Assembly: GCA_030621915.1 (NCBI GenBank) | Contig: JAUXGV010000002.1 | Coordinates: 1 to 46,188 of the forward strand | Direction of reading: 5' to 3' | DNA length: 46,188 nt | Source: Flavobacteriaceae bacterium | Lineage (GTDB): Bacteria; Bacteroidota; Bacteroidia; Flavobacteriales; Flavobacteriaceae | Part shown: positions 1-46,188 of the stretch, piece by piece | Layout of the letters: every line of letters starts with the position of its first letter | Numbering within the stretch: the stretch's first letter is position 1 | Notes under the pieces: model-generated | Databases searched by the model: none | What the model was told of the DNA's origin: nothing | Seen by the model: the letters and a program-made list of their open reading frames with translations, nothing else | Program-made: the position numbers and the translations under genes

Positions 1-9
1 AAAAATAAT

Positions 10-750
10 ATGGGAAGACTCACTGAAGCAATTAAACATTTAATTATACTAAATGTCATTTTATTCGGCTCTCGTTATTTCTTAACAGGAATAGATTTAA
101 GCAATTGGCTGGCCTTATATTTTCCAAAAAATGATCATTTTGGATTCTGGCAATTCGTAAGTCATATGTTTATGCATGGTAATGTCATGCATATCGTATT
201 TAACATGTATGCTCTTTGGGCTTTTGGTTCTCCCTTGGAACAAATGTGGGGAAGAAATAAATTTATATTCTTTTATTTTTCAGCAGGGATAGGTGCTGGA
301 CTAATTTATACGGCCGTGAATTATTTTCAGTTTAACAGTGTTTATAACGAATTAATTGCTCTTGGTATGCAAAGCGGCGATATTCAAAACTTATTAGAAT
401 CAGGTCGATATAATCCAGATATTTTAGCACAAATATCTGAAAAACGATTGACCGATTTTTATCATATTTACAATACTCCTGCCGTAGGTGCTTCAGGTGC
501 CGTTTATGGCGTTTTAGTCGCTTTTGGAATGTCATTTCCTAATGCTAAATTGGCGCTTATCTTTTTCCCTGTTCCAATAGCCGCTAAATATTTTATTCCT
601 GTTTTAATTGGTTTGGATCTGTTTTCCGGGGTAACAGGATTTTCACTTTTTGGAGGAGGAATAGCTCATTTTGCACACGTAGGTGGAGCTCTTATTGGAT
701 TTATAATGATGCAATATTGGAAGAAAAATCAATTTAACCGTTGGAGTTAA
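10..750 (+). CDS. Rhomboid family intramembrane serine protease (first of tandem pair)
   Basis: This 246-residue polytopic membrane protein is a rhomboid, a family that cleaves transmembrane helices of substrate proteins inside the lipid bilayer. The catalytic serine is S162 in a GASGA motif, and the partner histidine is H223 in an AHVGG motif, preceded by H220. H61 and N65 in the second hydrophobic segment (HIVFN) match the oxyanion-hole residues of the family. A long polar insert (about residues 110-155) lies between the membrane segments before the catalytic serine. The ATG at 10 is preceded by only nine bases of window, so any upstream gene is unseen. A second rhomboid follows after 16 bases, which suggests one transcript. 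The family call is firm, but the substrate is unknown. Confidence 0.93.
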   Translation: MGRLTEAIKHLIILNVILFGSRYFLTGIDLSNWLALYFPKNDHFGFWQFVSHMFMHGNVMHIVFNMYALWAFGSPLEQMWGRNKFIFFYFSAGIGAGLIYTAVNYFQFNSVYNELIALGMQSGDIQNLLESGRYNPDILAQISEKRLTDFYHIYNTPAVGASGAVYGVLVAFGMSFPNAKLALIFFPVPIAAKYFIPVLIGLDLFSGVTGFSLFGGGIAHFAHVGGALIGFIMMQYWKKNQFNRWS

Positions 751-766
751 TTAAAAAAAATGAAAT

Positions 767-1624
767 TTGAATAATTGGTTCAATAACATATTATATAAAT
801 ATACCTCAGGCAATGCCGTAGAAAAGATTATTTACATCAATGTAATATTGTTTTTATTGACATATCTTTTCAATACCCTTTCGTTTTTAATGGGCAATGA
901 GAGTAATTTTATTATCAATTGGTTTGCCTTATCGCCTCATTTTGATGAATTACTTTTCAAACCATGGTCTATCATAAGTTATGGTTTTTTACACGATGGT
1001 TTTTTTCATATTTTATTTAACTTGATATTCCTCTTTTATATAGGGAATATATTTTTAGACTATTTTAATAAAAAACAATTTTTACTGTATTTTATATTAG
1101 GAATATTATCGGGCGGACTCGTATTCCTTTTAAGTTATAATTATCTCCCGGCATTAAAAACGCATGAAACCTATTTGGTTGGAGCCTCTGCAGGAGTCAC
1201 AGCTATTTTGGTAGGAATCACCAGTTACATACCTAACTATGCCATTAAATTGCGTTTTATTGGAAGTATTAAATTATGGCATATTGCAATAGTATTAATA
1301 GTTATTGATATTATTCAAATCCCCAATGGAAACGCAGGTGGTCATTTGGCTCATCTCGGTGGAGCACTTTTAGGTTTTTTATTAACCACACAATTCAATC
1401 AGGGTAAAAATTTAATTCTGTTATTGGGAGGCTTATTTCAGAAAAAAAGTGAAAAGCCTTTAAAAACTGTTTACAAAGGAAAAAAAAACACAAAGCACAA
1501 GGCGAAGAATCCTGAAAGTCGTCAAAAGAAAATCGACGCAATTTTAGATAAAATAAGTAAATCTGGATACGAAACCCTGACAAAAGAAGAAAAGGATTTT
1601 TTATTTAAAATAGGAAAGGAATAA
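767..1624 (+). CDS. Rhomboid family protease with C-terminal DUF6576-like tail
   Basis: The protein has 285 residues. The rhomboid residues are present: H81 and N85 (HILFN), catalytic S141 in GASAG and H196 in AHLGG. After the last membrane segment, a basic linker (about 225-250) leads to an acidic helical tail (SRQKKIDAILDKISKSGYE onward), like the DUF6576 tail often seen on the second rhomboid of Bacteroidetes pairs. The only start that preserves the natural N-terminus is TTG at 767. An ATG at 760 is out of frame and closes after four codons (760-774). The gene lies between another rhomboid and an EEP-family gene on the same strand, all closely spaced, so they are probably co-transcribed. 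Confidence 0.92.
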   Translation: MNNWFNNILYKYTSGNAVEKIIYINVILFLLTYLFNTLSFLMGNESNFIINWFALSPHFDELLFKPWSIISYGFLHDGFFHILFNLIFLFYIGNIFLDYFNKKQFLLYFILGILSGGLVFLLSYNYLPALKTHETYLVGASAGVTAILVGITSYIPNYAIKLRFIGSIKLWHIAIVLIVIDIIQIPNGNAGGHLAHLGGALLGFLLTTQFNQGKNLILLLGGLFQKKSEKPLKTVYKGKKNTKHKAKNPESRQKKIDAILDKISKSGYETLTKEEKDFLFKIGKE

Positions 1625-1644
1625 AAATCAAACTAATTATTCAT

Positions 1645-2664
1645 TTGAAAAAATTATCCCCTTTAAATAAAGTACTATATTTTATCAATAATGTATTCGC
1701 ATTATTGTTATTTCTGAGTATAGCCATTCCATACATAAAGCCTATATCATTTCCCATAATTTCCGTATTAAGTCTGGTGGTTCCTTTTTTAATTTTTACT
1801 CATATTATTTTTATAATTTATTGGCTGATTAATGGTCTAAAAAGGCAATTTATTCTTTCATCAATATGCGTTATATTAACCATATTATTTTCTTATTTTC
1901 CTTATAAGTTTAACGGGGAAACTTTAAAAAGTGAATCTGCATTGTCAATAATGACCTATAACGTCCATCTTTTCAACCGTTATAATTGGATTCAAACAGA
2001 AAATATTCCCATTAAAATATCAAATTTTATTGTTCAAAACGACCCAGATATAGTAACAATACAGGAATATTATAAATCAAAAGACATCTATTTAAATTTC
2101 CCATATAAATATTTAGAATTAAAGGGTGAAAGTAATTTTGGCCAGGCAATATATTCAAAATTCGAGATTATAAACAAGGGATCTTTAGATTTTAAAAACA
2201 CTTCTAATAATGCAATTTATATTGATATTGTCAAAGAAAATGATACTATTAGAATTTACAATTTACACTTAGAATCTATGCATATAAAAATGGATAGTCT
2301 CAATTTAAATGAAAAAAATTCAAAAAAATTATTAAATAGAATATCAACTTCATTTGTAAAGCAACAATTACAAGTAGAGCAATTTATTGCCCACAAAGAA
2401 AAATGTGAATTTAAAACAGTTATTTGTGGAGATTTTAATAATACAACATATTCATGGGTTTATAAAAACATAAAAGGTGATTTTAAAGATTCTTTTTTGC
2501 ACGCCGGGAAAGGATTTGGTAAAACCTTTGATTTTAATAAATACCCTTTAAGAATTGATTTTATTTTGGCAAGTGAACAATTTGAAGTGACGGAACACAG
2601 AAATTATAAAGTGAAATTTTCCGACCATGAACCCATTTTGGCCAAATTAGATTTTAAAGATTAA
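1645..2664 (+). CDS. Endonuclease/exonuclease/phosphatase family membrane protein
   Basis: The protein has 339 residues. About three hydrophobic segments fill residues 10-95, followed by an extracytoplasmic or cytoplasmic EEP (DNase I-like) domain from about 105 to the end. EEP metal and catalytic motifs are visible in order: MTYNVH, TIQEY (metal-binding Glu), YNLHLES, CGDFNN (Asp/Asn pair), RIDFI and the terminal SDHEP (catalytic His). The family includes nucleases and phosphodiesterases, and the substrate cannot be named from sequence. The start is TTG at 1645, because no in-frame ATG precedes the first membrane segment. It is the last gene of the rhomboid cluster and is followed by a gene-free region. 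Confidence 0.88.
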   Translation: MKKLSPLNKVLYFINNVFALLLFLSIAIPYIKPISFPIISVLSLVVPFLIFTHIIFIIYWLINGLKRQFILSSICVILTILFSYFPYKFNGETLKSESALSIMTYNVHLFNRYNWIQTENIPIKISNFIVQNDPDIVTIQEYYKSKDIYLNFPYKYLELKGESNFGQAIYSKFEIINKGSLDFKNTSNNAIYIDIVKENDTIRIYNLHLESMHIKMDSLNLNEKNSKKLLNRISTSFVKQQLQVEQFIAHKEKCEFKTVICGDFNNTTYSWVYKNIKGDFKDSFLHAGKGFGKTFDFNKYPLRIDFILASEQFEVTEHRNYKVKFSDHEPILAKLDFKD

Positions 2665-2984
2665 TAGTTAATATTAATGGAAGAAACATACCCAAGGTAT
2701 TTTGAATCATATTTACTGAACCCTTTATAAAAAACCTCCCTTAACACCTCGTCAAGCCTGACGGCTGGCAGGGAGGGAATTATTCAAAAAATAATTCGTG
2801 TTCGTTTGAAAAAATTGCATCATTTACGTTTGAGGATTCATTTGTAAACCAATTCGTGTCAATTTGTGAAATTAGTGTCCCTTTTTAACAATCCCACGAC
2901 ATCCCAATTACTGCAAATCCGTGAAATTAGGGTTGTCTCTATCAGGAAATTTCACAGAAACACAATTTATTTAATTTCGTGTAT
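2665..2984. other. Gene-free region with hairpin and diverged short direct repeats
   Basis: No credible gene is visible in these 320 bases between convergent genes. A hairpin lies at 2735-2776. Four related short units follow, each a variant of an AATTYGTG...AAATTAGTG theme: 2793-2800, 2851-2880, 2916-2930 and 2973-2990. The last one runs into the 3' end of the ABM-domain gene. They resemble the degenerate intergenic repeats common in flavobacterial genomes. I infer no function. Confidence 0.5.
2735..2776 (+). terminator. Intergenic hairpin downstream of the EEP gene
   Basis: CCTCCCT (2735-2741) pairs with AGGGAGG (2770-2776), and an inner AGCC/GGCT stem (2755-2758 with 2763-2766) closes on a TGAC loop. 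The element is clearly richer in G+C than its surroundings. It lacks a clean T-run, so it may be an intergenic repeat that stops or protects transcripts rather than a classical terminator. Confidence 0.4.
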
Positions 2985-3305
2985 TTAGTGTTTTTCGAAG
3001 CCATAATCTCTTTCCACCTTACAAATTCTCAATTGATATTCTTTGTACCATACTGCCTTACCCTTTTCGCGTGCAAAGGTATGTTCCACATTATTCTTCC
3101 AATTCAATATTGCTTCAACATTTTCCCAATATGAAACCGTAATACCAATTTCATTTCGAGCTGATTCAATTCCTAAATAGCCATCTTGTTGATGGGCTAA
3201 TTCTTCCATTCTCATTGCAGTATCTTCATATCCATCATCTATATTGGTTCTTATAGTAGAAAAAATAACTGCATAATAAGGTGGTTTTGGGGTTTTTGCA
3301 ATCAT
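2985..3305 (-). CDS. Antibiotic biosynthesis monooxygenase (ABM) domain protein
   Basis: Read from the ATG at 3305, this is a 106-residue protein of the dimeric alpha/beta-barrel ABM family, related to small heme- or cofactor-free monooxygenases and stress-response proteins. Typical landmarks are PPYYAVIF at the N-terminus, MEELAHQQDGYLGIESAR in the middle, and a tryptophan-rich VSYWENVEAILNW strand-helix. The open frame extends back to 3353, but that would overlap the divergent mtaB start at 3344 and add an uncharacteristic N-terminus, so 3305 is preferred. The substrate is unknown. The stop codon sits inside a short intergenic repeat unit. Confidence 0.85.
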   Translation of the reverse strand: MIAKTPKPPYYAVIFSTIRTNIDDGYEDTAMRMEELAHQQDGYLGIESARNEIGITVSYWENVEAILNWKNNVEHTFAREKGKAVWYKEYQLRICKVERDYGFEKH

Positions 3306-3323
3306 AATTTTATCGTATTTTTG
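3295..3323 (+). promoter_or_regulatory. Candidate Bacteroidetes promoter for mtaB
   Basis: A TTTG element at 3295-3298 lies 17 bases before TATTTTTG at 3316-3323. This fits the Bacteroidetes -33 TTTG and -7 TAnnTTTG pattern. Transcription would start near 3330, giving a leader of about 15 bases before the mtaB ATG at 3344. The element overlaps the first codons of the divergent ABM-domain gene. Confidence 0.6.
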
Positions 3324-3343
3324 CCAACGATAAATATACATCA

Positions 3344-4678
3344 ATGCAAACACAAAAAAAAGTTGCGTTTTACACTTTAGGATGTAAACTCAATTACTCA
3401 GAAACTTCTACAATTTCCAGAAATTTTCAGAATAAAGGTTTTGAAAGAGTTGAGTTTAATGAAAGTGCAGATATATATGTGATCAACACTTGCTCGGTTA
3501 CCGAAAATGCTGATAAAAGATTCAAATCGATCGTAAAATCGGCATTAAAACAAAATGAAAATGCCTTTTTAATCGCTATTGGGTGTTATGCACAATTAAA
3601 GCCTAATGAACTGGCCAAAATAGATGGTGTGGATTTGGTTTTAGGTGCAACAGAAAAATTTAAAGTATTTGACTATATCAATGATCTTTCTAAAAATGAT
3701 ATGGGTAAAGTTCATTCATGCGAAATTAAAGAAGCTGATTTTTATATAGGCTCTTATTCTATTGGTGATCGAACCAGAGCTTTTCTAAAGGTTCAGGATG
3801 GTTGTGATTATAAATGTACCTATTGTACAATTCCTTTGGCACGGGGAATATCACGAAGTGATACTTTGGAAAATATATTAAAAAACACCCAAGAAATATC
3901 AGAACAAGGCATAAAAGAAATTGTTTTAACGGGTGTAAATATTGGTGATTATGGGAAAGGAGAATTCGGGAATCTAAAACATGAGCATACTTTTTTTGAA
4001 TTGGTTCAAGCCTTGGATCAAGTGGAAGGAATTAGTCGTTTACGAATTTCATCCATCGAACCGAATCTGTTAAAAAATGAAACTATTGACTTTGTGGCTC
4101 AATCGAATAGCTTTGTCCCTCATTTTCACATTCCATTACAAAGTGGCAGTAATCATTTACTTAAACTCATGAAAAGAAGATACCTCAAAGAAGTTTATGT
4201 TGATAGAGTCCGTCAAATCAAAGAGAAAATGCCAGATGCTTGTATTGGGGTAGATGTTATTGTTGGGTTTCCAGGTGAAACGGATGATTTTTTTTTAGAG
4301 ACCTACAATTTTTTAAACGAATTGGACATTTCTTATTTACATGTTTTTACTTATTCGGAACGTCCTAATACTGAGGCATTTGACATGGGTAATGTCATTC
4401 CAAAAAATGTACGGAAAAAACGCAGTAAAATGCTTCGGGGTTTATCTGTTAAAAAACGTAGACATTTTTACCAATGTCAATTAGGAAAATCTTTTTCTGT
4501 TTTATTTGAAGGAGAAAATAAAGAGGGATATATCCATGGTTTTACAGAAAATTATATTAAAGTTAAAACTCTCTGGAACCCCAATTTGGTAAACACAATT
4601 CATTCGGTTCAACTGACAAATATTGACGAAGATGGATTGGTGAGATTTGAATGGGTTAAAGAAAAAAGCTTAGCATAA
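3344..4678 (+). CDS. mtaB: tRNA (N6-threonylcarbamoyladenosine37-C2)-methylthiotransferase MtaB
   Basis: This radical-SAM enzyme converts t6A to ms2t6A at position 37 of ANN-decoding tRNAs. In 444 residues it carries the N-terminal methylthiotransferase domain with three cluster cysteines, C14 (LGCKLN), C50 (NTCSVT) and C81 (IGCYAQ). The radical-SAM CxxxCxxC follows at C154, C158 and C161. Conserved QSGS, VDVIVGFPGE and YSERP segments come next, and then a TRAM-like C-terminus. The LGCKLN form and length fit MtaB rather than MiaB or RimO. Its substrate modification is made by TsaD, encoded at 37846. A MarC-family gene starts three bases after the stop, so the two are probably in one operon. 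Confidence 0.95.
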   Translation: MQTQKKVAFYTLGCKLNYSETSTISRNFQNKGFERVEFNESADIYVINTCSVTENADKRFKSIVKSALKQNENAFLIAIGCYAQLKPNELAKIDGVDLVLGATEKFKVFDYINDLSKNDMGKVHSCEIKEADFYIGSYSIGDRTRAFLKVQDGCDYKCTYCTIPLARGISRSDTLENILKNTQEISEQGIKEIVLTGVNIGDYGKGEFGNLKHEHTFFELVQALDQVEGISRLRISSIEPNLLKNETIDFVAQSNSFVPHFHIPLQSGSNHLLKLMKRRYLKEVYVDRVRQIKEKMPDACIGVDVIVGFPGETDDFFLETYNFLNELDISYLHVFTYSERPNTEAFDMGNVIPKNVRKKRSKMLRGLSVKKRRHFYQCQLGKSFSVLFEGENKEGYIHGFTENYIKVKTLWNPNLVNTIHSVQLTNIDEDGLVRFEWVKEKSLA

Positions 4679-4681
4679 ACT

Positions 4682-5326
4682 ATGGATACTTATTATACTT
4701 TTGCGATTTTAGTTTTCACCTCATTTTTTACATTGATAAATCCCTTGGGAACCATGCCCATCTTTATGTCAATGACCTCTAAATTAAGCGGTGAAAAGCG
4801 AAAATATACTGCTAAAAAAGCAAGTATCATTGCCTTTTTAACCATCATTGCTTTTGCTTTTTCTGGTCAAATTCTATTTAGATTTTTTGGTATTTCTGTC
4901 AATAGTTTTCGTATTGTTGGGGGTGTTATATTTTTTGCCATGGGCTGGGATATGCTACAAGCACGACTTGGAAACATGAAACATACCGATGATGAAAATA
5001 AAATCAATGCCTATGTTGATGACATTTCTATTACTCCCTTGGCCATACCCATGATTTGTGGACCAGGAGCTATTACCAATGCCATAATTTTAATGGAAGG
5101 ATCTGAAACGACCCTAAAAAAGGTAATTTTAATTGCTGTTATATTTTTGGTTTTATTACTTACCTATCTTATATTAATAGGATCCAGTAAAATAACCGAT
5201 AAATTGGGTGAAACCGGGAATAAAGTCATGATGCGTTTGATGGGATTGATTGTGATGGTTATAGCGGTTGAATTTTTCTTTAGTGGATTAAAACCAATCC
5301 TAATATCCATAATTCATGCCAAATAA
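4682..5326 (+). CDS. MarC family integral membrane protein
   Basis: The 214 residues form about six transmembrane segments. Family signatures include FFTLINPLGTMPIF near the N-terminus, GWDMLQ around residue 80, and PLAIPMICGPGAITNAI around residue 120. Despite the name, MarC proteins have no proven role in multiple antibiotic resistance, and the transported substrate is unsettled. The start lies three bases after the mtaB stop, and the last 11 bases overlap the next gene. This indicates a tightly coupled operon. Confidence 0.92.
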   Translation: MDTYYTFAILVFTSFFTLINPLGTMPIFMSMTSKLSGEKRKYTAKKASIIAFLTIIAFAFSGQILFRFFGISVNSFRIVGGVIFFAMGWDMLQARLGNMKHTDDENKINAYVDDISITPLAIPMICGPGAITNAIILMEGSETTLKKVILIAVIFLVLLLTYLILIGSSKITDKLGETGNKVMMRLMGLIVMVIAVEFFFSGLKPILISIIHAK

Positions 5327-5972
5327 AAAGCAGTTATATTTAATGCCAGGCTTGGCGGCAAGTTCAAAAATATTTGATTACATAAAGCTCCCTCAGGAAA
5401 AATTTGAGCTTCATTTTTTGGAATGGATAATTCCGGAATCCTTTGATGAGAGTTTGGAGCATTATACAAAAAGGCTGGTCGAAAAAATAACCGAACCAAA
5501 CCCTGTTTTAATAGGAGTTTCATTTGGCGGGATTTTGGTTCAGGAGATGAGCAAATATATTCCAACAGAAAAAATCATTATCATTTCAAGCATCAAGGAT
5601 AAAAATGAAATTCCAAAGAGATTAAAATTTCTTCAAAAATTAAAACTATACAAGTTTTTCCCATCAAAAAAAATAGCCCATACTGTTGATTTTTCAAAAT
5701 ATAATTTTACCAAATCTATCCAAAAAAAAACAGCATTATACAACAAGTTCTTTAATGTTAGAGATGAACAATATTTAGATTGGGCTATTTTCCATGTTTT
5801 GAACTGGAAGCCAGATCAACCATGTAAAAATCTTGTTCATATTCATGGCACTGATGACAGTATTTTTCCTATTAAACACATCAAGAATTGCATTAAAATT
5901 GAAGGAGGAACGCATGCTATGATCATAAACAAAGGAAGAGAAATTAGTTCCATACTACAAGAGATTTTTTAA
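5316..5972 (+). CDS. Alpha/beta-hydrolase fold protein
   Basis: This 218-residue cytoplasmic protein has a compact alpha/beta-hydrolase layout. The oxyanion region is LMPGLAAS (9-16) and the nucleophile elbow GVSFGG places S69 as nucleophile. The acid is probably one of the aspartates in HGTDDSIFP, and the base is the histidine in GGTHAMI near the C-terminus. The cap is small. The substrate cannot be inferred, and an esterase or thioesterase is possible. The ATG at 5316 overlaps the end of the MarC gene by 11 bases, and rfbC follows after 12 bases, so it lies inside an operon. Confidence 0.85.
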   Translation: MPNKKQLYLMPGLAASSKIFDYIKLPQEKFELHFLEWIIPESFDESLEHYTKRLVEKITEPNPVLIGVSFGGILVQEMSKYIPTEKIIIISSIKDKNEIPKRLKFLQKLKLYKFFPSKKIAHTVDFSKYNFTKSIQKKTALYNKFFNVRDEQYLDWAIFHVLNWKPDQPCKNLVHIHGTDDSIFPIKHIKNCIKIEGGTHAMIINKGREISSILQEIF

Positions 5973-5984
5973 TACCTTGCATCT

Positions 5985-6524
5985 ATGATTATTGAAAAAA
6001 CATTTATCAAAGATTTGATTCTTATCACACCCAATGTATTTACAGATGACAGAGGATACTTTATGGAATCATTCAATCAAAAAAAATTGGCAAGTGTAAT
6101 CAATTATAATTTTGTTCAAGACAATGAATCTCTATCCCAAAAAGGAGTATTAAGAGGCTTACATTTTCAATTACCTCCATATCCTCAAGCTAAATTAATA
6201 AGAGTTATTAAAGGAAGCATATTAGATGTAGCTGTAGACCTGAGAAAGGATTCTGAATCTTATGGACAACATTTCAAACATGTTTTGAGTGGTGAAAACA
6301 AAAAACAACTTTATATTCCTGAAGGATTTGCCCATGGGTTTCATTGTTTGGAGAATAATTCTATAATAAATTATAAATGTTCCGATTACTATCAATCGGA
6401 ATATGAAGCATCTATATTATGGAATGATATTGATTTAAACATAGACTGGGGAATTGAAAATCCAATTTTGTCAGAAAAGGATAAAATCGCTGAAAAATTT
6501 ATTACATTTGAAAATCCCTTCTAA
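5985..6524 (+). CDS. rfbC: dTDP-4-dehydrorhamnose 3,5-epimerase family protein
   Basis: The protein has 179 residues and a single cupin (RmlC) domain. RmlC epimerises dTDP-4-keto-6-deoxyglucose on the route to dTDP-L-rhamnose. Motifs seen are DDRGYFMESFN (21-31), QDNESLSQKGVLRGLHFQ with catalytic H60, KLIRVIKGSILDVAVDLR, and the LYIPEGFAHGF strand. The tyrosine in the KCSDYY region is the likely catalytic acid. No rmlA, rmlB or rmlD is present in the window, which is unusual for a gene normally found in a sugar cluster. It may serve a distant rhamnose pathway or make a related deoxysugar. Confidence 0.92.
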   Translation: MIIEKTFIKDLILITPNVFTDDRGYFMESFNQKKLASVINYNFVQDNESLSQKGVLRGLHFQLPPYPQAKLIRVIKGSILDVAVDLRKDSESYGQHFKHVLSGENKKQLYIPEGFAHGFHCLENNSIINYKCSDYYQSEYEASILWNDIDLNIDWGIENPILSEKDKIAEKFITFENPF

Positions 6525-6531
6525 TTTTTAA

Positions 6532-7461
6532 ATGAATTTTAACGTGAAAAATGCTTCCAGATTTATTGTCTTATTAAGTGTGCTTATAGTTTCCATTTTT
6601 TTCATCAATGCTGACGATCATAAGACAAATAAAAGTTCAGATTTAAATAGTGAAACAAACAATTCCAGCCATGATTATCAAATAAAAGCATTAAAAATTC
6701 CTAAAAACTTAAGTTTTTCCGGTGAAAGAGTGGAACTTGAAAAAACTGATATTTTAGAACGAATTGATCGTGAATTATTAATTAATACCTATTGGCAATC
6801 CAATGCTTTATTATGGTTCAAGCGGACCCATAAATATTTTCCTATTATTGAACCCATTTTAATGGAAAAAGGTGTACCGGATGATTTTAAATATTTGGCG
6901 GTCATTGAAAGTGATTTAAGAAATGTTACATCGCCAGTAGGAGCCAAAGGGATGTGGCAAATGCTTAAAGGTGCAGCCCAAGAAAACGGACTTGAAGTGA
7001 ATACCAATGTTGATGAAAGATATCATTTGGAAAAAGCAACCCGAGCAGCTTGTGATTATTTAATTAAAGCCAAAGAAAGATTAGGCAGTTGGACGTTGGC
7101 CGCAGCTGCATATCATGGAGGAAATTATGGGATAGTAAAAAAATTGAAGGAACAAGGGGTCAACAGTTATTACGAAGTATTAGTAGGAGAAAATACCGAA
7201 AGATATGTCCCCAGAATAGTTGCTGCAAAAGAAATACTAAGTCATCCTAAAAAATATGGTTTTTATTTTGATGAAGAGGATTTATATGTATTAAAACCTA
7301 CTTTTACTGTAAAGGTTGATACCGTTATTACCAATATCGCCTTGTTTGCTAAGAAGTTTGACACAAACTATAAGGAACTTAAAATGTACAATCCTTGGTT
7401 GCGTGAAAACAAATTAAACAACAAATCACGAAAGCTGTACGAAATTAAAATTCCTAAATAG
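6532..7461 (+). CDS. Lytic transglycosylase, MltD/SLT-like
   Basis: The protein has 309 residues with a hydrophobic N-terminal export or anchor segment (about 11-26), which places the rest in the periplasm. The SLT domain spans about 105-225. Catalytic E126 lies in AVIESD, followed by PVGAKGMWQ, and AAAAYHGGNYG later in the fold. Such enzymes cleave peptidoglycan to 1,6-anhydro-MurNAc products. The C-terminal segment (about 255-305) resembles one degenerate LysM-like unit (ALFAKKFDTNYKELKMYNP), fewer than in classical MltD. It follows rfbC after 7 bases. Its products could feed the MurQ pathway encoded at 31044, which is my inference. Confidence 0.92.
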   Translation: MNFNVKNASRFIVLLSVLIVSIFFINADDHKTNKSSDLNSETNNSSHDYQIKALKIPKNLSFSGERVELEKTDILERIDRELLINTYWQSNALLWFKRTHKYFPIIEPILMEKGVPDDFKYLAVIESDLRNVTSPVGAKGMWQMLKGAAQENGLEVNTNVDERYHLEKATRAACDYLIKAKERLGSWTLAAAAYHGGNYGIVKKLKEQGVNSYYEVLVGENTERYVPRIVAAKEILSHPKKYGFYFDEEDLYVLKPTFTVKVDTVITNIALFAKKFDTNYKELKMYNPWLRENKLNNKSRKLYEIKIPK

Positions 7462-7515
7462 AAAAAATCGAATTGAATTTCTTATACTCGTTATTTAGTT
7501 TATTCATTGGAGCTC

Positions 7516-7530
7516 AAAGTCAGAGACTTT
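7516..7530. terminator. Small hairpin between convergent genes
   Basis: AAAGTC (7516-7521) and GACTTT (7525-7530) form a perfect 6-bp stem with an AGA loop, between the stop of the transglycosylase (7461) and the stop of the oxidoreductase on the other strand (7567). The flanking T-run is short, so this is at best a weak bidirectional terminator. Confidence 0.3.
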
Positions 7531-7566
7531 TCACAACGGCTAATTTTTTCTAAAATCTGAATTTAT

Positions 7567-8508
7567 TTATAAGCCATGAAGAGCTTGTATAGATAAATTA
7601 TATTCTGAAATCAATTCCTGCATTATCGTTTTAACGGGTTTTATATCATGTATCAAACCAGCAATTTGGCCAATTTCCAATTCTCCTTCCTCCATATCTC
7701 CTTCAAACATTCCTTTTTTAGCTCGAGACTTTCCCAATAATAACCTCAATTCATCAGGATTTGCCTGTTTTTGATAAAGATCTTGTATCTTATTATAAAA
7801 TTGATTTTTAATCAAACGTACAGGAGTCAACTCTTTTAAGGTGAGATTAGTACCTCCATCTTCAATATTGACAACAGTATTTTTAAAATTTATATGTGCT
7901 GAAGATTCTTCACTAGCAACAAATCTAGATCCTATTTGAACCCCATCAGCTCCTAATACCATAGCAGCTAGCATACCTCTACCTGATGCGATTCCACCCG
8001 CAGCAATTAAGGGGATTGAAATTTTCTCTTTAACCATAGGTATTAAAGTAAATGTAGTTGTTTCTTCCCTTCCATTATGACCTCCAGCTTCAAAGCCTTC
8101 AGCTACAATAGCATCAACTCCAGCTTCCTGTGACTTTAATGCGAATTTTACACTACTTACAACATGTACAACTTTAATTCCATTAGATTTTAATAATGAA
8201 GTGTATAATTTTGGGTTTCCCGCTGATGTAAAAACAATTTTAACACCCTCCTCCATTATAATTTGAATAATTTTATCCAATTCAGGATATAATAAAGGAA
8301 CATTAACCCCAAAAGGTTTATTGGTTGAATTTTTACATTTTTGAATATGTACTCGTAAAACTTCAGGGTGCATGGATCCAGCTCCAATTAACCCCAGGCC
8401 GCCCGAATTACTCACAGCCGAGGCCAACTTATAACCACTATTCCAAACCATACCTGCCTGGATAATAGGGTATTTGATATCAAAAAGTTTTATAATTTTG
8501 TTTGTCAT
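7567..8508 (-). CDS. Nitronate monooxygenase / FabK-like FMN oxidoreductase
   Basis: This 313-residue TIM-barrel flavoprotein belongs to the nitronate monooxygenase (2-nitropropane dioxygenase) superfamily, which also holds the enoyl-ACP reductase FabK. PIIQAGM near residue 14 and the GGLGLIGAG segment are typical. EAGGHNG places the conserved histidine at H144. AAGGIASGRGMLAAMVLGADGVQIGSRF forms the FMN phosphate site. The sequence alone does not separate nitronate oxidation from enoyl reduction: the AEGFEAGGHNG context is shared. It stands alone, divergent from the EamA gene, with only 50 bases between the two starts. Confidence 0.88.
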   Translation of the reverse strand: MTNKIIKLFDIKYPIIQAGMVWNSGYKLASAVSNSGGLGLIGAGSMHPEVLRVHIQKCKNSTNKPFGVNVPLLYPELDKIIQIIMEEGVKIVFTSAGNPKLYTSLLKSNGIKVVHVVSSVKFALKSQEAGVDAIVAEGFEAGGHNGREETTTFTLIPMVKEKISIPLIAAGGIASGRGMLAAMVLGADGVQIGSRFVASEESSAHINFKNTVVNIEDGGTNLTLKELTPVRLIKNQFYNKIQDLYQKQANPDELRLLLGKSRAKKGMFEGDMEEGELEIGQIAGLIHDIKPVKTIMQELISEYNLSIQALHGL

Positions 8509-8538
8509 TTATTTAAGTTTATCTTAGTAAAAATAAAA

Positions 8539-8561
8539 CATTTTATAACCATTATAAAATG
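8539..8561. promoter_or_regulatory. Perfect 10-bp inverted repeat spanning the EamA start codon
   Basis: CATTTTATAA (8539-8548) and TTATAAAATG (8552-8561) are exact reverse complements separated by three bases. The right arm ends with the ATG of the EamA gene (8559-8561). It sits in the short divergent gap to the nitronate monooxygenase-like gene. It could act as a dyad operator in DNA or as an mRNA hairpin hiding the start codon. AT-richness makes chance dyads more likely, so the role is inference. Confidence 0.5.
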
Positions 8562-9431
8562 AATAATCACATTTTAAAAATTTTCATTCTTACCGGACTG
8601 GCATTAATAGCTTTCGCTGCGAATTCCGTTTTATGCAGATTGGCACTTGGTGATAAAACCATTGACGCGGCAAGTTTTACCAATATTAGACTTTTTTCAG
8701 GAGCTGTAGTATTGTTATTAATATTAAAACTCTATAACAGTCAGAGTCAGAATTCTTCCAAGGGGAATTGGCTTTCCAGCTTTATGCTATTTTTATACGC
8801 GGTCACATTTTCATTTGCCTACATTTCACTGGATACGGGAACAGGAGCTTTGATCATGTTTGGTTCGGTTCAAATAACCATTATTTTATTATCAATCATT
8901 TCAGGCAACCGTTTAAATATTTATGAATGGCTGGGTGTAACAATAGCATTTTTAGGATTTGTTTATTTAATTTTACCAGGAGTTTCATCTCCTTCATTAA
9001 TAGGCTTTTCTCTAATGACTATTGCCGGTATTGCCTGGGGCATATATACCTTAAAAGGCAAAGAATCAAAAAATCCCCTTAGAGATACCACCTATAATTT
9101 TATTAGAACCATTCCCTTTATTATTATTTTGCTCGTTTTCACCATTCAACACTCAAGTTATTCAACAAAAGGTGTGGTTTTGGCTATTATTTCTGGTGGA
9201 ATTACATCAGGTATTGGATATACTATTTGGTATATGGCCATGGAAGGACTATCAAAAATTCAAACCGCTGTAATTCAATTATTGGTCCCAATAATTGCTG
9301 CTTTTGGGGGAGTAATTTTTGTTGATGAGAAAATCACATTTCGTCTAAGTATAGCTTCAATTTTAGTGCTTGGAGGAATATTAGTGGTCGTATTGGGTAG
9401 AAAGAATTTATTGAATCATTCTAAGAAATAA
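8559..9431 (+). CDS. EamA/DMT-superfamily transporter
   Basis: The 290 residues hold about ten hydrophobic segments in two EamA repeats (about 10-140 and 150-280), the layout of drug/metabolite transporters. Conserved landmarks are [10 protein letters not shown] in the first helix, a [12 protein letters not shown] helix, and [21 protein letters not shown] in the second repeat. Members export amino acids, metabolites or drugs, and the substrate here is not known. The 3' end overlaps the 3' end of the opposite-strand mnmA by 11 bases (9421-9431). The start codon lies in the right arm of a perfect inverted repeat. Confidence 0.9.
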
Positions 9432-10611
9432 CACCAGAACCCAATAATTCATCTCCAATATACCATGCAACAAATTGTCCTTCAGTGATAGCCGATTGCT
9501 CATTTTCAAAATCAACATACAACCCAAATTCTGACTTATACAAGGTTGCCGATTCTAAATTTTGACGATAACGAATTCTTGCTTGAACCTTCATTTCCTC
9601 TCCTTCCTTCAATTCCAAATCAGGTCGAACCCAGTGAATTTCATCATTGATTACAAACAAGGTTTTTCTATACAATCCTTTATGTGACTTACCTTCACCC
9701 GTGTAAATTACGTTTTCAATGACATCTGTGTCAATTACAAATAAGGGTTCCACCGTACCACCAACAGCTAAGCCCTTTCTTTGACCCTTGGTAAAATAAT
9801 GGGCTCCTTGATGCTTTGCAACAATGTTACCGTCACTCAAAGAATAATCATATTTTTTACTAAAAAATTCCATTTCTTCATCTCTATTTTCAAAGTCCGG
9901 AATGGTCCTATCATATAATTGGGAATCATTAGGAATCTTCACAATAACCCCTTCTTTAGGTTCCAGTTTTTGCTGTAGAAATTCAGGTAATTTCACCTTG
10001 CCAATAAAACACAAGCCTTGTGAATCTTTTTTGTCAGCGGTTACTAAATCAAGTTCTGATGCGATTTTTCTTACCTCTGATTTATTCAATTCACCAATAG
10101 GAAATAAGGATTTAGCCAACTGTTTTTGAGATAATTGACATAAGAAATAGGATTGATCTTTATTCTGATCAATTCCAGAGAGCAGTTTATACATTATTTC
10201 TCCCTCTTTTTGCATTGAATCCTTTCTGCAATAATGACCCGTAGCGACAAAATCAGCACCTAATTCAAGGGCAATTTTCATGAATACATCAAATTTAATC
10301 TCCCGGTTACATAGTACATCAGGGTTTGGAGTTCTACCCATTTGATATTCGCGAAACATATAATTTACAATTCGATCTTTATATTGTTCACTTAGATCCA
10401 CCACTTGAAACGGAATACCTAATTTTTCTGCAACCAACATGGCGTCATTGCTATCTTCCAACCAAGGGCACTCATTAGAAATAGTTACGGAATCGTCGTG
10501 CCAATTTTTCATAAAAAGACCGATCACATCATATCCTTGTTGTTTCAATAAATATGCAGCCACACTTGAATCAACACCGCCAGAAAGTCCTATAACAACT
10601 CTTTGCATCAT
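9421..10611 (-). CDS. mnmA: tRNA-specific 2-thiouridylase MnmA
   Basis: MnmA activates U34 of Lys, Glu and Gln tRNAs with ATP and installs sulfur to make s2U34. In 396 residues it has the PP-loop GLSGGVDSS (8-16), the catalytic cysteine C101 in NPDVLCN, and the second active-site cysteine C201 in QGLCFIG. The central and C-terminal beta-barrel domains are intact ([19 protein letters not shown]). Start choice between two adjacent methionine codons is open. The gene overlaps the 3' end of the EamA gene on the other strand. A TAnnTTTG promoter box is upstream. Confidence 0.97.
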
Positions 10612-10627
10612 AAATAGTTAGAGTTTG

Positions 10628-10635
10628 CAAAGTTA
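10628..10635 (-). promoter_or_regulatory. Candidate -7 box for mnmA
   Basis: On the minus strand the sequence reads TAACTTTG, an exact TAnnTTTG match, 16 bases before the mnmA start. A clear -33 TTTG is not seen at the usual spacing. Placement argues for an independent mnmA promoter in the 90-base gap after the MORN-repeat gene. Confidence 0.5.
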
Positions 10636-10701
10636 GTGATAAGTTTTATGAAAATATAGATGTTCTAACTAAGAAGATTGACATATATGAAATGAAAAAA
10701 A

Positions 10702-11412
10702 TTATTCTTTTTCTCTTTTCGGCTTCAAGGCAGGTTGCTCAGTACTTACCAGCTCACCATCAACATAATTCTCCCAGGTTCCCACCCTAAGATCATCTTT
10801 AAAAGGGCCTTTTTTTATAAGATCTCCGGTACTACGACTATAATAAATCGCCATTCCATTTAATTTTCCATTCTTATAATTGAAATCATTGTACAACAAT
10901 CCTTTTATTGAGTATTTTTTATAATTACCATCTAGAAGTCCATTTCTATAATTTGTAATTTCTGTAGGTTCTCCACTTGGATAAAAAGTTTTATATATTC
11001 CATCCAATTTACCTTTCAAATAATTCTCTTCACTCATGGTGGATTTTCCATTCTCATGATAAAAAAGCCATTTTCCTTCCCGATTTTTACCCCTCATCAA
11101 TCCTTCACTTTCAATAATACCATTTGTTGTAAAAAACTGAACATCTGCTGTTTCTTTACCCTCATGATAGTTTCTAATAATGATGGGATGCTCAGAATCT
11201 GAAGCCGAATAATATTTAAATGTTCCAACTTCTTTCCCATGGTTGAAAGTACCAACATATCTAATTCTATTATTGCTATAATATTTTTTCCATACACCAT
11301 CTCTCTTTCTGTTAGCATCAAATTGATTGATTTTTTCTTGAGCGTTAAGTGACTGAAATACAGAAATTACAGATATTAATAAAACTAAGATTAAATGAGT
11401 TCGCTTTTTCAT
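10702..11412 (-). CDS. Secreted MORN-repeat (YwqK-like) protein
   Basis: The protein has 236 residues. A signal peptide (about 1-24, ending SLNA) is followed by tandem MORN_2-like units of about 20-23 residues with the pattern Y-x-N-G-x-x-x-G-x-W/Y-K. Examples are DGVWKKYY, GKWLFYHENGK, DGIYKTFYPSG, DGNYKKYS and GTWENYVDGE. Many such proteins are labelled YwqK-family antitoxins, but an exported single gene without a toxin partner makes that unlikely here. A basic C-terminal tail (KPKREKE) closes the protein. Its role is unknown, and an envelope scaffold or adhesin-like function is possible. Confidence 0.82.
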   Translation of the reverse strand: MKKRTHLILVLLISVISVFQSLNAQEKINQFDANRKRDGVWKKYYSNNRIRYVGTFNHGKEVGTFKYYSASDSEHPIIIRNYHEGKETADVQFFTTNGIIESEGLMRGKNREGKWLFYHENGKSTMSEENYLKGKLDGIYKTFYPSGEPTEITNYRNGLLDGNYKKYSIKGLLYNDFNYKNGKLNGMAIYYSRSTGDLIKKGPFKDDLRVGTWENYVDGELVSTEQPALKPKREKE

Positions 11413-11485
11413 ATTTAAATTAACTGTAAAAAGTAGTTTTTGTTGTGTTTTTCCTTTTTAATTAAGGCTAAAATAAGAAATTTTA

Positions 11486-11493
11486 TAACTTTG
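11486..11493 (+). promoter_or_regulatory. Candidate -7 box for the 188-residue hypothetical gene
   Basis: TAACTTTG matches the TAnnTTTG consensus and lies 28 bases before the ATG at 11522. No convincing -33 element is seen. Confidence 0.45.
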
Positions 11494-11521
11494 ATTTTAC
11501 TAAAAAAACTATTTCTCAAAA

Positions 11522-12088
11522 ATGAATAAAGAGAATCTTATTATTCAGATTGACTCTATAAAAAACGCAAAGAGAATTTATAGGGATCAGGGGGCTGAAT
11601 TTGTTCTTGAGAATTCTGAACTATTCCCCTATTTATTGGAACTGGTATTTGAAAATAAAACCAAAACCGCCATTAAGGCATCCTGGGTTTTGGAATTAGT
11701 ATGTATGGAAAGTGTTGAATTAATGGCTCATCATCTTAATTATTTTTCTATTAATTTAAGGAAATGTGATCATGAAAGCATGTTACGCCCACTTTCACGA
11801 ATTTGCTTTTATATTATAAACGCATATAGCTCATCTGAATCAAATGAAATTAAGAAATATCTAACCCATGAAAATAAAATTCAAATCATTGAAGCCAATT
11901 TTGATTGGCTTATTGAAGATCACAAGATTGCAACTCAAGTTTTTGCCATGGATACTCTGTACTTGTTAGGGTTAGAATTTGATTGGATTCATCTGGAATT
12001 AAAATTAGTTTTAGAGCAAAACATCATAACTGGAAGCCCAGGTTATAAAGTCAGAGCCAAACGTACCTTAGAAAAAATTGAGCTTTAA
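11522..12088 (+). CDS. Conserved hypothetical helical protein upstream of purB
   Basis: I do not recognise a named function. The 188 residues have no signal peptide or membrane segment and look all-helical, with HEAT/ARM-like spacing (for example KTAIKASWVLELVCMESVE, then KIATQVFAMDTLYLLG). This suggests a protein-interaction scaffold. The gene is on the same strand as purB and ends 70 bases before it, and a similar gene often precedes purB in flavobacteria. That link is from memory of the family context. purB may have its own promoter, so co-transcription is not certain. Confidence 0.75.
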   Translation: MNKENLIIQIDSIKNAKRIYRDQGAEFVLENSELFPYLLELVFENKTKTAIKASWVLELVCMESVELMAHHLNYFSINLRKCDHESMLRPLSRICFYIINAYSSSESNEIKKYLTHENKIQIIEANFDWLIEDHKIATQVFAMDTLYLLGLEFDWIHLELKLVLEQNIITGSPGYKVRAKRTLEKIEL

Positions 12089-12128
12089 AAATATGCTATA
12101 ATTAAATTATCTAATCATTTAAAAATCT

Positions 12129-12136
12129 TATTTTTG
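12129..12136 (+). promoter_or_regulatory. Candidate -7 box for purB
   Basis: TATTTTTG fits TAnnTTTG and sits 22 bases before the purB ATG at 12159. A -33 TTTG is not evident in the AT-rich stretch upstream. Confidence 0.5.
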
Positions 12137-12158
12137 CAAATATTAAAAACCCTAAAGT

Positions 12159-13502
12159 ATGAATTTAACAAGCCTTAATGCGATTTCACCCATAGATGGA
12201 CGTTATCGCAGTAAAGTTGTCGCTCTTGCTCCTTATTTTTCAGAAGAGGCATTGATAAAATACCGTGTCAAAATAGAAATTGAATACTTTATTTCTTTAT
12301 GTGAAATTCCGCTTCCACAATTGAAAAAGTTCGATGTTTCATTATATCATGATTTAAGAAATATTTACCTGAATTTTTCTTCAGGTGACGCGCAAAAAAT
12401 TAAGGATATTGAAAAAATTACCAATCACGATGTGAAAGCGGTTGAATATTTTATCAAGGAAAAATTTGATGATTTGAAACTTCAACAATATAAAGAGTTT
12501 ATTCATTTTGGTTTAACTTCTCAAGATATAAATAACACGGCCGTCCCTTTAAGTTTAAAGGATGCCTATTTAGAAGTTTTTTTACCCGAACTCAATACCC
12601 TAATTGATAAAATTGAAGAGCTTTCAGAAGCTTGGAAGGAGATTCCTATGTTGGCAAAAACTCATGGTCAACCTGCGTCACCTACAAGGTTGGGCAAAGA
12701 GTTTTATGTTTTTGTCGAAAGAATCAAACAACAAATCATATTGTTAAATCAGGTGCCATTTGCAGCAAAATTTGGTGGTGCCACAGGTAATTTTAATGCA
12801 CATAAAGTGGCCTACCCAGCATTGAACTGGAAAAATTTTGGAACAAATTTTGTAGAAAATGTTTTAGGATTGCATCATTCCTTTCCTACAACTCAAATTG
12901 AACATTATGACCATCTGGCTGCATTTTTTGACAATATTAAAAGGATTAATACAATTTTAATAGATTTTGATAGAGATGTTTGGCAATATGTTTCAATGAA
13001 CTATTTTAAACAAAAAATTAAGAAAGGTGAAGTAGGATCCTCTGCAATGCCACACAAAGTGAATCCAATTGACTTTGAAAATTCAGAAGGAAACCTTGGA
13101 ATTGCCAATGCGATTTTTGAGCATTTATCATCTAAATTACCCATTTCCCGTTTACAAAGGGATTTAACCGATTCTACAGTTTTAAGAAATGTGGGTGTTC
13201 CCCTGGGTCATACAATTATTGGCTTCAATTCAACTTTAAAAGGGTTAAATAAACTTTTATTGAATAAAGATGCCATTAGTCGGGATCTGGAAGATAATTG
13301 GGCAGTTGTCGCAGAGGCCATCCAAACCATTTTACGTCGTGAGGCTTATCCAAATCCATATGAAGCTTTAAAGGGATTAACAAGAACCAATGAAAAAATT
13401 AACCAGGAATCCATTTCTAATTTCATAGATACTTTGGAAGTTTCAGAGTCAATAAAGAAGGAATTAAAAGCAATAACGCCTAGTAATTATACAGGAATCT
13501 AA
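12159..13502 (+). CDS. purB: Adenylosuccinate lyase
   Basis: PurB catalyses two fumarate-releasing steps of purine synthesis, SAICAR to AICAR and adenylosuccinate to AMP. The 447-residue protein has the fumarase/aspartase-superfamily signature GSSAMPHKVNP, with the catalytic serine among S294-S295, and the second conserved segment THGQPASPT with H169. The N-terminal SPIDGRYRS and the length match the shorter PurB type found in gamma-proteobacteria and Bacteroidetes. It acts in the cytosol as a tetramer. A lipoprotein gene follows after 38 bases. Confidence 0.97.
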   Translation: MNLTSLNAISPIDGRYRSKVVALAPYFSEEALIKYRVKIEIEYFISLCEIPLPQLKKFDVSLYHDLRNIYLNFSSGDAQKIKDIEKITNHDVKAVEYFIKEKFDDLKLQQYKEFIHFGLTSQDINNTAVPLSLKDAYLEVFLPELNTLIDKIEELSEAWKEIPMLAKTHGQPASPTRLGKEFYVFVERIKQQIILLNQVPFAAKFGGATGNFNAHKVAYPALNWKNFGTNFVENVLGLHHSFPTTQIEHYDHLAAFFDNIKRINTILIDFDRDVWQYVSMNYFKQKIKKGEVGSSAMPHKVNPIDFENSEGNLGIANAIFEHLSSKLPISRLQRDLTDSTVLRNVGVPLGHTIIGFNSTLKGLNKLLLNKDAISRDLEDNWAVVAEAIQTILRREAYPNPYEALKGLTRTNEKINQESISNFIDTLEVSESIKKELKAITPSNYTGI

Positions 13503-13540
13503 TTCTTGATAATTTTATAAACTTTTTTTATCTTTATTTT

Positions 13541-13912
13541 ATGAAAAATATTATCATCTTATTAATTATTTTTTCAGTTATTTCATGCATTCAAAATCCT
13601 GATACCAAGCCAAACAATTTTAAAACAGGCTCCTTTAAAACAGTATTAGAATATAAAAACACAACATCCTTTGCTGTTAGAAATGATTCCATACAAATTG
13701 AAACTTATGATCATAAAAAAGATACTTTTCATATAAAATGGTTGGATAATTTTGAATATATTTTGCTAAAAAAAAATCCAAAGTCCTTACTAGACAGCAC
13801 TCCATTTCATGTAAAAATTACAGGAATAAAGAAAAATTCCTATTCGTTTAATGCCTATTACAAAGGTTCTAAATTCAAACAAAAAGGCGAGGCCTTCAAA
13901 ACCAAAAATTAA
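13541..13912 (+). CDS. Conserved hypothetical lipoprotein
   Basis: The 123-residue protein begins with a lipoprotein signal (VIS-C, lipidated C16). The mature part is a small beta-rich domain (FKTGSFKTVLEY; RNDSIQIETYDHKKDTFHIKW). Related flavobacterial proteins are sometimes labelled DNA topoisomerase IV in databases, which the sequence does not support. It lies three bases before the TerC gene, so the two are probably co-translated. A TATCTTTA box just before the ATG (13529-13536) would imply a very short leader. The function is unknown. Confidence 0.82.
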   Translation: MKNIIILLIIFSVISCIQNPDTKPNNFKTGSFKTVLEYKNTTSFAVRNDSIQIETYDHKKDTFHIKWLDNFEYILLKKNPKSLLDSTPFHVKITGIKKNSYSFNAYYKGSKFKQKGEAFKTKN

Positions 13913-13915
13913 TTA

Positions 13916-14689
13916 ATGGAAATATTTTTACAAGTAGACGCATGGATCGCATTGTCAACTTTAACTTTTTTAGAAATAGTTTTAGGTATTGATAATATTA
14001 TTTTCATTTCCATAGCTGCAAGTAAACTACCGGAAAATTTACAGAAAAAAGCCACAAATATTGGTTTGTTTCTGGCAATGTTACTTCGTATTATATTGCT
14101 TTTTGGTATTTCTTATCTTATTGCCATGAATGCACCATTTTATACTATTGACTTATCATGGTTTAAAGCCGGAATAACGGGGCAGAGTGTAATTTTGCTT
14201 GCTGGAGGTATCTTTCTACTTTTTAAAAGCACCCAAGAAATTCATCATAAAGTTGAAGGTCTTGAAGAAACTAAAAGTGCCGATAAATCAAAAAAAGTAT
14301 TTACTCTTAAAAATGCCATTATTGAAATTACCTTGATAAATATTGTTTTTTCATTTGACTCCATTTTGACCGCAGTTGGAATGACTAATGGGATTAATGG
14401 TTCATTAATCATAATGATTATTTCTGTAATCTTATCTATGTTTATCATGATGTTGTTTGCAAACCCGGTTGGAAAATTTGTAGGCAAGCATCCAACCATC
14501 CAAATGTTGGCGCTTTCATTTTTAATTTTAATTGGATTTATGTTAGTTACCGAAAGTGCTCATTTATCAAATGCAGAAATTTTTGGTCAACATGTTGGCG
14601 CCATTCCTAAGGGTTATCTATATTTTGCCATTGCGTTTTCTTTAGGTGTTGAGGCCTTGAATATGAGAGTGAGGAAGCATAAAAAGTGA
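13916..14689 (+). CDS. TerC family integral membrane protein
   Basis: The 257 residues contain about seven membrane segments. TerC-family acidic residues are present in LEIVLGIDNIIF (E20, D26) and in VFSFDSILTAVGMTNG, which is the matching motif of the second repeat. GVEALNMRVRK ends the last segment. Members include tellurite-resistance TerC and metal exporters for manganese or calcium. No ter cluster is present, so tellurite resistance is not implied. It is probably co-transcribed with the preceding lipoprotein, and it lies just upstream of a putative metal-uptake pair. Confidence 0.93.
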   Translation: MEIFLQVDAWIALSTLTFLEIVLGIDNIIFISIAASKLPENLQKKATNIGLFLAMLLRIILLFGISYLIAMNAPFYTIDLSWFKAGITGQSVILLAGGIFLLFKSTQEIHHKVEGLEETKSADKSKKVFTLKNAIIEITLINIVFSFDSILTAVGMTNGINGSLIIMIISVILSMFIMMLFANPVGKFVGKHPTIQMLALSFLILIGFMLVTESAHLSNAEIFGQHVGAIPKGYLYFAIAFSLGVEALNMRVRKHKK

Positions 14690-14691
14690 GG

Positions 14692-14707
14692 TAAATTATA
14701 TAATTTA
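14692..14707. promoter_or_regulatory. 16-bp perfect palindrome upstream of the His/Cys-rich gene
   Basis: TAAATTATATAATTTA is a perfect palindrome centred 23 bases before the ATG at 14723, between the TerC stop and the His/Cys-rich gene. Its place suits an operator for a dimeric regulator, for example a Fur/Zur-type repressor. An all-A/T palindrome of this length can arise by chance in such a genome about once per window, so evidence is weak. Confidence 0.35.
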
Positions 14708-14722
14708 AAATGTTGAATTTTT

Positions 14723-15052
14723 ATGAAGCGTAGTTATTTCAGAAAAATAACATCCTTTATTTTGATACTGAGCATTATATTGCCTTTAATTATTGGGTTT
14801 ACACATGTTTTAGATGATCATGAACATGATATTTGCAAGGCAAAGACTGAAACACATATTCATTCCAAAAAGAGCAATTGTTCAAGCCTCCATTATTTTA
14901 CGCATTTTCAATACAAGAGTGGCCTAAATTATCTTGAAATACATGGTGCTGAATATTTTCAAGGGCCTTCAATTCAATTAAATTTCCTATTTTATTTTAC
15001 ATATATCTCTTCTAATTTCGAAAGAGGACCTCCTTCATTTAATGTTTTATAA
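14723..15052 (+). CDS. Small His/Cys-rich exported or membrane-anchored protein, putative metal binder
   Basis: The protein has 109 residues. A basic N-terminus and hydrophobic segment (about 9-27) form a signal or anchor. A compact His/Cys cluster follows: H28, H33, H35, C38, H45, H47, C53, H57 and H61, with HEHDIC and HIHSKKSNC as its cores. Similar small His/Cys-rich proteins sit before TonB receptors in other flavobacteria. The receptor gene starts 41 bases downstream, so a shared role in Zn or Cu handling at the envelope is likely. The C-terminal half is unremarkable. The function is inferred from composition and context only. Confidence 0.75.
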   Translation: MKRSYFRKITSFILILSIILPLIIGFTHVLDDHEHDICKAKTETHIHSKKSNCSSLHYFTHFQYKSGLNYLEIHGAEYFQGPSIQLNFLFYFTYISSNFERGPPSFNVL

Positions 15053-15093
15053 TTAAATATTATTCAATAATCTAATTCATTAAATCAAACAGA

Positions 15094-17334
15094 ATGAAAA
15101 GTAAATTAATTATTCTTTTATTAGGGTATTCGTCATTCATTTTTGCCCAAAATAGTATTACAGGTATCATTACAGAACAAGATAATACTCGGCTTTTTGG
15201 CGTGCAAATCTATATTGAACAACTACATATTGGGACTACATCTGATGAAAATGGGAATTTTGAGTTCAACAATATTCCTAATGGAACTCACATATTAGAA
15301 GTTAGTTATATTGGGTTTAAAAAAGAAATTAAAACAGTCAGTTTATCTAATAAATCCATTGTGGTTAATCTTCAGTTAACCGAATCTGTTTTTCATATGG
15401 ATGAAATAATTGTGTCAACACCATTTCGAAAAACGCAAAGTAAAAATGTAATGAAAGTTGACTATAAAAGTATCAAATCCTTTGATAAAAATGGAGCAAC
15501 TACCTTAATCCAAGGAATAGTTTCCATACCAGGTGTTGAGCAAATATCAACCGGAACTGGGGTTGGAAAACCCGTTATTAGAGGATTAAGCGGTAATCGA
15601 GTTTTAGTTTACACACAAGGAGTTCGGCTAGAAAATCAACAATTTGGGAATGAGCATGGTTTGGGTTTAAATGAATCTGGTATTGAAAGTGTTGTAGTTA
15701 TCAAAGGACCAGCTTCACTTTTATACGGATCAGATGCCTTGGGTGGGGTATTGTATTTCACTCCTGAAAAGTTTGCTTTAAATAATGAAACAAAAATAAA
15801 TTTTAGACAGAAATTATTTTCGAATACTTTAGGGAGCAACACATCTTTAGGCTTTAAAACTTCTAAAGAAAAGTTTAAATTTTTAGCTAGAGGTGCTTAC
15901 AGTACACATATTGATTATAAAATTCCAAATGGTGATAGAGTCACCAATACTCGTTTTAATGAAAAAGATTTTAAAGCGGGTTTTGGATATAACACTAATA
16001 ATTATATTTCAGAATTTAGATATAATTATACAAAATCAGAAATTGGACTAACTGAAGGTATTGGAAATCAATCTAAGGATAGAATACCCGAATTACCATT
16101 CCAAGAAATTGGCAATCATATTTTAAGTTTACATAATCATTTATTTTTCGAAAATTCTAAGCTGGATTTTGATTTGGGGTATGTTTATAATAATCGCAAA
16201 GAATTTGAGGAGCATGAACATGATGAAGGCCCCATAGATGAGGATGAGGCAGCTCTACATATGAAATTAAAAACATTTACTTATGATGTAAAATACCAAT
16301 TTCCTAAAATCATAAATTTTGAAAGCTTAATTGGATTGCAAGGTTTAAATCAGAGTAATGCTAACTTTGGTGAAGAAATTTTGATTCCCAATGCCAAAAC
16401 AAATGATATTGGGGCACTTATTTCGGGATTATATTCATGGAATGAAATCAATAGTTTACAGGGAGGAATTCGATTTGACCATCGAAATATAAGGACAGAG
16501 GAACATAAAATTCAACATGAAGATGAGATTCATACATTTGAATCTCTAGATAAAAGTTATCAAAATTTTGCAGCATCCTTAGGTTTCAAAACATTATTTT
16601 TTAACCATGTAATTTCACGATTAAATTTAGCGTCAGGTTTTAGAGCTCCAAATTTAGCGGAGTTAACATCAAATGGTGTACATCATGGAACAAACCGATT
16701 TGAAATTGGAAACCCCAATTTAAAAAGTGAACAAAATTTTCAAATTGACTTATCACTAGAATATCAAAGTGATCACCTAGAGTTTTTTATAAATGGTTTT
16801 TATAATCAAATAAACGATTATATTTATCTTACTCCTACTGGAGAAATTGAAGATGGACATAATATTTTTACCTATGTGCAGAACGACGCAGAATTGTATG
16901 GAGGTGAATTTGGACTCCATTTTCACCCTCATCCTTTAGATTGGCTACATATAGAAAGTAATTTTGAAACTGTGACCGGAAAGCAAATGGATAATGATTA
17001 TTTGCCATTAATCCCAGCCAATAAATTAACAAATACTATTAGAACCGAATTTAATGTAAACGAGAAGTTTAGCGAATTATTTGTGGCTCTAACACTCCAA
17101 TCCTATTTCGAAAAAAATAATGTAAGTTCTTTTGAGCAACCATCCGAGGCTTATAATTTAATAAACTTAAGTATGGGAACAGATATCATTTTTATTAAAA
17201 CAGATTTACAGATAAATTTTGGCATCAATAATATATTAAACAAAACATATATTTCACATCTATCTGTATTAAAAGTTGATGATATTCCCAATATTGGAAG
17301 AAATATTTTATTGGGCATAAATTTAAATATTTAA
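15094..17334 (+). CDS. TonB-dependent outer-membrane receptor, putative metal type (ZnuD-like)
   Basis: The protein has 746 residues. A signal peptide (1-18, ending FAQ) precedes a carboxypeptidase-regulatory-like domain (about 22-107, ITGIITEQDNTRLFGVQIYI). A plug (about 118-225, with GVGKPVIRGLSGNRVLVY and GPASLLYGSDALGGVL) follows, then a 22-strand type barrel. Several predicted loops are rich in His and acidic residues: EEHEHDEGPIDEDEAALHM, EEHKIQHEDEIH, SNGVHHGTNRFEIGNPNL and HFHPHPLDWLHIE. Such loops and the NRFEIGNPNL barrel motif recall zinc receptors of the ZnuD kind. Copper is also possible. The preceding His/Cys-rich gene supports a metal substrate. Confidence 0.92.
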   Translation: MKSKLIILLLGYSSFIFAQNSITGIITEQDNTRLFGVQIYIEQLHIGTTSDENGNFEFNNIPNGTHILEVSYIGFKKEIKTVSLSNKSIVVNLQLTESVFHMDEIIVSTPFRKTQSKNVMKVDYKSIKSFDKNGATTLIQGIVSIPGVEQISTGTGVGKPVIRGLSGNRVLVYTQGVRLENQQFGNEHGLGLNESGIESVVVIKGPASLLYGSDALGGVLYFTPEKFALNNETKINFRQKLFSNTLGSNTSLGFKTSKEKFKFLARGAYSTHIDYKIPNGDRVTNTRFNEKDFKAGFGYNTNNYISEFRYNYTKSEIGLTEGIGNQSKDRIPELPFQEIGNHILSLHNHLFFENSKLDFDLGYVYNNRKEFEEHEHDEGPIDEDEAALHMKLKTFTYDVKYQFPKIINFESLIGLQGLNQSNANFGEEILIPNAKTNDIGALISGLYSWNEINSLQGGIRFDHRNIRTEEHKIQHEDEIHTFESLDKSYQNFAASLGFKTLFFNHVISRLNLASGFRAPNLAELTSNGVHHGTNRFEIGNPNLKSEQNFQIDLSLEYQSDHLEFFINGFYNQINDYIYLTPTGEIEDGHNIFTYVQNDAELYGGEFGLHFHPHPLDWLHIESNFETVTGKQMDNDYLPLIPANKLTNTIRTEFNVNEKFSELFVALTLQSYFEKNNVSSFEQPSEAYNLINLSMGTDIIFIKTDLQINFGINNILNKTYISHLSVLKVDDIPNIGRNILLGINLNI

Positions 17335-17386
17335 GTATTCTTTTTAAGAGAAATCAATTAATTTTAATGTCTCAAATAAAATTATA

Positions 17387-19081
17387 ATGAATAAGCAATT
17401 AATAGAATGCGTTCCGAATATTAGTGAAGGTCGCGATATAAACAAGATCAATGCAATAGCTAATATTGTGAAAACTGTTGATGGAATTAAGCTTTTAAAT
17501 GTTGATCCCGGAAATGCGACAAACCGAACAGTAATTACATTTGTGGGTGAACCTGAGAAAGTAATTGAAGCCGCGTTTTTATTGATTAAAAAAGCTTCAG
17601 AATTGATCGATATGAGTAAACATAGCGGGGAACATCCTCGATTTGGTGCAACGGATGTGTGCCCATTGGTTCCAATTTCAGGAATAAACTTAGAAGAAAC
17701 TGCGAAATATGCACATAAACTAGGGAAACGTGTTGGTGCAGAATTGGGAATTCCAGGCTATTATTACGAAAATGCTGCTTTGGAAGAAAAACGAAAGAAT
17801 CTCGCAAACTGCCGTTCAGGAGAATACGAAGGATTAAAAGAAAAACTCGAAGACCCCAACTGGAAACCTGATTTCGGTCCCTCAGAATTTAATGATCAGG
17901 TTAAAATAACAGGAGCTACAGCCATTTCAGCTCGAGACTTCTTAATTGCTTATAATGTAAATTTAAATACAACCACAACAAGACGAGCCAATTCCATTGC
18001 CTTTGATATTCGCGAAGGAGGAAGAATTAAAAGAGAAGGAAATCCCATCACAGGTAAAAAAGTAATGGACGATCAAGGTAACCCCATAAGAATTCCTGGG
18101 AAATTAAAAGCCGTTAAGGGTATAGGGTGGTTTATTGAAGAATATGGTATTGCACAAATTTCCTATAATCTTACCAATATAAGTATTACCTCAATGCATG
18201 AGGCTTTTGATGAAACTTGTAAGTCTGCCGAATCTCGTGGTTTACGTGTAACGGGCTCAGAATTAATTGGGTTAATTCCTTTACAAGCCATGTTGGATGC
18301 AGCAGATTACTTTCTGATAAAACAAGAACGATCCTTAGGGATTTCAGAAAAAGAAAAAATCAAGATTGCCGTTAAATCTTTGGGATTGGATGATTTGAAA
18401 CCATTTGACCCTCAAGAGAGAATTATAGAATATCTATTAAAAGATAAAAACGCAAAAAATCTGATTGATTTAACGGTTCGTGATTTTGCAGAAGAAACAG
18501 CTAGTGAATCCATGGCTCCTGGTGGTGGATCAATTGCTGCATATGTTGGGGCTTTAGGAGTTTCATTGGGTACAATGGTAGCTAATTTATCTGCCCATAA
18601 AGCAGGATGGGACGATAGATGGGAAGAATTTTCAGAATGGGCTGTAAGGGGTCAGGCGTATAAAAACAAATTATTGTTTTTGGTTGATGAAGATACAAAC
18701 TCCTTCAATAAAATCATCGATGGATTTAGGATGCCCAAAGGTACTTCTGAAGAAAAAGAATTGAGAATACAAGCCATTGAAAACGCAACTAAATATGCTA
18801 CCGAAATACCTTTTCAGGTGATGAAAACTGCTTATAATTCAATGGAAGTCATGAAAGCTATGATAAAAGATGGATTGCAAAATTCTTTATCAGATGCCGG
18901 TGTAGGAATTCTTTGTGCACGAACTGCTGTAATTGGAGCCTATTTTAATGTTCGGATCAATGCCAAAGATATTAATGATCGAGCATTTGCCGATGATATT
19001 ATTACCAAGGCAGAAAAAATATATCAAGCTACATTACAAAAAGAAAAAGAGGTGATAACGTATATTGATTCGAAAATGTAA
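17387..19081 (+). CDS. ftcD: Bifunctional glutamate formimidoyltransferase / formimidoyltetrahydrofolate cyclodeaminase
   Basis: The enzyme moves the formimino group from formiminoglutamate (histidine breakdown) to tetrahydrofolate and then releases ammonia to give methenyl-THF. The 564 residues show the N-terminal transferase domain (1-180, ECVPNISEGR; HSGEHPRFGATD with catalytic H83). The C-terminal transferase subdomain (about 185-330, GWFIEEYGIAQISYNLTNI) and a fused cyclodeaminase helical domain (about 350-545, FAEETASESMAPGGGSIAAYVGALG) follow. Both activities are thus on one chain. hutH, hutU and hutI are not in the window. A decayed copy of its 3' end lies about 600 bases downstream. 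Confidence 0.96.
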   Translation: MNKQLIECVPNISEGRDINKINAIANIVKTVDGIKLLNVDPGNATNRTVITFVGEPEKVIEAAFLLIKKASELIDMSKHSGEHPRFGATDVCPLVPISGINLEETAKYAHKLGKRVGAELGIPGYYYENAALEEKRKNLANCRSGEYEGLKEKLEDPNWKPDFGPSEFNDQVKITGATAISARDFLIAYNVNLNTTTTRRANSIAFDIREGGRIKREGNPITGKKVMDDQGNPIRIPGKLKAVKGIGWFIEEYGIAQISYNLTNISITSMHEAFDETCKSAESRGLRVTGSELIGLIPLQAMLDAADYFLIKQERSLGISEKEKIKIAVKSLGLDDLKPFDPQERIIEYLLKDKNAKNLIDLTVRDFAEETASESMAPGGGSIAAYVGALGVSLGTMVANLSAHKAGWDDRWEEFSEWAVRGQAYKNKLLFLVDEDTNSFNKIIDGFRMPKGTSEEKELRIQAIENATKYATEIPFQVMKTAYNSMEVMKAMIKDGLQNSLSDAGVGILCARTAVIGAYFNVRINAKDINDRAFADDIITKAEKIYQATLQKEKEVITYIDSKM

Positions 19082-19152
19082 AACAAATTTACTATACAGC
19101 CAATTACTCAATAAAAAGATAAATCAATTAAATTAGCATGAATATTTAAAAA

Positions 19153-19386
19153 TTACTTTTCATTGTCTTCAACTAGATAATTTTCTTCTTCTTCTGTATT
19201 ATAATCATTTTCCTCTTCCAATCTTTTTTCCAATTCTGAGGAGGATTCAGCAGGGGGATAATAACATCCATCTTCAGTAGGAGTCCCACCATCTGCGGCA
19301 CAACCAAGAGTTTCAGCAGCACTACAGTTTGTCAATAAAACAATAATAGCAATTAATAAAAATCCAGATAATAGTTTAGTTTTCAT
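19153..19386 (-). CDS. Small lipoprotein with acidic tail
   Basis: The 77-residue protein has a lipobox (LLTNC, lipidated C21), two further cysteines (C29, C41) that could form a disulfide around GGTPTEDG, and a strongly acidic C-terminus (about 50-77, rich in Glu, Asp and Asn). It would be an envelope lipoprotein. No family or function is recognised. It stands alone, convergent with ftcD. Confidence 0.7.
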   Translation of the reverse strand: MKTKLLSGFLLIAIIVLLTNCSAAETLGCAADGGTPTEDGCYYPPAESSSELEKRLEEENDYNTEEEENYLVEDNEK

Positions 19387-19634
19387 AATAGGTTGATTTT
19401 AGTGATATATATAAAATTATTAGAGAATCGTGGATGTATTAAGGTTCTAAAATTTTCATATAGACGAGAATTAGAAAGGCTAAATCAACATCATAGAGAT
19501 CATGTATATATAATCATTTTTTTTGAAAGCAACTAATAAAAAGCCATTTTTCTTTAAAATAGAAAAATACATTATTTATTAGAATTAAATTTACAGTTGA
19601 TTAAAAAATAAATAAACAAAAATTATTATTGGCA
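19387..19634. other. AT-rich region with no gene seen
   Basis: I see no gene, RNA or clear repeat in this stretch upstream of the small lipoprotein gene. It is very AT-rich. Any promoter of the lipoprotein should lie at its left end, but no TAnnTTTG box stands out. Confidence 0.4.
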
Positions 19635-19710
19635 CTAGAATATCAAAAATACTTCGAAAGAAAAAGAAGTTATTGAGTTTATTGATTCTAAGGTGAAGTG
19701 TAAAAATTGA
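19635..19710 (+). pseudogene. Decayed copy of the ftcD 3' end
   Basis: The frame at 19657-19710 reads KEKEVIEFIDSKVKCKN then stop. The first 12 residues match the FtcD C-terminus KEKEVITYIDSK in 10 positions, and the preceding bases resemble the next upstream codons in a shifted frame (EYQKYF against IYQATL). No start codon or longer frame exists. It looks like the last trace of a duplicated or rearranged ftcD end. The match is short, so chance cannot be excluded. Confidence 0.45.
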
Positions 19711-19721
19711 TATAAAGTTTA

Positions 19722-19871
19722 TTAAAAATTAGGGCATTTCTTGCAATAAGATTTGTCCCTTTTTTTAAATTTTTCACAGCATGATTCTTTTTTACCAAAA
19801 CAACTCATATCGATACAGTCATAGGAAAATACTGTGTATAAATTAATAGGGTTCAATTCTGGCTCCTTCAT
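19722..19871 (-). CDS. 49-residue cysteine-rich conserved-looking small protein
   Basis: The ATG at 19869-19871 on the minus strand opens a 49-residue frame ending at 19722. It has seven cysteines: C19, C24, C31, C32, C43 and C46 are arranged as DCIDMSCFGKKESCC and CKKC, and the basic segment between them is KFKKRDK. This gives six cysteines in the core, with spacing that suggests a small zinc-binding or iron-sulfur fold. I recall similar short proteins with a YDCIDMSCFGKK segment in flavobacteria, but I cannot search. A TATATTTG box lies upstream. There is no signal peptide, so it is probably cytoplasmic. Confidence 0.6.
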   Translation of the reverse strand: MKEPELNPINLYTVFSYDCIDMSCFGKKESCCEKFKKRDKSYCKKCPNF

Positions 19872-19906
19872 GTTTATTTTTAATTATACTAATTCTAAAT
19901 AGAGTA

Positions 19907-19914
19907 CAAATATA
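19907..19914 (-). promoter_or_regulatory. Candidate -7 box for the 49-residue gene
   Basis: The minus strand reads TATATTTG, an exact TAnnTTTG match, 35 bases before the ATG at 19871. No clean -33 TTTG is found at the usual distance. Confidence 0.4.
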
Positions 19915-20123
19915 GTTATACAAATACATATAGAAATGACATATCTCATAAATCTAAAATTAAAATTTATGCCGGTAACCAATTATTCTCAATTTTAAAT
20001 CTTGTTTCCAAGTTTATTTTAATTCCTGTTTTTAATAAGTAATTTATAGTTGTTTGTCGATATATTTTTACCAGCATCAAATTATCTATTAAATTGACTT
20101 CAATATATATCAATATTTTAACT

Positions 20124-21317
20124 ATGATTATTAAAGAAAACCTTCACAATAAACGCATTATATCTATTGATGCCTTACGTGGAATAACCATTTTCATCAT
20201 GATTTTTGTCAATGAGTTATCCTCAGTTAGCAATGTACCTCAATGGTTAAAGCATATGCCTGCCGAAGCTGATGCTATGACTTTTGTAGATATCGTTTTC
20301 CCAGCCTTTTTATTTATAGTGGGAATGTCTGTTCCCTTCTCATTTAATGCAAGACTTATCAAAAAGGATTCACCCATATTAATTTGGAAACACACATTGA
20401 AAAGAACTTTTGCTTTGATAATAATGGGGTTATTTATGGTAAATGCGGAATATGGCTATGATGAATCGAAAATGTTAATTTCAGCTAGTCTATGGGGTTT
20501 TATTGCATATACCCTTCCTATTCCTATTTGGAATAAATACAAAAATGATTTTTCTAAAATATGGAAAAACATACTTATTTATGGCGGGCTAGTATGCTTT
20601 GTTGGACTTTATTTTCTATATGTACAGGAAGGCACTGGTGAAAGAGGAATGACCCCAAAATGGTGGGGAATATTAGGATTGATCGGATGGGCATATTTAT
20701 TTACGGTAATTTGGTATTGGTTTACCAACGGAAAATTACTGGCCATAATTATTTTCTTTTTTATCTGCATATTATTTAATTCTCTTAGCCGAACTGATGA
20801 TTTTATTTTAAATAATTTCCAAGTATTTAATTTTATCAATAGCCACTTAATTCATGCATCCTTGGTAAGTGCAGGAATTATAATTTCTTTATTGTTTTTT
20901 GAGAATCAATCTTCGTCAAAAATCAATTGGAAAGTAATAGCATTTACAATTATAATTTTTATCATGGGTTATTTTCTCCGCCCTTACTTTGAAATTTCAA
21001 AAATTAGGGGTACTCCATCCTGGACTCTTTATTCAGCGGCAATATGTACTCTAATTTTTTATTTACTTTATTGGTTAATGGAAATCAAGAAAATTACAAA
21101 CTGGTCCAATTTCTTTATGCCGGCTGCAGCCAATCCTCTATTAATTTATATTCTTCCCGGGATTATTTATTATTTTAATAATGCTATCGGAATAAAAATT
21201 CTGCCCGATTTTTTGACAAATGAAATTCCTGGTGTAATTTGGTCTTTAATATTTTCTGTAATCATGTTATATTTGGTAAAAATATTCAACAAATATAATA
21301 TTAGATTGAATTTATAA
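20124..21317 (+). CDS. Heparan-alpha-glucosaminide N-acetyltransferase-like / DUF5009 membrane protein
   Basis: From the ATG at 20124 the protein has 397 residues and about ten to eleven membrane segments. The N-terminal ISIDALRGITIFIMIFVN is the hallmark of this acyltransferase-like family, followed by FVDIVFPAFLFIVGMSVPFS. Later segments include TPSWTLYSAAICTLIF and MPAAANPLLIYILPG. The human relative HGSNAT acetylates a sugar amine across the lysosomal membrane. Bacterial members are thought to modify glycans at the inner membrane, but substrates are unproven. An upstream in-frame TTG (20094) would add ten residues that do not fit the family. Confidence 0.87.
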   Translation: MIIKENLHNKRIISIDALRGITIFIMIFVNELSSVSNVPQWLKHMPAEADAMTFVDIVFPAFLFIVGMSVPFSFNARLIKKDSPILIWKHTLKRTFALIIMGLFMVNAEYGYDESKMLISASLWGFIAYTLPIPIWNKYKNDFSKIWKNILIYGGLVCFVGLYFLYVQEGTGERGMTPKWWGILGLIGWAYLFTVIWYWFTNGKLLAIIIFFFICILFNSLSRTDDFILNNFQVFNFINSHLIHASLVSAGIIISLLFFENQSSSKINWKVIAFTIIIFIMGYFLRPYFEISKIRGTPSWTLYSAAICTLIFYLLYWLMEIKKITNWSNFFMPAAANPLLIYILPGIIYYFNNAIGIKILPDFLTNEIPGVIWSLIFSVIMLYLVKIFNKYNIRLNL

Positions 21318-21337
21318 AGTCTTATGATTAATAAATA

Positions 21338-21371
21338 TATTTAGCTTTTATAAATCTATTGAAGCTAAATA
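21338..21371 (+). terminator. Hairpin after the acyltransferase-like gene
   Basis: TATTTAGCTT (21338-21347) pairs perfectly with AAGCTAAATA (21362-21371) around a 14-base loop, 20 bases after the stop of the acyltransferase-like gene. It lacks a strong T-run, so termination may be partial. Confidence 0.4.
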
Positions 21372-21432
21372 ATTACGAACAGAATTGTTTAAGGAAATAC
21401 TCGAATTGATTAGTTTCCACAACTATTTTCCC

Positions 21433-21440
21433 TATTTTTG
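21433..21440 (+). promoter_or_regulatory. Candidate -7 box for the acyl-CoA dehydrogenase gene
   Basis: TATTTTTG matches TAnnTTTG and would start transcription near 21447, about 60 bases before the preferred ATG at 21509. Confidence 0.4.
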
Positions 21441-21508
21441 TTTTTTTATGAATCTGCCTTTTGACATGAAATAAAAATGCAGATATTATTTATTTGATAC
21501 TCATATAC

Positions 21509-22999
21509 ATGGACAATAATTTTTCTGACTTTTTACAATCATTTGAAAATAAATTAAAATCTGTTTTCTATGATAGGGCGGATATCAATGAATTCAGTTT
21601 GAATCGAGGAGTCCCATCACTTGTTATGAGAGAAATAATGACTGATGCACCTCTTTCAGTTTCAATACCTGAAACATTTGGTGGTCGTGGAGCTAAGGTT
21701 AAGGAATGCTTAAGTATTCTTTCTGCAGCTTCCTATGAGTCGTTGCCTCTATCATTAACATTCGGAATCAATATTGCACTTTTTTTAGAACCTGTTGCTA
21801 AGTATGGAAATAATGAGGTAAAGGCCAATATTTTTAAGCGTTTCTTGGAAAAGCAAAATATGGGTGGATTGATGATCACAGAGCCTGATTATGGTAGTGA
21901 TGCCTTGAATATGCAAACTTTCAACACCAAAAAAGGAACCAATTATCATATAAAAGGAACCAAACATTGGCAGGGGTTAACAAGTTTGGCTGACTACTGG
22001 TTGATTACGTCACGTTCGAAAAATGATCAAGGCCAATTGGGAAGAGACATAGATTTTTTTATTTGTGATGTAACTCAAGAGAATCAAAAAATTATTGTTG
22101 AAGAATTATTTGATAATTTAGGGTTATATATGATTCCTTATGGTAGAAATAAACTGAATTTGGTTATTCCTGAAAAGTTCAAATTAGAACCAGAAAGTAC
22201 AGGTATTAAAATGATGCTTGATATTTTGCATAGAAGCAGAATGCAATTTCCGGGAATGGGAATGGGATTTTTAAAACGTATGCTTGACGAAGCCTTAAAT
22301 CAATGTAATAAAAGAATCGTTGGTGGTAAAAACCTTTTATCATTAGATCAGGTACAACTGCAAATAGCTCGAATTCAAAGTGCATATACAATTTGTTCAG
22401 GAATGTGTTTTGTTAGTAGCTCGCGAAGTGGTATTGATAAAAACCTTTCCTTAGAAAATGTACAGGCCAATAGTATGAAAACAGTAGTTACGGATCTGAT
22501 GCAGGAAGCGGCACAATCTGTAACCCAACTTTTCGGAGCCCAAGGATTTAGAATTAGTAATATTGCAGGTAGAGGAATTGTTGATAGTAGACCATTTCAA
22601 ATTTTTGAAGGCTCTAATGAAATGCTATATACTCAAATATCAGAGTCTATTATCAAATTGATGAAAAGAAAAAAAGAATTAAATCTATTCAAATTTTTAG
22701 AAGACTTTGAATTAACCTCTAAATCTGCAGAATATTTTAAAAAAGAAATCAATTTCAACTTAGATATTAATCTTTCTCAACGAAAATTGGTTGACTTAGG
22801 CAAAGCACTTGGAAGAATAGTATCTGCAGGCTTTGTTCTGGAAATGGGCGAAAATGGCTTTAGAAAAGATTTGATAGAGAATTGTATATCAACTTTACAA
22901 CAGGATATCTCTAATTTAATAAATTCCTTCAACTTCAGTAATAAGGTTGATAGTATTGAAGATTATCAAGAAGGAAGTTCCTGGATGCAATTCACATAA
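21509..22999 (+). CDS. Acyl-CoA dehydrogenase family protein
   Basis: Read from the ATG at 21509 the protein has 496 residues. The order of motifs is that of an FAD-dependent acyl-CoA dehydrogenase: VSIPETFGGRGAK, LMITEPDYGSDALNMQT, the GTKHWQGL strand, HRSRMQFPGMGMGFLKRM, and FQIFEGSNEM with E367 at the catalytic-base position. The C-terminus is longer than the usual 380-residue type. It is a single gene without beta-oxidation partners, so the substrate cannot be named, and it may act in degradation of branched or unusual acyl groups. An in-frame TTG at 21494 is less likely. Confidence 0.9.
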   Translation: MDNNFSDFLQSFENKLKSVFYDRADINEFSLNRGVPSLVMREIMTDAPLSVSIPETFGGRGAKVKECLSILSAASYESLPLSLTFGINIALFLEPVAKYGNNEVKANIFKRFLEKQNMGGLMITEPDYGSDALNMQTFNTKKGTNYHIKGTKHWQGLTSLADYWLITSRSKNDQGQLGRDIDFFICDVTQENQKIIVEELFDNLGLYMIPYGRNKLNLVIPEKFKLEPESTGIKMMLDILHRSRMQFPGMGMGFLKRMLDEALNQCNKRIVGGKNLLSLDQVQLQIARIQSAYTICSGMCFVSSSRSGIDKNLSLENVQANSMKTVVTDLMQEAAQSVTQLFGAQGFRISNIAGRGIVDSRPFQIFEGSNEMLYTQISESIIKLMKRKKELNLFKFLEDFELTSKSAEYFKKEINFNLDINLSQRKLVDLGKALGRIVSAGFVLEMGENGFRKDLIENCISTLQQDISNLINSFNFSNKVDSIEDYQEGSSWMQFT

Positions 23000-23073
23000 A
23001 TTGATCTATTTTTTATTACCTTAAAGATCTATCATGTTTATAGTTGATCATTATAATTTAAAATTTTGCTCTC

Positions 23074-23181
23074 ATGGATAGTAATAAATGCACCTGCAAT
23101 TGTAACGAATGTAAAAACGAAAAATGTCATGATTGTACCTGTGAAAACTGTACTTGTTCAAATTGTGATTGCCAAATTTAA
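23074..23181 (+). CDS. 35-residue metallothionein-like cysteine-pentad peptide
   Basis: The ATG at 23074 opens a frame of 35 residues ending in TAA at 23181. Eleven residues are cysteine: C6, C8, C10, C13, C18, C21, C23, C26, C28, C31 and C33, plus H19. From C18 to C33 the spacing is strictly 3,2,3,2,3,2, formed by three tandem pentads, CHDCT, CENCT and CSNCD, at 23125-23139, 23140-23154 and 23155-23169. There are no aromatic residues and few hydrophobic ones. This is the composition of a metallothionein, so it probably binds Zn, Cu or Cd in thiolate clusters. It is 74 bases after the acyl-CoA dehydrogenase stop. No Shine-Dalgarno sequence is seen, as is usual here. No known family is recognised. 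Confidence 0.7.
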   Translation: MDSNKCTCNCNECKNEKCHDCTCENCTCSNCDCQI

Positions 23182-23365
23182 GTAGCATTAAAAACTTTCA
23201 AGGATTAATTTTCTCCAGTAAGGCAGTGAATGCATTAAATATGGTTTAATATGTGCTATCACTATTAGATTTAATCTCGTATGTCCAAACCGCCAGAGGT
23301 AGATTAGAACAATTATATTGTAATATATAATGATATGTATCTTCTTATAATCCTATCTGATTACT

Positions 23366-23373
23366 TATCTTCG
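23366..23373 (+). promoter_or_regulatory. Candidate -7 box for ppa
   Basis: TATCTTCG differs by one base from TAnnTTTG and lies 62 bases before the ppa ATG. The 23182-23365 stretch upstream holds no gene or clear repeat. Confidence 0.35.
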
Positions 23374-23435
23374 CAAAAAATTGGCATAAGTGAGACAATT
23401 GATAGTCACTAACATGCTTACCCCAAAACTAAAAA

Positions 23436-23981
23436 ATGAAAATTAGAAAATCCAACCCTTGGCATAGTGTGAAAATTGGCAATAATTCTCCTGAATTTGT
23501 AAATGGCATTATCGAAATACCAACAGGAACTAGAGCAAAATATGAACTTGATAAAGAAAGTGGACTAATCATGTTAGATCGGGTTTTATATTCTTCAATC
23601 TACTATCCTGCCAATTATGGCTTTATTCCAAGAACTTATTGTGATGATAATGATCCGCTGGATATTTTAGTTTTATCGCAAGTTACCATGGTTCCTCTTT
23701 GTATTGTTTCATCCAAAGTTATAGGTGTTATGCGTATGTTAGATGGAGGAGAACATGATGATAAAATAATCGCAGTTGCTGAAAATGATATGAGCGTAAA
23801 TCATTACAATGATATTTCGGAATTACCCCCTCATTTTATCAAAGAATTAAGAAGTTTTTTTGAAGATTACAAAAAATTAGAACACAAAACAGTTGAAGTT
23901 ACTAAATTTCAAAATGCCGAAGTTGCCAAGGAAATTGTGAATCAAAGTATTATTGATTATCAAAATCTAATATCCAAATAA
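23436..23981 (+). CDS. ppa: Inorganic pyrophosphatase (family I)
   Basis: The soluble enzyme hydrolyses pyrophosphate to two phosphates with magnesium and pulls biosynthetic reactions forward. The 181 residues fit family I. Signature elements are [13 protein letters not shown] (28-40) and [19 protein letters not shown], with metal-binding aspartates D71, D73 and D76, and later [18 protein letters not shown]. Its stop codon (23979-23981) directly abuts the stop codon of the opposite-strand DUF2851 gene with no spacer. Confidence 0.97.
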
Positions 23982-25283
23982 TCAGCCTTTTAAAAGAACG
24001 TTTCCAACAGCACATTCTAGACAACGCTGTGGATTACAATAATTGTTTTTTAATTGCAAAAATGATTGACTTTCAAATGCATTTTTAACTGAAATTAATG
24101 TTTTTGAATTTTCAGTATTTAGGCTTTTAAATTTATTGATAATACTGTTTTTCTCAGGTCTAATTTGCTTTATCATTTTCAAAATTGAGTCTTCATCAAG
24201 TTTGCCTAATTGCTTGTAATACACAAATTTTAGAGGAATTATTGTATTGATGATTAATAGATCAATAAATGACTTTGTTAAGTTTTTTGATCGTTTTAAG
24301 GAAGGTGAAGTAAAACTATAATGATCTTGCCAGAAACCAGATATTTTTATGGAAAATAATTGATAAAAATCTTCCAAACGTTCTGCCTCTAATATTTTCG
24401 AAAATAGTTGGTTGCGAGAAACATATAATTTTGCCAATTGAGCCAATCTAATTGTAGGGAAATTTATAGGCCTCAGCCTAAAAAATTGAAATTGACCATT
24501 ATTCAATGATTCCAATTTATATTTTTTTTGCAAATATTTATACTCTTGTTGAAGTTGATTGTGATAGGCATTTTCAACATTATCATTTAAAAACCCTGCC
24601 TGTCCAAAAAATATTGATTCAAGTTGCATTAAATTGGCTTGCTCCTTTCTAACAATTTTAAAATCAATAGAATTAGCCATATTTAAAAATGATTCTCCAT
24701 TTACCTTCAAACCAAAATTTTTAGCTAATAATTTAAACAAAACAGCTTCCCAGTCATTAGAAGTTTTTTTGAGTATTTTTTTTATCACTCTTGATTTCCT
24801 CTCCAATCTTTCAAAATATAAAACTTCCAACCAATTATCTAGGGTAAATTGATCAACATTACTAAATTGATTTTCGCAATTGATCCATTTAATTTTCTTT
24901 GAAAATAAAGATTGATATTGACAAATTTGATTTTTGGAAACAATTTTATTTAATTCCAAGGTTGGAATAAGGTCATTATTCTGATTGTAAACCTCAACAT
25001 CATCTATCCATACCACATGCAAAATTACATTGTCATAATTTTCATCATCTTCATGTTGATGACGATACCAATCCGATGATTTTATATGAATTTCAATATT
25101 CCCTGCCCAAAACTGATTGTCAATTTTAATATTTGCGTTAAAAAAATCAGGGCCTGAATTTAAATTATGTTTTCCAACATTGATTATTTGAAGTGCTAAT
25201 TTTGAAGAAGTTTGCAATTTATTATTTGCAAAATACTTGTATTTCCATAAATAATGTAAAAAATCTTCCCGTATCAAAATCAC
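23982..25283 (-). CDS. DUF2851 family protein
   Basis: This 433-residue soluble protein is of unknown function. Family landmarks visible are REDFLHYLWKYKYF near the start, LNSGPDFFNANIKI, AGNIEIHIKSSDWYRHQH, and a cysteine-containing C-terminal segment (NNYCNPQRCLECAVGN). The GIEIH-type strand pattern recalls nuclease-like folds, but no catalytic role is established. The start is GTG at 25283, and it overlaps the TGA of a three-codon ATG ORF (25280-25291). It follows the Nudix gene by 43 bases, so the group is probably transcribed together. Confidence 0.88.
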   Translation of the reverse strand: MILIREDFLHYLWKYKYFANNKLQTSSKLALQIINVGKHNLNSGPDFFNANIKIDNQFWAGNIEIHIKSSDWYRHQHEDDENYDNVILHVVWIDDVEVYNQNNDLIPTLELNKIVSKNQICQYQSLFSKKIKWINCENQFSNVDQFTLDNWLEVLYFERLERKSRVIKKILKKTSNDWEAVLFKLLAKNFGLKVNGESFLNMANSIDFKIVRKEQANLMQLESIFFGQAGFLNDNVENAYHNQLQQEYKYLQKKYKLESLNNGQFQFFRLRPINFPTIRLAQLAKLYVSRNQLFSKILEAERLEDFYQLFSIKISGFWQDHYSFTSPSLKRSKNLTKSFIDLLIINTIIPLKFVYYKQLGKLDEDSILKMIKQIRPEKNSIINKFKSLNTENSKTLISVKNAFESQSFLQLKNNYCNPQRCLECAVGNVLLKG

Positions 25284-25326
25284 CTTTTCATTTTGTGATT
25301 TTATCAGGTAAAAGTCAACAATTTAA

Positions 25327-25908
25327 TTATCCGAATAACTGGTTAATTTGTGCATACTGCAGGAGCATTATGGTTTTTGCATCCTTAATCTCCCCCGATT
25401 CAATCATCTGCAAAGCTTTTTTGAAATGAATTTCCAAAATTTCTATTTCTTCATGTTCGGATAATAAACCTCCTCCATTACTTACCTTCATTTTATCACT
25501 ATATTCCGCTATAAAAAAATAAATGATTTCGGTAACGGCGCCTGGTGACATAAAAGATTCAAATACTTTTTTTACATTTTTTATTTGATATCCAACTTCT
25601 TCCTCTGTTTCTTTTATAATACAAGTAACCGGATCATCACCATCTAATAAACCTCCACAAGTTTCAATAATCATTCCTGATTCATTACCGTTTAAATAAG
25701 ATGGCATCCTGAATTGTTCAATCAAAATTACCGTTTGTTTTTCAATATTGTACAGTAATATAGTAGCTCCATTACCTCTATCATATGATTCACGAGATTG
25801 ATTGACCCAATTTCCATTTTGAAATTGATAATCAAAATTTATATTATTTAAGATATACCAATTATCAGATAATAATTCGGTTTTAATATTTTTAACTTTA
25901 GAGTTCAT
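25327..25908 (-). CDS. Nudix hydrolase, GDP-mannose pyrophosphatase-like
   Basis: The 193-residue protein has the Nudix fold with the box GLLDGDDPVTCIIKETEEEVGY. Relative to the consensus, the first Glu is Asp and the conserved Arg is Lys, while the KETEEEVG metal-binding core is intact. Upstream features (IEQFRMPSYLNG; ATILLYNIEKQTVILIEQFR) and EFFIAEYS-like strands fit the ADP-sugar/GDP-mannose pyrophosphatase (NudK) branch. The nucleotide-sugar substrate is inferred. It starts seven bases after the ettA stop, so they form one operon. Confidence 0.85.
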   Translation of the reverse strand: MNSKVKNIKTELLSDNWYILNNINFDYQFQNGNWVNQSRESYDRGNGATILLYNIEKQTVILIEQFRMPSYLNGNESGMIIETCGGLLDGDDPVTCIIKETEEEVGYQIKNVKKVFESFMSPGAVTEIIYFFIAEYSDKMKVSNGGGLLSEHEEIEILEIHFKKALQMIESGEIKDAKTIMLLQYAQINQLFG

Positions 25909-25915
25909 TAAAATA

Positions 25916-27607
25916 TCAACGAATTAATTTTTTATACTTAATACGTTTCGGCATCAAATCACCCCCAAGACGTTTCTTTTTGTTTTCTTCATATTCTGAA
26001 AAACTTCCCTCAAAATAATACACTTGAGAGTTTCCTTCAAAAGCTAAAATATGTGTACAGATTCTATCTAAAAACCATCTATCATGCGAAATAATAACCG
26101 CACATCCAGCAAAATTATCCAACCCTTCTTCTAAGGCTCTTAGTGTATTTACATCCAAATCATTAGTCGGCTCATCAAGTAATAATACATTTCCTTCTTC
26201 TCTTAATGTGATCGCTAAATGCAATCTGTTTCTTTCTCCACCTGACAGGGCAGAAACTTTTTTATTCTGCTCTGATCCTGAAAAATTAAATCTACTTAAA
26301 TAGGCTCTTGAATTTACCTGTTTACCGCCCATCATGATCATTTCCTGTTCGTTTGAAAAATTCTGCCAAATTGTTTTATTCTCATCAATTTTAGAATGAC
26401 TTTGATCTACATAGGCAATTTTTGCAGTTTCACCGACTTTAAAATCTCCATTATCAGCATTCTCTTCACCCATAATCATTTTAAAAATCGTTGTTTTTCC
26501 AGCTCCATTTGGACCAATTATTCCAACGATTCCATTAGGTGGCAAACTAAAATTAAGGTCATCATATAACAATTTATCACCAAAAGCTTTTGACACTTTA
26601 ATCGCATCAATCACATTGTTACCCAATCGAGGTCCATTTGGAATATATAGCTCCAATTTTTCTTCCTTTTGTTTCTGATCCGCGTTCATCAACTTATCAT
26701 AATTTGACAATCGCGCTTTTGATTTGGAATTTCTTCCCTTAGGTGCCATTTTAACCCATTCCAATTCTCTCAATAAAGTTTTTTGTCGTTTGGAAGCCGT
26801 CTTTTCTTCTCGAGCTAATCTATCTGTTTTTTGTTCCAACCATGACGAATAATTTCCTTTCCAAGGAATTCCTTCACCCCTATCCAATTCCAAAATCCAA
26901 CCTGCAACATTATCTAAAAAATATCTATCATGAGTAACTGCTATTACAGTTCCCTTATATTGAGCCAGATGATGTTCTAACCAATGAACTGATTCAGCAT
27001 CCAAATGATTGGTTGGTTCATCCAATAATAATACATCTGGTTGCTGCAACAAAATTCTGCAAAGAGCAACTCTACGTCTCTCCCCTCCAGACAAATTTTT
27101 AATGGGCGTGTCTTTGGGTGCAGTTCTTAAAGCATCCATGGCAATTTCCAATTGAGTATCTAATTCCCATGCATTTAATGCATCAATTTTATCCTGCAAT
27201 ACAGCTTGTTGAGCCATTAATTTATCCATCTTATCAGCATCAGAATATACCTCTTCCAAACCAAACATATCATTAATCTTATTATATTCATCTAAAATAG
27301 CAACGGTTTCACTTACACCTTCTTTAACAATATCAATTACTGTTTTGGAATTATCCAATTCCGGCTCCTGTGATAAATAACCAACTGTATAATTTGGCGA
27401 AAAAACAACATCGCCCTGATAACTTTTATCAATTCCGGCTATGATTTTTAAAAGAGTAGATTTACCCGATCCATTTAGTCCTAAAATGCCAATTTTAGCC
27501 CCATAAAAAAAACTTAAATATATATTTTTGAGCACTTGATTATTGGCTCCTTGGTAAGTTTTACTTACACCGGACATTGAGAATATTACTTTTTTATCGT
27601 CGGACAT
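25916..27607 (-). CDS. ettA: Energy-dependent translational throttle protein EttA (ABC-F ATPase)
   Basis: EttA is an ABC-F protein that binds the ribosomal E site and adjusts the first elongation steps to ATP/ADP level. The 563 residues hold two ABC domains in tandem without membrane segments. Walker A motifs are GLNGSGKST (43-51) and GPNGAGKTT near the middle; signature motifs are LSGGERRRVALCR and LSGGERNRLHLA; Walker B is LLLDEPTN in both. A charged linker (EEKTASKRQKTLLREL) separates them. The C-terminus is short, as in EttA rather than in resistance-type ABC-F proteins. It is the first gene of the ettA, Nudix, DUF2851 group. Confidence 0.95.
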   Translation of the reverse strand: MSDDKKVIFSMSGVSKTYQGANNQVLKNIYLSFFYGAKIGILGLNGSGKSTLLKIIAGIDKSYQGDVVFSPNYTVGYLSQEPELDNSKTVIDIVKEGVSETVAILDEYNKINDMFGLEEVYSDADKMDKLMAQQAVLQDKIDALNAWELDTQLEIAMDALRTAPKDTPIKNLSGGERRRVALCRILLQQPDVLLLDEPTNHLDAESVHWLEHHLAQYKGTVIAVTHDRYFLDNVAGWILELDRGEGIPWKGNYSSWLEQKTDRLAREEKTASKRQKTLLRELEWVKMAPKGRNSKSKARLSNYDKLMNADQKQKEEKLELYIPNGPRLGNNVIDAIKVSKAFGDKLLYDDLNFSLPPNGIVGIIGPNGAGKTTIFKMIMGEENADNGDFKVGETAKIAYVDQSHSKIDENKTIWQNFSNEQEMIMMGGKQVNSRAYLSRFNFSGSEQNKKVSALSGGERNRLHLAITLREEGNVLLLDEPTNDLDVNTLRALEEGLDNFAGCAVIISHDRWFLDRICTHILAFEGNSQVYYFEGSFSEYEENKKKRLGGDLMPKRIKYKKLIR

Positions 27608-27711
27608 AATTAATTTTTTTGTAGTGCAAATATACTTAGAAATGTACTATCCTTGGCAAACATTAATGAGTTGGAACGTATATTTGGCGTAAAAATATTT
27701 TAAGTGCAAAA

Positions 27712-27737
27712 AAAATCCTACCCAATGGCAGGATTTT
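27712..27737 (-). terminator. Rho-independent terminator of the DUF349 gene
   Basis: On the minus strand, AAAATCCT pairs with AGGATTTT (arms at 27730-27737 and 27712-27719) and the inner CCATTGG gives further pairing. A run of Ts follows immediately. It begins six bases after the DUF349 stop codon and is the clearest terminator in the window. Confidence 0.8.
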
Positions 27738-27742
27738 CATTT

Positions 27743-29923
27743 CTAGTATTCCAATTTCCTTAAATAGGATAATTTTTTTTGCCATATTTTTAAATCTTCA
27801 TTATGCTTATCAATATTTTTATAAACATTGGCTATTAATGGATTATCCCTTGAAGCATTCGAAATAAAACTAATATTATTTTCCAAGAGTTTAATTTCCT
27901 TTGTCAATTCATCCACTTTTCTTCTAACGAACAATTGTTCATTATCAATTTTACGTACATCATTTTGATCAACAAACGCATCGATAACATTTTTAAATTT
28001 AAGCAAGGTAGCTTCATCCTTGTCTATGTTTATTTTCTTACATGCCAAATCAATCGCCTTATTGAATTTAGAATCTATATGGCGCATTTTTACTGGAACA
28101 ACCCCCAATTTCTTCCAATCAGTAATTCTTGAATTTATCAAATCCAGAGTTAAATCAACTTCCTGAGCGATCTCCTCTTTAAATAGATCCAGCAATTCTT
28201 TCTTTTTATTAAAAACTTCTACTTGTTCTTTATTTGATCCATCCTGCATATTATGCAATTGGTCAAAATAATGGTTGCAGGCATCCTTAAATCTTTTCCA
28301 AATTTTATCAGAATCCTTTCTTGGGACATGCCCGATTTTTCTCCAGTTGGACTGTATTTTCTTAAAAACTTCTGTCACCGAATCCCAATCTTCACTATCC
28401 TTTAATGATTCCGCTTGCTCTACAAGGTTCATTTTTTTCTCAAGATTCTCGAGCTGGTCCTTTTTAATATCTTTATAAAAAGTGTTTTTAGATTTATTGA
28501 ATTTCCTGGTCGCTTCTTTAAACAATTGCCAAACTTCTTCATTCTTTGATTTTGGAACTCTCCCAATAGCAAAAAATTCATTCCTCAACTTTTCCATTTT
28601 CCTGATCCCTTCCTGCCAGGCTTTGTGTGAAGTTTCATTATCAATTTTAAACTCTTTTATTTTTTCTATTACAGCAATTTTAAGATCCACATTTGCTTTG
28701 AATTTTGAATCAAGTTGATTTTGAAATTCATGTCGTTTGTCATGTATTTTTTTAGTAGCTTCACTAAATCTATCCCAAATTTCTTCTCTAACATCTCTAG
28801 CAACAGGTCCAATATCTTCTTTCCACATACGATGTAAAATTTGCAATTCTTTAAACGCGTGATTTATATTTTCCTGATCTGCTAATTGTTCAACTTTTTC
28901 TACCAATTTTGTTTTTTCCTCCAAATTATGCTTAAAATCGAGATCTCTTAAATCATTGTTCAAATGCAACAAATCATAAAACCTTTCTACATGGTGATCG
29001 TAAGTTCTCCAAACATCATTATATTTTGAATGAGGGATTTGGCCAATCTTACGCCATTCATCCTGTAATGACCTAAAATTCTTATACATACTGGAAGGAT
29101 CCGCATTATCAATCAAATTCTTTAAGTCTTCAATTAATTGGAGTTTTTTTTGAAGATTTTCCTTTTGCTCAGATTCAATTTCCTTATAATGCTTTTGTCT
29201 TTTCCTTTTATAGGACTGTACTACCTCATTAAATGTAGTTTTCACTGGCAGGAAAAAACTGAAATCAATTTCATTACCACCATCTTTAATAAATGCTTCT
29301 TTCTTTTCTGCTATAAAGACATTAAATTTTTTGGTGAAATCAGATCTTAAATTTTCAAATTGTTTTTTGGTTTCCTGAATTGGAAATTCATTCAATTTTT
29401 GCATGGCATCAACCAATCCATCTAATGTTAACTTTGAAACATCAATTACAGGCACTTTCTTAGGTGCAGTTTCAGGATCAGACACAACACTTTCATCTTG
29501 TTTTTTTTCTATTGGGGTATTAATTTTCTTTTCATCCTTAGCGTCAACAATTAATTCAACCGGCTCCTTTTCATCAGTATCAGCGTTCATTTCAATTTCT
29601 TGTTTCTTCTTAACAACATCAGTAGTTTCCGATTGTTCTGCAACAATCTTCTCTTCTTTTATTTCGAATTCTTTATTCTCTCCATTCGAATCAACTACAG
29701 GTTTTACGACAACTTCTTTTACATCATCTTCTTTCTCAGTTTTTTTATTATCTACAGCATCTTTACTTTCTGTCGTAACTACTTCATCAATTTTTTCAAT
29801 TGATTTTTCATCTTCAATATCTTTATCAATTACAGCTTGAGTTTTTTCTGTTTTTTTTGATGCCTTTTCAATTTTATCTATTGATTCTTCTGAAGTTGAT
29901 TCTTCGATATTTTCGTCTAACAT
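27743..29923 (-). CDS. DUF349 repeat protein with acidic N-terminal region
   Basis: The 726-residue protein starts with about 165 residues of low complexity rich in Glu, Lys, Asp, Val and Thr (for example IEESTSEESIDKIEKASKK), likely disordered. The remainder is a series of DUF349 units, each a three-helix segment with a tryptophan-rich core such as DEWRKIGQIPH, NWRKIGHVPR and TDWKKLGVVPV (about 220-690). DUF349 proteins are linked to stress and DNA or RNA metabolism in some phyla, but no activity is settled. It is transcribed alone, with a strong terminator. Confidence 0.9.
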   Translation of the reverse strand: MLDENIEESTSEESIDKIEKASKKTEKTQAVIDKDIEDEKSIEKIDEVVTTESKDAVDNKKTEKEDDVKEVVVKPVVDSNGENKEFEIKEEKIVAEQSETTDVVKKKQEIEMNADTDEKEPVELIVDAKDEKKINTPIEKKQDESVVSDPETAPKKVPVIDVSKLTLDGLVDAMQKLNEFPIQETKKQFENLRSDFTKKFNVFIAEKKEAFIKDGGNEIDFSFFLPVKTTFNEVVQSYKRKRQKHYKEIESEQKENLQKKLQLIEDLKNLIDNADPSSMYKNFRSLQDEWRKIGQIPHSKYNDVWRTYDHHVERFYDLLHLNNDLRDLDFKHNLEEKTKLVEKVEQLADQENINHAFKELQILHRMWKEDIGPVARDVREEIWDRFSEATKKIHDKRHEFQNQLDSKFKANVDLKIAVIEKIKEFKIDNETSHKAWQEGIRKMEKLRNEFFAIGRVPKSKNEEVWQLFKEATRKFNKSKNTFYKDIKKDQLENLEKKMNLVEQAESLKDSEDWDSVTEVFKKIQSNWRKIGHVPRKDSDKIWKRFKDACNHYFDQLHNMQDGSNKEQVEVFNKKKELLDLFKEEIAQEVDLTLDLINSRITDWKKLGVVPVKMRHIDSKFNKAIDLACKKINIDKDEATLLKFKNVIDAFVDQNDVRKIDNEQLFVRRKVDELTKEIKLLENNISFISNASRDNPLIANVYKNIDKHNEDLKIWQKKLSYLRKLEY

Positions 29924-30063
29924 TTTGTAAATGTTTAAGGTTCCTTTATTAATAAATTGCTTTAAAAAGTCTCGAAAGATAGTAATTAAGCTTATTAATT
30001 CACATAACTATCTCAAAAATTAGATGATAAATTACAATTAAAGTTGCGTAATTGTATGAAAGT

Positions 30064-30813
30064 TTAGGTTGTCCAAATTTCCCAAGCCTTATCTGCTTGC
30101 AGCTCCAACATTTGTAAACCATTTTTTACAATCGCTCCTTTTTCCTTGCCTTTGGATAAAAATAGTGTCTCAGATGGATTGTATATCAAATCAAATAAAA
30201 AATGTTTATCTGTAACATATTGATACGGTATTTTGGGTGAAACATCTGAGTTTGGATGGGTACCAATTGGTGTACAATTAATTATTAAATGGTGGTCCAT
30301 CATCACATTTTCAGTCAATTCATCATATGAATAAGTTTCATTGTTTTTAGGGTTTCTTGAAACATACTTATATGCAATATTTAATTTATTCAAAACAAAT
30401 GTTACTGCCTTTGAAGCACCTCCGGTTCCTAAAATTAATGCGCTCTTCACGTGCTTTTTAAGTAACGGCTTCAAGGAATGTTCAAAACCGTAAACATCAG
30501 TATTAAATCCTTTTAATTGCCCATTATCTAATATTTTAATTGTATTAACAGCTCCAATAACCAAAGCATCGTCATCAATTTCATCTATATATTTAAATAC
30601 TTCAAGTTTATACGGTATAGTAACGTTCAAGCCTTGAATTGAGCCTAAGTTTTCACCTATAACAGCAGGAAATTCATCAATTTCTTCGAGGTCAAAATTA
30701 TCGTATGTATAATTATTTAATTTTAATTCAGAGAATTTTTTATCAAAATATTTCCTAGAAAATGAATAGGAAATATTTTTACCAATCAATCCAAATCTTA
30801 TTTTTTTTACCAT
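30064..30813 (-). CDS. aroE: Shikimate dehydrogenase
   Basis: AroE reduces 3-dehydroshikimate with NADPH in the aromatic amino-acid pathway. The 249 residues carry the substrate-binding segment GLIGKNISYSFS (9-19) and catalytic lysine K69 in NVTIPYK. The acid partner is in GFNTDVYGF, and the NADP fold is LILGTGGASKAVTFVL. INCTPIGTHP and LIYNPSETLFLSKGKEKG follow. The family's usual KSLSHSFS is changed to KNISYSFS here, which still keeps two serines. The enzyme is cytosolic. The 230 bases upstream hold one short open frame and otherwise nothing I can name. Confidence 0.95.
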   Translation of the reverse strand: MVKKIRFGLIGKNISYSFSRKYFDKKFSELKLNNYTYDNFDLEEIDEFPAVIGENLGSIQGLNVTIPYKLEVFKYIDEIDDDALVIGAVNTIKILDNGQLKGFNTDVYGFEHSLKPLLKKHVKSALILGTGGASKAVTFVLNKLNIAYKYVSRNPKNNETYSYDELTENVMMDHHLIINCTPIGTHPNSDVSPKIPYQYVTDKHFLFDLIYNPSETLFLSKGKEKGAIVKNGLQMLELQADKAWEIWTT

Positions 30814-30936
30814 TTTTCAATTTTTAGCCTTTAAATATACTTTGACAGGGTTTTCAATTATTTTAAGATCTAAATGCTCACCATCTAATATATGTCATAT
30901 CATTTCAAAAATTGTAAAGGCCTTATTATCGCATTT

Positions 30937-31032
30937 CTATTTTAAATATTCATAAGGAATACCTGACAAGACATTCAAACTTCTTCTTCCAATTTCAGAA
31001 AAATTTTTTACTCTTAATTCAATGGAATTCAT
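30937..31032 (-). CDS. Possible 31-residue small ORF after murQ
   Basis: An ATG 12 bases after the murQ stop opens a 31-residue frame (start MNSIELRVKNFSEIGRRS, end PYEYLK). It has a balanced, protein-like composition rather than the low-complexity look of random AT-rich frames. It may be a small protein translated from the murQ transcript or a leftover of a longer gene. Family and function are unknown. Confidence 0.3.
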   Translation of the reverse strand: MNSIELRVKNFSEIGRRSLNVLSGIPYEYLK

Positions 31033-31043
31033 CTGTTTGTTTA

Positions 31044-31865
31044 TCAATGAATTCTTTTGTTATAATTTTCAACTGCCTTTCTAACGCTCTTATACTTTAA
31101 CAATAATCTATTAGCTTCTTTTGGATCAATATTCAATTCATTAGCAATCATAAAAGTGCCACGTTTAACCAATTTATCATTTGATAACTGCATGTCAACC
31201 ATACGATTACCTTTAACTTTGCCTAATCTAATCATTACAGAAGTAGTGATCATGTTCAGAACCAATTTTTGAGCTGTTCCGGATTTCATGCGTGTGCTCC
31301 CGGTTACAAATTCTGATCCTACAACAACTTCAATAGGATACTTAGATACTTCAGCCAATTTTGTATTTAAATTACAAGTTAAACAGCCTGTAATAACATT
31401 ATTTTTATTTGCATCTTTCAACCCACCAATTACATAAGGAGTGCTTCCAGAAGCTGCAATTCCAATCAAAACATCATTTGAATTTATTTTGTATTCTTCC
31501 AAATCTTTCCATGCCTGAGTTGTATTATCCTCGGCATTTTCAACTGCCTTTCTCAATGCACCATCTCCACCTGCAATTAATCCAATTACCCAATCATCAG
31601 GAACGCCAAATGTTGGAGGGCATTCTGAAGCATCCAATACCCCCAATCTTCCACTGGTACCAGCACCAATATAAAAAAGTCGGCCTCCCAATTCAAATTT
31701 TTCAATAATTCTCTCTACTAAAGGTTCAATTTGAGGCAAACATCTTTCTACTGCCAAAGAAACTTTTTTATCTTCATTATTTATATTTCTAAGCAAATCA
31801 CTCACCTTCATATGTTCCAAATCATCATAATAGGATGATTGCTCTGTTGTAGGTTTATCTGACAT
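31044..31865 (-). CDS. murQ: N-acetylmuramic acid 6-phosphate etherase
   Basis: MurQ cleaves the lactyl ether of MurNAc-6-phosphate to GlcNAc-6-phosphate and lactate in cell-wall recycling. The 273-residue protein has the SIS fold with IGAGTSGRLGVLDASECPPTFG, where E81 is the catalytic residue, and E112 is the likely second acid (VENAED). GIAASGSTPYVIGGL and GSTRMKSGTAQKLVLNMI follow. It is slightly shorter than typical. The ATG overlaps the end of the sodium-symporter gene by 11 bases, so the two are translated together. A MurNAc kinase is not seen in the window. Confidence 0.96.
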   Translation of the reverse strand: MSDKPTTEQSSYYDDLEHMKVSDLLRNINNEDKKVSLAVERCLPQIEPLVERIIEKFELGGRLFYIGAGTSGRLGVLDASECPPTFGVPDDWVIGLIAGGDGALRKAVENAEDNTTQAWKDLEEYKINSNDVLIGIAASGSTPYVIGGLKDANKNNVITGCLTCNLNTKLAEVSKYPIEVVVGSEFVTGSTRMKSGTAQKLVLNMITTSVMIRLGKVKGNRMVDMQLSNDKLVKRGTFMIANELNIDPKEANRLLLKYKSVRKAVENYNKRIH

Positions 31866-33324
31866 TCTGTTTTTTCGATTTTACAATTAATAATAATCCT
31901 ATGATCGTTAAGGAAGCATTTACAGCAATATTGATAAAACCAAAATCAAATCCAAATCCAGTTTTAAAATATTCGTTTAGTAAATAGGTTATAACCGGAG
32001 CCACAAGACAAACAATGGGCACCCACTTATCCTTGACATTAATTTTACTAAACATTCCAAACAAATAAAGTCCTAATAAAGGGCCATAAGTATAACCGGC
32101 TACTTTGAAAATGGTTGAAATAACATCTCCTCTACTACCGGAAAACAACATAATTAAACAAAAAATAATCAAGGAAAACCCAAATAGTACTTTGTTTTTT
32201 AATTTTATTTTCTCTTCACTAGATTTATGAGAAATATCTAAAAAATCATAAGTGAAAGAAGTTGTCAAGGCGGTAAGTGCCGAATCAACACTTGAAAATG
32301 ATGCTGCGATAATCCCTAATAAAAAACTCACGCCCACAAGTACTCCAAATTCATTGATGGCAAGATTCGGAAATAAGGTATCCGTATCCAAATAAACTCC
32401 GTTCTCACCAATAGGTAAAGATACCCCCCTTGATTCAGCATAGACATATAATAAAATACCCAGTCCTAAAAATAAAAATTGAGTGATGGCCAGTATCAAA
32501 CTAAAGGTTAATGTATTTTTTTGTGCATCCCATTGATTTTTGCAAGTCAAAGTTTTCTGCATCATATTTTGATCCAGCCCCATCATAGCAATGGCAATAA
32601 GAATCCCCGCAATAAACTGTTTATAAAAATTATTACCGGATTTTCCGTCCCAATTGAAAATATTAAAATATTTATGATTCACAATTTCATCTATGGATTG
32701 CTCAAAAGTTAAATCCAGAGCATTAGTTATTGCAATTATAGTAACTACCGCTGCCAATATTAAAAAAAATGTTTGCAAAGTATCAGTCCACACAATGGTT
32801 TTAATCCCTGATTTATTCGTGTAAAACCAAATCAATAATAGAATAATAATAACGGTTAAATAAAATGGAATATTCAATTTATCAAAGAATGCAAATTGTA
32901 ATATTTTGGCTGCTAACAGTAATCGTAAGGCAGCTCCAAATGACTGGGATACTAAAAAAAACAGGGAACCTATTTTATAAGTTTTATTACCAAACCTTTC
33001 ATTCAAATACGCATAAATTGAAACTAACTTCAACCGATAATATAGGGGTATTAATACAAAAGTTATAAATAAATAACCTACAACATTACCCAATATAAAT
33101 TGAAAAAAGTAAAAATTATTATTACCAACCATTCCTGGTACAGAAACAAAAGTCACTCCAGAAAGAGCGGCTCCCACCATACCAAAGGCAACTAAAAACC
33201 AAGGGGATTCTCTATCGCCGGTAAAAAAACTCTCATCACTTCTATTCTTTGAAGTGACATAAGAAATAATCATTATTAGACTAAAATATGCAAGTATTAT
33301 CGAAAATATAAGTAAAGTGCTCAA
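31855..33324 (-). CDS. Sodium:solute symporter (SSS family), probable cell-wall sugar importer
   Basis: The 489 residues have about 13 membrane segments of the LeuT-like SSS fold. Landmarks are AAYF/AYFSLIMIISY at the N-terminus, ESPWFLVAFGMVGAALSGVTFVSVPG in helix 1, and GLDQNMMQKTLTCKN and GIIAASFSSVDSALTALTTSF later (the latter a sodium-site segment). The start is TTG at 33324, 11 bases after the tamB stop. The overlap with murQ makes N-acetylmuramic acid or a related sugar the best candidate substrate. A comparable symporter accompanies murQ in Tannerella, from memory. Confidence 0.9.
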   Translation of the reverse strand: MSTLLIFSIILAYFSLIMIISYVTSKNRSDESFFTGDRESPWFLVAFGMVGAALSGVTFVSVPGMVGNNNFYFFQFILGNVVGYLFITFVLIPLYYRLKLVSIYAYLNERFGNKTYKIGSLFFLVSQSFGAALRLLLAAKILQFAFFDKLNIPFYLTVIIILLLIWFYTNKSGIKTIVWTDTLQTFFLILAAVVTIIAITNALDLTFEQSIDEIVNHKYFNIFNWDGKSGNNFYKQFIAGILIAIAMMGLDQNMMQKTLTCKNQWDAQKNTLTFSLILAITQFLFLGLGILLYVYAESRGVSLPIGENGVYLDTDTLFPNLAINEFGVLVGVSFLLGIIAASFSSVDSALTALTTSFTYDFLDISHKSSEEKIKLKNKVLFGFSLIIFCLIMLFSGSRGDVISTIFKVAGYTYGPLLGLYLFGMFSKINVKDKWVPIVCLVAPVITYLLNEYFKTGFGFDFGFINIAVNASLTIIGLLLIVKSKKQNVR

Positions 33325-33335
33325 AGTAGATATTT

Positions 33336-36300
33336 TTATTTTTTATTTTTTTCAGACTTTTTAATTGCTCTCAAACTGTCTTTTTCCTTTTTCGAAGCTT
33401 CTTTGGCTTCCTTAGATTTTTTTATACCGAGTTTGGTTAAAAATTCATCACCATTGTCAAAATTAAATTGATATGAAATTCCCGCACCTTGGGTATACCC
33501 TTCCCCCTCCAAAACGTCGAATTGAATTTCATTCTGTCTATTATATACCTTTGCACTTAAGGTCTCAGCTTCATTCAATGGAATTTCAACTTCAACTTCT
33601 CCAATTACACTAGAATTGGTATTAGATCCAACAGGAACACCTACCTTTCCGTGAACTATTACCCTATCAGCTATTCTACCCGATACGGAAATACCCAACT
33701 GGTCATCTGTAATTACATCTTCAACACTATTTGATTTTCCAACGTCATATGTGACATCAACCTCAATATTTTCATTTGAGCTTTTTAAAATTTGAGTTAG
33801 CATACTTGACGCTTTTTGAGCAATTGTTCCTGACAGGGCGGCACTTCCAAAATCTGAATTACTTTTTTCTAAATTGATAAAATTACCCGTGGCAAGTAGA
33901 GACACAAATTGAGTTAATTTATCATCTTCATTATTCAATTTAAATTCCAATTCCGAAGATACTAAGGAACTTGCATTTGGAATATTAATATCAAAATCAA
34001 AATTAGCAGAAGATAAAGTACCTGTAATTACTGTTATCAATTCAACATCAATTTTTCTAGAACTATTAAGCTCATCCAACAATACTGACGGGTTGGCTTT
34101 GGTTATATTTATTGCTTCAATGTTTAATTCGGCATCATAGGGGTTGCCATTCCAAACAATAGTACCACCTCTTTTCATTTTAAAGTTCTTGTTTATTATA
34201 TTTTTAAATTGATATTCACCATTGTCAATTACCAAGACCCCAAAAATTTCAAATCTACCATTGGTGTCTATATTTAATTTTAAATTCCCATCTCCACTTC
34301 CTCTTAATAAACTTCCTGAAACTTTATCTATTACAACTTGTGCAATAGCATCTTTTGTAACTTCAAGATCGAAATTCAATGTTAAGCCTTTAAGTTGTTT
34401 AAATATAATCTCACCTTTTTTATCAATCTCCTTATCCAAAATTTCTGGCTGGTCAAACGTAATTAATTTTGTTTCACTAATTGTACTCAAATAATTTAAT
34501 GGAATTATAATTTCTGTTCCTTTATTTGTCTTTCCCCGAACATCAATAACCAAATCATCTGTGGGGCCTTTTAATGTTGTACTACCAGATAACAATCCAG
34601 TTCCATAGTATACAACATCTTCCTTCTCTTCGTCATATTCAGTGTTTAATACCAATAAATTATCCGTTGTCAATCCCAGATCCAAATTCCAATTTTTAAA
34701 ATTTTTATGACTTATTTTACCTTGAAGTATTCCAGTTGTTTTCATTATATCATCCTGCAGTGAAATATTTAAAAAGTCAAATGTCTGATCATATAATTTC
34801 ACCCGGGTATTTCCTAAAAAATTATAATTTACGTTTAAATAGGGCAATGCAATTCCTGCTTCTTCCAAATTAATTTCTCCATCAATTTTTGGATTTTCTA
34901 TATTTCCTGAAATAAAAGTTCTTCCAGATGCATAACCTCTTATTTCAGACAAAACAGTTTTTCCTAAGGGACTAAAAGCGCTAATTTTAAAATTATTAAA
35001 TACAATTTCAGCACTTATTGTTGGCTTTTCAGGCACAAAATCTAATTTACCCTTTGAATAAAAACTTATCAAATCTCCATTAACCAACTTTGCTTGATAG
35101 TTATAATTTTTAATTGATTTATCTCCACGTGCATTAAATGTTAAGTCACCGTAAAAATCATCATTGATACTAAAATAATTAATTGTCATATCTGCTAATG
35201 GTAGTGTATTTCCATTAACAGATTTCAGATTAATAACTCCATTCACTTTTCCATCTATTGCAACACTGTCTACGTTGGGTGTAATGTCATACAAATTAAC
35301 ATTTTCAAATTTTAAGTCAATGTTTTTATTGTCATTATCATAAACCAACCCAGCCAGACCTATATATTGATCCTCTGAAACAGCATCAATATTGTCAATG
35401 GCAAAATTTTTAAATTTATTATCAAAAACAAATTTATTCTGATTATTATTTTCAGGATTAATTTTCCACGTATTATTTTTAAAAACCAATTCCGAGCTTT
35501 TAAACCCAAAAACGAATTGATTATTTTCGTTAATCGTATAATAAAAACTTAGATTGAACTTTTCTTTTAATTCATTTCCACCTATAAAATCGGTCCTCAT
35601 AAATAAAGTGTCATTCAAGGTAACATTTACCAAGTTAACATTGGCAATATTATAATGTTTTGAATTTACCTTATCAACACTTAATAAGGTATGATATAAG
35701 GGATTCTTATTATCTACCTGTAATCTAATATTTTCAATTTCATTTTCAAAAGCAACAATATCGGGAGACTTTATTGAAAGCTTCAATTTATCTTTGTCCG
35801 AATCCATTTCTCCACGGATAATAGTATTTGCACCTAACCTTACATCGGGAAAAAAGACTTCAACTATTTTGTTATAAATATTAAAATTAAATTCTAAAAA
35901 TTGACTATTGGCAACTTCTTCTTTTTGATAATTTACAAATAAACTTCCAATCGAATTTTTTGACAATTTTTTTAAATCTTTGAACTTAAAATTACCTCTG
36001 ACAAATCCATTTATAATATCCGTCGAATTCACTCGAACCTCTCGGATGGAATCCTTAAAAAATGAAGAGACATTGAAATCTTTAAAATAGTATTTCTCAT
36101 TTTGATTAATGTAAGTTGATTCTTTAAAATGAATTTCTCCAACCATATTATCCAAATTGCTACCTCTTAAATTGATATCAATTTTACCTTTTAAAATTGA
36201 TCTTTCATCTCTTGTAAACAAATTTAACTTTAAAAAATCTGCATGATTGACATCTGCTTTAAAATCAAATTCATACTCTTCTGCTGACAAATCAGCCAAA

Positions 36301-37736
36301 CCTTTAAATGTCAAATTAATATTCGGGTCATTTACATTTAGTTCCCCGTTAAAATGCCTGTCTTTTAAAAACCCATTGATATCAATATCCGAATATGTGT
36401 AACCCTTGTACTGATGCTTACGTATCAATCCAATCACTTTAGTATTGATTTTATCCATTTGAAAGCCTTTCCCTTCAATTTCACCAGTCATTGACAAATT
36501 ACCAACCAAACTATCCCCTATAAAAGTACCTAGGTCAAATTCTTCCAGATCGATTTGCCCCTTATAGATGGCTTTATCAACATTATTGAAGTTTACAAGT
36601 TCAATATCCGTTTTAAAAGAACCAATATCAGATTGCGTATTTAATTTAGAATAAATAGAAGATTTCGTCACATTCACCTTGCCTGAGCTTGTAAATGATC
36701 CTATTCTTTCAAATAAAGTAGGTATTTTTTTTCCTAATATATTAGGTAATAAACTTATTAAATGATCATAATTGGAAGTCAATTTATCAATATCGGCCTT
36801 TAATTCAAAGTTTTTATTTTGAATTAAATTTTTCATACTAAATGACCCTATCAATTCAAAATCTCTGTTTGATGCAAGCTCAAAATCTATCAATTCAAGA
36901 TTATTAATTGTACCCCTCGCTTTTGTTTTAAAATGAATCACATCGTTTTTTCCGAATTCATTATAAAATTTTCTTAAATCGACCAATGCAATATCAGCCT
37001 GATAAAATTCAGCCTCTAAATTTACGTTTTCTGTGAAATTTGAAAAATCACCCTCATCATATTTAAATATTATATCGGCCGAGAAGTTAGAGTTTTTAGT
37101 TTTCAATCGAGTATTCTTAAACTCCATTTTTGTACTGGAATAGCTAAATTTTGTTTCAAAATCAATAATATTAAGATGATGATTTTCATTGGTGCGTAAA
37201 TCATGAATAGAGGCACTTACATGATCATCGTGAACTTTAAATCCATCAAAATACCCACTAATATTATGATAAAATACAATGGGTTCTTTACTTTTATTTT
37301 CATCTATTAAGTTGAAATTGACTTGATTTAGAAAAACAGAAGATGATGTTAATCGAAATGGTTTATCACTATTATCAGATTCCTTTTTAAATTTTTCAGT
37401 GAATACATTTAAATTATTATTTTCCTCGCCTTTATAAGTTTTTAAGTTAAAAATAGCATTTTCAACTTCTATATCAGCAAACAGTAAATTACCTTTGAAT
37501 ATTTTCCTAAAATTTAAGACAGAAGTTGATAACTTGTTCACATAGATTAGTGAGTCCTGATGGTGATCTTTTATCAAAATATTTTCTAATTCTAAATTTC
37601 TAAGTGAAGATAAGTCAACCTTTTCAATCATTATAGAGGTTTCGTATTTTGAATTCAATCTTGCGGTAATGGTTTTTGCCAAACTTGTTTGCACAATTGA
37701 GAAAGACAATAAAACACTCAAAACAACCATTAACAA
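33336..37736 (-). CDS. tamB: Translocation and assembly module TamB homologue
   Basis: TamB-like proteins are very long beta-rich periplasmic proteins that bridge inner and outer membranes in lipid transport or outer-membrane protein assembly. The 1466-residue frame starts with a hydrophobic anchor (about 1-20) followed by the repeated short beta-strand pattern of AsmA/TamB proteins. A C-terminal TamB (DUF490) domain occupies about the last 450 residues (for example GNGDGNLKLNIDTNGRFEIFGVL). The TTG at 37736 is the only ordinary start, but codons upstream to the stop at 37791-37793 encode IIKRLKKISIRILLITI, an ideal basic head, so the true start may be a non-standard ATT or ATC around 37784-37787. 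Confidence 0.92.
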   Translation of the reverse strand: MLMVVLSVLLSFSIVQTSLAKTITARLNSKYETSIMIEKVDLSSLRNLELENILIKDHHQDSLIYVNKLSTSVLNFRKIFKGNLLFADIEVENAIFNLKTYKGEENNNLNVFTEKFKKESDNSDKPFRLTSSSVFLNQVNFNLIDENKSKEPIVFYHNISGYFDGFKVHDDHVSASIHDLRTNENHHLNIIDFETKFSYSSTKMEFKNTRLKTKNSNFSADIIFKYDEGDFSNFTENVNLEAEFYQADIALVDLRKFYNEFGKNDVIHFKTKARGTINNLELIDFELASNRDFELIGSFSMKNLIQNKNFELKADIDKLTSNYDHLISLLPNILGKKIPTLFERIGSFTSSGKVNVTKSSIYSKLNTQSDIGSFKTDIELVNFNNVDKAIYKGQIDLEEFDLGTFIGDSLVGNLSMTGEIEGKGFQMDKINTKVIGLIRKHQYKGYTYSDIDINGFLKDRHFNGELNVNDPNINLTFKGLADLSAEEYEFDFKADVNHADFLKLNLFTRDERSILKGKIDINLRGSNLDNMVGEIHFKESTYINQNEKYYFKDFNVSSFFKDSIREVRVNSTDIINGFVRGNFKFKDLKKLSKNSIGSLFVNYQKEEVANSQFLEFNFNIYNKIVEVFFPDVRLGANTIIRGEMDSDKDKLKLSIKSPDIVAFENEIENIRLQVDNKNPLYHTLLSVDKVNSKHYNIANVNLVNVTLNDTLFMRTDFIGGNELKEKFNLSFYYTINENNQFVFGFKSSELVFKNNTWKINPENNNQNKFVFDNKFKNFAIDNIDAVSEDQYIGLAGLVYDNDNKNIDLKFENVNLYDITPNVDSVAIDGKVNGVINLKSVNGNTLPLADMTINYFSINDDFYGDLTFNARGDKSIKNYNYQAKLVNGDLISFYSKGKLDFVPEKPTISAEIVFNNFKISAFSPLGKTVLSEIRGYASGRTFISGNIENPKIDGEINLEEAGIALPYLNVNYNFLGNTRVKLYDQTFDFLNISLQDDIMKTTGILQGKISHKNFKNWNLDLGLTTDNLLVLNTEYDEEKEDVVYYGTGLLSGSTTLKGPTDDLVIDVRGKTNKGTEIIIPLNYLSTISETKLITFDQPEILDKEIDKKGEIIFKQLKGLTLNFDLEVTKDAIAQVVIDKVSGSLLRGSGDGNLKLNIDTNGRFEIFGVLVIDNGEYQFKNIINKNFKMKRGGTIVWNGNPYDAELNIEAINITKANPSVLLDELNSSRKIDVELITVITGTLSSANFDFDINIPNASSLVSSELEFKLNNEDDKLTQFVSLLATGNFINLEKSNSDFGSAALSGTIAQKASSMLTQILKSSNENIEVDVTYDVGKSNSVEDVITDDQLGISVSGRIADRVIVHGKVGVPVGSNTNSSVIGEVEVEIPLNEAETLSAKVYNRQNEIQFDVLEGEGYTQGAGISYQFNFDNGDEFLTKLGIKKSKEAKEASKKEKDSLRAIKKSEKNKK

Positions 37737-37802
37737 TATGGTTATTAATAAGATACGAATACTTATTTTCTTTAGGCGTTTGATAATTTTTTAATTTCTA
37801 AA

Positions 37803-37829
37803 TTTGCATGTCTAAAAGTACAATATTTG
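37803..37829 (+). promoter_or_regulatory. Candidate promoter for tsaD
   Basis: TTTG at 37803-37806 and AATATTTG at 37822-37829 lie 15 bases apart upstream of the tsaD ATG (37846). The -7 box deviates in its first base and the spacing is slightly short, so this is a weak match in the divergent gap to tamB. Confidence 0.3.
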
Positions 37830-37845
37830 TGCCTAATTATTAACC

Positions 37846-38877
37846 ATGACTAAAAAATCTATCCATATTCTTGCTATTGAATCATCATGTGATGATACAA
37901 GTGCTGCTATATTAAAAAATGATGTTGTTTTATCAAATGTTGTTGCCAATCAAAAAATACATGCTCAATATGGAGGAGTAGTACCCGAATTGGCTTCAAG
38001 AGAGCATCAAAAAAATATAGTTCCCGTGGTTCAACAGGCATTGGTTGAGGCTGGAATTGGTAAAAATGACTTAGATGCTGTGGCATTTACAAAGGGGCCG
38101 GGATTGATGGGATCACTATTGGTAGGAACTTCTTTTGCTAAATCTGTATCTATTGCTCTAAATATTCCTCTTATAGGTGTTAATCACATGCAAGCTCATG
38201 TTTTGGCACATTTTATAAATGATGAGAATCAAAATATTCCTGAATTCCCATTTTTATGTTTAACTATTAGTGGTGGTCATACGCAAATATTGAAAATTAA
38301 AAGTCATGCTAATTTTGAAATTTTGGGAGAAACCATAGACGATGCGGTAGGCGAGGCATTTGATAAATCTGCTAAACTCCTGGGTTTAAAATATCCAGGT
38401 GGGCCTTTGATAGATAAATTTGCCAAAAAAGGAAATAAAAATGCGTTTGTATTTACAGAGCCTAAAACCAAAAATGATTTAGATTTCAGCTTTAGCGGTT
38501 TGAAAACAGCTATTCTATATTTTTTACAAAAAGAAGTTAAAAACAATCCAAATTTTATCAAGGAAAACATTTATGATATTTGTGCATCCATACAGTATAC
38601 AATTATCAATATATTGATGAAGAAATTGAAATTAGCGAGTAAAAAAACAGGTATAAAACATATTGCCATTGCAGGCGGAGTATCTGCCAATTCAGGAATC
38701 AGGAAAAATATTAAGGATTGTGAACAGAATTTGGGTTGGAAAACTTATGTTCCAAACTTTGAATATACTACTGATAATGCTGCTATGATAGGAATTGTAG
38801 GATACTACAAATATATAAACAAGAGCTTTGATACTGAAAATACTCTTGCTATTTCAAGATTAAAAATAAATGATTAA
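37846..38877 (+). CDS. tsaD: tRNA N6-adenosine threonylcarbamoyltransferase TsaD
   Basis: TsaD transfers threonylcarbamoyl to A37 of ANN-decoding tRNAs with TsaB and TsaE. The 343-residue protein has the ASKHA fold. It begins ILAIESSCDDTSAAIL (8-23). The metal site is NHMQAH with H114 and H118. LTISGGHTQIL and AVGEAFDKSAKLLGLKYPGGP follow, then the late GGVSANSGIR and TTDNAAMIG. It is complete and of normal length. The product modification is the substrate of MtaB encoded at 3344. It diverges from tamB and converges on the acyltransferase gene. Confidence 0.97.
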   Translation: MTKKSIHILAIESSCDDTSAAILKNDVVLSNVVANQKIHAQYGGVVPELASREHQKNIVPVVQQALVEAGIGKNDLDAVAFTKGPGLMGSLLVGTSFAKSVSIALNIPLIGVNHMQAHVLAHFINDENQNIPEFPFLCLTISGGHTQILKIKSHANFEILGETIDDAVGEAFDKSAKLLGLKYPGGPLIDKFAKKGNKNAFVFTEPKTKNDLDFSFSGLKTAILYFLQKEVKNNPNFIKENIYDICASIQYTIINILMKKLKLASKKTGIKHIAIAGGVSANSGIRKNIKDCEQNLGWKTYVPNFEYTTDNAAMIGIVGYYKYINKSFDTENTLAISRLKIND

Positions 38878-38889
38878 TCTTTTACAATA

Positions 38890-38926
38890 AAAACCGCTAG
38901 TCTTTAATTATTCGAGTAACGGTTTT
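38890..38926. terminator. Bidirectional terminator-like hairpin
   Basis: AAAACCG (38890-38896) and CGGTTTT (38920-38926) form a 7-bp stem between tsaD (+) and the acyltransferase gene (-), ending in T-rich sequence on both strands. The layout suits termination in both directions. Confidence 0.55.
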
Positions 38927-38949
38927 AAGTTATTCTAATAAAATTTAGC

Positions 38950-40197
38950 TTACATCATTATTTCGGCTCCAATTTTTTTATAATCTCCATGCTCTAGTTT
39001 CTCCCTAATTGCTGAAAAAGCTTTAATGGTTAAATCAACATCTTCCAAGGTATGAACACTTGTTGGAATTAATCGAAGCAAAATCATTCCTTTAGGTATA
39101 ATAGGATAAATTACTATAGAACAAAATATTCTATGATTTTCACGTAAATCATTTACCAATGCCATAGCTTCCGGCACATCTCCTTCTAAAAATACCGGAG
39201 TTACACATGTATTGGTTTTCCCAATATTGAAACCTTTTTCTTTTAATCCGTTTTGCAATGCATTTACATTCTCCCAAAGCTTTTCTCTAAGTTCGGGCAT
39301 AGTTCTAATCATATCCAATCGCTTTAATGCTCCTTTTACCATTGCCAATGGCAAAGATTTTGCAAACATTTGTGAACGCATATTGTATTGCATGTATTTA
39401 ATCACCTCTTTATCTGCTGCAAAAAAAGCGCCAATACCTGCCATTGATTTAGCAAAGGTTGCAAAATACACATCTATCTGATCTTGTACACCTTGTTCCT
39501 CACCTGCTCCTGCTCCCGATTTGCCAAGCGTTCCGAAACCATGAGCATCATCAACCAATAGTCTAAAGTTGTATTTTTCTTTAAAGGCTACAATTTCTTT
39601 TAGCTTACCCTGTTCTCCTCTCATACCAAAAACTCCTTCACTAATAACCAAGATACCTCCACCAGTTTCATTAGCAATTCTCGCCGCTCTGACTAAGTTT
39701 TTCTCAAAACTTTCTATATCGTTATGCCTATATGTAAACCTCTTGCCATGATGTAATCTAACTCCATCAATTATACATGCATGCGAATCCATATCATAAA
39801 CAATAACATCGTTTTTAGAAACCAAAGTATCTATAGCCGACACCATTCCCTGATACCCAAAATTCACCAAATAGGCAGCTTCTTTACTTACAAAATCAGC
39901 ACATTCACGCTCTAATTGCTCGTGATATTTAGTATGACCAGACATCATTCTGGCACCCATAGGGTATGCTAACCCATAATCTTTGGTAGCATCGGCATCA
40001 GCTTTTATAACGTCAGGGTGATTTGCTAAACCCAAGTAATCATTTATACTCCAGGTAATTACCTCTTTTCCGTTAAATTTCATATGATTAGAGATAGGTC
40101 CTTCTAATTTAGGAAACACATAATATCCCTCTGCCTGTTTAGCCCATTTTCCTAAAGGGCCCTTGTCCTTAATAATTCTTTCAAATAAGTCTTTCAT
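38950..40197 (-). CDS. Alpha-oxoamine synthase: probable cysteate fatty-acyltransferase (capnine synthesis)
   Basis: This PLP-dependent fold-type-I enzyme of 415 residues belongs to the serine palmitoyltransferase/KBL/BioF family, which joins an acyl thioester to an amino acid with loss of CO2. Landmarks are SINDYLGLANHP, the MGARMMSGHTKYHEQLE segment, DSHACIIDGVRLHHGKR, VDDAHGFGTLGKSGAG, and the PLP lysine K250 in TFAKSMAG. Bacteroidetes members with this MKDLFERIIKDKGPLGKWA start are the cysteate acyltransferases that make sulfonolipid bases. The adjacent cysteine-synthase-like gene supports cysteate use. Serine palmitoyltransferase is the main alternative. Confidence 0.85.
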   Translation of the reverse strand: MKDLFERIIKDKGPLGKWAKQAEGYYVFPKLEGPISNHMKFNGKEVITWSINDYLGLANHPDVIKADADATKDYGLAYPMGARMMSGHTKYHEQLERECADFVSKEAAYLVNFGYQGMVSAIDTLVSKNDVIVYDMDSHACIIDGVRLHHGKRFTYRHNDIESFEKNLVRAARIANETGGGILVISEGVFGMRGEQGKLKEIVAFKEKYNFRLLVDDAHGFGTLGKSGAGAGEEQGVQDQIDVYFATFAKSMAGIGAFFAADKEVIKYMQYNMRSQMFAKSLPLAMVKGALKRLDMIRTMPELREKLWENVNALQNGLKEKGFNIGKTNTCVTPVFLEGDVPEAMALVNDLRENHRIFCSIVIYPIIPKGMILLRLIPTSVHTLEDVDLTIKAFSAIREKLEHGDYKKIGAEIMM

Positions 40198-40326
40198 CTA
40201 AATTTTAATTTTATTCAAGAAAATATAATTTCCCTACCTAATTTCATCGGCAAAAATAGAAAATTTTATTAATCCAATCAAAAACTTAACATATTGATTT
40301 TAATATTATTAAGTTTATATAACAAA

Positions 40327-40361
40327 AAAAGAGGCCATTTCAATATCAAATAACCTCTTTT
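40327..40361 (-). terminator. Terminator of the cysteate-synthase-like gene
   Basis: AAAAGAGG (40327-40334) pairs with CCTCTTTT (40354-40361), with a further ATTT/AAAT inner stem. Read on the minus strand it is followed by a run of seven Ts. It lies 17 bases after the stop of the cysteate-synthase-like gene, so the acyltransferase downstream may be transcribed separately or by read-through. Confidence 0.7.
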
Positions 40362-40378
40362 CTTATATTTATTTTAGC

Positions 40379-41416
40379 TTAATTTATTATTTCAACTTCC
40401 CCTTTTGGTTGCATTTGTGCGTCAAAAAATCCTTGTTCCTGCATCCATTCATCGCTATAGATTTTTTCCATATAGCGAGAACCATGATCAGGTAAAATAA
40501 GAACCACAACGCTATTTTTATCAAAATACCCTTGTTCAGCGTATTGAGTCATAGCTTGTACAACGGCACCACTGGTATAACCTGCAAAAATACCTTCGGT
40601 TACTGCCAATTCACGTGCTTTATGGGCTGCAGCCTCATCGGTTACTTTTTCAAATATGTCGATAACATTAAAATTTGTTGCCGTTGGAATCAAATTTTTA
40701 CCCAAACCTTCAATTCGGTAGGGATAAATTTCATTGATATCGAATTCAGCTGAGTCATGAAATTTTTTCAAAACACTGCCAAAGGCATCAACACCTAAAA
40801 CTTTAATATTTGAATTTTGTTCTTTCAAATATTTTCCAACTCCTGATATTGTTCCACCAGTTCCGCTAGCTACCACTACATGAGTTACTTTCCCTTCGGT
40901 TTGTTTCCAAATTTCAGGTCCTGTAGACATATAATGAGCATCTGCATTTAATTCATTAAAATATTGATTTATAAAAACAGAATCGGCAGTTTCAGAATGC
41001 AATCTTTTGGCTACTTCATAATACGACCTTGGGTCGTCTGCGGCTACATTTGCTGGACAAACATAAACTTTAGCACCCATTGCTTTTAACATATTAATTT
41101 TGCCCTTAGAAGCCTTCGAATTAACCGCCAAAATACAATCATATCCTTTTATTATACAAACCAAAGCGATACTGAATCCTGTATTACCTGATGTAGTCTC
41201 AATAACCGTAAAACCTTTTTTCAAAATTCCTTTTCTTTCTGCTTCTTCAACTATGTGAATGGCAATACGGTCTTTCATTGAATGCCCAGGATTAAAGGCT
41301 TCATATTTTGCTAAGAATTGACCGTCAAAATTTTGAGTGATTTTGTTTAATTTTATAAGAGGTGTTTCTCCAACTAAATCTAATATATTATTGGTTATCC
41401 CTTTATGTTTATTCAT
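40379..41416 (-). CDS. Cysteine-synthase-like PLP enzyme, probable cysteate synthase
   Basis: The 345-residue protein is a fold-type-II PLP enzyme. The PLP lysine is K48 in NPGHSMKDR, the substrate loop is [10 protein letters not shown], and the phosphate cup is [17 protein letters not shown]-terminal serine segment ([22 protein letters not shown]) follows. The NPGHSMKDR form differs from the NPAGSVKDR of ordinary CysK. In flavobacteria such a gene sits beside the cysteate acyltransferase and is assigned to making cysteate (from phosphoserine and sulfite), the first step of capnine synthesis. A plain cysteine synthase or cystathionine beta-synthase cannot be excluded. Confidence 0.85.
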
Positions 41417-41536
41417 AAAACTATAATACTTTTATTAAAAATCCGTGCAAATTTACGCATTTATTTTAAATCAATAAATTTAATCATTGAAAATTAAAAA
41501 AATTATATTTCAGTTAACAATAATACAAAAATAATT

Positions 41537-43693
41537 TTAATTCCCAATATCTTCTAAATCAAATAAAAACACATAATCTCTTGCAACTTCTTTTAAAGCA
41601 TCAAATCTACCTGATGCACCTCCATGCCCAGTATCCATGTTGGTGTGTAAAAATAATAAATTACTATCTGTTTTAAGTTCTCTCAATTTAGCCACCCATT
41701 TTGCCGGTTCGAAATATTGAACTTGTGAATCATGAAGACCCGTGGTTACCAACATATTTGGATAGGATTTTTTATTAACATTATCATAGGGTGAATAAGA
41801 CATCATATAATCATAAGATTCTTTATTCTTTGGATTGCCCCACTCATCAAATTCTCCAGTTGTTAAGGGAATACTTTCATCCAGCATCGTAGTTACAACA
41901 TCCACAAAAGGTACAGAAGCGATGATACCATTATACAATTCGGCTTCCATATTAATAATTGCGCCCATTAATAATCCTCCTGCTGAACCTCCTTCGGCAT
42001 ATAAATGATTAGGAGAAGTATAATTCTTTTTAATAAGATGCTTGGCACAATCATTAAAATCAGTAAATGTGTTTTTTTTATGGAACATTTTTCCATTTTC
42101 ATACCATTGCCTTCCCAAATACTCACTCCCCCTTATATGTGCTGTTGCATAAACAAACCCTCTATCCAATAAACTGAGTTTTACCGTACTGAATCTGTCT
42201 TCAACGGTATGACCATATGATCCATAGGCGTATAACAACAGCGGTGTGTCGGCATTTAATTGAGTATCTTTTCTATAAACCAGAGAAATTGCCACTTTTT
42301 TTCCATCCCTTGCTGTAGCCCAAATCCTTTCACTTTTATAATTATTTTTATCAAACTTCCCTCCTAATACTTCCTGTTCTTTTTTTACATCCTTTGATTT
42401 ATTCTCCATATTAAAATCAATTACAGACGTGGGCGTGGTAAATGAATTATAGCTATATCTTAAAACATCTGTATCAAACTCAGGATTGTAATAAACGGAG
42501 GCCGAATAGGTTTCTTCATCAAAAGGTAAATAATAATCAGTCTGATTTTTCCATTTTTTAATTCTTATTTTATTCAAACCATTGTTCCGTTCTTCCAATA
42601 TTAAATAATCTTTAAAGATGGAAAAATCTTCTAATAATGTATCATCCCTATGTGGAATCACATCTGTCCAATTCTCTTTTTTTGAATTGTTAACAGGTGT
42701 CTTCATTAATTTGAAATTCTTTGCCCCATCTTTATTCGTAAGTACATAAAAATCATTTTCAAAATGTGCAATACTATATTCCAAATCACGCTCCCTGGGT
42801 TGAATAATCTTAAAATCCTGATTTGGGTTATCTGCTTCTAAAAATCTATACTCTGTTGAAACTGTATTATAACATCCAATGATAATATACTTTTTTGATT
42901 TTGATTTGAAAACATAAGCTCCAAATGTATCATCTTTTTCCTCATAAACTAAAACATCTTCAGAAGCATGGGTTCCTAATATATGCTTGAATATTTTATC
43001 ACTTCTTAAGGTTATTGGATCTTTTTTTGTATAAAAAATTGTTTTATTATCATTTGCCCATGCTGCTCCACCCGTAGTATTTTTAATTAGATCAGGATAG
43101 GTTTCACCGGTTTCAAGGTTTTTAAATTGAAGATTATACTGTCTTCTGCTGATAGTATCCACTCCAAACGAAGCTAAGTTATTATTTTCACTTACATTCA
43201 AACCAACCAAAGCATAATAATCATGGCCTTCTGCCAATTCATTCACATCGAATATTATTTCTTCATTAGCTTCCAAATCATCTTTCTTTCTTGTATGAAT
43301 CGGATATTGTTTGCCCGTTTCAAAACGGGTTATATAATAATATCCATTTTTCTTATAGGGAACTGACTCATCATCTTCCTTAATTCTGGATTTCATTTCT
43401 TCAAATAAGCTCTTTTGAAACTCTTTTGTATTTGCAGTAAGTAAATCATAATATTTATTTTCGGCATTCAAATATTCAATAACTTCCGGGTTCTCTTTAT
43501 CTTTTAACCAATAATAATTGTCTATTCTAACATCATTATGAATTACTAATTCTTTAGATATTTTTTTTGCAACTGGAGCTTTAACTTGGTTTTTAATCAT
43601 AATATTTTGTTCCTGTTTACCTTCATTTTTTATTTGACAAGAAGTGGCAAAAGTAAGAGATAATAAGATGGCAATTAAATTATATTTATTCAT
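41537..43693 (-). CDS. S9 family prolyl oligopeptidase / oligopeptidase B-like lipoprotein
   Basis: The 718-residue enzyme has a lipoprotein signal (ATSC, lipidated C19), so it acts at the envelope rather than in the cytosol. An N-terminal seven-bladed beta-propeller (about 60-470) is followed by the alpha/beta-hydrolase domain. The triad is visible as S570 (GGSAGG), D655 (GLHDSQ) and H690 (TGHGGASGRF). VAISLVYRKD and AYGSYG mark the start of the catalytic domain. Length and GGSAGG fit the oligopeptidase B (PtrB) branch, which cleaves short peptides after basic residues, though prolyl oligopeptidase cannot be excluded. Confidence 0.93.
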   Translation of the reverse strand: MNKYNLIAILLSLTFATSCQIKNEGKQEQNIMIKNQVKAPVAKKISKELVIHNDVRIDNYYWLKDKENPEVIEYLNAENKYYDLLTANTKEFQKSLFEEMKSRIKEDDESVPYKKNGYYYITRFETGKQYPIHTRKKDDLEANEEIIFDVNELAEGHDYYALVGLNVSENNNLASFGVDTISRRQYNLQFKNLETGETYPDLIKNTTGGAAWANDNKTIFYTKKDPITLRSDKIFKHILGTHASEDVLVYEEKDDTFGAYVFKSKSKKYIIIGCYNTVSTEYRFLEADNPNQDFKIIQPRERDLEYSIAHFENDFYVLTNKDGAKNFKLMKTPVNNSKKENWTDVIPHRDDTLLEDFSIFKDYLILEERNNGLNKIRIKKWKNQTDYYLPFDEETYSASVYYNPEFDTDVLRYSYNSFTTPTSVIDFNMENKSKDVKKEQEVLGGKFDKNNYKSERIWATARDGKKVAISLVYRKDTQLNADTPLLLYAYGSYGHTVEDRFSTVKLSLLDRGFVYATAHIRGSEYLGRQWYENGKMFHKKNTFTDFNDCAKHLIKKNYTSPNHLYAEGGSAGGLLMGAIINMEAELYNGIIASVPFVDVVTTMLDESIPLTTGEFDEWGNPKNKESYDYMMSYSPYDNVNKKSYPNMLVTTGLHDSQVQYFEPAKWVAKLRELKTDSNLLFLHTNMDTGHGGASGRFDALKEVARDYVFLFDLEDIGN

Positions 43694-43790
43694 TTTAAAA
43701 ATTATTTCAAAAATTGAAATTAAGCCACTTTAATTCCTGAATTTTTCATAGTTTTATACGATACAAATATTAACTTTTAACTCTTGAATT

Positions 43791-44114
43791 ATGTTTGGAG
43801 ACATGAAAGGAATGGTGGCTAAATTGCAGGAAGCACAGGCCAAAATAGAGGAAACAAAAAATAGACTGAATACGGTTTTTGTTGACGGTGAATCCGGTAA
43901 TGGAAAAGTAGTGGTTACCGCAACTGCAAATAGAGAAATTAAAAATATTGCTATTGATAACGAGCTGCTAAACGACAAAGAAGAATTGGAAGATTATTTG
44001 ATTATTGCGCTAAATGATGCTATAAAAAAAGCCAATGACATAAACGAAACCGAATTAGCTGCAGCGGCTAAAGATGGAATGCCCGATATTCCAGGAATGA
44101 ATATGTTTAAATAA
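43791..44114 (+). CDS. YbaB/EbfC family DNA-binding protein
   Basis: This 107-residue cytosolic dimer of the YbaB/EbfC family binds DNA as a nucleoid-associated protein. Features are the N-terminal helix [23 protein letters not shown], the strand [28 protein letters not shown], and the helix [20 protein letters not shown]. It ends in a short Pro/Gly/Met tail. It is usually paired with dnaX and recR, neither of which is present. It diverges from the S9 peptidase gene, with 97 bases between starts. Confidence 0.93.
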
Positions 44115-44213
44115 TTGAGACGGATGAAAGGAGACGAGTTTTTGGAAACAAGTATCCAGTAGTTGGCATCTGGCATTTTTTCATCGATGTTCGGGAAATT
44201 TTAATTGGTTTTG
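44115..44213. other. Intergenic stretch with repeat-like sequence
   Basis: Between ybaB (+) and the lysoplasmalogenase gene (-), the sequence around 44150-44180 (TATCCAGTAGTTGGCATCTGGCA) resembles the CCAGTA/CCAGCAT style intergenic repeats of flavobacteria. No terminator or gene is seen. Confidence 0.3.
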
Positions 44214-44882
44214 TTATTTGGCACTTGTTATTTTTAATCTAACCATATACTTAAAGATTAAATATTGTGCCAATACATAAGTGATCATAATTGTTGCCGG
44301 ATAAATTATATGAGGCTCATGAAATTTATTTAAGGCAATCATAGTATCTGATACTATAAAAATAGTAGCACCGAACAATAAATATTTGGAGGATCTGCTA
44401 TTTTTACTACCCAAATAATTTAAAAGAGACACCACACCGAATATGGAAATTGTAATTCCGTACAACGCAACTGGGAAAAGAAATTCTTCTACACCATCCT
44501 TTAATTTATACATTAATATGACATAGAAAGCCAAAAAGGGCAAAACAGCCATAGTTTTCCAACCTAATGAAGACTTATTTAATTGACCCATTATAATTTT
44601 AATAAACAGGATTTGAGTTATTAAAAACGAGCCTATCCCAAACAAAAAGTAATTGAACTTATCTAATAGTAATACATCTCCTAAAAAGGAAAAAATCAAT
44701 GCAACAAGATACCATTTATTCATTTTGTCAACCGAATAATAATATAATCCCATCAACGATGGAATAATTAAAGGCTTGAATATAAACCGAATCCATTCAA
44801 GGTTTAAAATGACACCAATAATATCAAGGATAGAAACAGCCAAAAATAAAATGGTAAAGAACTTAACTCTATTTTTAATCAT
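44214..44882 (-). CDS. YhhN/TMEM86 family protein, probable lysoplasmalogenase
   Basis: The 222 residues form about eight membrane segments. YhhN-family points are FIFKPLIIPSLMGLYYY near the N-terminus, IFSFLGDVLLLD (conserved GD) around residue 65, and FGATIFIVSDTMIALNKF toward the end. Characterised relatives hydrolyse the vinyl-ether bond of lysoplasmalogens. Whether this organism makes plasmalogens is not known from the window, so the substrate is uncertain. It starts eight bases after ligA, so the two are probably co-transcribed. Confidence 0.88.
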   Translation of the reverse strand: MIKNRVKFFTILFLAVSILDIIGVILNLEWIRFIFKPLIIPSLMGLYYYSVDKMNKWYLVALIFSFLGDVLLLDKFNYFLFGIGSFLITQILFIKIIMGQLNKSSLGWKTMAVLPFLAFYVILMYKLKDGVEEFLFPVALYGITISIFGVVSLLNYLGSKNSRSSKYLLFGATIFIVSDTMIALNKFHEPHIIYPATIMITYVLAQYLIFKYMVRLKITSAK

Positions 44883-44890
44883 AAACTATA

Positions 44891-46188
<1,298 letters not shown>

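Follow-up and report, generated by a model that had tools for sequence, protein, structure and literature searches.

The window, by which we mean the whole stretch of 46,188 nucleotides analysed here, contains an intact gene for a 35-residue peptide with 11 cysteines. As judged from its sequence, the peptide belongs to a real, conserved and undescribed metallothionein-like family, for which metal binding is predicted. In most relatives the peptide gene typically comes first and is followed by a gene for a SigZ-like ECF sigma factor with a CC...CxxC tail. The copy in the window is an orphan: an adjacent sigma gene, the ECF-type promoter and the hairpin of the relatives are all absent. We consider it likely that the peptide is a metal buffer, autoregulated together with a metal-sensing sigma factor in most relatives and uncoupled from it here. 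The regulatory module of the relatives is more informative than the gene and its presumed function.

The peptide gene in the window

The features discussed are the following:

23074..23181, + strand: metallothionein-like peptide gene (orphan copy), 35 residues, 11 Cys; identified by its frame and by relatives elsewhere
22824..23073, + strand: upstream stretch that lacks the relatives' ECF-type promoter; its best score, 11 of 17, is the value most often seen in shuffled sequence
23182..23266, + strand: downstream stretch without the hairpin of the relatives; folding z -0.44

Re-reading of 23074-23181 bore out the intact frame of 35 residues and 11 Cys, which runs from an ATG at 23074 to a TAA ending at 23181 and encodes MDSNKCTCNCNECKNEKCHDCTCENCTCSNCDCQI. 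The cysteines occupy positions 6, 8, 10, 13, 18, 21, 23, 26, 28, 31 and 33. The first-pass annotation had described a cysteine spacing of 3,2,3,2,3,2 across C18 to C33 and 15-base repeat units at 23125, 23140 and 23155, and we find both as claimed. The frame is more than a chance occurrence; when the window was dinucleotide-shuffled 60 times, no ATG frame of 20-60 residues contained more than 7 Cys, and none reached 11. The intergenic gap that holds the gene extends from the acyl-CoA dehydrogenase stop at 22999 to the ppa start at 23436 and measures 436 bases rather than the 437 given previously. Known RNA families were not found in this gap, nor were terminator-like sites between 22500 and 23800. 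A metal-uptake pair elsewhere in the window had also been mentioned. This pair probably corresponds to the TonB-dependent receptor at 15094-17331 and the adjoining 109-residue His/Cys-rich protein at 14723-15049, the latter without a match in Pfam and NCBIfam scans. Some 5.7 kb separate the pair from the peptide gene; we found no link between the two, and the pair is no evidence for the function of the peptide.

Distribution and conservation of the peptide

A single-sequence search of 60 relatives recovered the 11-Cys frame in the window genome and three others; a further match, L006, was dropped as spurious. A four-row profile found matches in 71 of the 397 genomes of the family (E<=0.1, the window counted), 70 of which were fetched (G261 was left out). 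Within the genus of the window the same profile matched 2 of 22 genomes, namely the window and G006; that G006 alone carries the peptide, out of 21 genomes of the genus besides that of the window, is a point against the preferred reading. When genomes drawn across the phylum were searched with a 41-row profile (E<=0.01), only 5 of 395 matched, all five from the window's own family. A scan of genome_contigs with short patterns, which distant copies may escape, confirmed 13 loci, including ones in Flavicella, Lutibacter, Polaribacter, Tenacibaculum, Winogradskyella and one Saprospiraceae draft genome. With low-complexity filtering, a search of plasmids for the peptide gave no match at E<=1.

The earlier annotation had left it to be checked whether orthologues keep the frame and its cysteines. 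They do: the spacing CxCxCxxCx4CxxCxCxxCxCxxCxC is kept in 63 of the 70 fetched family loci. The peptide profile itself leans on cysteine, and the fairer count is therefore that of the sigma-linked genomes, 50 of 51 of which keep all 11 Cys; this count is independent of the cysteine filter because the 51 genomes are also found via the sigma factor. At each cysteine column of 75 frames both TGT and TGC are seen. The set of 76 sequences used for comparison is limited to copies that match the 11-Cys pattern strictly and differ in their upstream DNA, and leaves outside L102, L106, L108, L114, L115, L117 and L118; L102 (G131) is a sigma-less copy in decay that has lost part of its cysteines.

The median dN/dS was 0.25 with cysteine codons included (497 usable pairs, from frames pre-picked by their cysteine pattern) versus 0.67 with cysteine codons removed (1,407 usable of 2,850 pairs; 0.53 for the 41 pairs that include the window copy). 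The cysteine lattice is therefore the conserved part of the peptide, and the remainder is fairly free to change. Weak selection outside the cysteine codons counts against the preferred reading; a kept lattice with free residues in between is nevertheless the pattern one would expect of a peptide that wraps metal.

Relation to known metallothioneins

Metallothioneins are very small, rich in Cys arranged as CxC and CxxC, and poor in aromatic residues. The window peptide has these properties, with no F, W or Y at all, and so do the 41 aligned members, 40 of which had been pre-picked by a cysteine-pattern filter. The classical bacterial metallothioneins SmtA and BmtA (PF02069, Metallothio_Pro) are likewise small and Cys-rich, carry both CxC and CxxC and are presumed metal buffers; their model, however, spans 51 positions, whereas most peptide members have 33-35 residues. 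PF02069 does not match the window peptide at E<=10 or any of the 41 members at E<=1. None of 14 related genomes contained it either, in a search whose control on 14 named genomes was positive in one, Synechococcus elongatus. No family in Pfam, NCBIfam or the PDB chains fits the peptide; the sole weak profile match was to an unrelated peptidase domain in 2 of the 41 members (best E 0.21). In the titles and abstract openings of the part of the literature that was covered, we found no description of the peptide or of its link to a sigma factor. The proposal of a new metallothionein type thus stands in so far as the gene is real, is metallothionein-like in size, cysteine content and motifs, and belongs to no described family; the function is plausible on these grounds.

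Metallothioneins under dedicated regulators have precedents. The Mycobacterium tuberculosis metallothionein MymT is reported to sit in the regulon of the metal-responsive RicR (PMC10141476), and Anabaena NmtA to be regulated by AzuR (PMC8790569). MymT resembles the present peptide in being a metallothionein under a metal-responsive regulator; however, RicR is a CsoR-type repressor of several operons, whereas the presumed regulator of the peptide is an ECF sigma factor encoded directly behind it.

The SigZ-like sigma factor

A gene for a Cys-tailed sigma factor lies downstream on the same strand in 50 of the 70 inspected family genomes, although in one of these 50 (G231) it carries in-frame stops. 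It is truncated in one further genome (G090) and absent beside the peptide at 19 loci, the window among them. All 13 loci from the genome_contigs scan have the sigma gene, at L044 with another frame in between. The reverse search gives a clearer picture still. Across the 397 genomes 51 sigma matches scored at least 181 bits, the next one 165 bits, and a comparison of coordinates places the peptide next to all 51. The profile was built on peptide-linked sigma factors; it would still have picked up a sigma factor of this subclade that stands alone.

The best matches of the partner are the SigZ models TIGR02959 and NF007215. Only one of four scanned partners passes the TIGR02959 cut-off of 168.65 (L037 with 176.5 bits; the other three reach 158.7-164.3 bits), and all four fall below the NF007215 cut-off of 212. 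A His and a Cys are invariant in the linker of the partners, and four cysteines, CC...CxxC, are conserved in the tail. A structure model of one partner reached a mean pLDDT of 80.1 and a pTM of 0.49; the geometry of the Cys site is not given by it. CorE and CorE2 of Myxococcus xanthus (ECF238, former ECF44) are likewise described (PMC8999054, PMC3107203) as ECF sigma factors with cysteines in a C-terminal extension, and as in the partner there is a candidate for metal binding in the linker. However, CorE has a Cys-rich domain and a CxC, whereas the partner has the CC...CxxC tail and the linker His and Cys, and unlike CorE and CorE2 it adjoins a metallothionein-like peptide gene. The CxC between sigma2 and sigma4 that characterizes CorE-type factors does not occur among the invariant columns of the partners; one of the two papers, a review, states that most ECF238 members also lack it. 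The four-Cys tail and the CxC-less linker, being unlike CorE, are a point against the preferred reading.

Given that the peptide stands beside every one of the 51 sigma genes of the subclade and that both proteins are Cys-rich, one could assume that the peptide acts mainly on its partner, either as a metal- or disulfide-bridged anti-sigma factor or as a protein that delivers metal to the sigma tail. We regard this as unlikely. The 19 of 70 fetched family loci with a peptide match and no adjacent sigma gene argue against it, and 14 sigma-less copies retain the 11-Cys pattern; the peptide is therefore useful without a sigma partner.

The ECF-type promoter and its targets

Upstream of the peptide gene, the sigma-linked loci (62, of which 57 were classed by script and five by reading) share an ECF-type promoter, TGCATCTTTTT-N11-CGTCTA. 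Its score is 14-17 of 17 in 61 of the 62 upstream regions, with L039 at 13; every one of the 62 has a spacing of 11, and the site mostly ends 24-38 bases 5' of the start codon. In the 14 sigma-less copies the score is 10-13, with 11 for the window and 12 for G006. In 1,520 mononucleotide shuffles most scores were 10-12, the commonest 11 and the highest 15. The G006 copy may retain a vestige of the promoter at the usual place.

In whole genomes the exact pattern occurs in 10 of 15 that have the pair versus 1 of 15 that do not, and a slightly wider pattern in 12 of 15 versus 2 of 15; the two pair-less genomes concerned, G168 and G011, both carry a sister SigZ. Nearly every exact site in the pair-bearing genomes belongs to the peptide. 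Three have an extra exact copy: at L136 (G174) it lies 17 bases 5' of a gene for a CDF cation exporter, at L134 (G352) it precedes a DUF3703 gene directly upstream of the peptide operon, and in G395 no frame follows closely. The CDF family transports divalent cations, and we count the exporter behind an exact promoter in favor of a link to metal. A wide regulon was considered and rejected: the number of sites with one mismatch was about that of the reversed pattern, and we therefore interpret exact sites only.

Sister SigZ loci

At a sister SigZ locus in G168, an arsenite methyltransferase gene (334 bits against a cut-off of 263) is found behind a similar promoter, and this too we count in favor of the metal link. 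Sister SigZ loci, whose sigma factor has another tail, also adjoin an ArsI/CadI-type gene, the match to which covers only 90 residues and scores 64 bits versus a cut-off of 116. These neighbors fit a metal or metalloid role. Alternatively, the targets of the peptide could be thiol-reactive species or As(III), or it could serve in redox or sulfur storage, instead of buffering Zn, Cd or Cu. The arsenite methyltransferase-like genes beside sister SigZ loci (scanned in G168; by eye in G281 and G164) would be in keeping with this; however, the sole extra target of the exact promoter outside the peptide region is the CDF exporter, and we regard this explanation as unlikely, slightly more so than that of a peptide acting mainly on its partner.

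Further observations concern loci around the sister SigZ group. At L051 (G011), L052 (G008), L126/L167 (G168) and L181 (G281), a sister SigZ-like sigma factor is followed by a peptide of 42-46 residues that ends with SCR...RR[FY]C; the one that was scanned had no Pfam match. A similar promoter (TGCGTCTTTTT or TGCATCTTTTT ... GTCTTGG) precedes this peptide in G011, G008 and G168, and the arsenite methyltransferase-like gene in G168 and G281. Another SigZ-like group, L168-L180, L183-L185 and L187, has a shorter CC...C tail, with CxxC in most, and unrelated neighborhoods. On the Arenibacter plasmid NZ_CP022516.1 (L189), a SigZ-like gene leads genes for a thioredoxin-family protein, a permease and an oxidoreductase; the permease matches the efflux models SaoE and SO_0444, both below cut-off. 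On the Hymenobacter plasmid NZ_CP110138.1 (L190), which belongs to another order of Bacteroidota, a promoter-like GCGTCTTTTTT...CGTCTATTC is found, in the stretch from about position 1437, directly 5' of a SigZ-like gene.

The hairpin behind the peptide gene

Folding of the 85 bases 3' of the stop codon gives z<-2 for 59 of 62 sigma-linked copies and for none of the 14 sigma-less ones. The first ten bases of the 59 stems occur in 52 different versions; the hairpin structure therefore persists while its sequence turns over. A T-rich stretch follows the hairpin in 47 of 59 cases, versus 54% at random places in the same stretches, and 20 of 57 hairpins satisfy a strict rule for terminators; both are points against the preferred reading. 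We read the hairpin as a partial terminator or a 3' stabilizer that favors the peptide transcript. The order of a short Cys-rich frame, a strong hairpin and a regulator gene would also suit a leader peptide, in which ribosomes stalling at Cys codons open the hairpin and let the sigma gene be transcribed according to cysteine supply, but this attenuation is unsupported and very improbable, as pairing between the peptide frame and the 5' arm of the hairpin is no better than for shuffled frames (mean z +0.38; 1 of 59 below -2), the cysteines are rigidly spaced rather than a run of Cys codons, and sigma-less copies persist without the hairpin.

Uncoupled copies

At the window copy the regulatory parts of the relatives are all missing, which weighs against the reading of the peptide as an autoregulated metal buffer. 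The window copy has lost this regulatory module or never had it. A search of the window genome with the sigma profile gave 15 matches at E<=1e-5, the best with 66 bits, and those listed reach no further than model position 165 of 179. A tailed SigZ did not turn up anywhere in this genome, with no match at E<=1e-42, in a draft of 2.93 Mb and 262 contigs that is 77% complete, so that a sigma gene might sit in the missing part. The G006 copy lies behind the same acyl-CoA dehydrogenase gene and is also without sigma gene and hairpin. Small genomes of up to 2.3 Mb account for 13 of the 19 sigma-less loci (two of which, L114 and L115, are doubtful peptides) versus 2 of the 51 sigma-linked ones. Together, these copies suggest that the peptide can escape control by the sigma factor.

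The uncoupled copies of the window and one related species have neither sigma gene nor clear ECF promoter nor hairpin, so that the buffer would be made from another promoter. TAnnTTT[GA], which we take to be the housekeeping -7 element of Bacteroidota, occurs at a promoter-like distance in 10 of 14 sigma-less versus 5 of 62 sigma-linked copies (shuffle mean 1.8); this box was picked after the sequences had been inspected, and the ten do not include the window copy. A promoter search with a combined -33/-7 score gave no signal.

A possible metal homeostat

The peptide would be a small thiolate-cluster buffer whose 11 rigidly spaced cysteines enclose a small number of Zn, Cd or Cu ions, or As(III). 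Its gene would, in most relatives, be the first of an autoregulated pair. The CC...CxxC tail of the SigZ-like factor and the His and Cys of its linker probably bind metal; with metal bound, the sigma factor would become active and transcribe from the TGCATCTTTTT-N11-CGTCTA promoter. At the hairpin behind the peptide gene most transcripts would then end or be protected, so that buffer is plentiful and sigma factor scarce, and we infer a feedback in which the buffer lowers free metal until the sigma factor is switched off. By analogy, the SigZ-like partner would combine sensor and activator in one protein, with the peptide as main output and brake.

A more far-reaching suggestion, which we put forward tentatively and hold to be somewhat less probable than its opposite, is that the peptide family and its SigZ subclade together make up a metal homeostat that is self-contained and new in its layout. 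Its promoter would be autoregulated, with the buffer encoded first and the ratio of buffer to sensor set by the hairpin; the sigma factor itself would be the metal sensor, the peptide would take metal from the sigma tail, and some lineages, including that of the window, would have been released from the circuit.

The tight pairing, the sharp promoter and the very few other targets open a poorly understood ECF group to direct tests of its function, and the pair is a candidate for a compact metal biosensor. The peptide is recognized by no curated profile, and PF02069 is absent from all 14 related genomes; it is therefore likely a metal buffer of Flavobacteriaceae that is invisible to current annotation. 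If the homeostat exists as outlined, part of the SigZ group would gain a function.
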